From Sphingomonadales bacterium Ga0077557 (GTDB lineage Bacteria; Pseudomonadota; Alphaproteobacteria; Sphingomonadales; Sphingomonadaceae), in the NCBI GenBank assembly GCA_001464615.1, contig LNFI01000027.1, forward strand, positions 62,001 through 126,000: a DNA stretch of 64,000 nt, in the 5' to 3' direction. A model generated the notes under the pieces. That model was given only the letters and a program-made list of their open reading frames with translations, did no database searches and was not told the DNA's origin. Shown here piece after piece: positions 1 to 64,000 of this stretch (position 1 is its first letter; the number at the start of each line of letters is the position of its first letter). The position numbers and the translations under genes were made by a program.

Positions 1-930
1 ATCGCCAGGTTGCAAGAACGGCGTGGCCGCCGCACCGCCCAAAATTGTCTCAACGGTGCGCAATTCGGCCAGGCAGGCATAGCCCGCACCGCCATCCGAA
101 ATCGGCTTGCCGGGCCCACCATCCACCCCACGATTCGACACGGTCCCCGATCCGATGATGGTGCCCGCACCAAGCGCGCGCGTCTTTGCTGCGTGAGCAA
201 TCAACGTCCCAAAATCGAAGGTCATATCGACGCTTGCATCAACCCTGCCGAGCGGCTTGCCATTCAGATCGATCATCAGCTTGCGGTGGAGCTTGCCGTC
301 CTGCCACCAGCTGCCCAGCGCATCGGGCGTGACGAACACGGGTGAAAAGGCGCTTGCCGGTTTCGATTGAAAGAAGCCGAAGCCCTTGGCCAGTTCACCG
401 GGGATAAGGTTGCGCAGCGATACGTCGTTGGTCAGCCCGACCAACCGGATGGCGGCCAGCGCCTCATCCCGGCTGGCGCCCATCGGCACATCGCCGGTGA
501 CGACCACGACTTCGGCTTCGAGATCGCAGCCCCAGGCCACATCCTTCAGCGGAATGGCGTCACGCGGGCCCAAAAAGCCGTCCGATCCGCCTTGATACAT
601 GAGCGGGTCATGCCAGAAACTGTCGGGCATCTCCGCCCCGCGTGCTTGCCGCACCAGCGCAACATGGTTCACATAAGCGGAGCCATCGGCCCATTGATAC
701 GCCCGTGGCAGGGGTGCCGCCGCGCCGTGTTCGTGAAAGCGCCGCATCGGGATCGCTTCATGCTCCAGGTCGGTCGACAGGTTCTTAAGATCGGGCAGCA
801 GCCGATCCCAATTGTCGAGCGCCGCCTGCAGGGTGGGGGCGATATGCGTGGCATCGGCATACCAAGCGAGATCGGGGGACACGACGATCAATGCCCCGTC
901 GCGACCCTTTTTAAGGCTGGCCAGTTTCAT
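1..930 (-). CDS. Fumarylacetoacetate hydrolase family protein (3' end outside window)
   Basis: The minus-strand frame from ATG at 928-930 runs without a stop to the window edge (310 residues), so the C-terminus is missing. The fold signature is of the FAH family: acidic metal ligands in CDLEAEVVVV (Glu138, Glu140) and Asp169 in LTNDVSLRN, followed by FGFFQSKPASAF and a Gly-rich GAGTIIGSGTVSNRG stretch. Such enzymes are cytosolic Mg-dependent C-C hydrolases or decarboxylases; fumarylacetoacetate hydrolysis in tyrosine catabolism is the classic reaction, but the long N-terminal part before the FAH domain does not by itself settle the substrate. It is divergent from the acyl-CoA dehydrogenase gene with about 140 bases between the starts. 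Confidence 0.85.
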   Translation of the reverse strand, partial: MKLASLKKGRDGALIVVSPDLAWYADATHIAPTLQAALDNWDRLLPDLKNLSTDLEHEAIPMRRFHEHGAAAPLPRAYQWADGSAYVNHVALVRQARGAEMPDSFWHDPLMYQGGSDGFLGPRDAIPLKDVAWGCDLEAEVVVVTGDVPMGASRDEALAAIRLVGLTNDVSLRNLIPGELAKGFGFFQSKPASAFSPVFVTPDALGSWWQDGKLHRKLMIDLNGKPLGRVDASVDMTFDFGTLIAHAAKTRALGAGTIIGSGTVSNRGVDGGPGKPISDGGAGYACLAELRTVETILGGAAATPFLQPGD

Positions 931-1071
931 AGTCTCTCCTGCGCTTTCTTGTTTTGCTGACCTTACTCGCCTGAACCAGCGTGTCGAGGCCAGCGAATAG
1001 GCCCAACGGCGCTATTGACCGCGTCGCCGCGCCACCGCAGTTTGGGCGAAAGGTTTCAAGAGAGGACTGAC

Positions 1072-2223
1072 ATGCTCGACACGCTCCCCGGCCGCTTCGC
1101 CTATAACGAAGATCATGAGGCGTTCCGCCAGACGGTGCGCAGCTTCCTGCAAAAAGAAGGCGTGCCGAATGTCAATGAATGGGAAGCGAATCGGATCGTC
1201 CCCAAGAAATTCTGGCGCGATGCAGGTGAAATCGGGATGCTCTGCCCAACCGTGCCAGAGGCCTATGGCGGGCTTGGCCTAGATTTTGGGTATAACGCGA
1301 TTGTTGACGAAGAAATGAGCTATCTGGGCGTGCCCGCCGGGTTCACGCTGCAATCCGATATCGTGTGCGATTACCTCGTCCAATATGGCTCGGAAGAACA
1401 GAAAAAGCAGTGGCTGCCCAAGCTTGTATCGGGCGAGACGATCACCGCGATTGCGATGACCGAGCCGGGCACTGGCTCTGACCTGCAGGCGATCCGCACC
1501 TCCGCCAAAAAGGACGGCAATCATTACGTCATCAATGGGTCCAAAACCTATATCACCAATGGCCAGAATGCCGATCTGATCCTGGTCGTCGCCAAGACCG
1601 ATCCCGATGCGAAGCCCGCTTATAAGGGCATGTCGATCATCCTGGTTGAAAGTGATCGCGAGGGCTTCAAGCGCGGCCGCAAGCTCGACAAAATTGGCCA
1701 GGACGCCGCCGATACGAGCGAATTATTCTTTGAAGATGTCCGCGTGCCGATGACCAATTGTCTGGGCGAAGAGGGCAAGGGCTTCATCTATCTGATGAGT
1801 CAGCTGCCGCAGGAGCGCTTGTCGATTGCCATCGGGACCCAGGCATCGGCCCAGCGCGCGTTTGATGACACCGTTGCCTTCACCAAGGAGCGCAAGGCGT
1901 TTGCCGGGATGGTGTTCGATTTCCAGAACACCCGCTTCGTGCTGGCCGATCTCAAATCGAAATTGCAGGTCGGCTGGGCGCATCTCGATTGGGCGATCAA
2001 GCGCCACCTTGCCAAGGAACTGACGCCGACTGAGGGCGCCGCCGCCAAATTGTGGCATACCGAATTGCAATGGGAAGTGATGGACAAGTGCCTGCAGCTC
2101 CATGGCGGCGCTGGCTATATGAACGAATATCCGATTGCGCGCATGTGGCGCGCCGCGCGTGTCAGCCGGATTTATGGCGGCACCAATGAGATCATGAAGG
2201 AGCTGATCGGGCGGTCGCTTTAG
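1072..2223 (+). CDS. Acyl-CoA dehydrogenase, long-chain (LCAD-like)
   Basis: A 383-residue FAD-dependent acyl-CoA dehydrogenase acting in the first step of beta-oxidation. The N-terminal, middle (AMTEPGTGSDLQAI FAD/substrate loop) and C-terminal domains are all present. The usual C-terminal IYEGT base is IYGGTNEIMKELIGR here, so Glu is replaced by Gly; the LCAD/isovaleryl type instead carries its catalytic Glu on helix G, and LPQER around Glu248 fits that. Start at ATG 1072 was chosen because GAGAGGA lies just upstream; an open frame extends further 5' but without protein-like sequence. It probably works with the thiolase, SDR and crotonase genes in the next 12 kb. Confidence 0.9.
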   Translation: MLDTLPGRFAYNEDHEAFRQTVRSFLQKEGVPNVNEWEANRIVPKKFWRDAGEIGMLCPTVPEAYGGLGLDFGYNAIVDEEMSYLGVPAGFTLQSDIVCDYLVQYGSEEQKKQWLPKLVSGETITAIAMTEPGTGSDLQAIRTSAKKDGNHYVINGSKTYITNGQNADLILVVAKTDPDAKPAYKGMSIILVESDREGFKRGRKLDKIGQDAADTSELFFEDVRVPMTNCLGEEGKGFIYLMSQLPQERLSIAIGTQASAQRAFDDTVAFTKERKAFAGMVFDFQNTRFVLADLKSKLQVGWAHLDWAIKRHLAKELTPTEGAAAKLWHTELQWEVMDKCLQLHGGAGYMNEYPIARMWRAARVSRIYGGTNEIMKELIGRSL

Positions 2224-2384
2224 GGCTGGTCTTAAAGCCGCCTCATTCTCGGTTCCGTCACCCGGGATTTGCTGCGGGGTCGATCATCCCGCAGCAGTCC
2301 AATCCCCAGGGCAAGCCGTTGACTTGGGACCGCGATCTCGAAATGGTGTGAACAGCCGCCGATAAGGCGCAAAAGGGGAAATCG

Positions 2385-3833
2385 ATGCGTTACCGGAGTT
2401 TGCCAGCGCGGCCACGCCTGTTGTTTTCGGCACTGTTGGGCGCATCCTTGCTCTCCGCCTGTGCGACCACCGGCGATGCCAAGCCAAAGAGTACCGCCAG
2501 CGCACCGGCCAAATCCGGCCCTGGCTTGGGCAAGGGCTATAGCCACGATCCCTTCCCTTCGACCTACAAAGCCTATCCCGGCGTGCCGACGCTCGTCACC
2601 AATGTGACGATTTTTGACGGTGAAGGCGGTACGATGACCAAGGCATCGGCGCTGTTCGCTGATGGCAAGATCGTCGAAATCGGCCAGACCATTGCTGCCC
2701 CCGCTGGCGCGACGGTGATCGACGGCACCGGCAAGGTGCTGACCCCCGGCATCATCGATATCCACAGCCATTTGGGCGACTACCCCTCCCCCGGCGTCCA
2801 GGCCAATTCTGACGGCAATGAAGCCACCAGCCCGGTGACCGCCGATGTCTGGGCCGAACATAGCGTCTGGCCGCAGGACCCGGGTTTCAGCCGGGCGCTC
2901 GCCAATGGCGGCGTCACCACGCTGCAGATCCTGCCTGGATCAGCGAACCTGTTCGGTGGCCGATCGGTGGTGGTGAAGAATGTTTATGCCCGCACCGAAC
3001 AGGGGATGAAATTCCCCGGCGCACCCTATGGCCTGAAAATGGCGTGCGGCGAAAACCCCAAGCGCGTTTATGGCGGCAAGGGTCGCCAGCCATCGACCCG
3101 GATGGGCAATATCGCTGTCGACCGCCAGACCTGGGCGCGCGCGGCTGAGTATAAGCGCCGCTGGGACAAATATGAAAAGGACGGCGGCGAACCCCCGACC
3201 CGCGATATCGCGATGGATACGTTGCGCGGCGTGTTGGACGGCGAAATTCTGGTCCAGAATCATTGCTACCGCGCCGATGAAATGGCCATCGTCATGGATA
3301 TGGCCAAGGAATTTGGCTATAAGGTCACTGCATTCCATCATGCCGTTGAAGCGTACAAGATCGGCGATCTGCTGAAGGCCAATAGCACTTGCGCGGCTGT
3401 TTGGGCCGATTGGTGGGGCTTCAAAATGGAAAGCTATGACGCGATTAGCGAAAATCTGGCGCTGCTGCAGAAGGCGGGGGCGTGCGGGATGATCCATTCC
3501 GATGATGCCAACGGTATCCAGCGGCTGAACCAGGAAGTCGCCAAGGCGCTGGCCGCCGGCCGCCGCGCGGGCATCGATATTTCCGACGCAACCGCCTGGA
3601 CCTGGCTCACCATCAACCCCGCCAAGGCGCTGGGCATTGCCGACAAGACCGGCAGCCTGAAGGCCGGCAAAATGGCTGATCTGGTGCTGTGGAACGGCAA
3701 CCCATTCAGCGTCTATTCGCGGCCCGAAAAGGTCTGGATCGATGGCGCTTTGCTCTATGACGCCAACAATCCGAAATTGCGCCCCGTATCCGATTTCGAA
3801 CTCGGCCAGCCAGGCTCGGGAGACACCAAGTGA
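2385..3833 (+). CDS. Exported amidohydrolase family lipoprotein (metal-binding partner)
   Basis: A 482-residue protein with a lipoprotein signal (LLSAC lipobox near residue 26) and a composite TIM-barrel amidohydrolase domain. Visible metal-ligand motifs are the HxH in DIHSHLG, His residues in QNHCYRADE and TAFHHAVE, and Asp in IHSDDANG. The C-terminal beta-sandwich segment GSLKAGKMADLVLWNGNPF is typical of imidazolonepropionase/cytosinase-like members. It should act in the periplasm, probably membrane tethered, hydrolysing a cyclic amide or peptide-like bond; the substrate is not evident. Its stop overlaps the GTG start of the next, related gene, so the two are translationally coupled and may form a complex. 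Confidence 0.85.
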   Translation: MRYRSLPARPRLLFSALLGASLLSACATTGDAKPKSTASAPAKSGPGLGKGYSHDPFPSTYKAYPGVPTLVTNVTIFDGEGGTMTKASALFADGKIVEIGQTIAAPAGATVIDGTGKVLTPGIIDIHSHLGDYPSPGVQANSDGNEATSPVTADVWAEHSVWPQDPGFSRALANGGVTTLQILPGSANLFGGRSVVVKNVYARTEQGMKFPGAPYGLKMACGENPKRVYGGKGRQPSTRMGNIAVDRQTWARAAEYKRRWDKYEKDGGEPPTRDIAMDTLRGVLDGEILVQNHCYRADEMAIVMDMAKEFGYKVTAFHHAVEAYKIGDLLKANSTCAAVWADWWGFKMESYDAISENLALLQKAGACGMIHSDDANGIQRLNQEVAKALAAGRRAGIDISDATAWTWLTINPAKALGIADKTGSLKAGKMADLVLWNGNPFSVYSRPEKVWIDGALLYDANNPKLRPVSDFELGQPGSGDTK

Positions 3834-5128
3834 AGCATCTGCTCCTGCTCACCGCCGCTATTCTGGCCACCCCGGCCGCCGCTCAGTCGGTGGCGATCAC
3901 TAACGCCCGGCTCGTCATCGGGGACGGTTCGGCGCCGATTGACGGCGGCACTGTCGTCGTGCGCAACGGCAAGGTCGTTGCGGCAGGCGCGGGGGTCGCC
4001 GTGCCAGCGGGGATCGAGACGATCGATGCCGGTGGGCGGTATGTGACGCCCGGCATTGTCGCGGGCTTCACGCGGATGGGCATTGTTGAGGTCGATGGTG
4101 TCGATCAGACCAACGATGCCGGTGCCAGCGGCAGCCCATTCCATGCAGCGATCGACATCGCGCCGGCAGTCAATCCGCACACCAGCTCAATCCCGCTCAA
4201 CCGCGCAGAGGGGGTGACTCGCGCCATTGTTGCCCCGGAAAATCGCGGATCGATCTTTGCCGGGCTCGGCGCGGTGATCGATCTGGGCGCGGACACCAAT
4301 CCGATCAGCACGCCACACGCCTTCCAATTCATGGAATATGGCGAAGGCGGCGCGGGTGCGGCAGGGGGCAGCCGCCCGGCGGCGCTGGCCATGTTCAAAA
4401 ATGCGCTGGTCCAGGCGCGTGCCTATGCCAGCAATCCCAAAGGCTATGCTGATCAAGGCAAGGACGCGTTGCTGACGCGCGCCGATGCGGAGGCTTTGGG
4501 CGCAGTCGTCACGGGTAAAATGCCGCTGTTGATCCATGTCGAACGCGCGTCTGACATGCTGGCGCTGATCGACATCAAAAAGACGATGCCGCAACTGCGC
4601 ATGGTTTTTGTTGGTGTGTCGGAAGGCTGGACGATTGCCAGCGAGCTTGCCGCCGCCAAGATCCCGGTGATCGCCAGCGCGCTGAACGATCTGCCCGAAT
4701 CCTTTGAATCGCTGGCGGCGACCCAGTCCAATGTCGGGCGCATGAAGGCAGCTGGCGTGACGGTGGCCATCGGCACGATCAACGACAATGAAGCGCGGCA
4801 GGCACGGCTCGAAAAACAATATGCCGGTAATCTTGTCGCGCTCGGCAAGGTGCCCGGCGCGACCGGGCTTGACTGGAATGCGGCCTTTGCCGCGATCACC
4901 TCCGTCCCCGCCGAAGCGGTCGGACTGGGCGGCGATATCGGCTCGCTCAAGCCCGGACGGCAGGGCGATGTCGTGATCTGGTCGGGCGATCCGCTCGAGC
5001 TTGATTCCGCTGCGCTGTCGGTATGGATCAGCGGCGTCAAACAACCCCTGCAAACGCGCCAGGCGCTGTTGCTAAAGCGCTATCTTCAGCCGCAGGAAGG
5101 GGCGCTGCCCAAGGCCTATGAGCGATAG
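3830..5128 (+). CDS. Exported amidohydrolase-like protein lacking the HxH metal motif
   Basis: A 432-residue relative of the preceding gene, starting at GTG within a GTGA overlap. The N-terminus is a cleavable signal peptide ending ATPAAAQS. The barrel and the C-terminal sandwich (IGSLKPGRQGDVVIWSGDP) are recognisable, but where the family has HxH after the first strand the sequence reads VTPGIVAGFTRMG, with no histidine, and the later His/Asp ligands are also largely absent (only LLIHVERA keeps a His). I infer a catalytically impaired partner or structural subunit of the upstream enzyme rather than an independent hydrolase. Coupling and co-export support a heteromer. Confidence 0.8.
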   Translation: MKHLLLLTAAILATPAAAQSVAITNARLVIGDGSAPIDGGTVVVRNGKVVAAGAGVAVPAGIETIDAGGRYVTPGIVAGFTRMGIVEVDGVDQTNDAGASGSPFHAAIDIAPAVNPHTSSIPLNRAEGVTRAIVAPENRGSIFAGLGAVIDLGADTNPISTPHAFQFMEYGEGGAGAAGGSRPAALAMFKNALVQARAYASNPKGYADQGKDALLTRADAEALGAVVTGKMPLLIHVERASDMLALIDIKKTMPQLRMVFVGVSEGWTIASELAAAKIPVIASALNDLPESFESLAATQSNVGRMKAAGVTVAIGTINDNEARQARLEKQYAGNLVALGKVPGATGLDWNAAFAAITSVPAEAVGLGGDIGSLKPGRQGDVVIWSGDPLELDSAALSVWISGVKQPLQTRQALLLKRYLQPQEGALPKAYER

Positions 5129-5226
5129 GCTTTTTTGGCCACCGGCAAAATTGAGATTAGTCAGCCATTTGCAATTGGCAGAGATCGAAGCGATGCAGGG
5201 GCATCGATTGGGCAGGACAAGATAGA

Positions 5227-6708
5227 ATGGCGAATTTGCGTATGGTGCGGCATCGGGCAACCGCGCTGGTCAGCGTGTTGGCGATGCTTTCCGCATGCAG
5301 TGGTGGCGGCAGCGGCGGCAATGCTGGCAGCACAAGCGCTGCCGCTGTCGCGCCTGTACCGGTCAGCACGCCAACCCCGACAACAACTGCTGGATGTTCG
5401 CTGCGTGAGCGCCAGGATTGGGCGGCGGCGCAATTGCGCGAATGGTATCTGTTCCCCGAAACGCTGCCGGCGTCCCTCGATCCCACGCCCTTTGCATCGG
5501 TATCCGCCTATGTCGATGCGCTGACAGCCACCGCCCGCGCGCAACGGCGCGACCGGTTTTTCACCTTTTTGACATCGATTGCCGAAGAGAACGCGTTCAT
5601 CAACGCCGGATCCACCGCCGGCTTCGGTTTCCGCCTGATCGCGGATTCGACCGGGCAACGCATCTTCATTGCCGAATCTTTTGAAGGGACGGCGGCGCTC
5701 GGTGCAGGGATTGACCGGGGCGCTGAAATTCTAGCGATCGGTACCACGGCCAGCGACCTGCGCACCGTTAGCGCCATCATCGCCGCCGAAGGTGTAAATG
5801 GCGTGACCAACGCGCTTGGCCCGAGCACCGTAGGCACCAGCCGCCTGCTCCGCATTCGGGACGCCGGCGGCACCCGCGAGGTGACGATCACCAAGACCGA
5901 TTTTGCGCTGACGCCGGTATCCAGCCGCTATGGCGCGCAAATCATCAACGATGGCGGGCGCCGGGTTGGCTATCTCAATTTACGGACCTTTATTTCGACC
6001 GCCGATCCGGCGCTGCGCCAGGCGTTTGCCACATTCCGGACGCAGGGCATTACCAACATCATCATCGATTTTCGTTATAATGGCGGCGGTTTGGTCTCGA
6101 TCGCTGAACTGATGGGCGATCTGCTGGGTGCCAATCGCGCGACATCGGAAGTGTTCAGCATCACCAGCTTTCGCAGCGAGAAATCGGCAAACAACTCCAC
6201 CCGGCTGTTCCGGCCCCAACCCGAATCGATAACGCCAACCCGGATTGCCTTTATCGGCACCGGATCGACTGCGTCGGCCAGTGAACTCGTCACCAACGCC
6301 TTCATTCCCTATCTGCGCGCCAATGTCGGCCTGATCGGGTCAAACACGTTCGGCAAACCAGTGGGCCAGATCGGACTGGATCGCGCGATCTGCGACGATC
6401 GCTTGCGCGTTGTCGCCTTCGCCACCCAAAATGCCGATCGGCGCGGCGATTATTTCGACGGGCTGGCCAACGTGGTCCAGGCGAGTTGCCGGGCCAATGA
6501 CGATATCAGCTTCCCATTGGGCGATCCGCGCGAGGCGTCTGTGCGCGCAGCGCTCGACTATCTTGCTGGCAACAGCTGCACCGCCATTGCCGGCAGTGTG
6601 GGCGGCGGCCAGGGACCGCAATCGGCAAGCGCCACGGCCGCCAAATCAGAGCTGCTGGCCCCTGCCGCCCCGAGCCCGGCGCAGCGTGACGTGCCAGGCA
6701 TGTTCTGA
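5227..6708 (+). CDS. S41-family peptidase lipoprotein (C-terminal processing type)
   Basis: A 493-residue exported protease. The N-terminus is a lipoprotein signal (MLSACSGGG lipobox) followed by a low-complexity Ser/Thr/Pro linker. A PDZ-like region (about residues 130-225, GFGFRL and GAEILAIG) precedes the S41 core: YLNLRTF, DFRYNGGG near 285, the STASASE nucleophile motif at about 347-353 and the lysine in NTFGKPVGQ at 377. The Ser/Lys pair is therefore intact. Four cysteines in the mature part may form disulfides. Its likely site is the inner face of the outer membrane or the periplasm; the substrate is unknown. Confidence 0.87.
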   Translation: MANLRMVRHRATALVSVLAMLSACSGGGSGGNAGSTSAAAVAPVPVSTPTPTTTAGCSLRERQDWAAAQLREWYLFPETLPASLDPTPFASVSAYVDALTATARAQRRDRFFTFLTSIAEENAFINAGSTAGFGFRLIADSTGQRIFIAESFEGTAALGAGIDRGAEILAIGTTASDLRTVSAIIAAEGVNGVTNALGPSTVGTSRLLRIRDAGGTREVTITKTDFALTPVSSRYGAQIINDGGRRVGYLNLRTFISTADPALRQAFATFRTQGITNIIIDFRYNGGGLVSIAELMGDLLGANRATSEVFSITSFRSEKSANNSTRLFRPQPESITPTRIAFIGTGSTASASELVTNAFIPYLRANVGLIGSNTFGKPVGQIGLDRAICDDRLRVVAFATQNADRRGDYFDGLANVVQASCRANDDISFPLGDPREASVRAALDYLAGNSCTAIAGSVGGGQGPQSASATAAKSELLAPAAPSPAQRDVPGMF

Positions 6709-6958
6709 ACGCTGCCCGACAAACCAAGGCAGCCCAAGACAGCTCGGAAACCATCCGGGATTGACATTTTGCAATGCAGCATGCAAAGAAGCTGCACAGC
6801 GAGGCATTATGCAGCGTGATCGGGCGTAACGCCCCGGCTCTGCCTCGGTTCTAACCCAAAGCTTCCCACATCACGCGGGGCGCGACATTTTTGTCCCCGC
6901 CCGCCTCCCCGTGCGCCCTGAAAAGGCCCGGGATGCTGGCATTTATCGAAAGAATACC

Positions 6959-8446
6959 ATGTCCTTCCAAAATCTCGGACTCAACGAGTCCCTGCAGCGC
7001 GCGCTTGCCGACAAAGGCTATAACGAAGCGACCCCCATTCAGCGCCAGGCGATCCCGCCGTTGATCCAGGGCCGCGATCTGCTCGGCATTGCGCAAACCG
7101 GCACCGGCAAGACCGCTGCCTTCATGCTCCCCTCGATCCAGCGCCTTGTCGCTGCGAACGAGCATGTCCGCCCACGTGCCTGCCGCATGCTGGTGCTTGC
7201 CCCGACCCGCGAACTCGCCAGCCAGATCGCCCAGAGCGCGCGTGATTATGGCCGCTTTTCGAAGCTGTCGATCGCGACCGTGTTCGGCGGCACCTCGGTG
7301 AGCAAGGATCGCAATACGCTGGCAAATGGCGTCGACATTCTCGTCGCCACGCCGGGCCGCCTGATCGACCTGATCGAGCAGCGCTTTGTCACGCTCGGCG
7401 ATATCGAAATCCTCGTCCTGGATGAGGCCGATCAGATGCTTGATCTGGGCTTTATCCATGCGCTCAAGCGCATTGTGCAATTGCTGCCCAAGACGCGCCA
7501 GAGCCTGTTCTTTTCAGCGACAATGCCCAAGGCGATCCGCGACCTGGCCGACAAGTTCCTCGACGATCCCGTCACGGTCTCGGTCACGCCCGTCGCCAGC
7601 ACCGCCGAGCGCGTCGAGCAATATGTCACCTTCGTCCAGCAGGCTGAAAAGCAGGCGCTGCTGACGATCATCCTCAAGACCACCGAGATTGAGCGCGTGC
7701 TCGTCTTCACCCGCACCAAGCACGGCGCCGACCGCGTCGTGAAGCTGCTGGGCGCGAACGGCATTCCCGCCAACGCAATCCATGGCAACAAGAGCCAGCC
7801 GCAGCGTGAACGCGCGCTCGCCGAGTTCAAATCGGGCCGGGTCAAGATCATGGTCGCGACCGACATCGCTGCGCGCGGCATCGACGTGTCGGGCGTCAGC
7901 CATGTCATCAACTTTGAGCTGCCGAATGTGGCCGAGCAATATGTCCACCGCATCGGCCGCACCGCGCGCGCTGGCGCATCAGGCGTCGCGATCGCGTTCT
8001 GCGCGGAGGACGAGAAGAGCTATCTGCGCGACATCGAGAAGCTGACCAAGCAGAAGATCGAACATCGCCAGCTGCCAGCGGACTTTGTGGCTGAAGGCGC
8101 ACGGCTGAAGGCAGCGCGCGCCGCAACCGGCGTGTCTGACACGCCAGAGCGGGTGCGTCGTGACATCGGCAATAACCGCCAGCCTGCTCATCCGCGAGCG
8201 ACGCATCGTGCGCGCCCGGCGGGTGCTGCGCCGGCTGGCGGTGCCCCGCGCACGGTCGCCAATCCGGCAGCAGCGGCAGCTCGCCCTGCTGGTCAGGGTC
8301 AGGGCCGTCCGGCTGGTAACGGCCAGGGTCAAGGCCAGGGTCGTCCCGCCGGCAATGGCCAGGGTCGCCCCGGTGGCGGTCGTGGTCGCGGTGGACGCGG
8401 CCGTGGCGGCGGTGGCGGTGGCGGCGGTGCCCGCGCGTCGGCGTAA
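6959..8446 (+). CDS. DEAD-box ATP-dependent RNA helicase with Gly/Arg-rich tail
   Basis: A 495-residue RhlE-type helicase. The motif order is complete: Q-motif near GYNEATPIQRQ, Walker A AQTGTGKT, PTRELASQ, DEADQML, SAT, and C-terminal HRIGRTARAG. After about residue 380 comes a disordered basic tail ending in repeated GQGRPAGNG and RGRGG units and a run of glycines, as in RNA-binding tails of degradosome or cold-shock helicases. ATG 6959 is chosen since homology starts at MSFQNLGL; an upstream GTG in frame at 6911 adds no family sequence. The 250-base 5' region is gene-free and could be an untranslated leader. A palindromic repeat follows the stop. Confidence 0.92.
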   Translation: MSFQNLGLNESLQRALADKGYNEATPIQRQAIPPLIQGRDLLGIAQTGTGKTAAFMLPSIQRLVAANEHVRPRACRMLVLAPTRELASQIAQSARDYGRFSKLSIATVFGGTSVSKDRNTLANGVDILVATPGRLIDLIEQRFVTLGDIEILVLDEADQMLDLGFIHALKRIVQLLPKTRQSLFFSATMPKAIRDLADKFLDDPVTVSVTPVASTAERVEQYVTFVQQAEKQALLTIILKTTEIERVLVFTRTKHGADRVVKLLGANGIPANAIHGNKSQPQRERALAEFKSGRVKIMVATDIAARGIDVSGVSHVINFELPNVAEQYVHRIGRTARAGASGVAIAFCAEDEKSYLRDIEKLTKQKIEHRQLPADFVAEGARLKAARAATGVSDTPERVRRDIGNNRQPAHPRATHRARPAGAAPAGGAPRTVANPAAAAARPAGQGQGRPAGNGQGQGQGRPAGNGQGRPGGGRGRGGRGRGGGGGGGGARASA

Positions 8447-8456
8447 GCCTCCTTTC

Positions 8457-8568
8457 ACCCCTCCCCTTCAGGGGAGGGGCAGGGGGTGGGGACTTTCAGT
8501 CTCACCGAGACCGACGTGCTTTGGGACTGCCCCCACCCCAACCCCTCCCCTGAAGGGGAGGGGCTTTA
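8457..8568. repeat. Intergenic palindromic element, family B copy 1
   Basis: Two near-identical self-complementary arms, each CCCCTCCCCTTCAGGGGAGG-like, lie in inverted orientation around a core of about 40 bases. It sits between the convergent ends of the helicase and nitroreductase genes, so it could also act as a bidirectional terminator (GGGGCTTTAAT on one side). A second copy is at 10522-10630. Confidence 0.8.
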
Positions 8569-8571
8569 ATC

Positions 8572-9237
8572 CTACCCCCTGACCGTCAACCACTCCCCCA
8601 CCGGCGCGCGTTCGGCGCGTAGCCGGTTGGCGGGGATGCTTTCGTCTTCATACCCGATCGCCATGCCGCAAAAGAGCATCCGCTCCGGCGGCGTACCGAG
8701 AAAAGCGTCAACGGTATCGGGATAGATCGCCCAGCATTCCTGCGCGCATGTCGCCAGCCCGGCCTCGACCGCGAGCAGCATGAAGCTTTGCAGATACATG
8801 CCCAGGTCGCTCCACTGTGGCGGACCCATTCGTCGATCAACCGTGCAGAATAACGCGGCGGGCGCGCCGAAGAACTGGAAGTTGCGGCGAAACTCGCGGT
8901 TGCGCGCCTCGCTGTCGCTGCGCTCGATGCCCATCGCGGCATAGAGCGCCATACCGACCTGAAAGCGCCGATCTTTATAGGGCACGCTCAATTCGCGCGG
9001 ATAGATGTCGTAGGCTGCCGCTTCCATCAGGCCCGCATCCTGTTTTTCGGCAATGACCCGCTTCAGGGCCGCGAGCGACTCGCCTGACAAAATATCGATA
9101 TGCCAGGGCTGCAAATTGCCGCCAGACGGCGCTCGTGCAGCCGTTTGCGCGAGTCGTTCGACCAGCGCGGGATCGACTGGCTTGTCCAGAAATCCGCGAA
9201 CGGATCGACGTGCCGCTACGGCATCCGTTACATTCAT
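8572..9237 (-). CDS. Nitroreductase family FMN oxidoreductase
   Basis: A 221-residue member of the NfsB/BluB-like nitroreductase fold. The FMN phosphate-binding RRSVRGF near residue 10, ARAPSGGNLQPW, and C-terminal GYEDESIPANRLR are typical. Such flavoproteins are cytosolic and reduce quinones or nitroaromatics with NAD(P)H. ATG at 9235-9237 fits the family N-terminus (MNVTDAVAARRSVRG); an in-frame upstream extension runs into the thiolase promoter region and is not protein-like. It is transcribed divergently from the thiolase gene over 106 bases, which must hold both promoters. Confidence 0.87.
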   Translation of the reverse strand: MNVTDAVAARRSVRGFLDKPVDPALVERLAQTAARAPSGGNLQPWHIDILSGESLAALKRVIAEKQDAGLMEAAAYDIYPRELSVPYKDRRFQVGMALYAAMGIERSDSEARNREFRRNFQFFGAPAALFCTVDRRMGPPQWSDLGMYLQSFMLLAVEAGLATCAQECWAIYPDTVDAFLGTPPERMLFCGMAIGYEDESIPANRLRAERAPVGEWLTVRG

Positions 9238-9343
9238 GCTGAGGCCCTTGTTACTGACATTCCTGTTACCAACTACCCTTGCCGGTCCGCTCGGTTTGCG
9301 CAACAACGCGCTCCAAATCGCAATAGCTGATGGAGAGAATGGC

Positions 9344-10516
9344 ATGCCCGACGCCTATATCGTGGACGCAATCCGCACCGCCGGAGGCCGCCGCGGCGGC
9401 AAACTCGCTGGCACCCACCCTGTAGACATGGCCGCCGCTGTGCTCGATGCAATCATCGAGCGCACCGGCATTGATGGCGCGGCTGTCGACGACGTCATCA
9501 TGGGCTGTGTGATGCAGGGCGGACAGCAAGCGGGCCAGATTGGCCGCAATGCCGTGCTCGCCGCCAAGAAGCTGCCCGACAGCGTCCCCGCCGTCTCGAT
9601 CGACCGTCAATGCGGATCCTCGCAGCAATCGATGCAGTTTGCCGCTCAGGCGGTGATGTCGGGCACGCAGGATATCGTGATTGCCGCCGGTGTGGAGAGC
9701 ATGACGCGCGTGCCGATGGGCTCGACGATGATGCTCCACATGAAAGAGGGCATGGGCAACTATAAGTCGCCGCGCCTCGAGGAGAAATATCCCGGCATCA
9801 TGTTCAGCCAGTTCATGGGCGCCGAGATGATCGTCAAGAAGCACGGCTTCAACCGCGAACAGCTCGATGCCTTCGCGCTCGAAAGCCACAAGCGCGCGAT
9901 CGCCGCCACGCAAAGCGGCGCGTTCGATGACGAGATCATCGGCATTGAGGTAGAGACGCCCGAGGGCATGGAGATGCACCGCACCGATGAAGGCATCCGT
10001 TATGATGCGACGCTCGAATCGATCTCGTCGGTCAAGTTGCTGCAGGAAGGCGGGTCGATTTCTGCCGCCAATGCCAGCCAGATTTGCGACGGCGCATCAG
10101 CGGTGATGATCGTCAGCGAGGCGGCGCTCAAGGAGCACAACCTCACCCCCATCGCGCGCATCGTCAATCTGACCGTGACCGGCGGCGATCCTGTCATCAT
10201 GCTCGAAGAACCGCTGTTCGCGACCGACCGCGCGCTGAAGCGGGCAGGCATGAAGATTGAGGATATCGATCTTTATGAGGTTAACGAAGCCTTCGCCCCC
10301 GTGCCGCTCGCCTGGCTGAAGCACACCGGTGGCGACCATGCCAAGCTGAACGTGAATGGCGGCGCGATCGCGCTCGGCCACCCGCTTGGCGCATCGGGCA
10401 CCAAGCTGATGGCGACGCTCGTCCATGCGCTCAAGGCGCGCGGCGGCAAGTACGGCCTGCAAACGATGTGCGAAGGCGGCGGCATCGCCAACGTTACGAT
10501 CATCGAGCGGCTTTAA
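9344..10516 (+). CDS. Thiolase (acetyl-CoA C-acyltransferase)
   Basis: A 390-residue thiolase. The acylated cysteine is Cys90 in DRQCGSSQQS, the histidine is in GGAIALGHPLGASG, and the second catalytic cysteine in QTMCEGGG near the C-terminus. These three make it active; it cleaves 3-ketoacyl-CoA (or condenses two acetyl-CoA). Start ATG 9344 is preceded by GGAGAG. A longer open frame upstream lies opposite the nitroreductase and is spurious. A family B palindrome separates it from the SDR gene, with which it is likely cotranscribed for fatty or branched acyl oxidation. Confidence 0.93.
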   Translation: MPDAYIVDAIRTAGGRRGGKLAGTHPVDMAAAVLDAIIERTGIDGAAVDDVIMGCVMQGGQQAGQIGRNAVLAAKKLPDSVPAVSIDRQCGSSQQSMQFAAQAVMSGTQDIVIAAGVESMTRVPMGSTMMLHMKEGMGNYKSPRLEEKYPGIMFSQFMGAEMIVKKHGFNREQLDAFALESHKRAIAATQSGAFDDEIIGIEVETPEGMEMHRTDEGIRYDATLESISSVKLLQEGGSISAANASQICDGASAVMIVSEAALKEHNLTPIARIVNLTVTGGDPVIMLEEPLFATDRALKRAGMKIEDIDLYEVNEAFAPVPLAWLKHTGGDHAKLNVNGGAIALGHPLGASGTKLMATLVHALKARGGKYGLQTMCEGGGIANVTIIERL

Positions 10517-10521
10517 CCGAT

Positions 10522-10630
10522 TTAGCCCCTCTCCTTCAGGGGAGGGGTTGGGGTGGGGGCCATCCCCCTGGCGCAGCGCTTGTGGACAGCCCCCACCCCC
10601 AAACCCCTCCCCTGAAGGGGAGGGGCTTTT
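10522..10630. repeat. Intergenic palindromic element, family B copy 2
   Basis: Same architecture as the copy at 8457-8568: self-complementary CCCCTCTCCTTCAGGGG-type arm, a GC-rich core, and a second arm ending GGAGGGGCTTTTTC. Placed between the thiolase stop and the SDR start; the right arm followed by T residues could attenuate transcription. The SDR ribosome binding site (TTGGAGGA) begins just after it. Confidence 0.8.
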
Positions 10631-10646
10631 TCTTGGAGGAACACAC

Positions 10647-11429
10647 ATGAAACTCGATTCAACCACTGCCGCCGTTGTCACCGGTGGTGCTTCTGGCCTT
10701 GGTGCCGCCACTGCCCGCGCCCTTGCGGCCAAGGGCGTCAAGGTCGCGATCTTCGACATGCAGGCCGCCAAGGGCGAGGCCGTCGCTGCTGAAATCGGCG
10801 GCATTTTCTGCGAAGTGAACGTGACGAGCGAAGAATCGGTCGACGCCGGTTTCGCCAAGGCGCGCGAAGCGCATGGCCAGGAACGCGTGCTGGTCTGCTG
10901 CGCCGGTACGGGCAATGCGATGAAGACCGCCAGCCGTTCCAAGGAAGATGGCAGCATCAAGCATTTCAGCCTGGAAGCTTTCAACTGGCTGATCCAGATC
11001 AACCTGGTCGGCACCTTCCGCTGCGTGGCAAAGTCCGCTGCCGGGATGCTCACGCTCGAACCGCAAGAAGACGGCGAACGTGGCGCGATGGTGATGACCG
11101 CTTCGGTCGCTGCTGAGGACGGCCAGATCGGCCAGGCCGCTTATTCCGCTTCCAAGGGCGGTGTCGTCGGCATGACGCTCCCCATCGCGCGCGATCTGAT
11201 GGGCGAAGGCATCCGCATCAACACCATCCTGCCTGGCATCTTCGAAACCCCGCTGATGCAGGGCGCGCCGCAGAATGTGAAGGATGCGCTGGCAGCATCC
11301 GTCCCGTTCCCAAAGCGGCTCGGCGCACCGCCGGAATATGCGCATCTGGCGCTGACGATGATCGAAAACAGCTATTTCAATGGCGAAGACGTGCGGCTCG
11401 ACGGCGCAATCCGGATGGCACCACGCTGA
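10647..11429 (+). CDS. Short-chain dehydrogenase, 3-hydroxyacyl-CoA dehydrogenase type 2 (HSD10-like)
   Basis: A 260-residue classical SDR. The NAD-binding VTGGASGLGAATA is at residues 11-23; the catalytic set is Ser153 (MTASVAAEDGQ), Tyr166 and Lys170 in YSASKGG. Overall sequence, including GMTLPIARDLMGEGIRIN and the NSYFNGEDVRLDGAIRM end, matches the HSD17B10 group, which oxidises 3-hydroxyacyl-CoA with NAD in short or branched-chain beta-oxidation. Position behind the thiolase supports this. Strong GGAGGA 7 bases before ATG. Confidence 0.9.
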   Translation: MKLDSTTAAVVTGGASGLGAATARALAAKGVKVAIFDMQAAKGEAVAAEIGGIFCEVNVTSEESVDAGFAKAREAHGQERVLVCCAGTGNAMKTASRSKEDGSIKHFSLEAFNWLIQINLVGTFRCVAKSAAGMLTLEPQEDGERGAMVMTASVAAEDGQIGQAAYSASKGGVVGMTLPIARDLMGEGIRINTILPGIFETPLMQGAPQNVKDALAASVPFPKRLGAPPEYAHLALTMIENSYFNGEDVRLDGAIRMAPR

Positions 11430-11555
11430 CGCGCAGGGCAGCAGCGCGCGGGCGCGCGCGCTGACTCGCCCAAGCGCGAACGGCGGGGCCGCGGCCCCGT
11501 CCGACGACCCGGCATGCACTGCCGGGTCGCGTCACTAATCAAGGAGCCTCCCCCC

Positions 11556-12065
11556 ATGACCGTATCGCTTTTTTCCTTCGTCGATCTCTATCGCCGTCAG
11601 CTCGACGCCGCGGCGCACCTGCTCACCAAGGGCGCAGATTTCGCCATCACCAACGGCGTGTCAGAGCAAGACATGCTCGGCTGGCGGCTTGCCGATGACA
11701 TGCACCCTTTGAGCTTCCAGCTGATGGTCGTCATCAATTTCACCCGCTCCTGGACAGCGCGCGTCGCTGATCTGCCGGTGCCCGAACCAGTCACCGCCGA
11801 TCTCGATCTTGCCGCCTATCGGGCCGCAATTGCCGATGCCAAGGCGTTCCTGGCCACGATCACCGCTGATCAGTTCGCCGGGCGCGATGACGTGCCGCTG
11901 ACGGTTCAGCTCGGCGAAACGATGGAGCCCACCCTGCCGGCTGCCCAGTGGCTGACGGTGTTCGGCACGACCAACATCTATTTCCACTTGTCGATGGTCT
12001 ATGCGATCCTGCGGATGAAGGGCGTGAAGATCGGCAAGATGGACTTGTTCGCCGCCGGACTCTGA
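11556..12065 (+). CDS. DUF1993 family protein
   Basis: A 169-residue protein recognised as DUF1993 by its helical pattern: LFSFVDLYRRQLDAAAHLL at the start, WRLADDMHPLSFQ, and FGTTNIYFHLSMVYAILR before the end. The family has a DinB-like four-helix shape; no enzymatic role is established. ATG 11556 follows AAGGAGCC. It is 13 bases before the downstream thioesterase and probably in one transcript with it. No signal peptide or membrane segment. Confidence 0.82.
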   Translation: MTVSLFSFVDLYRRQLDAAAHLLTKGADFAITNGVSEQDMLGWRLADDMHPLSFQLMVVINFTRSWTARVADLPVPEPVTADLDLAAYRAAIADAKAFLATITADQFAGRDDVPLTVQLGETMEPTLPAAQWLTVFGTTNIYFHLSMVYAILRMKGVKIGKMDLFAAGL

Positions 12066-12078
12066 CCGGGGGCGATCA

Positions 12079-12510
12079 ATGGCCCGGCCCGATCCCTGGC
12101 GGCTTGACCCCGCCGCTTACCCGCATACCGAGCGCGTCCAGACCCGTTTTCAGGACCTGGACGTCCTAGGCCATATCAACAATGTCGGCATGGCGGCGAT
12201 CTTTGAAACCGGGCGGATCAAGTTCAACCGCACTGTCGGGCTGGAGGGGTGGCGCACGCAACGCTGGCTGGTCGCGCAAGTGGTGATCAATTACCTCGCC
12301 GAAGGGCATTTCCCCGCCGATGTCGAGGTGATGAGCGGCATTGGGACGATCGGCACGCGCAGCTGGACGATCCTGTCGACAGCGCTCCAGCATGGCGTGG
12401 CGATAGCAACCTGCGACACGGTGGTGGTGATGAGCAGCGAAGACGGCGCGACCGCGCTGCCCGATGCCTTCCGCGCGGCGCTGGAGCGGTGGCAGGTGCA
12501 GGGTGCCTAG
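12079..12510 (+). CDS. Acyl-CoA thioesterase, 4HBT hotdog family
   Basis: A 143-residue hotdog-fold protein with the YbgC/FadM-type motif RFQDLDVLGHINNV near residues 23-36, where Asp and the HINN region form the active site, then KFNRTVGLEGWRTQRW. It hydrolyses acyl-CoA thioesters in the cytosol; chain length cannot be told. It follows DUF1993 closely, and fits the acyl-CoA context of the region. A family C palindrome lies directly downstream. Confidence 0.85.
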   Translation: MARPDPWRLDPAAYPHTERVQTRFQDLDVLGHINNVGMAAIFETGRIKFNRTVGLEGWRTQRWLVAQVVINYLAEGHFPADVEVMSGIGTIGTRSWTILSTALQHGVAIATCDTVVVMSSEDGATALPDAFRAALERWQVQGA

Positions 12511-12514
12511 CATG

Positions 12515-12643
12515 TGATGACGTTGGATTGGACAAAACCATAGCCCGTTCGCCCTGAGCGAAGTCGAAGGGCATGCGGAGCACCTGGGCTTCGACTTCGC
12601 TCAGCCCGAACGGGTGTTAGGTTGAATCAACCTAACGTCATCA
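12515..12643. repeat. Palindromic element, family C copy 1
   Basis: Outer inverted ends TGATGACGTT and AACGTCATCA enclose an inner long inverted repeat (CCCGTTCGCCCTGAGCGAAG and its complement around 12600). It fills the gap between the convergent thioesterase and crotonase genes. A diverged copy in opposite orientation is at 33070-33242. Confidence 0.75.
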
Positions 12644-12647
12644 AGCT

Positions 12648-13430
12648 CTAATCGACGAAAACCGCTGCGCGTTTTTCCATGTTCGCCATCACTTGCTCGA
12701 TCTGGTTCGGGCGGCGGATGACGCCCAGCTGCACATCGCTTTCGGCCTGCAGGATGGCCGCGCTGCCCAGATCGGGCTGCAGATTGAACAGCTTCTTGGA
12801 CCCCCGCACCGCTTCCGGATTGCGCGCGGCGATTTGCTTGGCGAGCGCGTGTGCCTCGGCCCAGGGATCATCGGCGAGTTTGGTCACGAAACCCAGTGCC
12901 AGCGCCTCCGCGCCTTCAAACTCGCGCGCGGTATAGGTCAGTTCGCGCAGCACATCGTCGCGCGCAATGCCGCGCCACAGCGCGATGCCGGCCATATCGG
13001 GCACCAGACCCCAATAGACTTCGCGGATGGCAAACCGGGTATGCGGGCTGGCGATGCGGATGTCGGCGCCTGACATGATCTGAAAGCCACCGCCAAAGGC
13101 AACGCCGTGGACGGCAGCGATCACCGGCATCGGCAAGGTGCGCCAGCCCCAGGCGACGTGCTGCGGCAGATTCGCATCGCCATGCGTGCGATCCGCGAGC
13201 GACGTGCCGGTGCCGCCTGCGGCCATGCTCGCCATGTCGAGACCCGCGCAAAACGCCCGCCCTTCGCCTGAAAGCACTACGCAACGCACATCGGCCATCC
13301 CGGCGAGCTGCTCAATTGCGTCGGCAATGCCCTGAAACATCGCGGAATCGAGCGCGTTCATCTTCTCGCTGCGAATCAATTTCACGTCGGCGACATGATC
13401 GGTAACGGTAATGCGAACGCGGTCTTCCAT
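12648..13430 (-). CDS. Crotonase / enoyl-CoA hydratase-isomerase family protein
   Basis: A 260-residue crotonase. The oxyanion-hole segments are visible: GRAFCAGLDMASM near residue 60 and HGVAFGGGFQIMSGADIRIA near 110-130. In the second active-site region the sequence is REVYWGLVPDMAG, with Asp where classical hydratases carry a second Glu, a pattern closer to dienoyl-CoA or enoyl-CoA isomerase branches; I therefore do not assign hydratase activity. It is on the same strand as the downstream-located CoA ligase gene (transcribed ligase then crotonase), separated by a palindrome. Confidence 0.88.
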   Translation of the reverse strand: MEDRVRITVTDHVADVKLIRSEKMNALDSAMFQGIADAIEQLAGMADVRCVVLSGEGRAFCAGLDMASMAAGGTGTSLADRTHGDANLPQHVAWGWRTLPMPVIAAVHGVAFGGGFQIMSGADIRIASPHTRFAIREVYWGLVPDMAGIALWRGIARDDVLRELTYTAREFEGAEALALGFVTKLADDPWAEAHALAKQIAARNPEAVRGSKKLFNLQPDLGSAAILQAESDVQLGVIRRPNQIEQVMANMEKRAAVFVD

Positions 13431-13449
13431 CAGATTTCATTCCTTCTTT

Positions 13450-13545
13450 CGTCACCCCGGACTTGTTCCGGGGCCCACGATGCAGCAAGCCAACCAGTGG
13501 CGATACTTGCCGCACGGTGGACCCCGGAACAAGTCCGGGGTGACG
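13450..13545. repeat. Long-stem palindromic element, family E
   Basis: Arms at 13450-13477 and 13518-13545 are complementary over 28 bases with one mismatch (CGTCACCCCGGACTTGTTCC core), around a 40-base loop region. It lies between two minus-strand genes, the acyl-CoA synthetase stop and the crotonase start, so any transcript spanning both would carry a very stable hairpin. Confidence 0.85.
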
Positions 13546-13551
13546 GTAAGG

Positions 13552-15093
13552 TTAGACAATACGTGAGCTCATCTCACCCCAATAGCGATCGCGCAACAGC
13601 CGCTTATAGAGTTTGCCGGTCGGCGCGCGCGGCAGCTCTGCTGCGAAATCGATTTGGCGCGGCGTCTTCACGCCCGACAATTCGGCGCGACACCAGGCCG
13701 TAAGTTCGGCCGCGAGGCCCTCCCCGGCTTCGGCCATGTCGACGGGCTGCACCACCGCGATCACGCGTTCGCCCATGTCGGGGCACGGCCCGCCAATGAC
13801 GGCGACATCGGCCACGCGCGGATGCGTGATCAACCGGTTTTCGATCTCCTGCGGATAGATATTCACCCCGCCCGAAATGATCATGAAGCTCTTGCGGTCA
13901 GTGAGGTAGAGATAGCCCTCTTCATCCACCCGGCCAATGTCCCCCAGCGTGGTCCAGCCCTGCGCGTTCCTTGCCTCGGCGGTCTTGGCGGGATCATTAT
14001 GATATTCGAACACCCCGCCGCCTTCGAAATAGACAAGGCCCTCGGTCCCTGGCGGCACCTCATTGCCCCCTTCGTCGCAAATATGCAGCGCGCCATAGGC
14101 CGCCTTCCCGACCGATCCCTTGTGGGAGAGCCACTGGGTGGAGTCGATCGTCGTCAGGCCATTGCCTTCTGATCCGGCATAATATTCGTAGAGGACGGGG
14201 CCCCACCAGGCGATCATCGCCTCTTTCACCGGGATCGGGCAGGGCGCGGCGGCGTGGATAGCAACCTTGAGGCTCGACAGATCATAGCGCGCCCGGGTCG
14301 CCTCATCGAGCTTCAACAGCCGCACGAAGTGCGTCGGCACCCATTGGCTGGCATTGACCTGATAGCGTTCGATCGCGGCCAGCGCCGCTTCGGGATCGAA
14401 ATGCTGCATCATCACCACGGTGCCGCCCAGCCGCATCGCCGTCATCGACCAGCGCAGCGGTGCGGCATGATAGAGCGGCGCGGGCGATAGATAGATGCTG
14501 TCGGGCCCGAGCCGGTAGAGCCCCTGGGCGAGCATGGTCAGCACCGTCGGCGCGGCGATTGCTGGTTCGGGCGGCAGCGCGACCCGCACGCCCTTGGGCC
14601 GGCCAGTGGTGCCGGACGAATAGAGCATATCGATGCCGGCGCGTTCATCGGCAATCGGCGTATCGGGCAGGGCCGCGACCGCCTCTGCCCAGGGCTGCCA
14701 ACCCGCCATCGCGCCGCCGATGATCAGCCGGGTACAATCCGCCAATGGTTCTGTCAGCGTTACGGCGACAGCAGCGGTGGCTGCTGAGGCGATCACCAGC
14801 GTCGCGCCTGAATCGCGGACGATATACTCAACTTCGGGCGCGGTGAGTTTGCTGGGGATGCACACGTAAAACAGCCCGGCCCGCTGCGCGCCCCAGGCGA
14901 TGTCGTAAAATTCAGGGATATTGTCGAGGTACAATGCGATCGTGTCGCCAGTCTGCAACCCGTGCGCGCGGAACAGATGGGCGGCCCGGTTTGAGCGCGC
15001 GTCGAGCGCGCCAAAGCTGATCGTCTCGCCGGTTTCGGCAACAATCAGCGCTGCTTTATCAGGCGTTAGCGCTGCATGGACGCTGGGGTGCAT
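13552..15093 (-). CDS. Acyl-CoA synthetase (AMP-binding, ANL superfamily)
   Basis: A 513-residue ligase that activates a carboxylic acid to its CoA thioester through an acyl-adenylate. The signature motifs are in order: P-loop YSSGTTGRPKGVRV, aromatic/adenine motif YYAGSEGNG, the GDIGRVDEEGYLYLTDR hinge and the C-terminal lysine in PTGKLYKRLLR. Substrate could be fatty or aromatic acid. ATG at 15091-15093 has GGAGAGG upstream and gives the normal N-terminus; an upstream in-frame extension is disregarded. It probably feeds the crotonase downstream and is divergent from a thioesterase pair. Confidence 0.9.
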   Translation of the reverse strand: MHPSVHAALTPDKAALIVAETGETISFGALDARSNRAAHLFRAHGLQTGDTIALYLDNIPEFYDIAWGAQRAGLFYVCIPSKLTAPEVEYIVRDSGATLVIASAATAAVAVTLTEPLADCTRLIIGGAMAGWQPWAEAVAALPDTPIADERAGIDMLYSSGTTGRPKGVRVALPPEPAIAAPTVLTMLAQGLYRLGPDSIYLSPAPLYHAAPLRWSMTAMRLGGTVVMMQHFDPEAALAAIERYQVNASQWVPTHFVRLLKLDEATRARYDLSSLKVAIHAAAPCPIPVKEAMIAWWGPVLYEYYAGSEGNGLTTIDSTQWLSHKGSVGKAAYGALHICDEGGNEVPPGTEGLVYFEGGGVFEYHNDPAKTAEARNAQGWTTLGDIGRVDEEGYLYLTDRKSFMIISGGVNIYPQEIENRLITHPRVADVAVIGGPCPDMGERVIAVVQPVDMAEAGEGLAAELTAWCRAELSGVKTPRQIDFAAELPRAPTGKLYKRLLRDRYWGEMSSRIV

Positions 15094-15221
15094 CCGCCTC
15101 TCCTCTATATGGTTATGCGCCACGCTATCGGGCGCGCCGCCCGGCGGCAACGGGCAAGATCGGATGCCGCCAATGCGACCGGGCTTTGCACCTTGGCCGG
15201 GGCATGTATAGACGCGCGATC

Positions 15222-15677
15222 ATGACTGCCCCTGCCGCCCCATTAGTTTTCAACCCCGAGGCCTTTTTCGCCTTTGGCGGGCGCGGGCATGGCGGGCGGC
15301 TTGGCGTGCGCTATCGTTGCCATGGGCCCGATTGGGTCGAGCTTGAACTGCCCTATGCGCCCTTTCTGATCGGCGACCCGGCCACCGGCGTGATCGCCTC
15401 TGGCCCGATTCTGACGATGATGGACCAGGCGACGAGCCTGGCGGTGTGGACCAGGCTCGGCCAGTTTCGTCCGCATGCCACGCTTGATCTGCGGATCGAT
15501 TATCTTCGTCCGGCAACCCCAGGCAAAACGGTGATCGGGCGCGGCGAATGCTATCGCACCACGCGCAACATCTCGTTCGTGCGCGGCATGGCGCACGATG
15601 GCGATCCGGCCAATCCGCTCGCGCATGTCGCCGGCATGTTCATGATGACGGGCCTACCGACAGGGCCGTCGACATGA
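15222..15677 (+). CDS. Thioesterase, PaaI/hotdog family
   Basis: A 151-residue hotdog protein with ASGPILTMMDQATSLAVW (central helix region) and the strand pattern ATLDLRIDYLRPATPGKTV followed by ECYRTTRNISFVRG. This is the PaaI-like acyl-CoA thioesterase layout; the usual HGG of the family is replaced by ASGPI. ATG 15222 is favoured since homology starts there. Its last four bases overlap the start of the next hotdog gene, so two paralogous subunits are made together and could form a heteromer. Confidence 0.83.
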   Translation: MTAPAAPLVFNPEAFFAFGGRGHGGRLGVRYRCHGPDWVELELPYAPFLIGDPATGVIASGPILTMMDQATSLAVWTRLGQFRPHATLDLRIDYLRPATPGKTVIGRGECYRTTRNISFVRGMAHDGDPANPLAHVAGMFMMTGLPTGPST

Positions 15678-16066
15678 CGCTGCCGCCCTATGCCGATCTG
15701 CTCGGGCTGGTGATCGAACCCGCTGACAGCGGGCCGCCGCTGCTGATGATGCCCTTTGCGGTGGACGTGATGGGCCGCCCCGGCTTTTTGCACGGCGGGG
15801 CGATTGGCGGGCTGCTCGAAATGGCGGCAATCGCCTCGCTCCAGCATGCGCTGGCCGAAGAGAGCAATGGCGATGACGTTCAGATCAAGCCGATCAACGT
15901 AACGATCGATTTCATGCGTGGCGGCCGCGAGAAGGAAACCCGCGCCGGGGGCATTGTCACGCGGCTTGGCAACCGGGTCGCCAATGTTGAGGCGCATGCC
16001 TGGCAGGATGATCGCACCCGGCCCATCGCCAGCGCGCGGATGAACTATCTGATCGTGCGCGGATGA
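15674..16066 (+). CDS. Thioesterase, PaaI/hotdog family (second of pair)
   Basis: A 130-residue hotdog protein with the standard PaaI motif GFLHGGAIGGLLEMAA at residues 34-49 and NVTIDFMRGGREKETRAGG. It starts in an ATGA overlap with its paralogue and itself ends in an ATGA overlap with the TPR-like gene, making a tight three-gene unit. Catalysis on acyl-CoA is inferred from the family; the intact HGG motif suggests this is the better-equipped subunit of the two. Confidence 0.85.
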   Translation: MTLPPYADLLGLVIEPADSGPPLLMMPFAVDVMGRPGFLHGGAIGGLLEMAAIASLQHALAEESNGDDVQIKPINVTIDFMRGGREKETRAGGIVTRLGNRVANVEAHAWQDDRTRPIASARMNYLIVRG

Positions 16067-16509
16067 GGGCGATCGCGGTGCTGCTCGAAACCGCGCGGGC
16101 AGCGCGCGCGGCGGGCGATTTGGGCACCGCAATTGCGCAGCAAAGCGTGGCGATTGAAATGCTGCGCCAAGGCACCAATCCGCTCGCACTCGCCCATGCG
16201 CTGCGCCACCGCGCCGATATGCTGATCGGCGCGAGCCGTGCTGCTGAGGCGGAAAGTGATTGCGCGCAGGCTTTGTGGTTTTACGCACAAGTGCCCGACG
16301 CGCCGCCGCTCGACATCGCCAACGCGGTGCGCTGCGCGGCGTGCCAGGCCGAAGCGGTTGGCGATATCGCGGGCGCGATCGACCTGTGGCGCGATGCCCG
16401 CACGCGCTATGCCAAGCTCAGCGATGTGTTCGAGGCGATGACGGGCAGTGCTGCCAATCCTGGGGTGGCCGAGGCGACGATGCGAATCGAGGCGCTCGGC
16501 GGGGAATAG
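16063..16509 (+). CDS. TPR-like helical repeat protein
   Basis: A 148-residue all-helical protein with tandem helix pairs of TPR/SEL type (LETARAARAAGDLGTAIA, HALRHRADMLIGASRAAEAE, AVRCAACQAEAVGDIAGAID). No catalytic motif and no signal peptide. It overlaps the preceding thioesterase by four bases, suggesting a partner role, but its function is not known. Confidence 0.75.
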   Translation: MRAIAVLLETARAARAAGDLGTAIAQQSVAIEMLRQGTNPLALAHALRHRADMLIGASRAAEAESDCAQALWFYAQVPDAPPLDIANAVRCAACQAEAVGDIAGAIDLWRDARTRYAKLSDVFEAMTGSAANPGVAEATMRIEALGGE

Positions 16510-16520
16510 ACAGGGATAAA

Positions 16521-16805
16521 GTGCCGGAACGTGCGGGAAACCGGCCATATTGCGCAGGCACAGACCGGGCGGACGCTTTCGACGTTGCGCAATGGAAGAA
16601 AACACGATCGCCCCAAGGAGGACCGGCCCTGCGCACCAAGCTCAGCACCTGCGTCAGAAAAAAGCGCTACCCCACCGCCGAGGCAGCGGTGACGGCGGCA
16701 CAAACGGCGGGCCTGGCGCTGTTTCCCTATCGCTGTGACCGATGCGGGCGGTTTCATTTGACGAGCAGGCGCAAGGGGAAATGGGTGGGGCGGGGGTTAG
16801 AGTAA
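16521..16805 (+). CDS. Small zinc-ribbon-like protein, start uncertain
   Basis: The convincing part is the C-terminal 58 residues: KLSTCVRKKRYPTAEAA, then PYRCDRCGRFHLTSRRKG, a Cys/His knuckle in a very basic protein that could bind nucleic acid or zinc. The only ordinary in-frame start is GTG 16521, but AAGGAGGA at 16615-16622 is ideally placed before a CTG codon at 16629, exactly where the protein-like sequence begins. I therefore suspect a 58-residue product from CTG; the coordinates give the maximal frame. It is 11 bases after the TPR-like gene. Confidence 0.6.
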   Translation: MPERAGNRPYCAGTDRADAFDVAQWKKTRSPQGGPALRTKLSTCVRKKRYPTAEAAVTAAQTAGLALFPYRCDRCGRFHLTSRRKGKWVGRGLE

Positions 16806-16914
16806 GCGCGATATGCGGGCGTCATTGCCCACAATCATCATTCTCGTCACTGCACGCCCGCGCCGGGATTGACGGGATGCGTGGCGAGGCCAACCTAAAA
16901 AACCGCCCAACCCA

Positions 16915-18096
16915 CTATTGCGGGGTGAGCCTCAGCAGCCTGCCGCTTGCCCCGTCCTCCAGCACCCAAATCGTTCCATCCGGCCCCTGCTCCACTTCGC
17001 GAATGCGCGCGCCGAGCGGGATGCGGGCGACTTCAGCGGCGGTCGATCCGGTCACGCGCACACGGACCAGACCCTGTGACACCAATCCAGCGAGGATGAA
17101 ATCATTGGTCCAGCCGATAAAACGCGTGCCGGTATATTGGATCATCCCGCTTGGCGCGATGACGGGGGTCCAGCTAACCAGCGGCGCAGCAAATTCGGGG
17201 CGGGTCGAATGGCGGGGGAGCACCTCGCCATCATCGCCTTCGGAGACGATCCGCCAGCCATAATTGGCACCGCGGGTGACCAGGTTGAACTCATCGCCAC
17301 CGGCCGGCCCCATCTCGCTTTCGAACAATCGGCCGTCCTGCGCGAATACCAGGCCATATTGGTTGCGCTGCCCAAGCGCCCAAATCTCGGCCCTAGCGCC
17401 GGCGGTGCCGAAAAAGGGGTTGGTCGACGGGATCGTTCCGTCCGGGTTGAGGCGAATTGTCTTGCCGAGCGTCTGTGCCAAATCCTGCGCCGGCGCGCCC
17501 TGATGCCGCTCGCCCGCAGTGACGAACAGGAAGCCATCGGGCGAAAATGCGATGCGCCCGCCAAAGTGCCGCGTGTCATTGGCGACCTTCGGTGCTTGCC
17601 GCCAGATTACGCTAACATTCTCGAGCGAGGCATCATTGGCCGCGAGCGTACCGCGTGCCACGGCAAGCCCGGCGCCGTCGGTGCCGCTTTCCGAATAGCT
17701 GAGATACACCCTGCGATTGGAGGCAAAGGCAGGATCGATCGCCACGTCGAGCAAGCCGCCCTGCCCGCCGGTGGCAACCGTTGGCACACCGGTAACGGTT
17801 GACAGAACACCTGCCTGGGTGACCAGCCGAAGCACGCCGCCGGTCTGCGTCACCAGCATCCGGCCATCTGGCAGGAAGGTCATCGCCCAGGGCGAGGTGA
17901 AGGTCGCGATTGCCTGTGATTGAACCGCAGCAGTGGGCGTGGGTGTCGCGGTTGGCGTTGGGGTTGGGGTCGGCGTTGGGTTCGGTGCCGGGGAAACGAT
18001 CGGCACGCTGCCGGTCCCGCCCGTACTTCCCGAGCCTCCCGATCCGCTGCACGCGGCGAGACTGACGGTGAGCAATAATGGCAGTGCACGCTTCAT
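16915..18096 (-). CDS. PQQ-dependent sugar dehydrogenase-like lipoprotein (copy 2 of tandem)
   Basis: A 393-residue beta-propeller of the soluble glucose/sorbosone dehydrogenase (GSDH) family. The signal ends SLAACSGSGG (lipobox), followed by a Pro/Thr linker of PTPTPT repeats. Family landmarks: FTSPWAMTFLPDGRMLVTQ, GGQGGLLDVAIDP, FGGRIAFSPDGFLFVTAGER with the catalytic-type His in this region, and a C-terminal IREVEQGPDGTIWVLED. Periplasmic aldose oxidation with PQQ is the family expectation. It lies 4 bases after its homologue at 18101. Confidence 0.87.
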   Translation of the reverse strand: MKRALPLLLTVSLAACSGSGGSGSTGGTGSVPIVSPAPNPTPTPTPTPTATPTPTAAVQSQAIATFTSPWAMTFLPDGRMLVTQTGGVLRLVTQAGVLSTVTGVPTVATGGQGGLLDVAIDPAFASNRRVYLSYSESGTDGAGLAVARGTLAANDASLENVSVIWRQAPKVANDTRHFGGRIAFSPDGFLFVTAGERHQGAPAQDLAQTLGKTIRLNPDGTIPSTNPFFGTAGARAEIWALGQRNQYGLVFAQDGRLFESEMGPAGGDEFNLVTRGANYGWRIVSEGDDGEVLPRHSTRPEFAAPLVSWTPVIAPSGMIQYTGTRFIGWTNDFILAGLVSQGLVRVRVTGSTAAEVARIPLGARIREVEQGPDGTIWVLEDGASGRLLRLTPQ

Positions 18097-18100
18097 GAGC

Positions 18101-19255
18101 TTACTCCTTTGGCGTCAGCCGGATCAGCCGCCCCTGCGACCCATCATCGCCGTCCTCCAGCACATAGATCGCGCCATCCGGCCCTTGTTCCACTTCACGG
18201 ATGCGCGCGCCCATGTCCCATTGATCGCCCTTTTTCGCGCTCGCGCCGTTCAGGTCGACCCGGACCAGCGCCTGACTCGACAGCCCACCGATAAAAGCAT
18301 CGCCCTTCCATGCTGGAAATAATTTGCCCGAATAGATGATTAACCCACCCGGCGAGATCACGGGGTTCCAGAAAACCTTGGGGGGTTCATAGCCATCCCC
18401 CGGCGCATGATCGGGAATATCGCGGCCGTCATAATGGCTGCCATTGGATACACGCGGCCAGCCATAATTTTTGCCGGGTTCAATCAGGTTGAGCTCATCG
18501 CCGCCCTTTGGCCCCATTTCCTGTTCCCATAGCCGCCCGTCCGCATCAAAGGCGAGCCCCAGCAGGTTGCGATGGCCATAGGACCAGATGGCGGCCTTGA
18601 CCGGGGTTTCGGGGTAGAAGGGATTGCCGGACGCTGGCTTCCCCTCCAGCGTCAGCCGCAGCACCTTGCCGAGCGTGACCGTCATATCCTGTGCGGGATC
18701 GAATTTCTGGCGCTCGCCATTGGTGTAGAAAAGATATTGGCCATCGGGCGAAAAGGCGATGCGGCCTGAATAATGGCCGTTGCCGGGCACATAGGGCGTC
18801 GCGCGGTGGAGTATCTCTACCTTGTCGAGCCGCACAATCGGCGGGCACGGTGCCCGGATGCACTGGACCTGCTGAATAGCGAGCACGCCGCGCGCCAGCA
18901 CCACGCCCTTGCCGCCCTCCCCACTTTCGGAAAAGCTGAAATAGACCTGGTGATTGGTGGCAAAGCCAGGCGCGAGCACCACGTCCATCAACCCGCCCTG
19001 CCCAGCGCTATCGACCGGCAGCGTGCCGCTCACCACCGATCGTTCCTTCCCATCGGCGGAGACGAGCAACAGCCGCCCGTCCTTTTCGGTGACGAGCATC
19101 CGGCCATCGGGCAGGAAAGTCATTGCCCAGGGCGCGTCGAAATCGGCGATCACGGTTTCGGTGAAGGGCTTGTCCGTCGAGGTTGACGGGCTGTTGCGCT
19201 GGGCCACGCCTGCACAGGATATCAGCAGCAATGGCAGGACAAGAAAAGGACGCAT
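18101..19255 (-). CDS. PQQ-dependent sugar dehydrogenase-like lipoprotein (copy 1 of tandem)
   Basis: A 384-residue homologue of the neighbouring propeller protein. The lipobox is LLLISCAG near residue 15. The shared landmarks are DAPWAMTFLPDGRMLVTEK, GQGGLMDVVLAPG, YSGRIAFSPDGQYLFYTNGE, PKGGDELNLIEPGKNYGWP and IREVEQGPDGAIYVLED. It alone has an insert QQVQCIRAPCPPIV with two cysteines, possibly a surface disulfide loop. ATG 19255 was chosen as the start of the signal peptide. First gene of a two-gene unit with overlapping function in periplasmic sugar or alcohol oxidation. Confidence 0.88.
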   Translation of the reverse strand: MRPFLVLPLLLISCAGVAQRNSPSTSTDKPFTETVIADFDAPWAMTFLPDGRMLVTEKDGRLLLVSADGKERSVVSGTLPVDSAGQGGLMDVVLAPGFATNHQVYFSFSESGEGGKGVVLARGVLAIQQVQCIRAPCPPIVRLDKVEILHRATPYVPGNGHYSGRIAFSPDGQYLFYTNGERQKFDPAQDMTVTLGKVLRLTLEGKPASGNPFYPETPVKAAIWSYGHRNLLGLAFDADGRLWEQEMGPKGGDELNLIEPGKNYGWPRVSNGSHYDGRDIPDHAPGDGYEPPKVFWNPVISPGGLIIYSGKLFPAWKGDAFIGGLSSQALVRVDLNGASAKKGDQWDMGARIREVEQGPDGAIYVLEDGDDGSQGRLIRLTPKE

Positions 19256-19420
19256 CAGGCTCTCCGAAACAGGATAAAAACCGCAAACGCACTGCTGCGC
19301 GCTTGGATGCTTGCCAGCATAGCGGCTTCCGCCTATATCGCCCATGCGCTTTCTCTACATCGGTAACGCTGCAGAGGCTGGACCCCACCGGGCCCGGCGG
19401 CGCGGTCGCTTATCTGGAGA
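19256..19420 (+). promoter_or_regulatory. Leader region of the rimP-nusA-infB operon
   Basis: This 165-base gap separates the divergent sugar-dehydrogenase and rimP genes. Directly before rimP lies a GC-rich segment (19360-19420) with complementary pieces such as CCGGGCCCGG, which could fold as a structured leader; alphaproteobacterial rimP leaders are a known RNA class, but I cannot confirm membership by eye. No sure promoter boxes. Confidence 0.3.
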
Positions 19421-20017
19421 ATGTTTTTGGCGGATGTCGCCCAGCTTTTGTCGCAACTAATTGAGCCCGAGGCGCGTGCGCTGGGTTTTGATCTGGTGCG
19501 CGTCAAGATGTTTGGTGGGGCGGGCGATTTGACGCTGCAGGTGATGGCCGAGCGGCCCGACACCCGCCAGCTCAACATCGATGATTGCGCTGAGCTGTCG
19601 CGCCGTATTTCCGACGTGATGGACGCGCTTGAGGAAGCCGGCCGCGATCCGATCAAGGAAGCGTACCGGCTTGAGGTCAGCTCGCCGGGCATCGATCGCC
19701 CGCTGACGCGCCTTGCCGATTTCGATGTCTGGAAAGGCCATGAGGCGCGCATCCACCTGGTCGAGCCGATCGATGGACGCAAACAGCTGACCGGCGATCT
19801 CGTCGGCGTCGACGGCGACAAGATCACGATCGACGTAAAAAAGCACAAAGCGATGACAATCGGCTTTGATCAGGTCGCGGACGCCAAATTGCTGTTTACC
19901 GACCGGCTGCTGGCGGCGACTGCGCCGCTTTCCACGGCCGGCGCAGACGAATTCGAAGACGATAACAATGAACCTGCGGCCGACATGGCCGAACCCGACA
20001 CGCAAGAACAGGACTGA
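19421..20017 (+). CDS. rimP: Ribosome maturation factor RimP
   Basis: A 198-residue protein assisting 30S maturation. The N-terminal domain (EPEARALGFDLVRVK, LNIDDCAELSRRISDVMD) and the conserved EVSSPGIDRPL are seen, followed by the C-terminal SH3-like barrel (LTGDLVGVDGDKITID). The tail after residue 165 is acidic and disordered, a common extension in sphingomonads. First gene of the translation operon; ATG 19421 is preceded by TCTGGAGA. nusA follows five bases after the stop. Confidence 0.95.
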   Translation: MFLADVAQLLSQLIEPEARALGFDLVRVKMFGGAGDLTLQVMAERPDTRQLNIDDCAELSRRISDVMDALEEAGRDPIKEAYRLEVSSPGIDRPLTRLADFDVWKGHEARIHLVEPIDGRKQLTGDLVGVDGDKITIDVKKHKAMTIGFDQVADAKLLFTDRLLAATAPLSTAGADEFEDDNNEPAADMAEPDTQEQD

Positions 20018-20022
20018 TATTC

Positions 20023-21657
20023 ATGGCCACTGCCCTCGGCGGCTCTGCCGTTTCCGCCAACAAAGCCGAACTGATCGCGATTGCGGATGCCGTCGCCAAG
20101 GAAAAGCTGATCGATCGCGGCATCGTGATCGAAGCGATGGAAGACGCGATCCAGCGCGCCGCGCGCGCGCGCTATGGCGCCGAAAACGACATCCGCGCCA
20201 AGCTCGATCCACAAAGCGGCGACTTGCGGTTGTGGCGCGTCGTCGAAGTGGTCGAAGCGGTTGATGACTATTTCAAGCAGGTGAACCTGAAGGAAGCGCA
20301 GAAGCTTCAGGCCGGTGCCGTTGTCGGCGATTATATCGTCGATCCGCTGCCCCCGATCGAATTCGGCCGCATCGCCGCCCAGGCCGCCAAGCAGGTGATT
20401 TTCCAGAAGGTCCGCGATGCCGAGCGCGACCGCCAGTTCGAGGAATTCAAGGACCGGGTGGGGGAGATCATCACGGGCGTCGTCAAGCGTGTCGAGTTCG
20501 GCCATGTCGTGGTTGATCTTGGCCGCGCCGAGGGCGTCATCCGCCGCGATGCGCAAATCCCGCGCGAAGTGGTGCGCGTCAATGATCGCATCCGCTCGCT
20601 GATCCTGAACGTCCGCCGCGAAAACCGGGGCCCGCAGATTTTTCTCAGCCGCGCGCATCCCGATTTCATGAAGAAGCTGTTCGCGCAGGAAGTGCCCGAA
20701 ATTTACGACGGCATCATCGAGATCAAGGCCGCTGCGCGTGATCCCGGTTCGCGCGCCAAAATCGGCGTGATCTCGCATGATTCGTCGATTGATCCGGTCG
20801 GCGCCTGCGTCGGCATGAAGGGTAGCCGCGTTCAGGCCGTCGTGCAGGAAATGCAGGGCGAGAAGATCGACATCATCCCCTGGTCGCCCGATACCGCGAC
20901 CTTCGTGGTCAACGCGCTCCAGCCCGCATCGGTCAGCCGCGTCGTGATCGACGAGGAAGAGGACCGGATCGAGGTTGTGGTGCCTGACGATCAGCTCTCG
21001 CTTGCGATTGGCCGTCGCGGCCAGAATGTGCGGCTTGCCAGCCAGCTTACCGGCAAGGCGATCGACATCCTGACCGAGGCTGATGCCAGCGAGAAGCGCC
21101 AGAAGGAATTCGTTGAGCGTTCGGAAATGTTCCAGAACGAACTCGACGTCGATGAGACGCTCGCCCAGCTGCTGGTTGCCGAGGGCTTTGGTGCGCTGGA
21201 AGAGGTCGCCTATGTCGAGGTCGATGAAATCGCCTCGATCGAAGGATTTGACGAAGATCTTGCGGCCGAGCTGCAGAACCGCGCGACCGAGGCGCTTGAG
21301 CGCCGCGAAGAAGCCAATCGCACGCTGCGCCGTGAGTTGGGCGTTGAGGATGCGCTTGCCGCTATGCCACATCTGACCGAGGCGATGCTGGTCACGCTCG
21401 GCAAGGCCGGGATCAAGACGCTCGACGATCTCGCCGATCTGGCAACTGACGAACTGGTGCAGAAGAAGCGCCAGGAGCAGCGCCGCCGTGTCGAGACCGA
21501 CAATAAGCGCCCCGAAGACAAGGGTGGCGTGCTCGCCGAGTACGGCCTGAGCGAAGATCAGGGCAATGAGATCATCATGGCCGCCCGCGCGCACTGGTTT
21601 GAGGATGAGGAAACCGGCCCGCAAGCGGACGCTGCTGCGGAGGGCGAAGACGCCTGA
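20023..21657 (+). CDS. nusA: Transcription termination/antitermination factor NusA
   Basis: A 544-residue NusA. Order of domains: N-terminal RNA-polymerase binding part (1-130), S1 domain near 135-200 (ITGVVKRVEFGHVVVDLG), two KH domains (GSRAKIGVISHD, GACVGMKGSRVQAVVQEM and LAIGRRGQNVRLASQLTG), then C-terminal acidic repeats with helix-hairpin-helix-like segments. It modulates pausing, termination and rRNA antitermination. The stop overlaps by one base with the next start (TGATG), implying reinitiation. Confidence 0.97.
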   Translation: MATALGGSAVSANKAELIAIADAVAKEKLIDRGIVIEAMEDAIQRAARARYGAENDIRAKLDPQSGDLRLWRVVEVVEAVDDYFKQVNLKEAQKLQAGAVVGDYIVDPLPPIEFGRIAAQAAKQVIFQKVRDAERDRQFEEFKDRVGEIITGVVKRVEFGHVVVDLGRAEGVIRRDAQIPREVVRVNDRIRSLILNVRRENRGPQIFLSRAHPDFMKKLFAQEVPEIYDGIIEIKAAARDPGSRAKIGVISHDSSIDPVGACVGMKGSRVQAVVQEMQGEKIDIIPWSPDTATFVVNALQPASVSRVVIDEEEDRIEVVVPDDQLSLAIGRRGQNVRLASQLTGKAIDILTEADASEKRQKEFVERSEMFQNELDVDETLAQLLVAEGFGALEEVAYVEVDEIASIEGFDEDLAAELQNRATEALERREEANRTLRRELGVEDALAAMPHLTEAMLVTLGKAGIKTLDDLADLATDELVQKKRQEQRRRVETDNKRPEDKGGVLAEYGLSEDQGNEIIMAARAHWFEDEETGPQADAAAEGEDA

Positions 21658-21893
21658 TGCCCTTCGTCAGCATCCGCATTTCGGGTTCAGCCACGCGCGA
21701 TCAAAAAGCGGGGATCGTCGCCGACGTGACTCGCTCGCTGGTCGATCGACTGGGCAAGAACCCGGGAGCGGTGCAGATCGTGATCGAGGAAGTCTCGACC
21801 GAAAATTACGGCGCCGGTGGGCAATTAATTGCTGATCGCGATGCCCCCGTTGCTGCACCCAGGGAGGACGCGCATGCGGTTCCCCCCCGATGA
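21657..21893 (+). CDS. 4-oxalocrotonate tautomerase family protein
   Basis: A 78-residue protein with Pro directly after Met (MPFVSIRISG), the catalytic base of 4-OT-type tautomerases, and VTRSLVDRLGKNPGAVQIVIEEV typical of the subunit core; the last 20 residues are an extra tail. Such enzymes form hexamers and ketonise enol acids. Its place between nusA and ylxR, coupled by TGATG, is unusual for a metabolic enzyme and may give it constitutive expression. A role in translation is not implied by the sequence. Confidence 0.8.
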   Translation: MPFVSIRISGSATRDQKAGIVADVTRSLVDRLGKNPGAVQIVIEEVSTENYGAGGQLIADRDAPVAAPREDAHAVPPR

Positions 21894-21959
21894 GGCGCTA
21901 GGGCTTCAGACAGAACCGGGCGGCATGGCTTGTCCTTCCTTTGACCAGGGAGGCGAGCG

Positions 21960-22706
21960 ATGACCGATCCCATCCGCCGCTGCATCCTGTCCGGCGACCG
22001 GGCGGCGCGTGCGAATCTCGTGCGGCTGGCGCTCGCGCCCGATGGCATGATCCATCCCGATGTGCGGGCCAAGGCGCCCGGGCGCGGGGCGTGGATTGGC
22101 GTGCCGCGTGTCAGCATTGAAACCGCGATGGCCAAGGGCAAGCTGAAAGGCGCGCTGGCCCGCGCGTTCAAGACGAACGATTTCCGCCTCCCCGATGATC
22201 TGCCCGGCGCGATAGCGACGGCGCTTGAAAGGGCGGTGCTCGATCGGCTTGGCCTCGAATCGCGTGCGGGCAGCATCGTGATCGGCGGCGAACGGATTGA
22301 AAAGGCGGCGCGTAGCGGCAAATTGCACATGTTGCTGCATGCCAGCGATGCGGGCGCCGACGGCACCCGCAAACTCGATCAGGCATGGCGCATTGGCCGC
22401 GATGAAGAGGGCGGGGGCTTGCGTGGAATGGTAATCCCGCTGGCGCGCCCTATATTGTCCGTGGCGCTGGGCCGCGAAAACGTGGTACATATCGGCCTTA
22501 CCGACCCTGGCGCTGCCCGGCGACTGAGCGAAGCGCTTGATCGCTGGCTGCACTTTATCGGACCCGAACAGGAGTCTGCGCCTTGCGAAACGGCCTCGCA
22601 GGGCGCATCGGCGTTTGAAAATGGGGCCGATATTTCTGGCGACCTTTCCGGCGAACCATCCGGACCGGCTGACGATGATGCGGCAATTGCCGACATGAAT
22701 ATTTGA
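21960..22706 (+). CDS. YlxR (DUF448) fused to an L7Ae-like RNA-binding domain
   Basis: A 248-residue protein. The N-terminal 75 residues are YlxR/DUF448: RRCILSGDRAARANLVRL and KAPGRGAWIGVPR. The following segment (about 85-180, RLGLESRAGSIVIGGERIEKAARSGK, LLHASDAGADGTRKL) has the L7Ae/YlxQ pattern, which in Firmicutes is a separate gene. YlxR has been linked to RNase P modulation and nucleoid binding. The last 50 residues are acidic and disordered. Lies directly before infB in the conserved order. Confidence 0.88.
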   Translation: MTDPIRRCILSGDRAARANLVRLALAPDGMIHPDVRAKAPGRGAWIGVPRVSIETAMAKGKLKGALARAFKTNDFRLPDDLPGAIATALERAVLDRLGLESRAGSIVIGGERIEKAARSGKLHMLLHASDAGADGTRKLDQAWRIGRDEEGGGLRGMVIPLARPILSVALGRENVVHIGLTDPGAARRLSEALDRWLHFIGPEQESAPCETASQGASAFENGADISGDLSGEPSGPADDDAAIADMNI

Positions 22707-22723
22707 GGACTTTGAGCGACCTG

Positions 22724-25405
22724 ATGAGCGATACCGACAACGAAAAGCCGAAACTGGGCATGCGCGCGCCTTTGGGCCTCAAGCGCACGGTCGAAACCGG
22801 CAAGGTGAAGCAGAGCTTCAGCCATGGCCGTTCCAACACCGTGGTGGTGGAGGTGAAGTCGCGCCGCGTCCTTCGCCGGCCGGGTGAGCCCGAGCCTGTC
22901 GTTCAGGACGAACCCTTTATCGCGGCCCCTGCCCCCGCTCCAGCGCCCGTCACCCCTGCGCCGCCGCCGCCAAGTGCAGCGCGCAAGGCGGGCGACAGCC
23001 TGCTTTCACGCCAGGAACTTCAGGCCAAGCTGCTGCGCGAGGCCGACGAAGCACGGATGAACGCGCTTGAGGAAGCGCGTCGTCGCGAAGAGCGCGAGCG
23101 TCAGGAAGCGCTTGAGGAAGAACGCCGCCGTGCCGAGGAAGCGCGCAATGCGCCGCCCGCGCCGGAACCGGTTATCGATGTCGCGGCCCCAGAGTCAGCC
23201 GCAGAATCGGCGCCGATCGAACCCGTCGTGGCCGCCGACCCCGCTCCCACGCCAGAAGCGCCAGCCGCCAATCCGATGGAATTGACGCTGGACAGCAGCA
23301 TGCCTGCACCGCGTCGCTTCACGCCGGTGCCGCGTCCGGAACGGCCGCAGCCCGTGCGCAAGCCCGAGCCAGAGCCAGAGATCGCATCGTCCGCTACGCC
23401 CGCACCCGCGCCCGCATCGGGCAATGCAGGCCCATCATCGGCACCGGGCTCCAAGCGCCCGTCCGAGCCGCCCGCACGCCCCGCGCGCGACCGCAAGGGC
23501 GTCGACGATCGTCGCCAGTCGGGCAAGCTCACCGTCAACCGGGCGCTCAACGATGGTGACGGCGCGCGCGCGCGTTCGCTTGCTGCACTCAAGCGTGCAC
23601 GTGAGAAGGAAAAGCGCCATTTCGGCGGCCCGCGTGAGGCGCAAGCCAAGCAGGTCCGCGATGTGATCGTGCCGGAAGCGATTACCGTCCAGGAACTCGC
23701 CAACCGCATGGCGGAAAAGGGCGCGGACCTGGTCAAGACGCTGTTCAAGATGGGCATGCCCGTCACCATGACACAGACGATCGATCAGGACACCGCCGAG
23801 CTGCTCGTCACCGAATTCGGCCACAACATCCAGCGTGTCAGCGACTCAGACATCGATCTGGCGCTGGACACCGGCGAGGACACCGAAGACCAGATGCTGC
23901 CACGGCCCCCGGTCGTGACGATCATGGGCCATGTCGATCACGGCAAAACCAGCCTGCTTGATGCGCTGCGCGGGACCGACGTGGTGCGTGGCGAGGCCGG
24001 CGGCATCACCCAGCATATCGGCGCCTATCAGGTGACGATGAAGGACAAGTCGCAGATCACCTTCCTCGATACGCCGGGCCATGAGGCCTTTACCGAGATG
24101 CGCGCGCGCGGTGCCAATGTTACCGACATCGTCATCCTGGTAGTAGCCGCCGATGATGGCCTGAAGCCGCAGACAATTGAGGCGATCAGCCATACCAAGG
24201 CGGCGGGCGTGCCGATGATCGTGGCGATCAACAAGATCGACAAGCCCGAGGCGAACGCCAAAAAGGTGCGCGAGGCGCTGCTGCAATATGAAGTCATCGT
24301 CGAGGAAATGTCCGGCGATGTGCAGGACGTGGAAGTGTCGGCGCTCAAGAAGACCGGGCTGGATGAACTGATCGAGAAGATCCAGATCCAAGCCGAGCTG
24401 ATGGAGCTGAAGGCCAATCCGGACCGGATGGCCGAGGGCAATGTCATCGAGGCCAAGCTCGACAAGGGCCGTGGCCCGGTCGCGACCATCCTGATCAGCC
24501 GCGGTACGCTGAAGGTCGGCGACGTGTTCGTGGTCGGTGCCGAAAGCGGCAAGGTCCGCGCGCTGATCGACGACAAGGGCCGCCAGATCAAGGAAGCCGG
24601 CCCGTCGATGCCGGTCGAGGTGCTCGGCCTGTCGGGCATCCCGATGGCGGGCGATCCGTTGCAGGTCGTCGAGAACGAAGCCCGCGCCCGCGAAGTGGCG
24701 GAATATCGCCAGGGCGTGCTAACCAGCAAGCGCACCACCTCGGCCCCTGCCAGCCTGGAGATGATGTTCTCCGCGCTCAAGGAAAAGCAGGCGATCGAAT
24801 ATCCGCTGGTGGTGAAGGCCGATACGCAAGGATCGGTCGAGGCGATCGTGGCGTCGATCAACAAGATCAGCACCGCGGACATCCGTGCCCGCGTGCTGCA
24901 TTCGGGCGTGGGCGGCATCACCGAGAGCGACGTGACGCTGGCGGGTGCCAGCGGCGCGCCGATCATCGGCTTCAACGTGCGCGCCAATGCCAAGGCACGC
25001 GAAATCGCCGAGCGGCAGAAGGTCGCGCTGAAATATTACGACATTATCTATGACCTGATCGACGAAATCCGGGCCGGCATGGCGGGCGAGCTTGGCCCTG
25101 AGGCGTTCGAGACGGTCGTCGGCCGCGCCGAAATCCGCGAGGTCTTCCCGGCCGGCAAGCATGGCCGCGCGGCAGGGCTGTTGGTGGTCGATGGCTTTAT
25201 CCGCAAGGCGCTGAAGGCCCGCATCACGCGCAACGACGTGATCATCTATAATGGTGAAATCGCGTCGCTGCGGCGCTTCAAGGACGACGTGCCCGAAGTG
25301 CGCGCCGGCCTGGAATGCGGTGTGACCTTTGCCAGCCATACCGACATCAAGCCGGGCGACTTCCTGGAAACCTACGAAGTCGAACTGCGCGAGCGGACGT
25401 TGTAG
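22724..25405 (+). CDS. infB: Translation initiation factor IF-2
   Basis: An 893-residue IF-2 that delivers fMet-tRNA to the 30S subunit. After the [21 protein letters not shown] start comes a long charged Pro/Ala/Glu linker (to about 300), the IF2 N-domain ([19 protein letters not shown]), the G domain with [20 protein letters not shown] and NKIDK, and domains II-IV ([13 protein letters not shown]). ATG 22724 rather than an in-frame TTG at 22703 fits the family N-terminus. Downstream rbfA is normally adjacent but here a toxin-antitoxin pair intervenes. Confidence 0.97.
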
Positions 25406-25489
25406 CCGTTTCGGCTGCACGACATAGTCGCAGTATAGCCGATTTGGTAATTTGCTTGCTGAGGCGAGGTTGACCTGGTATGCCACAGC

Positions 25490-25741
25490 GTGGAAATCAA
25501 GTTTTCCAATGAGGCGCTGCGGTCGCTTAGGCGAAGCAATAAGCGCTCGCTCATAAGGCAGAAGATCGACTTGCTTGCGACCGAACCTGCTTCGCTCGCC
25601 GCCAACGTCAAAAAGCTTAACGGGCGCGACGGCTATCGGCTTCGGGTGCAAGATTGGCGAGTGATATTTCGCGTCGAGAACGGCATGGTGCTGATAGATG
25701 AGATAGCGCCGCGAGGGTCAGTCTATGAGGTGAAAGAATGA
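25490..25741 (+). CDS. RelE/ParE-superfamily toxin
   Basis: An 83-residue basic protein starting at GTG 25490. It has the RelE fold pattern: SNEALRSLRRSNKR, LIRQKIDLLATEP, KKLNGRDGYRLRVQDWRVIFRV and a C-terminal DEIAPRGSVYE. Toxins of this family cleave mRNA on the ribosome or, in the ParE branch, act on gyrase. It overlaps its antitoxin by four bases (ATGA), with toxin first as in HigBA. Base composition is visibly less GC-rich than infB. It interrupts the infB-rbfA junction. Confidence 0.83.
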   Translation: MEIKFSNEALRSLRRSNKRSLIRQKIDLLATEPASLAANVKKLNGRDGYRLRVQDWRVIFRVENGMVLIDEIAPRGSVYEVKE

Positions 25742-26112
25742 CTGCGCAGATTGTAGAAATTGCTGGTCGGCAAATGGCCATATTGCCAATTGAAGACTAT
25801 CAGCGGCTGATTGAAATTGTCGAAGACAAGGCCGACGAGGCGGCAGCCGATAAGTCGAAACAGCGCAGGATGGAAGGTGAAGAATATCTTCCAGCGACCA
25901 TGGTGGATCGTATTTTGGAGGGTGAAAATCCTCTGAAAGTATGGCGAGAATATCGCGGCGTCTCAGGTATTGAGCTTGCCCGCTTGGCCAACGTGCATGC
26001 ATCGACAATTTCAAAACTTGAAAAGGGGCAACGTCAAGGTACCCGTGCAGTTTGGCGTGCATTGGCTGATGCGTTGCGCGTCGAAAGCCAGGACATTCAA
26101 CCTGATGATTGA
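25738..26112 (+). CDS. Xre-type antitoxin with HTH domain
   Basis: A 124-residue protein. The N-terminal part (VEIAGRQMAILPIEDYQRLIEIVED) resembles antitoxin toxin-binding or dimerisation segments; residues 70-115 form a Cro/C1 helix-turn-helix: VWREYRGVSGIELARLANVHASTISKLEKGQ. It should neutralise the RelE-like toxin and repress the pair, perhaps from an operator in 25406-25489 (84 bases after infB). Three bases separate its stop from rbfA. Confidence 0.85.
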   Translation: MTAQIVEIAGRQMAILPIEDYQRLIEIVEDKADEAAADKSKQRRMEGEEYLPATMVDRILEGENPLKVWREYRGVSGIELARLANVHASTISKLEKGQRQGTRAVWRALADALRVESQDIQPDD

Positions 26113-26115
26113 CCT

Positions 26116-26502
26116 ATGACCGACACTCCCGAAACCCGCTCCGTCCGCCTGCTGCGCGTGGGGGAACAGGTGCGCCATGCGCTGTCCGACATTCTCGCGC
26201 GCGGGGACGTGCATGATGAGACGCTTGCCAAGCACATGGTGACCGTGACCGAAGTGCGCATGTCGCCCGACCTGCGCCACGCGACCGCGTTCGTGAAGCC
26301 TTTGCTCGGCAAGGAGGAGGCGGTGGTGCTGAAGGCGCTGCGCACGAATACCGCGTATCTGCAGAGCGAAGTCGCGCGGCGGGTGAACACCAAATATGCC
26401 GCCAAGCTGAAATTCCTGCCCGACGAAAGCTTCGACGAGGGCAGCCATATCGACGCGCTGCTGCGCGCGCCGCATGTGGCGCAGGATCTCGATTCCGAGT
26501 AA
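26116..26502 (+). CDS. rbfA: Ribosome-binding factor A
   Basis: A 128-residue RbfA, needed for 16S rRNA 5'-end processing and cold adaptation. Family sequence: [36 protein letters not shown], and [19 protein letters not shown] (KH-like fold with the FxxDxSxxxxxxI end). It belongs with infB and truB but is separated from both by inserted genes. The start overlaps no neighbour; GTG/ATG choices agree with homologues. Confidence 0.95.
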
Positions 26503-26539
26503 GCTAGATACAGTCACCCTTGCGAATGGGACCTGGCTT

Positions 26540-26704
26540 ATGAATGTTTCCAAATATGCGATCCGCATGTCGATCCGCGGGAGGATCACGCTCCCAGCCG
26601 AATTGCGCCGATCACTTGGATTACGCGGCGGCGAACGTGCTTATTGGAAGACGCTTGCAAACGGCGATCTCGAGCTCGTCCTTCTACCGAACCCGACGGA
26701 TTGA
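26540..26704 (+). CDS. AbrB/SpoVT-like swapped-hairpin protein
   Basis: A 54-residue protein whose core, RMSIRGRITLPAELRRSLGLRGGERAYWK, is the looped-hinge DNA-binding fold of AbrB/MazE. Usually such short proteins are antitoxins or transition-state regulators; no toxin gene is adjacent, although the following lipoprotein frame starts one base after its stop. ATG 26540 gives the minimal domain; an in-frame start at 26474 inside rbfA is unlikely. Confidence 0.6.
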   Translation: MNVSKYAIRMSIRGRITLPAELRRSLGLRGGERAYWKTLANGDLELVLLPNPTD

Positions 26705-26824
26705 ATGTTCAGCTCTCGACCAGATGAGGCACGATCGTACAGTTCGGTGGCGGCGTCTGCGATTTTGCTCCTCATCGGCCTAATACTCGGCGGCTGTCAG
26801 AACATGCTCCGCCGCCGCCGTTGA
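26705..26824 (+). CDS. Lipoprotein signal fragment, probably 5' part of a split gene
   Basis: A 39-codon frame beginning one base after the AbrB-like stop: a basic start, hydrophobic SAILLLIGLILGG and a lipobox Cys (GGC) followed only by QNMLRRRR and a TGA. The stop lies at a (CCG)-type repeat and overlaps TTG of the next frame (TTGA). The downstream frame has an exported-looking body without any signal, so I think a one-base change in or near the CCG tract at 26809-26820 separates the signal from its body; alternatively a -1 shift or reinitiation joins them. Confidence 0.5.
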   Translation: MFSSRPDEARSYSSVAASAILLLIGLILGGCQNMLRRRR

Positions 26825-27342
26825 CCGATTTGGACCTTGCGCGCGGGTACATAAGCAAGTGGGATGTCAAAGTGCCCGACGCGGCGCTGCTGCGCGTAAC
26901 AAAAGGCGACTCCACCAACTGCGTCGATTTTCGCCGGCCCGAACACACCTTCGCTGAACACGCGTCGACCATGAGCGACTTGGACCTGCTCGCGATGCGG
27001 ATGCATTTGCGCGGCGGATACACGAATTGGCATCCTCCGAAAGAACAGGATCGCCAGGATAGCCGGGTCAATTCGGAATTGGAGCACACGCTGGCCAATG
27101 CGTCAGCGCGGGCGATATTGCGGATCAATGCCGCCAAGGCGAGCGAGCCGCCATATAAGCCTTGGCCGAAATCCTGTGAGACGAAGTTTTGGTTCGCCAA
27201 GCCGGTCTACGTTGAAGACGTCGCCTTCGTCGATACCGGTTCGACCTGCGGCGGCCTGTGCGGTTCGGGCTCGGTTTACGCGTTTGCGTATCGAAACAAA
27301 CGTTGGACGCTGGTCGCGACTGCACCTACCTGGATCGCCTGA
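26821..27342 (+). CDS. Body of a putative lipoprotein, unknown function
   Basis: A 173-residue frame opening at TTG 26821, without its own signal peptide. Its C-terminal part (FVDTGSTCGGLCGSGSVYAFAYRNKRWTLVATAPTWIA) looks like a secreted beta-rich domain with paired cysteines. Together with the 39-codon frame just upstream it would make an ordinary lipoprotein of about 210 residues. It ends in TGATG overlap with tdk. Codon use in both frames resembles the neighbours, so decay, if any, is recent. Confidence 0.55.
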   Translation: MTDLDLARGYISKWDVKVPDAALLRVTKGDSTNCVDFRRPEHTFAEHASTMSDLDLLAMRMHLRGGYTNWHPPKEQDRQDSRVNSELEHTLANASARAILRINAAKASEPPYKPWPKSCETKFWFAKPVYVEDVAFVDTGSTCGGLCGSGSVYAFAYRNKRWTLVATAPTWIA

Positions 27343-27929
27343 TGGCCAAACTGTATTTCTACTATGCCAGCATGAATGCGGGCAAATCGACCAACCTGCT
27401 GCAGGCCGATTTCAATTATCGCGAGCGGGGGATGCGGACAATGCTGTTCACCGCCGCGATTGATACGCGGGCGGCGATGGGGGCGATTGCGTCGCGGATC
27501 GGGTTGGAAAAGCAGGCGATAGCTTTCGATGCGGCGACCGATCTCGCCGCGATCGTCACTACTGAACATGCCAACGCACCAGTCGCCTGCGTGCTGGTCG
27601 ACGAGGCGCAGTTTTTGAGTGAGGCACAGGTCGCGCAGCTCGCGAAGCTGGCCGATGTCGATGGCATTCCGGTGCTCGCCTATGGCCTGCGCACTGATTT
27701 TCGGGGGAAGTTGTTCCCCGGTAGTGCTGCGTTGCTGGCGATTGCCGACAATCTCGTCGAACTGAAATCGGTATGCGAATGCGGGCGCAAGGCGACGATG
27801 AACCTGCGTGTCGATAGTGCCGGCAACGCGGTGGCCGAGGGCGCGCAAACCGAGATCGGCGGCGACGACCGCTATGTCGCCTTGTGCCGAAAGCATTTCA
27901 CGGAACGGCTCGCCGCCGCTGAGGGCTGA
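27342..27929 (+). CDS. tdk: Thymidine kinase, type II
   Basis: A 195-residue cytosolic enzyme of pyrimidine salvage that phosphorylates thymidine. P-loop MNAGKST at residues 11-17, the catalytic VDEAQF at 86-91, and a zinc-site CECGRKATMNLR with a later CRKHF match type II TK. ATG 27342 overlaps the preceding stop by one base. Its residence in the infB-truB operon is not the standard order and ties it to the translation transcript. Confidence 0.94.
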   Translation: MAKLYFYYASMNAGKSTNLLQADFNYRERGMRTMLFTAAIDTRAAMGAIASRIGLEKQAIAFDAATDLAAIVTTEHANAPVACVLVDEAQFLSEAQVAQLAKLADVDGIPVLAYGLRTDFRGKLFPGSAALLAIADNLVELKSVCECGRKATMNLRVDSAGNAVAEGAQTEIGGDDRYVALCRKHFTERLAAAEG

Positions 27930-27935
27930 GCGGCA

Positions 27936-28940
27936 GTGCACGGCTGGATCATCCTCGACAAGCCGCTGGGGCTTGGCTCGACACAGGGCGTGTCGGCGGT
28001 GAAGCGGGCCTTGCGCGAGGGCGGCTATGGCAAGTTCAAGGTCGGGCATGGCGGCACGCTCGATCCGCTGGCGACGGGCGTTCTGCCGATCGCGATCGGG
28101 GAGGCGACCAAGCTCGCCGGGCGGATGCTCGACAGCGACAAGGTGTATGAGTTCACGATCGGGTTCGGGGTGCAGACCGATACGCTCGATCTGGAGGGCA
28201 AGGTGATTGCTGAGAGCGATGTGCGGCCGACTTTGGCCGAGGTCGAGGCGGTGATGCCGCGCTTCACCGGGCCGATCGAGCAAGTGCCGCCGGCTTACTC
28301 CGCGCTGAAGGTGGATGGCGAGCGGGCGTATGATCTGGCGCGGGCGGGGGAGGATGTGGTGCTGGCGAGCAGGGGGGTGACGATTCATTCCCTAAAATCC
28401 TCCCCGGCACGGGGAGGGGGACCGTCGGCGCAGCCGATGGTGGAGGGGGTTCACCGCGAGCGCAGCGCTGGTGGAGGGCCCCCTCCACCATTCGCTGAAG
28501 GAGCGAATGGTCCCCCTCCCCGTCCCGGGGAGGATTTGGAGCAAATCACCCTCACCGCCCATGTCTCCAAGGGCACCTATATTCGCAGCCTCGCGCGCGA
28601 CATCGCGCTGGCACTCGGCACGGTTGGCCATGTTACGATGCTGCGCCGGACAAAGGCCGGGCCGTTCGACCTGTCGCACGCGATATCGCTGGACAAATTG
28701 GCGGAACTCAGTAATGCGCGCGGTCTTGAAGACAAACTCCTGCCACTGAGGGCGGGGCTGGACGACATCCCGGCTCTATCCCTCACCCCCGATCAGGCAG
28801 GGCTGCTCCGACAGGGGCGGGTGTTGATCGGGATTGCCGTGAACGATGGCCCCTATTTTGCGATGCTGGAAGATATTCCCGTCGCGTTGGTGGAGGCAAC
28901 CGACCGAGAGGTTCGGGTCGTGCGCGGGTTCAACCTATGA
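27936..28940 (+). CDS. truB: tRNA pseudouridine(55) synthase TruB with an in-frame palindrome insertion
   Basis: A 334-residue TruB starting at GTG. The catalytic Asp43 is in GGTLDPLATGVL; VPPAYSALKVDGERAYDLAR and SKGTYIRSLARD are intact, and a C-terminal PUA-like part follows. Between VTIHSL and ITLTAHVSKGTY, where about ten residues are expected, lies an extra Pro/Gly/Arg-rich stretch (roughly Lys154-Asp200). The DNA for it is a copy of palindromic family A, whose other copies are in his intergenic gaps. The frame is open through the element, and flanking conserved strands read normally, so the enzyme probably folds with a protruding loop. Modifies U55 in the T-loop. Confidence 0.93.
   Translation: MHGWIILDKPLGLGSTQGVSAVKRALREGGYGKFKVGHGGTLDPLATGVLPIAIGEATKLAGRMLDSDKVYEFTIGFGVQTDTLDLEGKVIAESDVRPTLAEVEAVMPRFTGPIEQVPPAYSALKVDGERAYDLARAGEDVVLASRGVTIHSLKSSPARGGGPSAQPMVEGVHRERSAGGGPPPPFAEGANGPPPRPGEDLEQITLTAHVSKGTYIRSLARDIALALGTVGHVTMLRRTKAGPFDLSHAISLDKLAELSNARGLEDKLLPLRAGLDDIPALSLTPDQAGLLRQGRVLIGIAVNDGPYFAMLEDIPVALVEATDREVRVVRGFNL
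28394..28537. repeat. Palindromic element, family A copy 1, inside truB
   Basis: Begins AAAATCCTCCCC, ends GGGGAGGATTT; the terminal parts are inverted copies, with inner complementary arms (TGGAGGGGG at 28441 and CCCCCTCCACCA at 28480) and a TTCGCTGAAGGAGCGAA hairpin. About 144 bases, divisible by three, open in the truB frame. Matches 37530-37672 and 38421-38546. Confidence 0.88.
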
Positions 28941-28960
28941 CGATGTCGAAGGAAAACTGA

Positions 28961-29230
28961 ATGACGATCACTGCAGAGCGCAAGGACGCGCTCGTCAAGG
29001 AACATGGCCGCGCCGAAGGCGATACCGGCTCCCCCGAAGTTCAGGTCGCGATCCTCACCGAGCGTATCCGCAACCTGACCGAGCATTTCAAGGATCACAA
29101 GAAGGACAATCATTCGCGCCGTGGGCTGCTGATGATGGTCAACAAGCGCCGGTCGCTGCTGGATTATCTCCGGCATTCGGATGGCCAACGCTATACCGAT
29201 CTGATCGCGAAGCTGGGTCTTCGCAAGTAA
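28961..29230 (+). CDS. rpsO: 30S ribosomal protein S15
   Basis: The 89-residue S15, full length. Family landmarks: [36 protein letters not shown] and [12 protein letters not shown] with the C-terminal IAKLGLRK. Binds 16S rRNA in the platform. Located in its conserved place between truB and pnp, 20 bases after truB, with its own terminator hairpin after it; pnp is then expressed by readthrough or a separate promoter. Confidence 0.98.
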
Positions 29231-29236
29231 TCACAG

Positions 29237-29260
29237 GGGCGGCCTTCGGGTCGCCCTTTT
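29237..29260 (+). terminator. Intrinsic terminator after rpsO
   Basis: Stem GGGCG (29237-29241) with CGCCC (29252-29256) around CGGCCTTCGGGT-type loop, followed by TTTT. It lies 7 bases after the rpsO stop. Confidence 0.7.
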
Positions 29261-29317
29261 CGCATTTCCGCAAATGGCGGGATGACTGGACGCGAGGCAA
29301 TTCGGCTGACCGTCCCC

Positions 29318-29361
29318 GGGGTTACGAAAGACCCCAGACCGCGCGGACCGGCTTAGTCCGC
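29318..29361 (+). promoter_or_regulatory. Double hairpin in the pnp leader
   Basis: Two small stems in the 5' region of pnp: GGGGT/ACCCC (29318-29322 with 29331-29335) and GCGGAC/GTCCGC (29343-29348 with 29356-29361). In enterobacteria PNPase autoregulates through a leader stem processed by RNase III; a similar role here is inference. Confidence 0.4.
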
Positions 29362-29407
29362 AGATAGGCCCCAATCGCATCTGGCGGTTGGCGTTGAAGG
29401 AAATCAC

Positions 29408-31762
29408 ATGTTCGATACGAAAACTGCAAGCATCCAGTGGGGCGGCAAGACCCTCACGCTGGAAACGGGTCGCGTTGCCCGCCAGGCTGACGGCGCCGTG
29501 ATGGCGACGCTCGGCGAAACCGTCGTCCTTTGCGCGGTGACTGCCGCCAAGTCAGTGAAGGAGGGCCAGGATTTCTTCCCGCTCACCGTTCACTATCAGG
29601 AAAAATATTCGGCTGCCGGCCGCATCCCCGGTGGCTTCTTCAAGCGTGAGCGCGGCGCGACCGAAAAGGAAACGCTCACCAGCCGCCTGATCGATCGCCC
29701 GATCCGCCCGCTGTTCCCGGAAGGTTTCTACAACGAAATCAACGTGATCTGCCAGGTGCTCAGCTATGATGGCGAAAATGAGCCCGATATCCTCGCAATG
29801 GTCGCGGCATCGGCTGCACTGACCATTTCGGGCGTGCCTTTCATGGGGCCAATCGGTGCCGCGCGCGTCGGTTATATTGACGGCGAATATATCCTCAACC
29901 CCACGCTTGATCAGATCAAGGCAGGCGATCTCGATCTCGTCGTCGCTGCCACCGGTGCGGCCGTGATGATGGTCGAATCCGAAGCCAAGGAACTGTCGGA
30001 AGACGTGATGCTCGGCGCGGTTCAGTTCGCGCACAAGGCGTGCCGTGAAGCCGCCAATGCGATCATTGATCTGGCCGAACAGGCTGCCAAGGATCCTTGG
30101 GAAATGGCCGAACAGGCTGATCTCTCGGCTGCCAAGGACAAGCTGAAGAAGCTGATCGGCAAGGACATTGCCGCCGCCTATAAGGTGACCGACAAGTCGG
30201 CGCGTTCGGGGCTCCTCAACGAAGCCCGTGCCAAGGCAAAGGCGGCGTTTGCCGATGCCAGCCCGCAGGACCAGATGGCCGCTAACAAGCTGATGAAGAA
30301 GCTTGAGGCAGAAATCGTCCGTGGCGCCATCCTCAAGGACGGTACCCGTATCGACGGTCGCACCACCACGCAGATCCGCCCGATCGAGGCGATGGTGCAC
30401 TTCCTGCCCCGCGCGCATGGCTCTGCCCTGTTCACGCGCGGCGAAACCCAGTCGATCTGCACGACCACCTTGGGCACCAAGGAAGCCGAGCAGATGATCG
30501 ATGGGCTGACCGGCCTGTCCTACGAGCGCTTCCTGCTGCACTATAACTTCCCGCCCTATTCGGTCGGTGAAGTCGGCCGCTTCGGTGCGCCGGGTCGTCG
30601 CGAAGTCGGCCACGGCAAGCTCGCCTGGCGCGCGCTCCACCCGATCCTGCCGTCGATGGAGGAATTCCCTTACACGATCCGCGTCCTGTCAGACATCACC
30701 GAGTCGAACGGCTCGTCGTCGATGGCGACGGTGTGCGGCGGTTCGCTGTCGATGATGGATGCCGGTGTGCCGTTGAAGCGCCCGGTCTCCGGCATCGCGA
30801 TGGGCCTGATCCTGGAAGGCAAGGACTTCGCAGTTCTTTCCGACATTCTCGGCGACGAAGATCATCTCGGCGACATGGATTTCAAGGTCGCGGGCACGTC
30901 CGAAGGCATCACCACGATGCAGATGGACATCAAGATCGCCGGCATCACCGAAGAAATCATGCGCGTCGCGCTGCATCAGGCGAAGGAAGGCCGCGCGCAC
31001 ATCCTGGGCGAAATGGCCAAGGCGCTCGACCACACCCGTGAGGAACTCTCGGCTCACGCACCGCGCATCGAGACGATCACGATCGACAAGACCAAGATCC
31101 GTGACGTCATCGGCACCGGCGGCAAGGTGATCCGCGAGATCGTCGCCACCACCGGCGCCAAGGTCGACATTGATGACGAAGGCGTCATCAAGGTCTCCTC
31201 GTCCGACACCGCGCAGATCGAGGCAGCGATTGCCTGGATCAAGGGCATCGTCGAGGAAGCCGAAGTCGGCAAGATCTACAACGGCAAGGTCGTCAATCTC
31301 GTCGATTTCGGCGCGTTCGTGAACTTCATGGGCGGCAAGGACGGTCTCGTCCATGTCAGCGAAATCCGCAACGAGCGGACCGAGAAGGTCGCTGACGTGC
31401 TGAGCGAAGGCCAGGAAGTCAAGGTCAAGGTGCTCGAGATCGATCCGCGCGGCAAGGTTCGCCTGTCGATGCGCGTCGTCGATCAGGAAACCGGTGCCGA
31501 GCTGGAAGATACCCGCCCGCCGCGTGAACCGCGTGAGGGTGGCGATCGTCCGCGTGGTGACCGTGGTCCGCGTCGCGATGGCGATGGTGGCCGTGGTCCC
31601 AGAGGCGAAGGGCGCGGTGATCGCGGTCCGCGTCGTGACGGCGGTGGCGATCGTGGTCCGCGCGGCGAAGGTCGTGGCCCACGCCCTGAGCGTTCGGGTG
31701 GCGGCGATGACGGCCCTGCGCCTGAATTCGCGCCTGCCTTTCTGACGGGCGACCGCGACTAA
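29408..31762 (+). CDS. pnp: Polynucleotide phosphorylase
   Basis: A 784-residue PNPase: two RNase PH-like domains around a helical linker ([38 protein letters not shown]; then second domain with [16 protein letters not shown] and [22 protein letters not shown]), a KH domain ([23 protein letters not shown]) and an S1 domain ([33 protein letters not shown]). Phosphorolytic 3'-5' RNA decay. The last 75 residues are an Arg/Gly/Asp repeat tail ([10 protein letters not shown] units) reminiscent of the helicase tail at 8.3 kb. A terminator follows. Confidence 0.97.
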
Positions 31763-31786
31763 GCGTTTCGATTACTGACTAACGGA

Positions 31787-31815
31787 AAAGGGCTCGGGCG
31801 ACCGGGCCCTTTTTC
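31787..31815 (+). terminator. Intrinsic terminator after pnp
   Basis: An 11-bp stem AAAGGGCTCGG / CCGGGCCCTTT with a GCGA loop, then TTTT. Ends the translation operon. Confidence 0.9.
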
Positions 31816-31863
31816 TATTTGGGCGATTTGCCCGAATGACGGGTGATCGAGCTAAGGCCGCGG

Positions 31864-32967
31864 CTATCGCAGCACGATCCGCGCATCGACCAGTTTCACA
31901 TCGTGCATCTGGTTGAGATAGGCCTCATAATAGCCCTTGTGCGATGCGCCGACGATTGTCAGCAGCCGCGCGCCGGGGCGGCGACCGAGTATATCGCGGA
32001 TATTGGCAACCATCCGCAGATTGCGTGTTTCCCAATAACCAAGGTAATTTCGCCCGAACGCCTGTGGCGACGTTTCGACGAAGGCCGCGCCGAAATCGGA
32101 TTGATAGGCCAGCATCGCGCCTGCCGGATCATTATAGGCACGGTACATCGCCAGCACGCCGTCGGGCTGCGCCAGCCCGGCATCGAGCCGCTCACCTTCT
32201 GCGCGCCGCTGTTTGGTGACGGGGTTGTCCCAGGCATGGAGGATCGCTGCCTCATAGGCCTTTTCGTCCGCCGGTGCCGGGCTGTCCGCCGAATGATCGT
32301 CAACGCTCCAGACGCGATCCAGCCCGAGCCGGGCGGCAAGCGCGGCTGCGACAAGATTGCTCTCGTTGCGCCGACCTTTAGCCTTTTCAAGCGCAGCAAC
32401 CAGATCGTCATTCAGCCCATCGCCGGTATGTTGTTCGGCTGGTGGAAGCCGGAGCCATTGGACCAGCGCAGAGCCACGCTCCCCGGCGGCGAGGAAGATA
32501 GCGGCCAGATGGCGTCGCTCGGCGGGGGTGGGAGACGTCGGCCACGCGGCAAGCAGCCGCTCGGCCTCGGCGTTGGCCGCGGGCACATCTAGCCCGGTGG
32601 CCTGACGGGCGAGCGCCGGATCGGGGCAATAATCCGCGACTGACTCGGCATAGCGCGATGGGAACCGGCGCAGGCTGTCGCATTGCAGCCCCGACACGTC
32701 TTCGGTGGCGATTTCGGTCGGCTGCCAATCGGCGAGGCGCTTGAGCAGCGGGGCGAGCATCGCCGGCTTGAAGCTCTCTGGCAGACCCGAAAGATGCGGC
32801 GTACCCAGCACAAGCACCTCGTTCGGCTTGCCGGCGGGTGGCCCTTTCAAGCGATCGGGGCGAAATGTCGGCCGATATTCTGCCGCCGAAACGGGCTGAA
32901 ACGCCTGGACCAATATGCCAGCCGACCCCAGCACAGCGATCAGCGATACGCAAAACTTCTGAAGCAT
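31864..32967 (-). CDS. Exported DUF5694/TraB-like protein
   Basis: A 367-residue protein with an N-terminal signal peptide (LIAVLGSAGILVQAFQPVSAAE). The body contains EVLVLGTPHLSGLPESF and a C-terminal IVGASHKGYYEAYL, with GxxH-type histidines as in TraB/PrgY-like and DUF5694 proteins, proposed to be metal-dependent hydrolases. No pathway link from neighbours; it is convergent with pnp and about 380 bases from gmk. Assignment to DUF5694 is by remembered pattern. Confidence 0.65.
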   Translation of the reverse strand: MLQKFCVSLIAVLGSAGILVQAFQPVSAAEYRPTFRPDRLKGPPAGKPNEVLVLGTPHLSGLPESFKPAMLAPLLKRLADWQPTEIATEDVSGLQCDSLRRFPSRYAESVADYCPDPALARQATGLDVPAANAEAERLLAAWPTSPTPAERRHLAAIFLAAGERGSALVQWLRLPPAEQHTGDGLNDDLVAALEKAKGRRNESNLVAAALAARLGLDRVWSVDDHSADSPAPADEKAYEAAILHAWDNPVTKQRRAEGERLDAGLAQPDGVLAMYRAYNDPAGAMLAYQSDFGAAFVETSPQAFGRNYLGYWETRNLRMVANIRDILGRRPGARLLTIVGASHKGYYEAYLNQMHDVKLVDARIVLR

Positions 32968-33069
32968 GCCCCTCTCCTTTTAGGGAGCATACTCAATCTG
33001 TATTACTTAAGCAATACACCAAGCAGGTTCGCCGCTTAGCAAAGCGTAGGCCGAAACCGCTCCTTGCGC

Positions 33070-33242
33070 TCTAGAGCGTGCTGACGTTAGGTCGCTTCAA
33101 CCTCATACCCGTTCGGGCTGAGCCCTTCGACTGCCTGCAAGGCAGGCGCTCAGGATAAACTTCGGCCAATATGGCCGAAGTCGAAGCCCACGCGCTCCGC
33201 ATGCCCTTCGACTTGGTCCAATCCAAAGTCATCGGACTCTAA
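33070..33242. repeat. Palindromic element, family C copy 2 (in a 379-base gene-free stretch)
   Basis: The stretch 32968-33346 holds no gene. Most of it is this element, with ends CTCTAGAGCGTGCTGACG and GTCATCGGACTCTAA, and inner inverted repeats including CTGCCTGCAAGGCAGG and CTTCGGCCAATATGGCCGAAG. The left end matches the complement of the right end of the 12515-12643 copy, so the two lie in opposite orientations. Confidence 0.7.
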
Positions 33243-33346
33243 AGGTGTCATTGCGATTCAGGTCGTTGGACAGGCAATGCGAGGTCGATCGGACGGCCAC
33301 GCGACGAAGCGAGCCAGGTACCATCGCCAACATCGCCCTCCGCCCG

Positions 33347-33994
33347 TTACTTCATCAACTTCCGGATGAACCCGATCAACCCGGTCTGGCGCGATCGCTT
33401 GAGCCGTTCGGCGGCGAGAATCGTCTTCACATCGTCAAAACAGCGATCGACGTCGTCGTTGACCAGCACATAATCATAGCCATCCCAATGGCTGACTTCG
33501 GCGTTGGCGCGCTGCATGCGGGCGGCGATCACCTCGGGCGCGTCAGTGGCGCGGCGGATCAGGCGATCGTTCAATTCCTCCATCGACGGCGGCAGGATGA
33601 AAACGCGGACGACATCACCGCCGGCGATCTGGAATAATTGCTGTGCGCCCTGCCAATCGATATCGAACAACACGTCCTTGCTCGCCGCGAGCATGGCGTT
33701 CACTTGCGCCTTGGGCGTGCCATAGCGATGGCCAAAGACGTGCGCCCATTCGAGAAATTCGTTGGCGGCGACCATGTCGCGAAATTTTTCGAGCGAGACG
33801 AAGTGGTAATCCTTGCCATCGACCTCACCGGGGCGAATCGGGCGGGTGGTCGCGGAGACCGACATGGCAAGATCGGGCTCATTTTCGAGCAATTTGCGCG
33901 CGATCGTCGATTTGCCAGCGCCCGATGGCGAGGACAAAACAAACAACACGCCGCGACGTTTAAACCCATGCAAATCGTGATCGGCAGCTTCCAT
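33347..33994 (-). CDS. gmk: Guanylate kinase
   Basis: A 215-residue GMP kinase of nucleotide biosynthesis. P-loop LSSPSGAGKSTIARKL, GMP-binding SVSATTRPIRPGEVDGKDYHFVS, FDIDWQGAQQL and the RLIRRATD lid region are all seen. ATG at 33992-33994 is preferred over an upstream in-frame codon because of the usual short N-terminus. The C-terminal LKRSRQTGLIGFIRKLMK is basic. Not linked to spoT/rpoZ here, unlike in enterobacteria. Confidence 0.95.
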   Translation of the reverse strand: MEAADHDLHGFKRRGVLFVLSSPSGAGKSTIARKLLENEPDLAMSVSATTRPIRPGEVDGKDYHFVSLEKFRDMVAANEFLEWAHVFGHRYGTPKAQVNAMLAASKDVLFDIDWQGAQQLFQIAGGDVVRVFILPPSMEELNDRLIRRATDAPEVIAARMQRANAEVSHWDGYDYVLVNDDVDRCFDDVKTILAAERLKRSRQTGLIGFIRKLMK

Positions 33995-34061
33995 GCCCGC
34001 TAGTGGCGCGGGCAGCACCCTTGCGTCAAGCCATCAGCGCCCAGTCAGCAAACAAGCGGGG

Positions 34062-34280
34062 TCAGTAAACGAGACGGGCATCGTCGCGAAGGCGCCTCGT
34101 CAGCCCGGCCGCGCCCTGCAGCACTGCCCAGCCCACCGCATAGGTAACCGCAACCGGCAGAGCGACGCTCAGCACATTGGCGGTCACAGCGCCGATCATT
34201 GCCCCGGCAGCCGCGCCGCGATCACCGCTGACGCTGCCTATCGCCCCGCCAACCAATGCCCCTGTTGTCGTTGTCATCAT
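34062..34280 (-). CDS. Small glycine-zipper membrane protein
   Basis: A 72-residue protein with GALVGGAIGSVSGDRGAAAGAMIGAVTANVLS, a glycine-zipper pattern, followed by a hydrophobic VALPVAVTYAVGWAVLQGA span. Such proteins insert in membranes as helical hairpins. Function unknown. The tandem ATG codons at the start make 34280 or 34277 both possible. Confidence 0.6.
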   Translation of the reverse strand: MMTTTTGALVGGAIGSVSGDRGAAAGAMIGAVTANVLSVALPVAVTYAVGWAVLQGAAGLTRRLRDDARLVY

Positions 34281-34342
34281 GGCTGATCTCTCCCGTTGGA
34301 TATCGCTCAGCGCACCGGCGGGGCGTTTTGTTCCAGCGGTGA

Positions 34343-35728
<1,386 letters not shown>

Positions 35729-35761
35729 GGGCTAGCTTATCCGTCTCATTGCGAGAGCGAC

Positions 35762-36241
35762 TTATTTTTTCCGCTTAAAATCCACTGAGACGACGTTCGA
35801 TCCGTCCTCGACTGGCGTCACGACCGCATCATTTTCCGCCTCTTCATGCGGTTCGGGGCCTTCGGGGCCGTCTTTGGACTGAAATAGCAGCTGGAAATCG
35901 ACCGCCGGATCATGAAAGCCGGTAATCGCCGAATAGGGAATGACCAGCTTCGACGGCACCTGATTAAAGCTCAATCCAACCGAAAACCGCTCATCATCGA
36001 CCAGCAAATCCCAATAGCGATTTTGCATCACGATCGTCATTTCATCGGGGAAACGCTCGATCAGCCGCTGCGGGATATCGACGCCGGGGGCCTGCGTTTT
36101 GAAGGTGATGTAGAAATGATGTTCGCCGGGCAAACCACCATTTTCGGCGACCGAACCGAGCACGCGGCCGACCACAGCACGCAGCGCCTCCTGGACGATT
36201 TCGTCATAGGGAATCAAGCTATCGGGCAGGCCATCGGTCAT
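35762..36241 (-). CDS. sspB: SspB family ClpXP adaptor, alphaproteobacterial type
   Basis: A 159-residue protein with the SspB fold: IPYDEIVQEALRAVVGRVL, HHFYITFKTQAPGV, YWDLLVDDERFSVGLSFN and VPSKLVIPYSAITGFHDPAV. After an acidic linker, the C-terminal VVSVDFKRKK is the ClpX-binding tail type. It delivers ssrA-tagged proteins to ClpXP. Divergent from hisB with 71 bases between the starts. Confidence 0.93.
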   Translation of the reverse strand: MTDGLPDSLIPYDEIVQEALRAVVGRVLGSVAENGGLPGEHHFYITFKTQAPGVDIPQRLIERFPDEMTIVMQNRYWDLLVDDERFSVGLSFNQVPSKLVIPYSAITGFHDPAVDFQLLFQSKDGPEGPEPHEEAENDAVVTPVEDGSNVVSVDFKRKK

Positions 36242-36312
36242 GAGTCTTGGACTAGCGCCCTTTCCCCCCCGGTCAAGATTGCATGACCTCCGCGAAACGT
36301 TATGGGGGGGCG

Positions 36313-36900
36313 ATGCGCACCGCCACCATCAGCCGCAAGACGAGCGAAACCGCGATCGATGTAACCGTCAACCTCGACGGGACCGGCGCTTATGTCATTT
36401 CCACCGGCATCGGTTTTTTCGATCATATGCTGGAACAACTCAGCCGCCATTCGCTGATCGACCTGAACGTGAAGACGGTGGGCGACCTGCATATCGACCA
36501 ACACCACACGGTGGAGGATACCGGGCTGGCGATTGGCGAGGCGATTGCCAAGGCGCTGGGCGAGAAACGCGGCATCCGGCGTTATGCCGATGCGCTGTCG
36601 CCGATGGATGAGACGCTGACGCGGGTGGCGCTCGACATTTCCGGGCGGCCGTTTCTCGTCTGGAAGACCGAATTTTCGCAGAAGCGGCTGGGCGAGATGG
36701 ACACCGAGATGGTTGAGCATTTCTTTCACAGCTTTGCCCAGACCGCCGGCCTGACGCTGCATGTCGAGACGCTCTATGGCAGCAATAACCACCACATCGC
36801 CGAAGCCGCGTTCAAGGGGCTGGCGCGTGCGCTGCGTGAGGCGGTCGAGATCGACCCGCGCAAGGCCGGGAGCATCCCGAGCACCAAGGGCAGTCTGTAG
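36313..36900 (+). CDS. hisB: Imidazoleglycerol-phosphate dehydratase
   Basis: A 195-residue monofunctional HisB of histidine synthesis. The metal-binding motifs [36 protein letters not shown] and [32 protein letters not shown] are intact. First gene of the his cluster in this window. ATG 36313 follows a run of seven G, a workable ribosome binding site; hisH starts immediately after the stop. Confidence 0.97.
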
Positions 36901-37524
36901 ATGAGCGGGCGGATCGCGCTGATCGATTATGGCGCGGGCAATCTCCATTCGGTGGCGAACGCGCTGAAGGCGGCGGGCGCTACGTCGATCGACATCACCT
37001 CGAACGCGGGGGTGGTCGCCTGTGCCGACCGGATCGTGCTGCCGGGTGTCGGCGCCTATGGCGCGTGCGCCAGCGCGTTGCGCGCCGTTCGCGGGATGAC
37101 CGAAGCGTTGAATGTCCGTGTACTCGGCGGCGGGGTGCCGTTTCTGGGGATTTGCGTTGGCATGCAGCTGATGGCGGAGGCGGGCGAGGAATTCGGCACG
37201 CATGCCGGGCTTGGCTGGATTCGTGGAAAGGTGCGGCCGCTTACCCCTGCCGATCCCACTGCCAAGGTGCCGCATATGGGCTGGAACGATGTTGTGCCTG
37301 CCGTGCCGCACCCGCTGATTGAGCCGGGTGAAGCCTATTTCCTCCACAGCTTTGGTTTTGAAAGCGATCGGGCGGGCGAAGGCATCGTCGCCACGACCGA
37401 GCATGGCGGCCAAGTGACGGCGGCGATCGGCCGCGACAATATGCTGGGGGTGCAATTCCACCCCGAAAAGAGCCAGCGCTACGGGCTGGCCTTGCTTGAG
37501 AGGTTTTTGGCATGGCGGCCGTAA
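36901..37524 (+). CDS. hisH: Imidazole glycerol phosphate synthase, glutaminase subunit
   Basis: A 207-residue class I amidotransferase supplying ammonia to HisF. Nucleophile Cys85 in FLGICVGMQ, and the His/Glu pair in VQFHPEKSQ complete the triad; YGAGNLHSVANAL is the N-terminal signature. It begins directly at the base following the hisB stop. Partner HisF is separated by hisA and two palindromes. Confidence 0.97.
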   Translation: MSGRIALIDYGAGNLHSVANALKAAGATSIDITSNAGVVACADRIVLPGVGAYGACASALRAVRGMTEALNVRVLGGGVPFLGICVGMQLMAEAGEEFGTHAGLGWIRGKVRPLTPADPTAKVPHMGWNDVVPAVPHPLIEPGEAYFLHSFGFESDRAGEGIVATTEHGGQVTAAIGRDNMLGVQFHPEKSQRYGLALLERFLAWRP

Positions 37525-37529
37525 CCCAT

Positions 37530-37672
37530 AAATTCCTCCCTCAGCTTGGCTGGGGGAGGGGGACCACGCGCAGCGTGGTGGAGGGGCTATCCTCCGCCTG
37601 CCAAGCGCTCTGGCCCCTCCACCATTCGCTTCGCGAACGGTCCCCCTCCCCGAGCAAGCTCGGGGAGGATTT
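37530..37672. repeat. Palindromic element, family A copy 2 (hisH-hisA gap)
   Basis: Occupies the whole gap except five bases. Starts AAATTCCTCCC, ends CTCGGGGAGGATTT directly against the hisA ATG. Inner arms ACCACGCGCAGCGTGGTGG and CCATTCGCTTCGCGAACGG are hairpins. The last GGGGAGGA acts as hisA ribosome binding site. Confidence 0.88.
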
Positions 37673-38407
37673 ATGACCCTCATCGTCTTTCCCGCCATCG
37701 ACCTCAAGGCGGGTCAGGTCGTCCGCCTTGCCGAGGGCGATATGGACCGCGCCACGGTGTACGGCGACGATCCTGCCGCGCAGGCGATGATCTTTGCCAA
37801 TCAGGGCGCGCAGTATCTGCACGTCGTCGATCTAGACGGCGCTTTTGCCGGTGCCTCAGTCAATGGCGAGGCGGTGAAGGCAATTGTCGAGCGCTTTCCA
37901 GGGCATGTCCAATTGGGCGGCGGCATCCGTGACCGGGCCGGGATCGAGCGCTGGTTTGATCTGGGCGTGTCGCGCGTGGTGATCGGCACGGCGGCGCTAG
38001 AGAACCCGGAGCTGGTACGCACGGCGGCGCGTGATTTTCCGGGCGGGATCGTGGTGGCGGTGGATGCCAAGGACGGCATGGTCGCGACCAAGGGCTGGGC
38101 CGATGTCTCGACGGTCGAGGTCGTCGATATGGCGCGACGCTTCGAGGATGCGGGCGTCGCGGCGCTGCTGTTCACTGACGTGGGGCGCGACGGCATGCTG
38201 AAGGGCGCGAATATCGAGGCGACGGTCGATCTGGCGCGGGCGGTGCGGATTCCGGTGATCGCCAGCGGCGGGGTGAAGGGCATCGCCGATATCCACATCC
38301 TGGCGCTGCATGCGCGCGACGGGATTGAGGGGGTGATTACGGGGCGGGCATTGTACGACGGGCGGCTTGATCTGGCGGCGGCACTGAGCGTGGCGGCAGC
38401 GGCGTGA
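37673..38407 (+). CDS. hisA: ProFAR isomerase (phosphoribosylformimino-AICAR-P isomerase)
   Basis: A 244-residue TIM-barrel Amadori isomerase of histidine synthesis. Catalytic Asp in [14 protein letters not shown], and the second in [14 protein letters not shown]; phosphate-binding GGIRDR and ASGGVKG. The ATG abuts the right end of a family A palindrome, whose GGGGAGGA is the only Shine-Dalgarno available. Followed by another copy of the element before hisF. Confidence 0.96.
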
Positions 38408-38420
38408 AGGGGCTAAAGCC

Positions 38421-38546
38421 ATTCCTCCCCGGCACGGGGAGGTGGCAGCCGCAGGCTGACGGAGGGGGGATGCCACAAACGCTGCGCGTGTGGAGAGCCC
38501 CCTCCACCGGCTGCGCCGGTCCCCCTCCCCGTTCCGGGGAGGAATT
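38421..38546. repeat. Palindromic element, family A copy 3 (hisA-hisF gap)
   Basis: Starts ATTCCTCCCCGGCACGGGG and ends CCGTTCCGGGGAGGAATT touching the hisF ATG. It is shorter than the other copies (about 126 bases); the mid-part GGCTGCGCCGGT hairpin differs. Again GGGGAGGA is the ribosome binding site of the following gene. Confidence 0.87.
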
Positions 38547-39323
38547 ATGACCGTCCGTGCCCGCGTCATTCCCTGTCTCGACGTCGCCAATGGCCGCGTC
38601 GTCAAAGGCGTGAACTTTGTTGATCTGAAGGATGCTGGCGACCCGGTCGAGCAGGCGCGCGCTTATGATGCGGCGGGCGCGGACGAGCTTTGTTTTCTTG
38701 ATATCACCGCGAGCCATGAGGACCGGGGCACGATCCTCGATGTCGTACGGCGCACGGCCGAAGTGTGCTTCATGCCGCTGACGGTCGGTGGCGGGGTGCG
38801 GACAGCGGAGGATGCGCGCGCGCTGCTCCTGGCGGGGGCGGACAAAGTGGCGGTCAATTCCGCCGCCGTGTCACGGCCCGAAGTGGTGGCGGACATTGCC
38901 GACCGCTTCGGGAGCCAGTGCTGCGTTGCCTCGGTCGATGCGCGGCAGGTCGAAGCTGGGCGCTGGGAGGTGTTCACCCATGGCGGCAGGCGCGCGACGG
39001 GGATCGACGCGGTCGAACACGCGCTGCGGCTGGCCGAGCTCGGCGCGGGCGAATTGCTCGTCACGTCGATGGACCGCGACGGGACACGATCAGGCTATGA
39101 CCTCGCCCTCATTCGCCTGATCGCCGATCAGGTGCGGGTGCCGGTGGTGGCATCGGGCGGCGTTGGCGGTCTCAGCGATCTGGTCGCGGGCATCACCGAG
39201 GGGCATGCAAGTGCCGTGCTCGCCGCCTCGATCTTCCATTTCGGCGAGGCGAGCATTGCCGATGCGCACGCAGCACTCGCGGCGGCGGGGGTGCCGGTGC
39301 GCACGCCGGTCAGCAACGCTTAA
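38547..39323 (+). CDS. hisF: Imidazole glycerol phosphate synthase, cyclase subunit
   Basis: A 258-residue TIM barrel forming IGP and AICAR from PRFAR with HisH ammonia. Catalytic Asp in [16 protein letters not shown] and in [27 protein letters not shown] and VASGGVGG bind phosphate. Start ATG 38547, three bases after the GGGGAGGA of the palindrome. An in-frame start within the element at 38490 would give repeat-encoded junk and is rejected. Confidence 0.96.
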
Positions 39324-39336
39324 CTCCTGGTGCGCT

Positions 39337-39540
39337 ATGGCCATGTCCATGCGCATTGCCCTGCTCCTGCTCGTGACGACCCCCGCCCTTGCCGCGCACG
39401 CCGGCCGGGCGACACCACGCACCGCGCCCGAGTTATCGGATGTCGCCCTGTTCGTGATGGCCGCCGCAGGTGTGTGGGTCGTTCGTCGCGCGATGCGGGC
39501 GCGCTTTGCCAAAACGCGCGGCGGCCAAGCGAAGGATTGA
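39337..39540 (+). CDS. Tiny exported protein with PEP-CTERM-like tail
   Basis: A 67-residue protein: signal peptide (MSMRIALLLLVTTPALAAHA), a 15-residue spacer, then ELSDVALFVMAAAGVWVVRRAMRAR, a near-standard PEP-CTERM-type tripartite tail (short acidic/Pro motif, hydrophobic helix, Arg cluster). In effect a signal plus sorting tail without a passenger. Three ATG codons in frame (39337, 39343, 39349) are possible starts. It lies between hisF and hisE on the same strand. Confidence 0.6.
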   Translation: MAMSMRIALLLLVTTPALAAHAGRATPRTAPELSDVALFVMAAAGVWVVRRAMRARFAKTRGGQAKD

Positions 39541-39572
39541 CGCAAAGGCGTTGCTGGGCCAGCCACTAGTGC

Positions 39573-39911
39573 ATGGCCGAAGACTTCATCACCACGCTCG
39601 AATCGGTGATCCGCAGCCGACAGGGCGCGGACCCAACGACAAGCTACACCGCCAAGCTGTTCGCCGCCGGGCGCGCCAAGATCGCGCAAAAGCTGGGCGA
39701 GGAAGCGGTCGAAACCGTCATCGCGTCGCTTGGCAATGACAAAACAGCGCTCGTCGGCGAGGCGACCGATTTGATGTTCCACTTGCTCGTCCTGCTCGCC
39801 GATGCGGGGCTGAGCCTCGACGATATCCGCGCCGAAATGCGCCGCCGCGAAGGCGTGTCAGGCATCGATGAAAAGGCCGCGCGCTTGCCAACACCCGTTC
39901 GTCCTGAGTAG
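39573..39911 (+). CDS. hisE: Phosphoribosyl-ATP diphosphatase
   Basis: A 112-residue MazG-like HisE, hydrolysing PRATP to PRAMP, second step of histidine synthesis. Motifs: SYTAKLFAAGRAKIAQKLGEEAVETVIAS and GEATDLMFHLLVLLADAGLSLDDI. The last codons and the stop (TPVRPE) are inside the left arm of a long palindrome, so the normal C-terminus may have been replaced. ATG 39573. Confidence 0.95.
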   Translation: MAEDFITTLESVIRSRQGADPTTSYTAKLFAAGRAKIAQKLGEEAVETVIASLGNDKTALVGEATDLMFHLLVLLADAGLSLDDIRAEMRRREGVSGIDEKAARLPTPVRPE

Positions 39912-40013
39912 CCATTGAGCACTTGTCGAAATGGCGTATCGAAGGACAGTGTTTGGGGCAGGTCCTTCGATACACGTCTTCGACTTCGCTCAGCCGCTAC
40001 TCAGGACGAACGG
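39895..40013. repeat. Nested palindrome overlapping the hisE 3' end, family D
   Basis: Outer perfect 18-bp inverted arms CCGTTCGTCCTGAGTAGC (39895-39912) and its complement (39996-40013); inner perfect 12-bp arms GTATCGAAGGAC (39936-39947) and GTCCTTCGATAC (39962-39973). Sits between hisE and the HIT gene and encodes the end of hisE. Confidence 0.9.
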
Positions 40014-40030
40014 CAAATAGGACCTGACCC

Positions 40031-40414
40031 ATGCCAATCGACGCCACCCAGCCCTATAACAATCAGAACATCTTCGCGAAAATCCTGCGCGGCGAAATCC
40101 CGTCGAAGCGCGTATATGAGGATGCGTTCGCCATCGCCTTCCACGACATCAACCCCCAGGCACCGACCCATATCCTGGTGATCCCGCGCGGGCCCTATGT
40201 CTCGTGGGATGATTTCAGCGCGAAAGCCTCCGACGCCGAAATCGCCGGGTTCGTCCGCGCGGTCGCCACGGTGGCGCGCGCCGCCGGGCTGGTCGCGCCG
40301 GGCTACCGGTTGCTCGCCAATACCGGACTGGATGCGCATCAGGAGGTGCCGCACCTGCACGTCCATCTGTTCGCGGGACGCAAATTGGGGCCGATGCTGG
40401 CGAGACACGGCTGA
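40031..40414 (+). CDS. HIT family nucleotide-binding protein
   Basis: A 127-residue histidine-triad protein of the HinT branch. FAKILRGEIPSKRVYED is the N-terminal family start and the triad is EVPHLHVHLFAG. It hydrolyses AMP-lysine or related phosphoramidates. Commonly next to hisE in alphaproteobacteria, which supports the his-operon context. Confidence 0.93.
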   Translation: MPIDATQPYNNQNIFAKILRGEIPSKRVYEDAFAIAFHDINPQAPTHILVIPRGPYVSWDDFSAKASDAEIAGFVRAVATVARAAGLVAPGYRLLANTGLDAHQEVPHLHVHLFAGRKLGPMLARHG

Positions 40415-40515
40415 GACATTTGGGGATTGCAAGGGTAGATTTTGGCTCTAGGTTCGCTGGCATGACCAGCAGGGCCAATCATGGCCCGCCATCCCTTGGG
40501 GGGGTTCCGACACAG

Positions 40516-42060
40516 ATGAAATTCGCCAGAACCAAATCGATCGACGCCATTCTGGCGACAGCCGAGAAAAAATCGCTCCACCGGACGCTGGGCGCGTTCC
40601 AGCTGACGCTGTTCGGCATTGGCTGCGTCATTGGTACCGGGATTTTCGTACTGACCGCGGCGGGCGCGCAAAAGGCCGGGCCCGGCCTGATGCTTGCCTT
40701 CGCGATTGCCGGCGCGATCTGCATCGTGGCAGCGCTTTGCTATGCAGAGATCGCATCAATGCTGCCGGTGGCGGGCTCGGCCTACACCTACACCTATACC
40801 GTAATGGGCGAGTTGCTCGCCTGGACGGTCGGCTGGGCGCTGATCCTGGAATATGCGGTGGCGGCCAGCGCGGTTTCGGTCGGCTGGTCGGGGTATTTCA
40901 CCGGCACCATCCTCAAACAGTTTTTCGGGATGGAATTACCCGCCTATCTTGCGTCCGCTCCGCTTGCGCTGGGCGGCGCGCCCGGCGGGCTGATCAACCT
41001 GCCCGCCGTCGTCATTGCCTTGCTGGTGACGTGGCTGCTGATGATCGGCACGACCGAATCGGCGCGCGTCAACGCGGTATTGGTGCTGATCAAGGTCACC
41101 GCCCTGACCGCCTTCATCGTCCTGACACTGCCAAGCGGACAGTTTTCGACCGCCAATTTCAATCCGTTCCTGCCCGCCGGTATCTTCGGCGGCTTCGGCA
41201 GCGGTGTCGGCGCGGTCGGCGCGGCGGCGACGATCTTCTTCGCCTATGTCGGCTTCGACGCGGTGTCGACGGCGGCCGAGGAAACCAAGAATCCGCAGCG
41301 CAACGTGCCGATCGGCCTGATCGGATCGCTGCTGTTCTGCACCGTGTTTTACATTCTGGTCGCGGCTGGCGCGATCGGCACGATCGGTGGCCAGCCGATC
41401 ATGGGCCCGAATGGCATCCCCTTCCCCGCCGGATCGGAAGAGCTCGCCCGCCAGTGCGCGCTGCCGCAGTATAGCGGGGCGCTGGTCTGTTCGAACGAGG
41501 CGCTGGCGCATGTGCTGCGCCAGATCGGCTTCGGCACGGTCGGCAATCTGCTGGGCATCGCAGCGTTCGTCGCCCTGCCCTCGGTCATCCTGATCCTGCT
41601 GTTTGGCCAGACGCGCATCTTCTTCGTGATGTCGCGCGACGGGCTGCTGCCCGAAGGCCTGTCGAAGATCCACCCGAAGTGGAAGACGCCTTATGTCGTG
41701 ACCGCGCTGACCGGCGGCGCGGTGGCGTTTGCCGCTGCCTTCCTGCCGGTCGGCAAGCTCGCCGACATCGCCAATGCGGGTACGCTCTATGCCTTCATGA
41801 TGGTGGCGATCGCGGTGATGATGCTGCGCAAGACCGAGCCCAATCGCCCGCGCAGCTTCAAGACGCCAGCGCTCTGGCTGATCGGTCCGGCGACGATCGC
41901 GGGTTGCATCTTCCTGTTCTTCAACCTGCCGTTCGAGGCGATGCTGGTTCTGCCGATCTGGGGCGCGGTCGGCATGCTGATCTATTACGGCTACAGCTAC
42001 CGCGCGAGCCATGTGGGCCGCGGGATCGTCGAGGCACCGGAAGACCTGCCGCTCGCCTGA
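40516..42060 (+). CDS. APC-family amino acid permease (cationic-type)
   Basis: A 514-residue inner-membrane transporter with about 12-14 hydrophobic spans. The first unwound helix GIGCVIGTGIFVLTA and AALCYAEIASMLPVAGSAYTYTY are strongly APC/CAT-like; YVGFDAVSTAAEETKNPQRNVP is also family-typical. ATG 40516 begins at the conserved cytosolic N-terminus (KSIDAIL). Substrate is probably an amino acid or polyamine. Ends in a strong terminator. Confidence 0.92.
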   Translation: MKFARTKSIDAILATAEKKSLHRTLGAFQLTLFGIGCVIGTGIFVLTAAGAQKAGPGLMLAFAIAGAICIVAALCYAEIASMLPVAGSAYTYTYTVMGELLAWTVGWALILEYAVAASAVSVGWSGYFTGTILKQFFGMELPAYLASAPLALGGAPGGLINLPAVVIALLVTWLLMIGTTESARVNAVLVLIKVTALTAFIVLTLPSGQFSTANFNPFLPAGIFGGFGSGVGAVGAAATIFFAYVGFDAVSTAAEETKNPQRNVPIGLIGSLLFCTVFYILVAAGAIGTIGGQPIMGPNGIPFPAGSEELARQCALPQYSGALVCSNEALAHVLRQIGFGTVGNLLGIAAFVALPSVILILLFGQTRIFFVMSRDGLLPEGLSKIHPKWKTPYVVTALTGGAVAFAAAFLPVGKLADIANAGTLYAFMMVAIAVMMLRKTEPNRPRSFKTPALWLIGPATIAGCIFLFFNLPFEAMLVLPIWGAVGMLIYYGYSYRASHVGRGIVEAPEDLPLA

Positions 42061-42084
42061 TCAGCGAGCGTCATAACCCACGAA

Positions 42085-42118
42085 AAAAGGGCCGGGGATC
42101 GCTCCCCGGCCCTTTTTC
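42085..42118 (+). terminator. Terminator after the APC permease
   Basis: Stem AAAAAGGGCCGGGGA with TCCCCGGCCCTTTTT around a TCGC loop; being A-rich on the left and T-rich on the right, it can serve the convergent kinase gene too. Confidence 0.92.
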
Positions 42119-42141
42119 ATGTCCGTCGCAGTTGTAACGGA

Positions 42142-43137
42142 TCAGCCCAGCTTTTCGGCCACCAGCGCCTTGAGGTCGACCATCGGCCGCGCGCCGACAT
42201 GGCTGATAATCTCGGCGGCACAGATCGCGCCGAGCTTCAGGCTGTCGACCGCTGACAGCCCGCGAATCTGGCCGACCAGATAGCCGGCCGCGAACAGGTC
42301 ACCCGCGCCCGTGGTGTCCACCACCTTGTCGATCGGCTCGGCGGGCACATCGACGCGCGCACCGTGGTTGAACGCGCTCGCGCCGTCCGCGCCGTGCGTC
42401 ACGACCAACGTCGGCACCCGCGCCGCCAGTGCAATCGAGGCGGCTTCCGGATCCTCCATTTCGAGCAGGCAGGCAGCTTCTTCACCGTTGCAGAACAGGA
42501 TGTCGATCAGGCCGTCGTCCATCAGCTTCAGGAAATCGGCGCGATATTGCATGATGAAAAAGGTCACCGACAGCGTCAGCGCGATTTTGCGCCCGGCCGC
42601 CCGTGCCGCCTTGATCGCGAGCAGGATCGCCTGGCGTGGCTCCGGCGGGTCCCACATATAGCCTTCGAGATACAGATAGCTGGCATCGGCAATCAGCTCC
42701 GGCTTAGCGGCTTCGCGCGGCAGATAATGCGCGGCACCTAGCGAGGTGTTCATCGTGCGATGGCCATCGGGCGAGACCAGGATCAAGCAGCGGCCGGTCG
42801 GTGGCTCCTCGCTGCGCGCAGGCACATCAAAATCAATGCCCATCGCGCGAATGTCATGCGCGAACACCGCGCCGAGCTGGTCATCGCGAATCTGACCGAT
42901 AAACGCGCAGCGATGGCCAAGTGCGGCAATCCCGGCGAGCGTATTGGCAGCCGACCCGCCCGACACTTCCATGCCCGGGCCCATCGCACTGTACAGGCGT
43001 TCAGCAATGCTGGGCTCCATCAGCTGCATCGCGCCCTTTTCCAGGCCATGCTCGGCAAGGAAGGCATCCTCGGCATGGGCAAGCACATCGACAATCGCGT
43101 TGCCGATCGCAACAACATCATAGCGGGGTTGGGTCAC
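42142..43137 (-). CDS. PfkB-family sugar/nucleoside kinase (adenosine kinase-like)
   Basis: A 331-residue ribokinase-fold kinase. The PfkB signatures are present: GGSAANTLAGIAALG (N-terminal Gly motif) and DTTGAGDLFAAGYL with the catalytic Asp. VSPDGHRTMNTSLGAAHYL and the LEGYMWDPP segment match the bacterial adenosine kinase group. Initiates at GTG 43137; an upstream open frame is not protein-like. Phosphorylates adenosine or a related nucleoside in the cytosol. Confidence 0.88.
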   Translation of the reverse strand: MTQPRYDVVAIGNAIVDVLAHAEDAFLAEHGLEKGAMQLMEPSIAERLYSAMGPGMEVSGGSAANTLAGIAALGHRCAFIGQIRDDQLGAVFAHDIRAMGIDFDVPARSEEPPTGRCLILVSPDGHRTMNTSLGAAHYLPREAAKPELIADASYLYLEGYMWDPPEPRQAILLAIKAARAAGRKIALTLSVTFFIMQYRADFLKLMDDGLIDILFCNGEEAACLLEMEDPEAASIALAARVPTLVVTHGADGASAFNHGARVDVPAEPIDKVVDTTGAGDLFAAGYLVGQIRGLSAVDSLKLGAICAAEIISHVGARPMVDLKALVAEKLG

Positions 43138-43283
43138 TCTGGTCTCCGGACGGTCTAGACTAGCGCGCTCGGTAGAAGGCGACGCGGCGATACGCAACTG
43201 TCCCGCGCCCAGCCGAGCCGACAGGGCTTGCCGCCTGGCCTGCTTCGTGGTTCGGCTGGCGGCCGGACAATCGGGAAAGGGCC

Positions 43284-43676
43284 ATGATGCGGCGGCTGGC
43301 GAGCGGAACAATGATGGCGACGATGCTGCCCTTGGCGCTGGCCGGCTGCGCCACCAGCGGCAGCGGTATCTCGGCACGGCCCGACACCACGCCAGTGCCA
43401 ACCACCATCCGGATCGTCGCCGGGCTTGATCGCGTGGTCGGTCGTGATGCAGCGGCGCTGATATCGCTTTTTGGCCAGCCCGATGCCGATGTGCGCGAAG
43501 GCAATGGCCGCAAATTGCAGTTCACTGGGGCCGCCTGTGTGCTCGATGCCTATCTTTATCCCAAAGGCGCCGGGATGCCGGTGGTCACCTATATCGATTC
43601 GCGACAGCCCGATGGCAGCCCGATCGATCGCGCGTCATGCGTTGCCGCGCTCACCCGCCGCGATGGGGGCAAATAA
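43284..43676 (+). CDS. Small lipoprotein, unknown function
   Basis: A 130-residue protein with lipobox LALAGCATS near residue 22, then RDAAALISLFGQPDADVREGNGRKLQFTGAACVLDAYLYPKG, a SmpA/BamE-like small fold with one predicted disulfide. The 3' end overlaps the convergent queG gene by 42 bases, so both C-termini share sequence. Function unknown. Confidence 0.8.
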   Translation: MMRRLASGTMMATMLPLALAGCATSGSGISARPDTTPVPTTIRIVAGLDRVVGRDAAALISLFGQPDADVREGNGRKLQFTGAACVLDAYLYPKGAGMPVVTYIDSRQPDGSPIDRASCVAALTRRDGGK

Positions 43677-44786
43677 CCATTCCTGCCTGACGCTGGGATC
43701 GCTTTCGGTGGCCAGACGCGCGGCAAGTTCGCGCGTCCATTGCCCGTGATCGAGCCGCGACAGCGCCCAGATTGCCGCCCCCCGAACGATCGGTGCCGGG
43801 TCGTCGAGCAAGCCAATCACCGCCGGTAGCAATGCCGGCGCGCCACTATTCCCCGCTGCGATCACGCAATTGCGCATCATCCGGTCCCGCCCGATCCGCT
43901 TGATCGGCGAACCGGCAAAGACGGTGCGGAAACCGGCATCGTCAAGGGCAAGCAGATCGGCAAGCGCCGGGGCAGCAAGTTCCGCGCGCGGGGCAAAGGC
44001 GATATTGGCGGCGGCGGCTTCGGCAAATTTATTCCAGGGGCACACGGCCAGGCAATCGTCGCAGCCATAAATGCGGTTGCCAATGGGCCCACGAAATTCA
44101 TGCGGGATTGGGCCGGCATGCTCGATCGTCAGATACGAAATGCAGCGCCTGGCATCGAGCCGATAGGGGGCCGGAAAGGCGTCAGTCGGGCACGCGCGCT
44201 GGCAGGCGTCACAACTGCCACACCGGTCATCGCCCGGCAAATCACGCGTCAAATCCAGCGTAGTGTAAATCGCGCCCAGGAACAGCCAGCTCCCCGAATC
44301 GCGGCTGACAAGATTGGTGTGCTTGCCCTGCCAGCCCAGCCCGGCTGCTTCAGCAAGCGGCTTTTCCATCACCGGGGCGGTATCGACAAAGACCTTCAAC
44401 TCGCCGCCCGCTGTCTCGACGATCCAGCGCGCCAGCGCCTTCAGCGCGCGCTTCACCACATCATGATAATCGCCGCCTTGCGCATAGACCGAGATCCGGC
44501 CGCGATCCCCCGCCCCCGCCAGCGCCAACGGATCAGTGGCCGGTGCATAGCTCATCCCCAGCGCGATCACGCTGTTGACCGCAGGCCACAACGCACGCGG
44601 TTGGGCGCGTTGATCGGCCCGCGATTCCATCCAGATCATCTCGCCATGCGCGCCATCCGCTATCCAGGCGCGCAGGCGTTCCGTGGTATGGGGCGCAAGC
44701 GATGCCGGCGCGATTCCGCACGCCACAAAACCAAGATCGGCGGCCTTTGTCTTTACCCTTGCTGCGAAAGACGTGTTTTCGTTCAT
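43635..44786 (-). CDS. queG: Epoxyqueuosine reductase QueG
   Basis: A 383-residue cobalamin- and Fe-S-dependent enzyme of the last queuosine-tRNA step. Two ferredoxin-type clusters: DRCGSCDACQRACP and GCDDCLAVCPWN; catalytic Asp135 in KVFVDTAPVMEK; C-terminal HEAT-like segment. ATG 44784-44786. Overlaps a lipoprotein gene at its 3' end, tail to tail. Divergent from the ABC gene with a 77-base gap. Confidence 0.93.
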   Translation of the reverse strand: MNENTSFAARVKTKAADLGFVACGIAPASLAPHTTERLRAWIADGAHGEMIWMESRADQRAQPRALWPAVNSVIALGMSYAPATDPLALAGAGDRGRISVYAQGGDYHDVVKRALKALARWIVETAGGELKVFVDTAPVMEKPLAEAAGLGWQGKHTNLVSRDSGSWLFLGAIYTTLDLTRDLPGDDRCGSCDACQRACPTDAFPAPYRLDARRCISYLTIEHAGPIPHEFRGPIGNRIYGCDDCLAVCPWNKFAEAAAANIAFAPRAELAAPALADLLALDDAGFRTVFAGSPIKRIGRDRMMRNCVIAAGNSGAPALLPAVIGLLDDPAPIVRGAAIWALSRLDHGQWTRELAARLATESDPSVRQEWLFAPIAAGERGNA

Positions 44787-44863
44787 CCTTCCCCGCTACC
44801 CATCGGCGGAAAGGGTCGATAAACACACCCGATCATGCCGCGTCTACTCGTTAGGGGATTTTC

Positions 44864-45781
44864 TTGAAAAGCGAACTGGCGATCAGCGCCACCGGGCTCG
44901 TCAAGCGGTTTGGCGACCGACGCGTGGTGGACGGAGTTGATATCGCGGTGCCCAAGGGCGCGATCTATGGTGTGCTTGGGCCCAATGGCGCAGGCAAGAC
45001 AACAACGCTGCGGATGCTGCTGGGCATCATCGAACCCGATGAAGGCAAGCGCAGCTTGCTTGGCTATGCCCGTCCCCGCGAGGCCAGCGACCATATCGGC
45101 TATCTCCCCGAAGAGCGCGGCCTCTATCCGGCGATGAAGGCGCGCGAGGCGATTGCTTTCATGGGCGCGCTGCGCGGGCTCGATTGGCGCGAAGGCCGCA
45201 AGCGCGCCGCAACGATGATGGAAGAAGCCGGCCTAGGCCATGCCGTCGATGAAAGGATTCGCAAACTCTCCAAGGGCATGGCCCAGTTGGTCCAGCTGCT
45301 TGGATCGGTGGTCCATCAGCCCGATCTGCTGGTGCTTGATGAACCTTTTTCCGGGCTCGATCCCGTCAATCAGGAGCGGCTTGAAGCGCTGATCATCGCC
45401 GAGCGGACGCGCGGCGCGACGATCCTGTTTTCCACGCATATTATGAGCCATGCCGAGCGGCTGTGTGACGGGCTGGCCATCATCGCGGGCGGCAAGCGCC
45501 GCTTTGAAGGCACCGTCGCCGAAGCACGCGGGATGCTGCCCCAGCAAGTCCATTATGTTGCCCAGCATGACGGCCCCGGACTGCCCGCATTGCTGCCTGC
45601 CGATGCCATGCGCGAGGGTAGCGGCTGGAAGTTCATCATGCCCGACAGCGGCATTGAAGCCCTGCTCGTCAAACTGATCGAGGCCGGTCACGGCATTGCC
45701 GGGCTGTCGATCGAGCGGCCCGGCTTGCACGATGCCTTTGTCAAAATTGTCGGGCCAGCCGCCCTGGAGAGCGCAAGATGA
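44864..45781 (+). CDS. ABC transporter ATP-binding protein (NatA-like)
   Basis: A 305-residue ATPase starting at TTG 44864. Walker A GPNGAGKTT, signature region LSKGMAQLVQLLGSVVHQP (LSKGM in place of LSGGQ), Walker B LLVLDEPFSGLDP and the H-loop FSTHIMSHA are present. The C-terminal extension is the sodium-export NatA or drug-exporter type. Overlaps its permease by four bases. Confidence 0.9.
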   Translation: MKSELAISATGLVKRFGDRRVVDGVDIAVPKGAIYGVLGPNGAGKTTTLRMLLGIIEPDEGKRSLLGYARPREASDHIGYLPEERGLYPAMKAREAIAFMGALRGLDWREGRKRAATMMEEAGLGHAVDERIRKLSKGMAQLVQLLGSVVHQPDLLVLDEPFSGLDPVNQERLEALIIAERTRGATILFSTHIMSHAERLCDGLAIIAGGKRRFEGTVAEARGMLPQQVHYVAQHDGPGLPALLPADAMREGSGWKFIMPDSGIEALLVKLIEAGHGIAGLSIERPGLHDAFVKIVGPAALESAR

Positions 45782-47049
45782 CCAATCGGGGCCGCCTCAT
45801 CCGCCAGACACTAACGATCGCGCGGCGCGATTTCACCGCAACGGTGTTCACGCCATTGTTCCTGCTGTTTCTGCTGTCGCCGCTTTTCCTGATCGGCTTT
45901 GCCACGGTTGGCGCACTTGGCGGATCGACGCTGGCGCGCGGCCCAGCCGATCGGACGCGAATCATCGCCTTTGTCGCCCCGACTGACGGCAAGCTGCTAT
46001 TGGCCGCTGACGGCAAGCTGCGCGGATTGTTCCGTGACCGCGATGCCCCGCCAGCATTGACCGCTGAGCCTGCGGGTGACGATCCTGCCAAGCGCGCGAA
46101 AGCGGCGTTTGAAGCCAAGGACTTTGATGCGATTGCAGTGCTTTATGGCCCGCTTGATCGGCCGCAAATTCTGCACATCGAGCGCGGCACCCGATCAGCC
46201 GATTATCTCACCCAGCTCGCCGAAATCGTGGTCCGGCAGCGCGCGTCCGGCGGAGAAGGACCGCTCAGCGTCGCGACCAGGACCGTGATCAAACCCAGCA
46301 TCGTCTCGCGATCGAGCAACAATGCCGCGGCGCTGATCGGCGTGACGGGGATTTTCTTCCTCACCCTGTTCCTGTCCGGCCAGGCCGTGGGCACAATGGC
46401 CGAGGAACGCAGCAATAAGGTGATCGAGATTCTCGCCGCCGCCGTTCCGCTCGAATCGGTGTTCCTTGGCAAACTGCTTGGCATGTTTGGCGTCGCGGTG
46501 CTGTTTGTTACCTTTTGGGGGACGCTGATCAGCCAGATCGGCACGTTCCTGCCGGGTGGCGGCGCTGCGCTCAGCGGGCTGGCCCCGGCGGTGGGCATGC
46601 CGGTGTTCATCCTGCTATTCTGCGCCTATTTCACCATGGCCTATATGTTGTTGGGCGCGGTTTTCCTGGGGGTAGGCGCCCAGGCATCGACGATGCGCGA
46701 AATCCAGATGCTGTCGCTGCCGATCACGATCATCCAGATGGCGATGTTCGGCTTGGCATCGAGTGCCGCCGCCGATCCAGGCACATTAATTGCGCTGCTG
46801 GCCGAAATTTTTCCGCTCAGCTCGCCCTATGCGATGGCTGCCCATGCCGGCAACAAGCCGGAAATCTGGCCGCATCTCGCCGCGCTTGCCTGGCAATTGC
46901 TTTGGGTGTCGATCACGATCTGGGTGGGTGCCGGCGCGTTTCGGCGCGGCGTGCTCAAATCGGGTAGCGGCCGCAAGCCCTTTGCGCTGTTCGCTCGGCG
47001 CGCATCGCGAAAGGATGGCGGGTACGCTATTGACACGAATGTAAGTTAG
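45778..47049 (+). CDS. ABC transporter permease (NatB-like)
   Basis: A 423-residue membrane protein: one N-terminal span (TPLFLLFLLSPLFLIGFAT), a large periplasmic loop (about 50-180), then five to six spans in the C-terminal half (TGIFFLTLFLSGQAVG, AMFGLASSAAADPG, ALAWQLLWVSITIWVG). The MAEERSNKVIEILAA element is the family signature. Partner of the ATPase; export of Na+ or small toxic molecules is possible. P450 gene follows at 30 bases. Confidence 0.9.
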   Translation: MTNRGRLIRQTLTIARRDFTATVFTPLFLLFLLSPLFLIGFATVGALGGSTLARGPADRTRIIAFVAPTDGKLLLAADGKLRGLFRDRDAPPALTAEPAGDDPAKRAKAAFEAKDFDAIAVLYGPLDRPQILHIERGTRSADYLTQLAEIVVRQRASGGEGPLSVATRTVIKPSIVSRSSNNAAALIGVTGIFFLTLFLSGQAVGTMAEERSNKVIEILAAAVPLESVFLGKLLGMFGVAVLFVTFWGTLISQIGTFLPGGGAALSGLAPAVGMPVFILLFCAYFTMAYMLLGAVFLGVGAQASTMREIQMLSLPITIIQMAMFGLASSAAADPGTLIALLAEIFPLSSPYAMAAHAGNKPEIWPHLAALAWQLLWVSITIWVGAGAFRRGVLKSGSGRKPFALFARRASRKDGGYAIDTNVS

Positions 47050-47078
47050 TAGTGAGGTGCGCCAATAGGAGAGACACC

Positions 47079-48326
47079 ATGGCAACCTTGGCACCCGCAC
47101 CAACGCATTCAGACGCGATCGATCCACTCGATGTGAGCCGCGCCGAGCTTTACCGCGACGATGTCTGGCAGGCGCCGTTTCGCCAGCTGCGGGCCGAATC
47201 GCCCGTCCATTATGTCCCGCACAGCGATTTCGGGCCGTACTGGTCGATCTCGACCTACAAGCCGATCGTCGAGATCGAATCGCTGCCTGATCTCTATTCC
47301 TCCGAAGTCGGCGGCATCACGCTGGCCGATTTCGATGAGACCATGCCGGGCGCGGTCAAGATGCCGATGTTCATCGCGATGGACCGCCCCAAACATACCG
47401 GCCAGCGCCGCACCGTCGCCCCCGCCTTCACGCCCAGCGAAATGGTGCGGATGACCGACAATATCCGGCTGCGGACCGCCGAAATCCTCGATTCGCTGCC
47501 CTGGGGGGAGGATTTTGACTGGGTCGATACCGTATCGATCGAGCTGACCACCCAAATGCTTGCCTTGTTGTTTGATTTCCCCTGGGAAGACCGACGCAAG
47601 CTGACTTTGTGGTCGGATTGGGCGGGCGATATCGAGCTGTTCAAGGATGAAGCGCAGCGGATGGTCCGCCTCCAGCATCTCCACGAATGCGCCACCTATT
47701 TTACCGGCCTGTGGAATCAAAAGGTCGGCAAGGAAAAGACGCCCGACCTGATTTCGATGATGATCCATTCGGACGCGATGGCCGAAATGGATCAGATGGA
47801 GTTTCTCGGCAATCTGATCCTGTTGATCGTCGGCGGTAACGACACCACCCGCAATTCGATGAGTGCGGCGGCCTATGGTCTCAACCTCTTCCCCGATCAG
47901 CGCGCCAAGCTGGAGGCTGATCCGTCGCTGATTCAGAACACCGTCCAGGAAATTATTCGCTGGCAAACGCCGCTCGCGCATATGCGCCGCACCGCCACAC
48001 AGGACACGATACTGGAGGGCCAGCAGATCAAGGCCGGCGACAAGCTGGCGCTGTGGTATCTCTCCGCCAATCGCGACGAAAGCATCTTTGGCGATGACGC
48101 CGACAAGATCATAGTCGATCGCCCCAATGCCCGTCGCCATCTTGCCTTTGGCCACGGCATCCACCGCTGCGTAGGCGCCCGGCTCGCCGAGTTGCAGATC
48201 AGCGTGCTGCTGGAGGAAATGGCCAAACGCCGGATGCGCGTGAACGTGACGGGCGAGCCGGAGCGGGTCGCGGCCTGCTTCGTCCATGGCTATCGCAAAT
48301 TGCCGGTGACGATCAGCAAATATTGA
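47079..48326 (+). CDS. Cytochrome P450, CYP153-like
   Basis: A 415-residue bacterial class I P450. Heme ligand Cys364 is in FGHGIHRCVGARLAE; I-helix GGNDTTRNSM and K-helix EIIRWQTPLAHMRRTA are standard. The whole sequence, e.g. MFIAMDRPKHTGQRRTVAPAF and LLIVGGNDTTRNSM, fits the CYP153 alkane terminal hydroxylases by remembered pattern. No ferredoxin or reductase gene is in the window. ATG 47079 follows TAGGAGAG. Upstream ABC exporter is closely spaced and could share the transcript. Confidence 0.9.
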   Translation: MATLAPAPTHSDAIDPLDVSRAELYRDDVWQAPFRQLRAESPVHYVPHSDFGPYWSISTYKPIVEIESLPDLYSSEVGGITLADFDETMPGAVKMPMFIAMDRPKHTGQRRTVAPAFTPSEMVRMTDNIRLRTAEILDSLPWGEDFDWVDTVSIELTTQMLALLFDFPWEDRRKLTLWSDWAGDIELFKDEAQRMVRLQHLHECATYFTGLWNQKVGKEKTPDLISMMIHSDAMAEMDQMEFLGNLILLIVGGNDTTRNSMSAAAYGLNLFPDQRAKLEADPSLIQNTVQEIIRWQTPLAHMRRTATQDTILEGQQIKAGDKLALWYLSANRDESIFGDDADKIIVDRPNARRHLAFGHGIHRCVGARLAELQISVLLEEMAKRRMRVNVTGEPERVAACFVHGYRKLPVTISKY

Positions 48327-48411
48327 TCAATCGGCGTTTTTGCGGCGGCATCGTAACCGCCGGCGGCATTCACCCGTATCCAGGGTATCGCACCTGTAGG
48401 GAGCCCCGAAG

Positions 48412-48909
48412 ATGACTGATCGCCGCCAGTTCCTGTCCCTTGCCGCTGTTGGCAGCGCCGCCGCCGCGCTGTTTGGCTGGCGCACTGCGCCCGCATCGGC
48501 AAAGGCTGGATTCGAATATCAACTTACCGATGCCCAGTGGAAGGCGAAGCTTTCGCCGGCCGCCTATCGCACGCTGCGGCACGAAGCCACGGAATATCCC
48601 GGCACCAGCCCGCTCAATCATGAAAAGCGCACCGGGACCTTTGCGTGCGCTGGCTGTGCGCTGCCGCTCTTTTCATCGACGACCAAGTTTGACAGCGGCA
48701 CGGGCTGGCCAAGCTTTTGGCAGCCGCTGCCCCATGCTGTAGCCACACGGGTCGATGGCAGCCTGATCTTTGAACGCATTGAAGTGCATTGCCGCCGCTG
48801 CGGTGGGCATCTTGGCCATGTGTTTGATGACGGCCCGGCGCCGACTGGCAAGCGTTATTGCATGAACGGCGTGGCGATGACTTTCCACCCCCAACACAAG
48901 GCTGCTTGA
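48412..48909 (+). CDS. msrB: Peptide-methionine (R)-S-oxide reductase, exported
   Basis: A 165-residue MsrB with a twin-arginine-like signal (TDRRQFLSLAAVGSAAAALF), so it probably acts in the periplasm. Zinc cysteines at 79, 82, 127 and 130 (CAGC, CRRCGG), and the catalytic Cys150 in GKRYCMNGVAM, with FDSGTGWPSFW in front. Repairs oxidised methionine. ATG 48412 after GGGAGCC. Confidence 0.94.
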   Translation: MTDRRQFLSLAAVGSAAAALFGWRTAPASAKAGFEYQLTDAQWKAKLSPAAYRTLRHEATEYPGTSPLNHEKRTGTFACAGCALPLFSSTTKFDSGTGWPSFWQPLPHAVATRVDGSLIFERIEVHCRRCGGHLGHVFDDGPAPTGKRYCMNGVAMTFHPQHKAA

Positions 48910-48974
48910 TCCGCAGGCCATAGATCGCACCGCTCCGCCACTAACCGGGGCGGTGCATCAGCTAAACCGAACGA

Positions 48975-49541
48975 TCAAAAAGCTGGCGTGCCAAGCAGAC
49001 CGAGGATCACTGGCGTCGTCAGGGCGTTGGCGGCGATGGTGACCGGTGCGTTCGAGGCACCACCATCAAGCGGCGTGGCCTGCAGTGCTGGCGCGGCATA
49101 GATAAAGCCCTTGGCGGGATAGGCCGACTTGCCAAGATCGCGCAGCGGGCCATACCAGACACGCACTTCGCTCCAGTCACCCGCCACCGAAACGTCGATC
49201 GCACGCACATCGCGTTCAATCCCACCGGGGCGTGACCAATTAGCATGGGTCAACAAAATCTCGCGGTCGCTGACGATCTGGCTGACCATCGCGACATGGC
49301 CCAGCCGCATTTTACCGGTCGCTTCAAAGGCAAGCACCGCGCCAATCTTTGGCGTGGTCCCGCGGGCATAGCGGCCTTCCGCCTGCGACCACCAAGTCTT
49401 GGCATTACCGTAAATGTCGATGCCGGACATCTCACGCGCAAAGGGTACGCACTGGAGCCGCCCGGCCATGGCCGGGGTCGCCGTCATCAAGACGCACGAT
49501 AACACCAGCGCGAATCGCGCTGCCAAAGTCTTGAATGTCAC
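48975..49541 (-). CDS. Secreted CHAP-domain protein
   Basis: A 188-residue protein starting at GTG, with a signal peptide cleaved after ATPAMAG. The CHAP catalytic Cys31 is in LQCVPFAREMSG and His82 in RLGHVAMVSQI; IDIYGNAKTWW lies between. CHAP domains cleave peptidoglycan amide bonds. The C-terminal 50 residues are unique and end hydrophobic. Confidence 0.88.
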   Translation of the reverse strand: MTFKTLAARFALVLSCVLMTATPAMAGRLQCVPFAREMSGIDIYGNAKTWWSQAEGRYARGTTPKIGAVLAFEATGKMRLGHVAMVSQIVSDREILLTHANWSRPGGIERDVRAIDVSVAGDWSEVRVWYGPLRDLGKSAYPAKGFIYAAPALQATPLDGGASNAPVTIAANALTTPVILGLLGTPAF

Positions 49542-49796
49542 GAAGCCCCCGAAGTGTTTCTACGCTCGTTAAGCCTGCCAAAGCAGACCCGCGCGCCGAT
49601 GAAAACCCATGCGACGGGTCGAAGGGAACCTTTTAGGACGAACCGTGTGCAGGGGGCGATGACCGGTCGGCGCGCGCAGCATGAAGGGCTGCGACAGGCC
49701 CAGCCCAGCCATTGCGCGCGCGCTCAGGCCGAGCATTGTCCAGGTACCGACGCGCGCAAAGGTCCTGACCGGCGCTGGAACCGGCCCGCCCCGCCC
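49542..49796. other. Intergenic stretch without a gene
   Basis: 255 bases between the CHAP gene promoter side and the end of the transporter. The frames across it are short or opposite known genes; I see no hairpin or repeat that matches the families elsewhere. Confidence 0.5.
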
Positions 49797-51239
49797 TTAC
49801 CCGCCCGTCGTTGCCCCCATCTGCGCCAGCCGCGCCTGATGGTCGGCCCGACCAAAGGGGAAACGCGAATAGACGAACGCCGCCAGCCCGTAGAACAGCA
49901 GCAACAGGACGATGAAGATCAGCGTCAGCCGGTCAACAGTGGCGATCGGCACCTGCCCGGGCTGGGCCGATGCCGGAAATTGCGCTATCGCCAGAATGAC
50001 GCCGGCCATGAAGATGCCGAGCCCGCCGACCATCTTCTGCACGAAAAAACTGCCGGCAAAAAACACCCCTTCAGACCTTCTCCCGGTGCGGATTTCGGAT
50101 TCTTCGACCACATCGGACAGCATTGATGCGCCAAGAATGAAAGCGCCGACGCCACACATGGTGTTTGCCCCGAAGATCACCAGCAGCAGCGGCAACGCCA
50201 GCGGTGATTCGGGCGTGGGGAACACCCCCATCAGACGCAGGATATAGGGGCTGACGACGAGCAGGGCGTTGCCAGCCGACAACAGCATCGCGACGCGCCC
50301 TTTGTCGCCGACGCGGGTCAGACGCGGCGTGATGAAAAACGCCACCACCACGCCAATCAGCAGCGACAACGACAGCCACTGATAGTCGCTGCCCTGCATC
50401 ATCCACACATATTGGTACATATAGTTCGACAAAGCGAAGGAGATGCCCTGCGCGGTATAGGCGCATAGCCCGGCGATCATCAGCACCATGAAGCCCTTAT
50501 TGGCCACGGTCTGCCGAAAGGCAGCGAAATGGTCGGACACCGTCTCATCGCTTTCGGCGAGTTTGGGCAGATGCTTGATTTCCGGATGCAACCCCGCCGC
50601 TGAAACCAGGATCGACACGACCATTAGGATCGCCCCCAGCAACGCCATGCGGCCATAGCCGGGGCCGTTCTGCAACCCCACCGCATGCGTCGCATCGGGC
50701 ACGAGGAACACCGCATAAGCGAGCGAGAGCATGCCGAGCCCGCCCACCCAGCCGAACAGATAGCGATAGGAGAAGATCCGCGTGCGTTCGTCATAATCGG
50801 AGCTGAGCTCTGGCCCCAGCGCCGCTGCGGGGATCTCAAAAGTCGACAGCGCAATCCGCACCAGCAGGGCACTGCCGAACAAATAGAAGAGCAACGCCGT
50901 CTGGCTCCAGCCACTGGGCGGGTTCCACAACAACAGCCAGCCGATCGCGACGGGAATCGCCGAACCGTACATCCAGGGATGCCGCCTACCCCATTTGCTG
51001 CGGGTATGGTCCGACAGAAAGCCGACGGCGGGATCGACAAAGGATTCGATCACCATCGCCATCATGATCGCAATGCCGACCGCGCCCGCCGACAGGCCAA
51101 TCACCTGGTTATAATAGAGCAGCAGGAAAGTCGCGAAGCCATTATCCTTGATGCCATAGGCGATTGAGCCAAAGCCGAATGCCAATTTGCTGCGCGCGGG
51201 CAGCTTGCGCGCGGCGGGCACCGCGATGGTTGTGCTCAC
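49797..51239 (-). CDS. GPH-family (MelB-like) sugar transporter
   Basis: A 480-residue major-facilitator transporter with about 12 spans. The GPH signature region VDPAVGFLSDHTRSKWGRRHPWMY follows helix 2, and EIPAAALGPELSSDYDERTRI is also characteristic. Starts at GTG within a GTGA overlap with the SDR stop, so coupled. Such carriers import sugars or glucuronides with Na+ or H+. Together with the SDR it may be an uptake-and-oxidation unit. Confidence 0.9.
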   Translation of the reverse strand: MSTTIAVPAARKLPARSKLAFGFGSIAYGIKDNGFATFLLLYYNQVIGLSAGAVGIAIMMAMVIESFVDPAVGFLSDHTRSKWGRRHPWMYGSAIPVAIGWLLLWNPPSGWSQTALLFYLFGSALLVRIALSTFEIPAAALGPELSSDYDERTRIFSYRYLFGWVGGLGMLSLAYAVFLVPDATHAVGLQNGPGYGRMALLGAILMVVSILVSAAGLHPEIKHLPKLAESDETVSDHFAAFRQTVANKGFMVLMIAGLCAYTAQGISFALSNYMYQYVWMMQGSDYQWLSLSLLIGVVVAFFITPRLTRVGDKGRVAMLLSAGNALLVVSPYILRLMGVFPTPESPLALPLLLVIFGANTMCGVGAFILGASMLSDVVEESEIRTGRRSEGVFFAGSFFVQKMVGGLGIFMAGVILAIAQFPASAQPGQVPIATVDRLTLIFIVLLLLFYGLAAFVYSRFPFGRADHQARLAQMGATTGG

Positions 51240-52063
51240 CGAAACGCTTCCAGCATCGCGAACAGCGATGGCACCTTGGGGTCCCAGCTATGGCGCGGGC
51301 CGATCGTCATGCCGCCATCGACAACAATATGCGTGCCCGTAACAAAGCGCGCATCGTCGCTGGCGAGATAGGCAACGGCGGCGGCGATATCCTCTGGCTG
51401 GCCGGCATATTGCAGGGGCTGGGCGAGGTTGGCGATCGATCCGATCGCGGCATTGGCCTGAACGCGCTTGTCGCCATCGATCCCCAGCGCACTGGTGAAG
51501 ATGTTGGTGGTGATGAACCCCGGGCAAACCGCGTTGACGCGGATTTTGTGCTGGGCCAGATCCGCCGCCGCCATCTTGGTCAGGTGCAGGACACCAGCCT
51601 TGGCGACCGAATAAGCGGTCGGCGCTGCCCCGGTCTGCAGTGCCGCGATCGACGCGGTGTTGACGATCGCCCCGCCACCCCGCGCGGCCATCAAGGGGGC
51701 CGCATACCGGATGCCAAGCGCGACCGAGCGCAGCAGCAGATTTTGCGTATCATCCCATTCATCGGGCTCGATCGCATCAATCTTGGCGCGCGCGCCACCC
51801 GCCCCGGCATTGTTGAACAGAATATCGATCCCGCCCGCTGCCTCTGCGGCCAGGATCAGCGCTTCGATATCGGCCGCTTTCGTAACATCGGTACGCTGAA
51901 AATGGATTCGGCCATTGGAGGTTTGCGCCAGCTCCAGCCCGCCGACTTCGTCAATATCACCCGCCCAGACTTCCGCCCCTTCATCGACCAACCGAAGCAC
52001 TGTTGCCCGTCCAATGCCCGATGCAGCGCCGGTAACGACGGCACGCTTGCCCGAAAAGCGCAT
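51236..52063 (-). CDS. Short-chain dehydrogenase/reductase
   Basis: A 275-residue classical SDR: VVTGAASGIGRAT, NNAGAG, Ser in NTASIAALQ, and AYSVAKAG with Tyr/Lys; HIVVDGGMTIGPR near the end. ATG 52061-52063 is the family start. The acyl-CoA dehydrogenase is divergent. Substrate unknown; coupled to the GPH transporter. Confidence 0.88.
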   Translation of the reverse strand: MRFSGKRAVVTGAASGIGRATVLRLVDEGAEVWAGDIDEVGGLELAQTSNGRIHFQRTDVTKAADIEALILAAEAAGGIDILFNNAGAGGARAKIDAIEPDEWDDTQNLLLRSVALGIRYAAPLMAARGGGAIVNTASIAALQTGAAPTAYSVAKAGVLHLTKMAAADLAQHKIRVNAVCPGFITTNIFTSALGIDGDKRVQANAAIGSIANLAQPLQYAGQPEDIAAAVAYLASDDARFVTGTHIVVDGGMTIGPRHSWDPKVPSLFAMLEAFR

Positions 52064-52204
52064 CAACAACGATCCTCTCTCTGCTATTTTGATGGCCACG
52101 ATAGCGATCCTCCAAGGGCGCGTCACTTGCTTTTGGAATTTCGGGTTTGGGCGACTTGCGGCGAGGCAGCGGCTGCGATAGCGGATAGTCAAAATATCAA
52201 GAGG

Positions 52205-53359
52205 ATGAGGGCCGTGGCGCTTGATGCAGAAACTTTTGATGCGCTGATCGATACAGTGCGCCGCTTCGTCAGCGAAAAGCTGCGCCCGATTGAGGCGCAG
52301 GTTGAGGCCGACGATGCGATCCCCGCTGACATCCTTCACGAAATGCGCGCGCTCGGCCTGTTTGGCCTGTCGATTGGCGAGGACTATGGCGGGCTTGGCC
52401 TGACGATGAGCGAGGAGGTGCGCGTCGCGATTGAGCTTGGCCGCACCACCCCCGCCTTCCGATCAGCCGTTGGCACCAATGTCGGCATCGGCAGCCAGGG
52501 GCTGGTGATGGCCGGCACGCCCGAACAAAAGGCCGCCTGGCTGCCGCGCATCGCCAGTGGCGACATCGTTACCAGCTTTGCGCTCACTGAACCCGATGTC
52601 GGCAGCGATTCCGGCGCGGTGAAAACGCGGGCCGTGAAGGACGGCAACGTGTACCGCCTGTCGGGCACCAAGCGCTACATCACCAATGCCGACAAGGCCG
52701 ATCTGTTCACGGTGATGGCCCGCACCGGCGAGGAAGCTGGCGGGCGCGGCGTTTCCGCTTTTCTCGTGCCCCGCACCCTGCCCGGCCTCAGCATCGGCGA
52801 ACCGGAAAAGAAAATGGGGCAAAAGGGCGCAAAGGTCGCCGATGTCATCATGGATGATGTCGAAGTGCCAGCGGCCAATATGCTGGGTGCCGAGGGCGAA
52901 GGCTTCAAGATCGCGATGCGCGTGCTCGATCGCGGGCGGTTGCATATATCGGCGGTGTGCATCGGGGTCGCTGAACGGCTGATCGCTGACTGTGTCGCTT
53001 ATGCGACCGAGCGCAAGCAGTTCGGCAAGCCGATCGCCGAGCATCAGCTGATACAGGCGATGATCGCCGATTCAAAGACCGAAGCGCTGGCCGCACGCGC
53101 GCTGGTGCTGGAGACCGCCGCCGCGAAGGATGCGGGCAAGGACGTCGTGATGGAATCGGCGGCGTCGAAATATTATGCCAGCGAAATGGTCGGCCGCGTG
53201 GCAGATCGCGCGGTGCAGATTTTCGGCGGGGCGGGCTATATCGCCGATTACGGGATCGAGCGGCTCTACCGCGACGTGCGGCTATTCCGCATTTATGAGG
53301 GCACCAGCCAGATCCAGCAGCTGATCATTGCCAGAGAGACAATCAAGCGCGGGGGCTGA
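52205..53359 (+). CDS. Acyl-CoA dehydrogenase
   Basis: A 384-residue FAD enzyme with all three domains. FALTEPDVGSDSGAV and the C-terminal RIYEGTSQIQQLIIAR with catalytic Glu365, i.e. the SCAD/MCAD type, in contrast to the LCAD type at 1.1 kb. Start ATG 52205; a GTG nine bases on (52214) is also possible. The short-chain dehydrogenase follows at 40 bases and likely shares the mRNA. Confidence 0.92.
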   Translation: MRAVALDAETFDALIDTVRRFVSEKLRPIEAQVEADDAIPADILHEMRALGLFGLSIGEDYGGLGLTMSEEVRVAIELGRTTPAFRSAVGTNVGIGSQGLVMAGTPEQKAAWLPRIASGDIVTSFALTEPDVGSDSGAVKTRAVKDGNVYRLSGTKRYITNADKADLFTVMARTGEEAGGRGVSAFLVPRTLPGLSIGEPEKKMGQKGAKVADVIMDDVEVPAANMLGAEGEGFKIAMRVLDRGRLHISAVCIGVAERLIADCVAYATERKQFGKPIAEHQLIQAMIADSKTEALAARALVLETAAAKDAGKDVVMESAASKYYASEMVGRVADRAVQIFGGAGYIADYGIERLYRDVRLFRIYEGTSQIQQLIIARETIKRGG

Positions 53360-53399
53360 TGCCAGCGCCGCGCGTCACCTAAAAACAGGAGAACATCAC

Positions 53400-54188
53400 A
53401 TGGACACCACCAACCTCTTCCGGCTCGATGGCCGGATCGCGCTCGTCACTGGCGGCTCGCGCGGCATTGGCAAGATGATCGCGGCGGGTTTTATCGCCCA
53501 AGGCGCGACCGTTTATATCAGCTCGCGCAAAGCCGAAGCCTGTTTCGAGACGGCCAAGGAACTCGGCGACAAATGCATCGCGCTGCCGCAGGACGTTTCC
53601 ACCGTCGCGGGCTGCAAGGCACTTGCCGCACAGCTGGCCGAGCACACCGACAAGCTCGACATCCTCGTCAACAATGCGGGTGCTGCCTGGGGCGAGAGCT
53701 TCGAGACCTTCCCTGAAAAAGGCTGGGACAAGGTGATGGACCTGAATGTGAAGTCCCCCTTCTTCCTGACCCAGGCGCTGCACGAAGCGCTGAAGGCCGG
53801 GGCTAGTGCAGGCCAGCCCGCCAAGGTGATCAACATCACCTCGATCGATGGGCTGCGGCTCAATCCGTGGGAGACGTACAGCTATCATGCGTCAAAATCG
53901 GCGCTGATCTATCTCACCAAGCGGATGTCGGCGCGGCTGATCACCGATCACATCAACGTCACCTCGATCGCGCCGGGCGCCTTTGCCAGCGAAATGAACA
54001 AGGCCGCGCGCGACCATGGCGACGCGATCGCCAAGGGCATTCCGGCCAAGCGGATCGGCGTTGACGAGGACATGGCCGGCACTGCCATCTACCTGGCGAG
54101 CCGCGCGGGCGATTATGTGGTGGGCGAGACGATCGCGGTCGATGGCGGGCTGGTCTACGGCGCGCTGGGGACCAGCATCGACGCGTAA
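53400..54188 (+). CDS. Short-chain dehydrogenase/reductase
   Basis: A 262-residue SDR: LVTGGSRGIGKMIA, NNAGAAWG, Ser in ITSIDGLRL, and YSYHASKSALIYLT with the Tyr/Lys pair; C-terminal VVGETIAVDGGLVYG. NADPH-dependent reductase of the FabG/RhlG sort. ATG 53400 after CAGGAGAA. Second gene after the acyl-CoA dehydrogenase. Confidence 0.9.
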   Translation: MDTTNLFRLDGRIALVTGGSRGIGKMIAAGFIAQGATVYISSRKAEACFETAKELGDKCIALPQDVSTVAGCKALAAQLAEHTDKLDILVNNAGAAWGESFETFPEKGWDKVMDLNVKSPFFLTQALHEALKAGASAGQPAKVINITSIDGLRLNPWETYSYHASKSALIYLTKRMSARLITDHINVTSIAPGAFASEMNKAARDHGDAIAKGIPAKRIGVDEDMAGTAIYLASRAGDYVVGETIAVDGGLVYGALGTSIDA

Positions 54189-54189
54189 C

Positions 54190-55185
<996 letters not shown>

Positions 55186-56250
55186 ATGGCCCCAAGCTTT
55201 CTTGCCCTAATAGACAGGATGTTGGCGTTTGGCAGCCTTGCGCTGTTCGCCATCGGGGTGATGCTGACGATTCGCGATGTGCGCCATGTCTTGCCTGGTC
55301 GGTTGCTCATCGCGCTGTTGTTCAGCCTGATGGGTCTTGCCGTAACCATCATGCCAGACGCTGATGTGATCCCGGCGTCCTTGCTGATCGTCGCAAGGGC
55401 GGTCGGGATTCCCAATCTCGGCCTGCTTTGGTGGTTCTGCCTGTCGCTGCTGCGCGACGATTTTCGCATTGCTACGCTGGAATGGATCGGGCTGGTCGCC
55501 CTTGCCTGCGTACCGGCATTTTACTTCGTCGAGTATCTGGGAATCGCGATGCCATTTAGCGCGGCAGTGCACAGGCTCGGCAGCATTCCCCCGGTCTTCA
55601 TGATTGGGCACATCGTCTGGGTGGCGCTTTCGGAACGCCGTTCAGACCTGATCGAACATCGCCGCGCGGTGCGCCTCTGGATGGTCTTTGCGCCATTAGC
55701 GGCACTGATTGTATCGCTGCTCACCGAAGACCTAGAGAACGCCCAACTCGGTTCGATCGTTCGCAATGGCTTGGGTGTGCTCCCTGTTCAGTTGGGGCTT
55801 CTCTTCTGGCTGATGCGGGTGAGCCCGGAACGATTACAGTTTAAACCCGTGGCGCGAACCGTGGCTGACGAGCCCCGCATCGACCCAAAAGATCTGGCGC
55901 TACATCGCCGGTTGATGCAGGCGATGGATCAGGATCGCGTCTATCTCCGTCCCGGGCTGACGATTGACGGCCTTGCCGAGCAGCTAAAGGTACCAGCGCA
56001 TCAGCTGCGCCATTTGATCAATGCCGGCATGGGCTTTCGTAACTTCGCGTCGTTCCTAAACGGCTATCGTCTGACGCATGCAAAGGCTGCGTTGGCGGAT
56101 AGTGACCGCGCGCGAGAGACAATTCTGGCGATCGCCTACGACTCCGGTTTTGCGTCGCTGCAGTCTTTCAATCGGGTTTTCAAGGATGTTGTCGGCCAAA
56201 CCCCGACCGATTTTCGAATGGCAGCACTCACTCCTCCTGCCCAAAACTGA
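55186..56250 (+). CDS. Membrane-anchored AraC-type transcription regulator
   Basis: A 354-residue protein. Residues 1-220 contain about seven hydrophobic spans (LALFAIGVMLTI, LLIALLFSLMGLAVTI, FMIGHIVWVALS, LGVLPVQLGLLFWL); residues 250-345 are an AraC DNA-binding domain: GLTIDGLAEQLKVPAHQLRHLIN and AIAYDSGFASLQSFNRVFKDVVGQTP. A membrane sensor with direct DNA binding; the secreted hydrolase 109 bases downstream is the likely target. Confidence 0.9.
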   Translation: MAPSFLALIDRMLAFGSLALFAIGVMLTIRDVRHVLPGRLLIALLFSLMGLAVTIMPDADVIPASLLIVARAVGIPNLGLLWWFCLSLLRDDFRIATLEWIGLVALACVPAFYFVEYLGIAMPFSAAVHRLGSIPPVFMIGHIVWVALSERRSDLIEHRRAVRLWMVFAPLAALIVSLLTEDLENAQLGSIVRNGLGVLPVQLGLLFWLMRVSPERLQFKPVARTVADEPRIDPKDLALHRRLMQAMDQDRVYLRPGLTIDGLAEQLKVPAHQLRHLINAGMGFRNFASFLNGYRLTHAKAALADSDRARETILAIAYDSGFASLQSFNRVFKDVVGQTPTDFRMAALTPPAQN

Positions 56251-56358
56251 AAACATCATCCCACATTCGAAACTGGGCAGCATTTTCCGGCATTGGGGGG
56301 ACGGCGTATGCCGCGCTGGGCTTGTTGGGGACATCGTTTCCAACAGGAGTTACCGACG

Positions 56359-57573
56359 ATGAAAACCATGTCCCTTGCACTTACTATCGCCTTGGCCACC
56401 ATGGCCAATGGCGTGCCAACCCAACCGCTCTACGCGGCTAACGCCGAAAAGACCCAGCAGCGCGGGTCGATCGCATCGGTTGAGCGGCTAGGCATCATTC
56501 GCCAGACGAACCTGCAGAAAATTGCGGCTGAGTTCCCCGGCGAAATCACGGCCAAGCAGAGCGTCGAACTGTTCCGCGTCACCTATTGGACTGTCCTTAA
56601 GGGCAAGCCCATCAAGGCTTCTGGCCTGTTCGTGACACCGCAAAATGTGAAGCAGCCCAAGGGTGTGATGATGTATCTGCACGGGACGACCAATACCCGC
56701 GCATTATCTCCCTCACAGCCAGATCGTGCGGATGGGGAAGCCGAAGCAGCGGTGTTTGGCGCCAACGGATATTATGTTGTCCTGCCCGACTATATTGGCC
56801 TGGGCGTATCGCACGAACCGCATCCCTATATCATCACCAAACCGCTGGTTGACGATTCTATCGACATGCTGAAGGCGGTGCGGCAGATCGCTAGAGACCG
56901 CAAACTCAACTGGTCACCAAACCTCTTCATGATGGGCTTTTCCCAAGGAGGTCAGGTGGTTGCAGGTGTTCACCGCGAACTCGACCGCCGCCCAATCCGG
57001 GACTATCGGCTGAGAGGCTCGATCGGCGTGGCCGGCCCCTATGAACTGCGCAAGACATCGCTGCCAAAGGCAGTCGAGAGCAATTGCCTCAAATGCATGG
57101 GCTATTTGGCTTGGGGGGCATCGGCCTATGCAGACTTTTACGGTTATCCGATTAGCACGGCGCTGAAGCCAGCCTATGCCAATGGCGTGCCCAAGCTGTT
57201 CGATGGATCAAAGACGATGTGGGAGATCGGCGCTGCATTGCCCGCAAAGGCTGAGGACATGTTCCAATCCGAATTCCTGCAGGACATGCGCACCAACGGC
57301 GATAACTGGTTCACCAAAGGACTGGATCGCAATGAAACCTATCGTTGGGCTCCGATCGCTCCATTCCGGCTTTATACGGGCGAGAACGACATCGACGTGA
57401 CGCCATTGTCATCCAAGGCATTCTTTGACTATGCCAAGCGGCGCGGCGGCAATATCAGCTTGCACAGCCTGGGAGCGGTCGATCACATGGCCAGCATTTC
57501 TCTGACGATGGCACCCGCGCTGAAATGGTTTGAAGAATTGGCGCAGACCAACGCTCCCGCGCCATCGCGCTAA
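56359..57573 (+). CDS. Secreted alpha/beta hydrolase
   Basis: A 404-residue protein with a signal peptide (LALTIALATMANGVPTQPLYAA). The nucleophile Ser195 is in MGFSQGGQVV; YLHGTTNT is the oxyanion-type segment, NDIDVTP gives the Asp and AVDHMASI the His. Resembles secretory lipases and esterases of the LIP family. Two cysteines near residues 245-250 may pair. ATG 56359 is the signal start after AACAGGAG. Probably regulated by the AraC protein. Confidence 0.87.
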   Translation: MKTMSLALTIALATMANGVPTQPLYAANAEKTQQRGSIASVERLGIIRQTNLQKIAAEFPGEITAKQSVELFRVTYWTVLKGKPIKASGLFVTPQNVKQPKGVMMYLHGTTNTRALSPSQPDRADGEAEAAVFGANGYYVVLPDYIGLGVSHEPHPYIITKPLVDDSIDMLKAVRQIARDRKLNWSPNLFMMGFSQGGQVVAGVHRELDRRPIRDYRLRGSIGVAGPYELRKTSLPKAVESNCLKCMGYLAWGASAYADFYGYPISTALKPAYANGVPKLFDGSKTMWEIGAALPAKAEDMFQSEFLQDMRTNGDNWFTKGLDRNETYRWAPIAPFRLYTGENDIDVTPLSSKAFFDYAKRRGGNISLHSLGAVDHMASISLTMAPALKWFEELAQTNAPAPSR

Positions 57574-57670
57574 CAATTACAAAATCCACTGCCCCGACAC
57601 GGGGTGACAACGCGTCAAAACGAGCGGCGGCTTTTGCCATCAATCAGCTAAATGCCGCCGTTCCCCTCCC

Positions 57671-57796
57671 CTACCCCGCAATCCCCCCGGCAGCCAGCAC
57701 CGCCAGCGTCACGAGTTCGCTCGCGGTGCTCGTCATCGGGGCGATCTGGACGCTCTTTTCCATGCCGACCAGCATCGGGCCGATCACTGCATCACC
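57671..57796 (-). pseudogene. Isolated copy of the 3' end of maeB
   Basis: The minus strand here encodes the same last 41 residues as maeB (ending TLAVLAAGGIAG), then TAG in place of TGA. In those codons there are seven differences from 58324-58446, all synonymous. Homology stops abruptly at 57797. It cannot be expressed alone. With the intact gene it brackets the small lipoprotein gene. Confidence 0.9.
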
Positions 57797-57859
57797 CCAA
57801 GTGGACGCCGAGGATCAAGGCGGCGTTGTCGTTACAATGGTGGTCGGTGTCGACCGCAA

Positions 57860-58195
57860 TTATTTGTCGCCCTTCAGACCGACACACTGCTTCCAGATGC
57901 CCCCGATCGTGCCGAACTGCTTACGATATTCGATGCGACTGCCAGTGCCATCCGGAAAAATCGAAAAAGCTAGCGAAACACCGCCATAGCCATTCTTGAT
58001 CAATACAACGCGCGATCCATCGTCTCGTTCAAGCGCCGGTGTGTGATTCTTGTCCGACAGGCAGAACGTTACTTCCTTGACGCTTTTCTCAGACCGGAAG
58101 ACTTCGGTTGGCGGCTTATCGAGCACTTTCTGCGTTGACGCACAACCGGCCAAAAGCCCGATCAACACAAGCGCCGAAAACTGTACCTTTTGCAT
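57860..58195 (-). CDS. Small lipoprotein within the islet
   Basis: A 111-residue protein with lipobox LIGLLAGCAS near residue 19. The mature part has SVKEVTFCLSDKNHTPALERDD and GGVSLAFSIFPDGTGSRIEYRKQ, with a possible Cys pair; not recognised as a family. By eye less GC-rich than its neighbours. ATG 58195 is the signal start after AGGTGCG. Lies between the duplicated maeB ends. Confidence 0.75.
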   Translation of the reverse strand: MQKVQFSALVLIGLLAGCASTQKVLDKPPTEVFRSEKSVKEVTFCLSDKNHTPALERDDGSRVVLIKNGYGGVSLAFSIFPDGTGSRIEYRKQFGTIGGIWKQCVGLKGDK

Positions 58196-58320
58196 CGCAC
58201 CTTCCCCCCTAAACCCATAGCTATTGTGCAGACTGTGTCCGTCACAGTGCAAAGGCTAGCCGGGGAGTACCCGTATTGCGAGTCAACAGTTGTCCGATTT
58301 CAGCCCGTTTTAGAGCGAAT

Positions 58321-60585
58321 TCACCCAGCAATCCCCCCGGCAGCCAGCACCGCCAGCGTGACCAGCTCACTCGCGGTGCTCGTCATCGGGGCGATCTGGA
58401 CGCTCTTTTCCATGCCGACCAGCATCGGGCCAATCACTGCATCGCCGCCCAGTTCGCGGAGCAGTTTGGCGGAGATGTTGGCGCTTTGCAGGCCGGGCAT
58501 GATCAGCACATTGGCGGGGCCGGAAAGCCGCGCGAAGGGGTAGTTCGCCAACTGGCGCGGGTTGAGCGCCACATCAGGCGCCATTTCGCCTTCATATTCG
58601 AAGCTGACGTGGCGATCGTTCAGGACGCACACCGCATTGCGGATATTTTCCAGCCAGCGCCCTTCGGGATTGCCGAAATTCGAATAGCTGAGGAAAGCAA
58701 CGCGCGGTTCATGGCCCATGCGCTTGGCGACGAGCGCGGTTTGTTCGGCAATGTCGGCGAGTTCTTCCGCCGTCGGGCGTTCGTTGATCGTGGTGTCGGC
58801 CATGAACACGGTGTGCTTGGCGCCGACCATCACATGCACGCCGAACGCGGTGCGGCCTTTGATCGGATCGATTACGCGCCGCACCTCGCGCATCGTTTGC
58901 GCATAGGGCCGCGTGATGCCAGTGATCATCACATCGGCCTCGCCCAGTTGCAGCATCACCGCGCCGAAGATGTTGCGATCCTGGTTGATCATGCGTTCGC
59001 AATCGCGCAGCAGATAACCGCGCCGCTTGAGCCGTTCGTAGAGAAACTCGACCATCTTGGGGACCAGCGGCGATTTGCGGCTGTTGTGCAGTTCATATGT
59101 CTCGGGATCGGTGACGCCGAGCGCGCGGAGGCGATCATAGACGTCGTCGCGCCCCACCAGCACCGGGGTGCCATAGCCACCCGCCTTGAACTCGATCGCG
59201 GCGCGCAGCACGACTTCCTCTTCGCCTTCGGCAAACAACACGCGCTTGGGGTTGGCGCGCGCGCTTTCATAAGCAAGCGTCAGCACCGAGGTGGTCGGGT
59301 TGAGCCGCGCGCGGAGCGACTGGCGATAGGCTTCCATGTCGAGAATCGGCTTGGTCGCAACGCCCGAATCCATTGCCGCCTGCGCGACTGCAACGGGGAC
59401 GATTTCCATCAGGCGCGGATCAAACGGGGCCGGAATGATGTAATCGACGCCAAAGCTGTGGCGCACGCCGTAAGCGACCGCCACTTCCTCGGGCACTTGC
59501 TGGCGCGCGAGTTCGGCCAGCGCATTGGCGGCCGCAACCTTCATCTCATTATTAATCGCGGTCGCGCGCACATCGAGCGCACCGCGGAAGATGAAGGGGA
59601 AACCAAGCACATTGTTGACCTGGTTGGGATAGTCAGACCGCCCAGTGGCGATGATGACGTCGGGCCGAACGCGCTTGGCATCGGGCGGGGTGATTTCGGG
59701 ATCGGGATTGGCCATGGCGAACACGATTGGCTTGGCCGCCATCTTCATCAGATATTCGGGTGCCAATGCGCCCTTTGCCGACAGGCCCATGAACACATCA
59801 GCGCCGTCGAGCGCTTCCTCCAGCGTGCGGCGATCGGTCTTGGCGGCGTGGGCGGATTTCCACTGGTTCATGTCGCCATGCTCGCGGCCCTGATAGATCA
59901 CGCCGGATTTGTCGCACATGATCAGTTGGTCATGTGGCAACCCCATCGCCTTGATCAGCTCGGCACACGCAATCGCGGCAGCGCCGGCGCCGTTCATGAC
60001 GACGCGGATATCCTTGATGTTGCGCCCGGTGAGGAACAGCGCGTTGATCAGCCCGGCAGCGGCGATAATCGCGGTGCCATGCTGGTCATCATGCATGACC
60101 GGGATTTTCATCCGCTCCTTCAGCGCCTGTTCGATGATGAAGCATTCGGGCGCCTTGATGTCTTCAAGGTTGATGCCGCCAAAGCTGGGTTCCATCAGCG
60201 CAACCGCGTTGATGATCGCATCGGGATCTTCGGTGGCCAGTTCGATATCGATCGCATCAACATCGGCGAAGCGCTTGAACAGCACCGCCTTGCCTTCCAT
60301 CACTGGCTTTGACGCCAGCGCGCCCAGATTGCCCATGCCAAGGATGGCGGTGCCGTTGGAAATCACCGCGACCAGATTGCCCTTGGCTGTATATTCATAG
60401 GCCGCCGCCGGATTTTCATGAATGGCGCGCACCGGCACCGCGACGCCCGGCGAATAGGCGAGCGCCAGGTCGCGCTGGGTGGCCATGGGCTTTGACGCGA
60501 TAATCTCGATCTTGCCCGGCCGCCCCTCCGAATGGAACAGCAGCGCCTCACGCTCGGAAAACTGGACGGTCGATTCATCGGTCAT
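58321..60585 (-). CDS. maeB: NADP-dependent malic enzyme (MaeB hybrid with PTA-like domain)
   Basis: A 754-residue enzyme. N-terminal malic enzyme (about 1-430): YSPGVAVPVRAIHENP, KGNLVAVISNGTAILGMGNLGAL with catalytic Tyr/Lys, and NADP site VMNGAGAAAIACAELI. The C-terminal half (430-754) is phosphotransacetylase-like (VLFAEGEEEVVLRAA) and regulatory, binding acetyl-CoA but usually not active. Oxidatively decarboxylates malate to pyruvate. The last 41 codons exist a second time at 57.7 kb. ATG 60585. Confidence 0.95.
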   Translation of the reverse strand: MTDESTVQFSEREALLFHSEGRPGKIEIIASKPMATQRDLALAYSPGVAVPVRAIHENPAAAYEYTAKGNLVAVISNGTAILGMGNLGALASKPVMEGKAVLFKRFADVDAIDIELATEDPDAIINAVALMEPSFGGINLEDIKAPECFIIEQALKERMKIPVMHDDQHGTAIIAAAGLINALFLTGRNIKDIRVVMNGAGAAAIACAELIKAMGLPHDQLIMCDKSGVIYQGREHGDMNQWKSAHAAKTDRRTLEEALDGADVFMGLSAKGALAPEYLMKMAAKPIVFAMANPDPEITPPDAKRVRPDVIIATGRSDYPNQVNNVLGFPFIFRGALDVRATAINNEMKVAAANALAELARQQVPEEVAVAYGVRHSFGVDYIIPAPFDPRLMEIVPVAVAQAAMDSGVATKPILDMEAYRQSLRARLNPTTSVLTLAYESARANPKRVLFAEGEEEVVLRAAIEFKAGGYGTPVLVGRDDVYDRLRALGVTDPETYELHNSRKSPLVPKMVEFLYERLKRRGYLLRDCERMINQDRNIFGAVMLQLGEADVMITGITRPYAQTMREVRRVIDPIKGRTAFGVHVMVGAKHTVFMADTTINERPTAEELADIAEQTALVAKRMGHEPRVAFLSYSNFGNPEGRWLENIRNAVCVLNDRHVSFEYEGEMAPDVALNPRQLANYPFARLSGPANVLIMPGLQSANISAKLLRELGGDAVIGPMLVGMEKSVQIAPMTSTASELVTLAVLAAGGIAG

Positions 60586-60692
60586 GGCTGGCCCTTCAGC
60601 TGATACCCGGTCTTTACGGGGCCGATGCCGTTTCTTCCACCCCTGGCGCGCATCGCCTTGAACATAGGATGCTTGGCTGTATCAACCGATCG

Positions 60693-63293
60693 ATGACCGG
60701 CACCGCCCCCACCCCAATGATGACGCAATATCTGGCGCTGAAGGCGGAGGCCGAGGATTGCCTGCTCTTCTACCGGATGGGCGATTTCTTCGAGATGTTT
60801 TTCGAAGATGCCAAGATCGCCGCTGCCAGCCTCGACATCGCATTGACCGCACGCGGCGAGCATGACGGCGTACCGATCCCGATGTGCGGGGTGCCAGTCC
60901 ATGCGGCGGAGGGCTATCTCGCGCGGCTGATCAAGGCCGGGCACCGGGTTGCCATTGCCGAACAAACCGAAAGCCCGGCAGAGGCCAAGAAGCGCAGCGG
61001 CAAGACATTGGTCGGGCGCGCGATTGTTCGCGTGGTGACGGCGGGGACGCTGACCGAGGAAGCGCTGCTCGATGCGCGCACCGCCAATTGGTGCGTGGCG
61101 ATCGGCGAGGCAGCGGGCGGGGTGGCGATTGCCGCTGCCGATATCTCGACCGGGCGGTTCGAGATAATCGAGACCGATGCTGCGTCGGTGGCCGCTGATA
61201 TCGCGCGGCTGGCGCCCGCCGAGACGATCGCGTCGGACGCCACCGCGTTCGAAGACTTGGCGACCGGGCGCAGGCCCCGCGCGGAGTTCGACAGCGCTAG
61301 TGGTGAGGCACGAATCAAGACCCTGTTCGGGGTGGCGACGCTCGATGGCTTTGGCAGTTTTTCCCGCGCGGCATTGGCGGCGGCGGGGGGGCTGGTTCGC
61401 TATCTCGACCATAATGGCAAAGGATCGCTCCCCTTCCTCCGCCCGCCGCGTCTTGCCCGGACGAGCGAGGCGATGGCGATCGATGCCGCAACGCGCGAGA
61501 GCCTGGAGCTGACCGCCACTACTGGCGGCGCGCGCAAAGGCAGCCTGCTCGACGCGGTCGACCGCACCGTGACGGGCGCGGGCGCGCGACTGCTCGCTGC
61601 CGATATCGGCGCGCCGCTGATGGATCGCGGGCGGATCGAGGCACGGCTCGACCTGGTTCAGTTGTTTCATGACGACGCCGGCCTCCGGGACAGCCTGCGC
61701 GGCACCTTGCGCGCCCTGCCCGATATTGGCCGCGCATTGGGCCGGATCGCGGCGGGGCGCGGGAGTCCGCGCGATCTGGGACAGTTGCGCGATGGGCTCG
61801 ATGCGGCGTGGCGGCTGGGCGAGCGGCTGGGGCGGATCGAGCGGGCACCCGCGTTGCTGGCGCAACTCGCCCCGCAACTGCGCGGACACGGCGCGCTGAT
61901 CGACCTGTTTGCGCGCGCGCTGGTGGCATCGCCGCCGATCGATGCAGCGGCGGGTGGCTATATCGCGCCGGGCTTCGATGCCGCGCTCGACGACCTGCGC
62001 GATGCGGGCGCGGGCGGCAGGCGCGCCATCGCGGCACTCGAAGCGGACTATCGCCAGCGTACCGGCATTGCCGCGCTCAAGATCAAGCATAATGGCGTGC
62101 TCGGCTATCATATCGAGGTTCCGGCACGCGCCGCCGATCCGCTGATGCGGCCCGATAGCGGCTTCACGCATCGCCAGACGATGGCGGGCGCGGTCCGCTT
62201 CAACGCACCCGATCTCCACGATGTCGCGCTCAAGGTGACGCAGGCGGGTGCGCACGCGCTGGCCGCCGAAGCCGGGCATCTGGAGGAACTGACCGACACC
62301 GCGCTTGCCAACCGAGAGGCAATCGCCGCGACCGCCGATGCACTCGCCCGGCTCGATGTCGCGGCGGGCCTCGCCGAGCGCGCGAGCGAAGGCGGCTGGG
62401 CACGCCCTGCCCTGGTCGATCACGCCTGTTTCGATGTTCAGGGCGGGCGGCACCCGGTCGTCGAAGCGGCGGTCGCCAAGGCGGGCGGGCGCTTTGTCGC
62501 CAATGATTGCCGCTTGTCGGCGGATAACCGGCTATGGCTGGTGACCGGCCCCAACATGGGCGGCAAATCGACCTTTCTGCGCCAGAATGCACTGATCGCG
62601 GTGCTCGCGCAGGCCGGAAGTTATGTCCCCGCGACATCGGCCAAACTCGGGCTGGTCGACCGGTTGTTCAGCCGCGTCGGCGCGTCGGACAATCTCGCGC
62701 GCGGGCGATCGACCTTCATGGTCGAGATGGTCGAGACCGCTGCGATCCTCGCCCAAGCGACACCGCAGAGCTTCGTCATCCTCGATGAGGTCGGGCGCGG
62801 GACCAGCACCTATGACGGGCTCGCGATCGCCTGGGCAGTGGTCGAGGCGATCCATGAGGACAACCGCTGCCGCTGCCTGTTCGCGACGCATTATCATGAA
62901 CTGACCCGGCTTGCCGAACGCTGCGACGCGCTCACCCTCCACCATGTCCGCGCGCGCGAATGGAAGGGCGATCTGGTGCTGCTCCATGAAGTGAGCGAGG
63001 GGCCAGCCGATCGCAGTTATGGCCTGGCCGTCGCGCGTCTGGCGGGCCTGCCGCCAGTGACGATCGCGCGCGCGAAGTCGGTCCTGGCCAAGCTGGAAGC
63101 GGGCCGCGCCAAGACCGGCGGCCTGGCGGCGGGGCTGGACGATCTGCCGCTATTCGCCGCCGCCGCTGAAATCGTCGAGGAAGCCCGCGATCCCCTGCGC
63201 ACCGCGATTGAAGCAATTGACGTCGACGCCCTCACCCCGCGTGAGGCGCTCGATCTAGTGTATAAATTAAAAGCGGTGGCGCGCGGGGGCTAA
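60693..63293 (+). CDS. mutS: DNA mismatch repair protein MutS
   Basis: An 866-residue MutS1. N-terminal mismatch-binding GDFFEMFFEDAKIAA (Phe-x-Glu), connector, core and clamp domains, then the ATPase: TGPNMGGKSTFLRQ (Walker A), ILDEVGRGTSTYDG (Walker B) and FATHYHEL. The dimerising C-terminal helices end LDLVYKLKAVARGG. ATG 60693 is the likely start; MMTQYL at 60738-60743 region is an alternative. Divergent from maeB by 107 bases. Confidence 0.96.
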   Translation: MTGTAPTPMMTQYLALKAEAEDCLLFYRMGDFFEMFFEDAKIAAASLDIALTARGEHDGVPIPMCGVPVHAAEGYLARLIKAGHRVAIAEQTESPAEAKKRSGKTLVGRAIVRVVTAGTLTEEALLDARTANWCVAIGEAAGGVAIAAADISTGRFEIIETDAASVAADIARLAPAETIASDATAFEDLATGRRPRAEFDSASGEARIKTLFGVATLDGFGSFSRAALAAAGGLVRYLDHNGKGSLPFLRPPRLARTSEAMAIDAATRESLELTATTGGARKGSLLDAVDRTVTGAGARLLAADIGAPLMDRGRIEARLDLVQLFHDDAGLRDSLRGTLRALPDIGRALGRIAAGRGSPRDLGQLRDGLDAAWRLGERLGRIERAPALLAQLAPQLRGHGALIDLFARALVASPPIDAAAGGYIAPGFDAALDDLRDAGAGGRRAIAALEADYRQRTGIAALKIKHNGVLGYHIEVPARAADPLMRPDSGFTHRQTMAGAVRFNAPDLHDVALKVTQAGAHALAAEAGHLEELTDTALANREAIAATADALARLDVAAGLAERASEGGWARPALVDHACFDVQGGRHPVVEAAVAKAGGRFVANDCRLSADNRLWLVTGPNMGGKSTFLRQNALIAVLAQAGSYVPATSAKLGLVDRLFSRVGASDNLARGRSTFMVEMVETAAILAQATPQSFVILDEVGRGTSTYDGLAIAWAVVEAIHEDNRCRCLFATHYHELTRLAERCDALTLHHVRAREWKGDLVLLHEVSEGPADRSYGLAVARLAGLPPVTIARAKSVLAKLEAGRAKTGGLAAGLDDLPLFAAAAEIVEEARDPLRTAIEAIDVDALTPREALDLVYKLKAVARGG

Positions 63294-63318
63294 CGCTCGA
63301 GCGCTAACGACAAAAGCA

Positions 63319-64000
63319 TCACCGCCCGCGCAGCCGCTCCCCAAAGGCCGTGCTTGCCGAACCCAGCTGGTCGGATTGGGTGCCGATGTCGGTGGCCACC
63401 CGTTCGATGAGATGGGCAAGGCCGACCGCCGCCTGGGCGTGATCGGCGAGTGCCTGCAGATCGGCCTGGACGTTCTGGGCACCGTCGCGCGCGCCGTCGA
63501 CACCGCCGAGGATGCCGTCCGTTGCCCGGCGTTGCGCTTCGATCGCACGGGCGATGTCGGTCGCGCCAATCGCGATGCGGCCGACATCATTGGCCATCGC
63601 ATCCACCGAGGCGGCGACATCCCCCGCATTGGAATCCATATCGGCGATATGTTCACCGATTTCGAGTGCGGCGGCGCGGGTCTGCGCGGCCAGCGCCTTC
63701 ACCTCGCCAGCGACGACGGCAAAGGCCGCCCCCGCTTCGCCCGATTGCGTCGCTTCGATCAGCGCGTTGAGCGCCAGCGTATTGGTGCGCTGGGCGATGC
63801 GTTCGATCTTGGCGGTGATACCGCGCACCATCGCGCTGCTATCGGCCAGTTCGCGGGCCTGGGCACGCGCCAAGGCAGACACGGTTTCGGCACTGGCTGT
63901 CGCGTTGACCTGCGCGGTCACTTCCTGCGCGATTGCGCCGATTGCCGCGCGCAAATCGCCCGCAGCGCGCTGCACATCGGCCATGGATTGCGTCACCGTC
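63319..64000 (-). CDS. Methyl-accepting chemotaxis protein signalling domain (5' part outside window)
   Basis: The minus-strand frame runs off the right edge; 227 residues are visible. The MCP tip is RIAQRTNTLALNALIEATQ and EAGAAFAVVAGEVKALAAQT, within a long coiled coil. No transmembrane segment appears in this part. The C-terminus has no CheR/B docking pentapeptide. It would signal through CheA/CheW. A GTG at 63996 is unlikely to be the real start. Confidence 0.9.
   Translation of the reverse strand, partial: TVTQSMADVQRAAGDLRAAIGAIAQEVTAQVNATASAETVSALARAQARELADSSAMVRGITAKIERIAQRTNTLALNALIEATQSGEAGAAFAVVAGEVKALAAQTRAAALEIGEHIADMDSNAGDVAASVDAMANDVGRIAIGATDIARAIEAQRRATDGILGGVDGARDGAQNVQADLQALADHAQAAVGLAHLIERVATDIGTQSDQLGSASTAFGERLRGR

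Follow-up and report, generated by a model that had tools for sequence, protein, structure and literature searches.

One and the same loop of TruB is lengthened in many species of Sphingomonas, and different DNA is used to lengthen it: different families of palindromic repeats fill this loop in different species, each in frame. We think it probable that the loop is a permissive pocket that catches spreading palindromic repeats, and that the copy in the stretch of DNA analyzed here (64,000 nucleotides from a Sphingomonadales bacterium, hereafter the window) is one such insertion, by a repeat that we term family A. Until now, protein-coding palindromes were a curiosity of Rickettsia and Wolbachia; those described here are a recurrent, many-family, one-loop phenomenon of free-living bacteria.

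The truB gene of the window is intact, with 334 open codons running across a near-perfect palindrome of 144 bases (AAAATCCTCC...GGAGGATTT), which a prior reading of the sequence alone had correctly located. Based on Pfam matches, the genes rbfA, truB, rpsO and pnp are all co-oriented in the window. The features referred to below are:

27936..28940, + strand: truB, 334 aa, GTG start, with the insert in frame (ORF, Pfam and PDB matches)
28394..28537, + strand: family A palindromic element, 144 bp, which reads SSPARGGGP...GPPPRPGEDL (about residues 153-201; sequence, folds, genome copies and empty relatives)
28398..28417, no strand assigned: left terminal hairpin, TCCTCCCCGGCACGGGGAGG (sequence)
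28515..28534, no strand assigned: right terminal hairpin, CCTCCCCGTCCCGGGGAGGA, complement of the left arm (sequence; pairing in RNA and DNA folds)
28961..29230, + strand: rpsO (ribosomal protein S15), the gene directly downstream of truB (ORF, Pfam)
29408..31762, + strand: pnp (polynucleotide phosphorylase) (ORF, Pfam)
37553..37672, no strand assigned: family A copy whose end GGGGAGGATTT abuts the ATG of ORF 37673-38407 (BLAST; contig 27: 99553-99672)
38423..38546, no strand assigned: family A copy whose end GGGGAGGAATT abuts the ATG at 38547 (BLAST; contig 27: 100423-100546)

In the window TruB the TruB_N domain (residues 33-155) and the TruB_C_2 domain (residues 217-272) lie on either side of the insert, which is flanked by VTIHSL and SKGTYIR. 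This bears out the sequence-only reading, which had placed the insert within truB between VTIHSL and SKGTYIR(SLA) with the frame left open; its gain of about 47 residues stands as an in-frame lengthening but not as an exact size, since 144 nt amount to 48 codons. The top PDB matches of the protein, both by sequence and by fold, are TruB structures, and the alignment with PDB TruB chains is interrupted exactly at the insert. An AlphaFold2 model built from 30 sequences (the window and named genomes; mean pLDDT 78.4, pTM 0.67) best matches PDB entry 1k8w (E 9.2e-27), an E. coli TruB with a T stem-loop. A structural prediction of the loop had been proposed along with the prior reading, and this model puts the insert after strand 146-155 and before strand 203-210 of a β-hairpin, with pLDDT <50 at residues 160-191. 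The insert is thus predicted to be a disordered filling of the β-hairpin loop.

The ends of family A are complementary over their full length, and two side hairpins and a central stem lie inside. Folded as RNA, the stretch 28385-28545 reaches -127.1 kcal/mol (z -12.2, equaled by 0 of 200 shuffles), and the same stretch folded as DNA gives a z of -11.2. A search of the genome for further copies, which the sequence-only reading had suggested, recovered 42 BLAST matches to the 144-base query (both strands counted) at about 20 places, and a general motif for the left hairpin with one free base matched 22 times across both strands. The two further copies that had been claimed in the window do exist, both directly before an ATG (GGGGAGGATTT-ATG and GGGGAGGAATT-ATG at their right ends) and beside genes that we take to be his genes. 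Their GGGGAGGA ends stand at the ribosome-binding position before the start codons, and the suggestion that they serve as ribosome binding sites is plausible from the sequence.

At the other family A places the overlying ORFs were inspected, and 20 such ORFs were scanned with Pfam. The copy in valS accounts for 34 residues (501 to 536) as against a 2-residue gap in the Thermus ValRS (475 to 478). Another copy is held in the linker of a methylmalonyl-CoA mutase, where the human enzyme lacks an equivalent of residues 497-536, and a 46-base match between the domains of an MmeI-like protein is a candidate insertion. In six more genes the copy precedes the matched domain, and the true start may be downstream of the copy. 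Across the 13 complete copies of this genome, the truB one included, 63 of 78 frames are open, as against 49.6 in 300 dinucleotide shuffles (sd 4.0, maximum 62, with 0 of 300 reaching 63), although arm symmetry makes the frames of a copy non-independent. The core length is a multiple of three in 5 of the 13. Given these open frames and core lengths, a random copy may well be harmless inside a gene. The sequence-only reading had gone further and regarded the element as selected to be harmless in coding DNA; the excess of open frames agrees with this, but design does not follow from it, as in-frame inserts would be left behind, without any such selection, if out-of-frame ones were simply purged from an important gene.

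The TruB search covered 201 evenly sampled genomes of the genus (Sphingomonas, as identified by coordinates in common with named records), 249 genomes from the family, 190 from the class and named genomes besides. We could place 188 of the 201 genus genomes, 18 of these by match length alone. Out-of-frame inserts are possible among the 13 unplaced ones, which include G088, where the two TruB parts lie in different open frames, the fragmented G161 (80% complete), G138, matched in its second half only, and G187, with Ns in the element. Two rows were dropped or held doubtful, namely L228 (truB at a contig end) and L200, a second truB copy of G169 (C6, with a TGA, apparently a pseudogene) that exists besides L169 (C2). 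Runs of N also lie within the truB palindrome in L391 (G187) and L131, and the hairpin seems to break assemblies.

Among the 188 readable genus loops, 113 have at least 30 codons (counting the 52-residue loop of L212, which holds no recognized repeat), 61 fall in the range 16-29 and 14 do not exceed 15. The distance from GTLDP to KGTY is about 131 residues in empty Sphingomonas TruBs, from which the family A insert is absent, and 172 in the window TruB. It is 130-131 residues in all 15 readable outgroup alphaproteobacterial TruBs (of 28 loci) and 130-134 in 11 readable of 19 further loci; the one exception is L410 (G532, which belongs to a different family of the class), whose loop at this position exceeds the others by about 50 residues. 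Palindromic inserts in TruB are also found in other genera of the family (for example, L334, L335, L340, L348 and L355). As a separate observation, other Sphingomonadaceae genera have a conserved loop ending in GRPDPYDPxAPLELADAVTL that is not obviously palindromic (L344-L370; 20 of 59 readable loci and the variant L360), ahead of which a palindromic repeat is added in L348, L352, L354 and L355.

In 193 distinct TruBs the part before the loop spans 148-155 residues in 191 (one has 164, and for L102 the reading extends upstream of the start), and the part behind the loop 127-136 residues in 192, the remaining one lying at a contig end. This scant variation on both sides indicates that long insertions are confined to one loop. 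No stop codon occurs in the loop of any of the 159 distinct insert-bearing TruBs, and the loops were read between two motifs in one frame, by which lengths that are multiples of three are partly built in. Many relatives have loops of similar length occupied by unrelated DNA, a result that the sequence-only reading had set against its own claim. It counts only half against that claim, since the unrelated DNA consists of palindromic repeats of other families, which strengthens the insertion reading. The in-frame lengthening of TruB by an inserted palindrome is upheld.

By motif rules we distinguished 10 family/frame classes, all at this loop, among the 193 distinct TruBs (159 with at least 30 codons): family A in frame 0 (65) and frame 1 (40), B1 (15), B2 (10), B3 (5), B4 (4), B5 (3), C (4), D (5), E (4), B3+A (1), a compound A (1), unclear (2) and short (34). 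A few labels are doubtful (L066), and those of L032, L086, L199, L203, L206, L190 and L170 were changed by hand. All five B classes start with CGTCA and may represent one superfamily. Compound inserts, such as that of L187, are present. For the B1 insert of L090, 54 matches turned up in the genome that carries it, mostly over the insert part of the query. A strong fold (z < -3) was found in 148 of 158 inserts (median -7.9), as against 2 of 158 control windows taken upstream in these genes (median -0.3); the other 10 inserts lie at z > -3, suggesting that the fold has been lost in some. At the blastn setting used, the other classes have no similarity to family A. The two reading frames of family A cannot stem from one insertion that diverged by substitutions. 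Types A, B1, C and E all occur as repeats in the window, with families named by our own reading; outside truB, inverted repeats labeled in the same way as types C, B1 and E lie at 12515-12643, 13450-13545, 8523-8565 and 10524-10566. The window also has a direct repeat of 124 nt, 94% identical and 650 bases apart (57673-57796 and 58323-58446).

A FastTree tree was built from some 277 columns of the TruB core, a single protein. With every branch taken at face value, this tree implies a minimum of 86-87 class changes; with insert-bearing rows only, the number is 53 at support of at least 90 or 34 at support of at least 95. These counts are approximate, as a greedy cover was used at unresolved nodes, and any transfer of truB among species would make them too high. 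Pairs with at least 90% core identity (L102 and L212 set aside) differ in class in 120 of 356 cases. Even TruBs about 98% identical outside the loop may differ in family or carry none. L023, with family A, and L122, with none, are 98.6% identical outside the loop and both recorded as S. sanguinis. L115, with B1, is 98.2% identical outside the loop to L024 and L030, with family A, and has the same short tail after the insert. The short loops of several species keep scars: scar-like sequences are seen in L107 (SSPELHSGETL) and L134 (SSPTVRDGPPSGAGEEL), SSP or GEEL ends are kept in L107, L134, L216, L220, L224 and L226, and RHP is kept in L112 and L140.

TruB is not unique in this respect, given that a loop of ValRS is likewise two-state. 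In the stretch after ATMGWP, 21 of 30 loci were readable, of which 9 have 48-56 residues and 12 have 15-17, and the long loops resemble D or E type repeats. The ValRS of the window's own genome (L272 / L153) has two palindromic inserts, family A after ATMGWPEKQ and an E type after FCDWYLELIKP, and relatives vary at both. Between these two surveyed genes, TruB is the more often hit.

Families tend to sit in truB of those genomes that hold many copies of them. We counted the family A hairpin TCCTCCCCGGNACGGGGAGG in all 201 genus genomes, with the reversed pattern as a control; the hairpin was found in 157 and the control was 0 throughout. The median count is 25 in the 80 genomes with family A in truB, 6 in the 33 with another family and 1 in the 75 with a short loop (Mann-Whitney p 8e-17 between family A and short loop, and 8e-8 and 0.02 for the other two comparisons, uncorrected for kinship). 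This pattern agrees with supply-driven insertion at a tolerant place. Load alone does not account for it, however, as some genomes have short loops despite many copies and 3 of the 80 with family A in truB have no exact hairpin match.

A group of 16 related TruBs (L009-L073) shares one family A insert that can be aligned over its full length. Corrected pN/pS is 0.66 over the insert as against 0.04 in the N-terminal core, suggesting that the encoded peptide is loosely held. The arms show a pS of 0.021 and a pN of 0.049, the middle of the insert 0.099 and 0.114, and the tail beside it 0.488 and 0.195, with a core pS of 0.22-0.43. Column differences are 0.037 at paired and 0.229 at unpaired positions of the element and 0.313 in the tail. 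Among the 816 pair cells, no change is seen in 787, a one-sided change in 11 and a broken pair in 17; a search for a compensatory signal in this insert found a two-sided change in 1 cell only. Intact inserts of other clades likewise diverge less than 4-fold sites of their cores (0.042 vs 0.220, 0.052 vs 0.222, 0.081 vs 0.212, 0.106 vs 0.204, 0.118 vs 0.287 and 0.157 vs 0.291), whereas in two decayed groups the divergence is close to that of the core (0.150 vs 0.134 and 0.190 vs 0.151). Furthermore, the 3' part of truB in the 16 TruBs (about 28700-28940 in the window) shows a fall in synonymous divergence from about 0.3-0.4 in the initial part of the gene to 0.006-0.063 over the last 75 or so codons before rpsO, to which the low C-terminal pS of 0.104 in a first S. 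faeni comparison was traced; this suggests an overlapping signal or recombination.

We can sketch how a permissive pocket would come to be filled. Palindromes would insert genome-wide by the action of some enzyme, and selection on an important gene would remove out-of-frame or damaging insertions, leaving those tolerated as a floppy surface extension. The inserts would then decay or shrink in frame, and could be replaced by another. The element is most likely useless for TruB. The strongest result against so simple a selfish reading is the conservation of the arms, with a pS far below that of neutral-looking neighbors, which selection on the stem or homogenization could explain and for which passive decay alone would not do. 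The stem might be selected as nucleic acid, for processing, pausing or stability of a truB-rpsO-pnp transcript, with the families as interchangeable suppliers. The arms are indeed conserved at both synonymous and non-synonymous sites, with paired columns far quieter than unpaired ones or the tail, intact inserts of other clades fall below their core 4-fold divergence, and unrelated families replace each other at the same spot. We nevertheless regard such selection as unlikely, for the 75 short loops among 188 genus genomes show the stem to be dispensable, the pair cells lack a compensatory signal, the fold is lost in 10 inserts, and the correlation with family A load matches supply rather than demand. 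A related but rather improbable proposal is that of a maintained landing pad, in which the genus would keep a strong hairpin in truB-rpsO-pnp, supplied by any palindrome family and held by nucleic-acid selection until swapped; the case for it is an arm pS of 0.02 beside neighbors of 0.2-0.5.

Homogenization of the arms in an otherwise passive element, by gene conversion with other copies or by template switching from arm to arm, would agree with the numerous copies per genome, their near-identical terminal hairpins and the quiet of the arms at both kinds of sites. Copying from arm to arm should, however, leave two-sided changes, of which just one was seen, and we consider homogenization quite unlikely. 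That the TruB site is a sequence-preferred target of the insertion enzyme, beyond mere tolerance, might be argued from the choice of one loop for every recognized insert of several families, but these families have different ends, ValRS and other genes are also hit, and the window's own genome has no RAYT-type transposase (PF01797), making this very unlikely. A single ancient insertion throughout the genus, with family differences arising by drift, would account for the plain inheritance within clades, such as that of the 16 TruBs aligned across the full insert. It is extremely improbable and was rejected on the reading frames, families and close-pair differences: family A occurs in two frames, the other classes show no blastn similarity to it under the chosen setting, the loop is short in outgroups and in many Sphingomonas, and close relatives differ in family. 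An artifact of sequencing or assembly was also rejected, as many independent genomes show this loop filled.

The permissive pocket that we favor makes the TruB loop a good natural test case for repeat DNA turning into protein. With free-living, culturable species that show replacements, scars and empty sites, the rates of gain, loss and constraint become measurable, and strain pairs such as L023 and L122 of S. sanguinis are ready for testing the inserted protein against the hairpin. The coincidence of the palindrome with N gaps in truB of L131 and L391 is also a warning to annotators and assemblers. Our literature search, which covered mainly open-access articles, returned no description of the Sphingomonas TruB-loop hotspot. 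As far as these searches show, the scale, the one-loop hotspot, the replacement of families, the scars and the conserved palindrome arms are new. The sequence-only reading had supposed that a sphingomonad case as such may be new, which does not hold: the accessible text of PMC3733652 (2013, Di Nocera and colleagues) already reports REPs in truB of S. maltophilia and of two sphingomonads, Erythrobacter litoralis and Sphingopyxis alaskensis, and in tRNA synthetase genes, those of the latter two species included. The window case is no one-off.

According to the same text, CGTC repeats are mainly alphaproteobacterial, some lie within ORFs, and they have no dedicated transposase. Our B classes resemble them in their CGTCA start and palindromic arms, whereas family A is apparently longer, with four stems, and ends in AAAATCC / GGATTT in place of CGTC. 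GTAG REPs with RAYT are comparable in being short, multi-copy and mostly non-genic palindromes. Family A differs in having no GTAG end, and a RAYT system was rejected for its own genome, where a search for Y1_Tnp (PF01797) found no protein; 7 of the 31 genomes searched have one. Small MITEs, which are non-autonomous repeats, likewise have open frames and become fused to genes, a theme covered in the available text of the reviews PMC2229807 and PMC10969869. The comparison with the RPEs of Rickettsia, drawn in the sequence-only reading, is apt. Family A is found at about 20 places with a fold z of -12 and is inserted in frame in a conserved gene of which relatives lack it, and RPEs are likewise palindromes of about 100-150 bp, in frame in conserved genes of an alphaproteobacterial host, with RPE-1 reported in truB of R. 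conorii (PMC3733652). The present host differs in being free-living and GC-rich, with replacement at one loop in many species, and at least family A seems to differ in sequence. As the accessible part of PMC3767692 has it, different RPE groups occur at similar loci of orthologues, with the choice between a hotspot and common origin left open; for one loop, our data are in favor of a hotspot with repeated acquisition.
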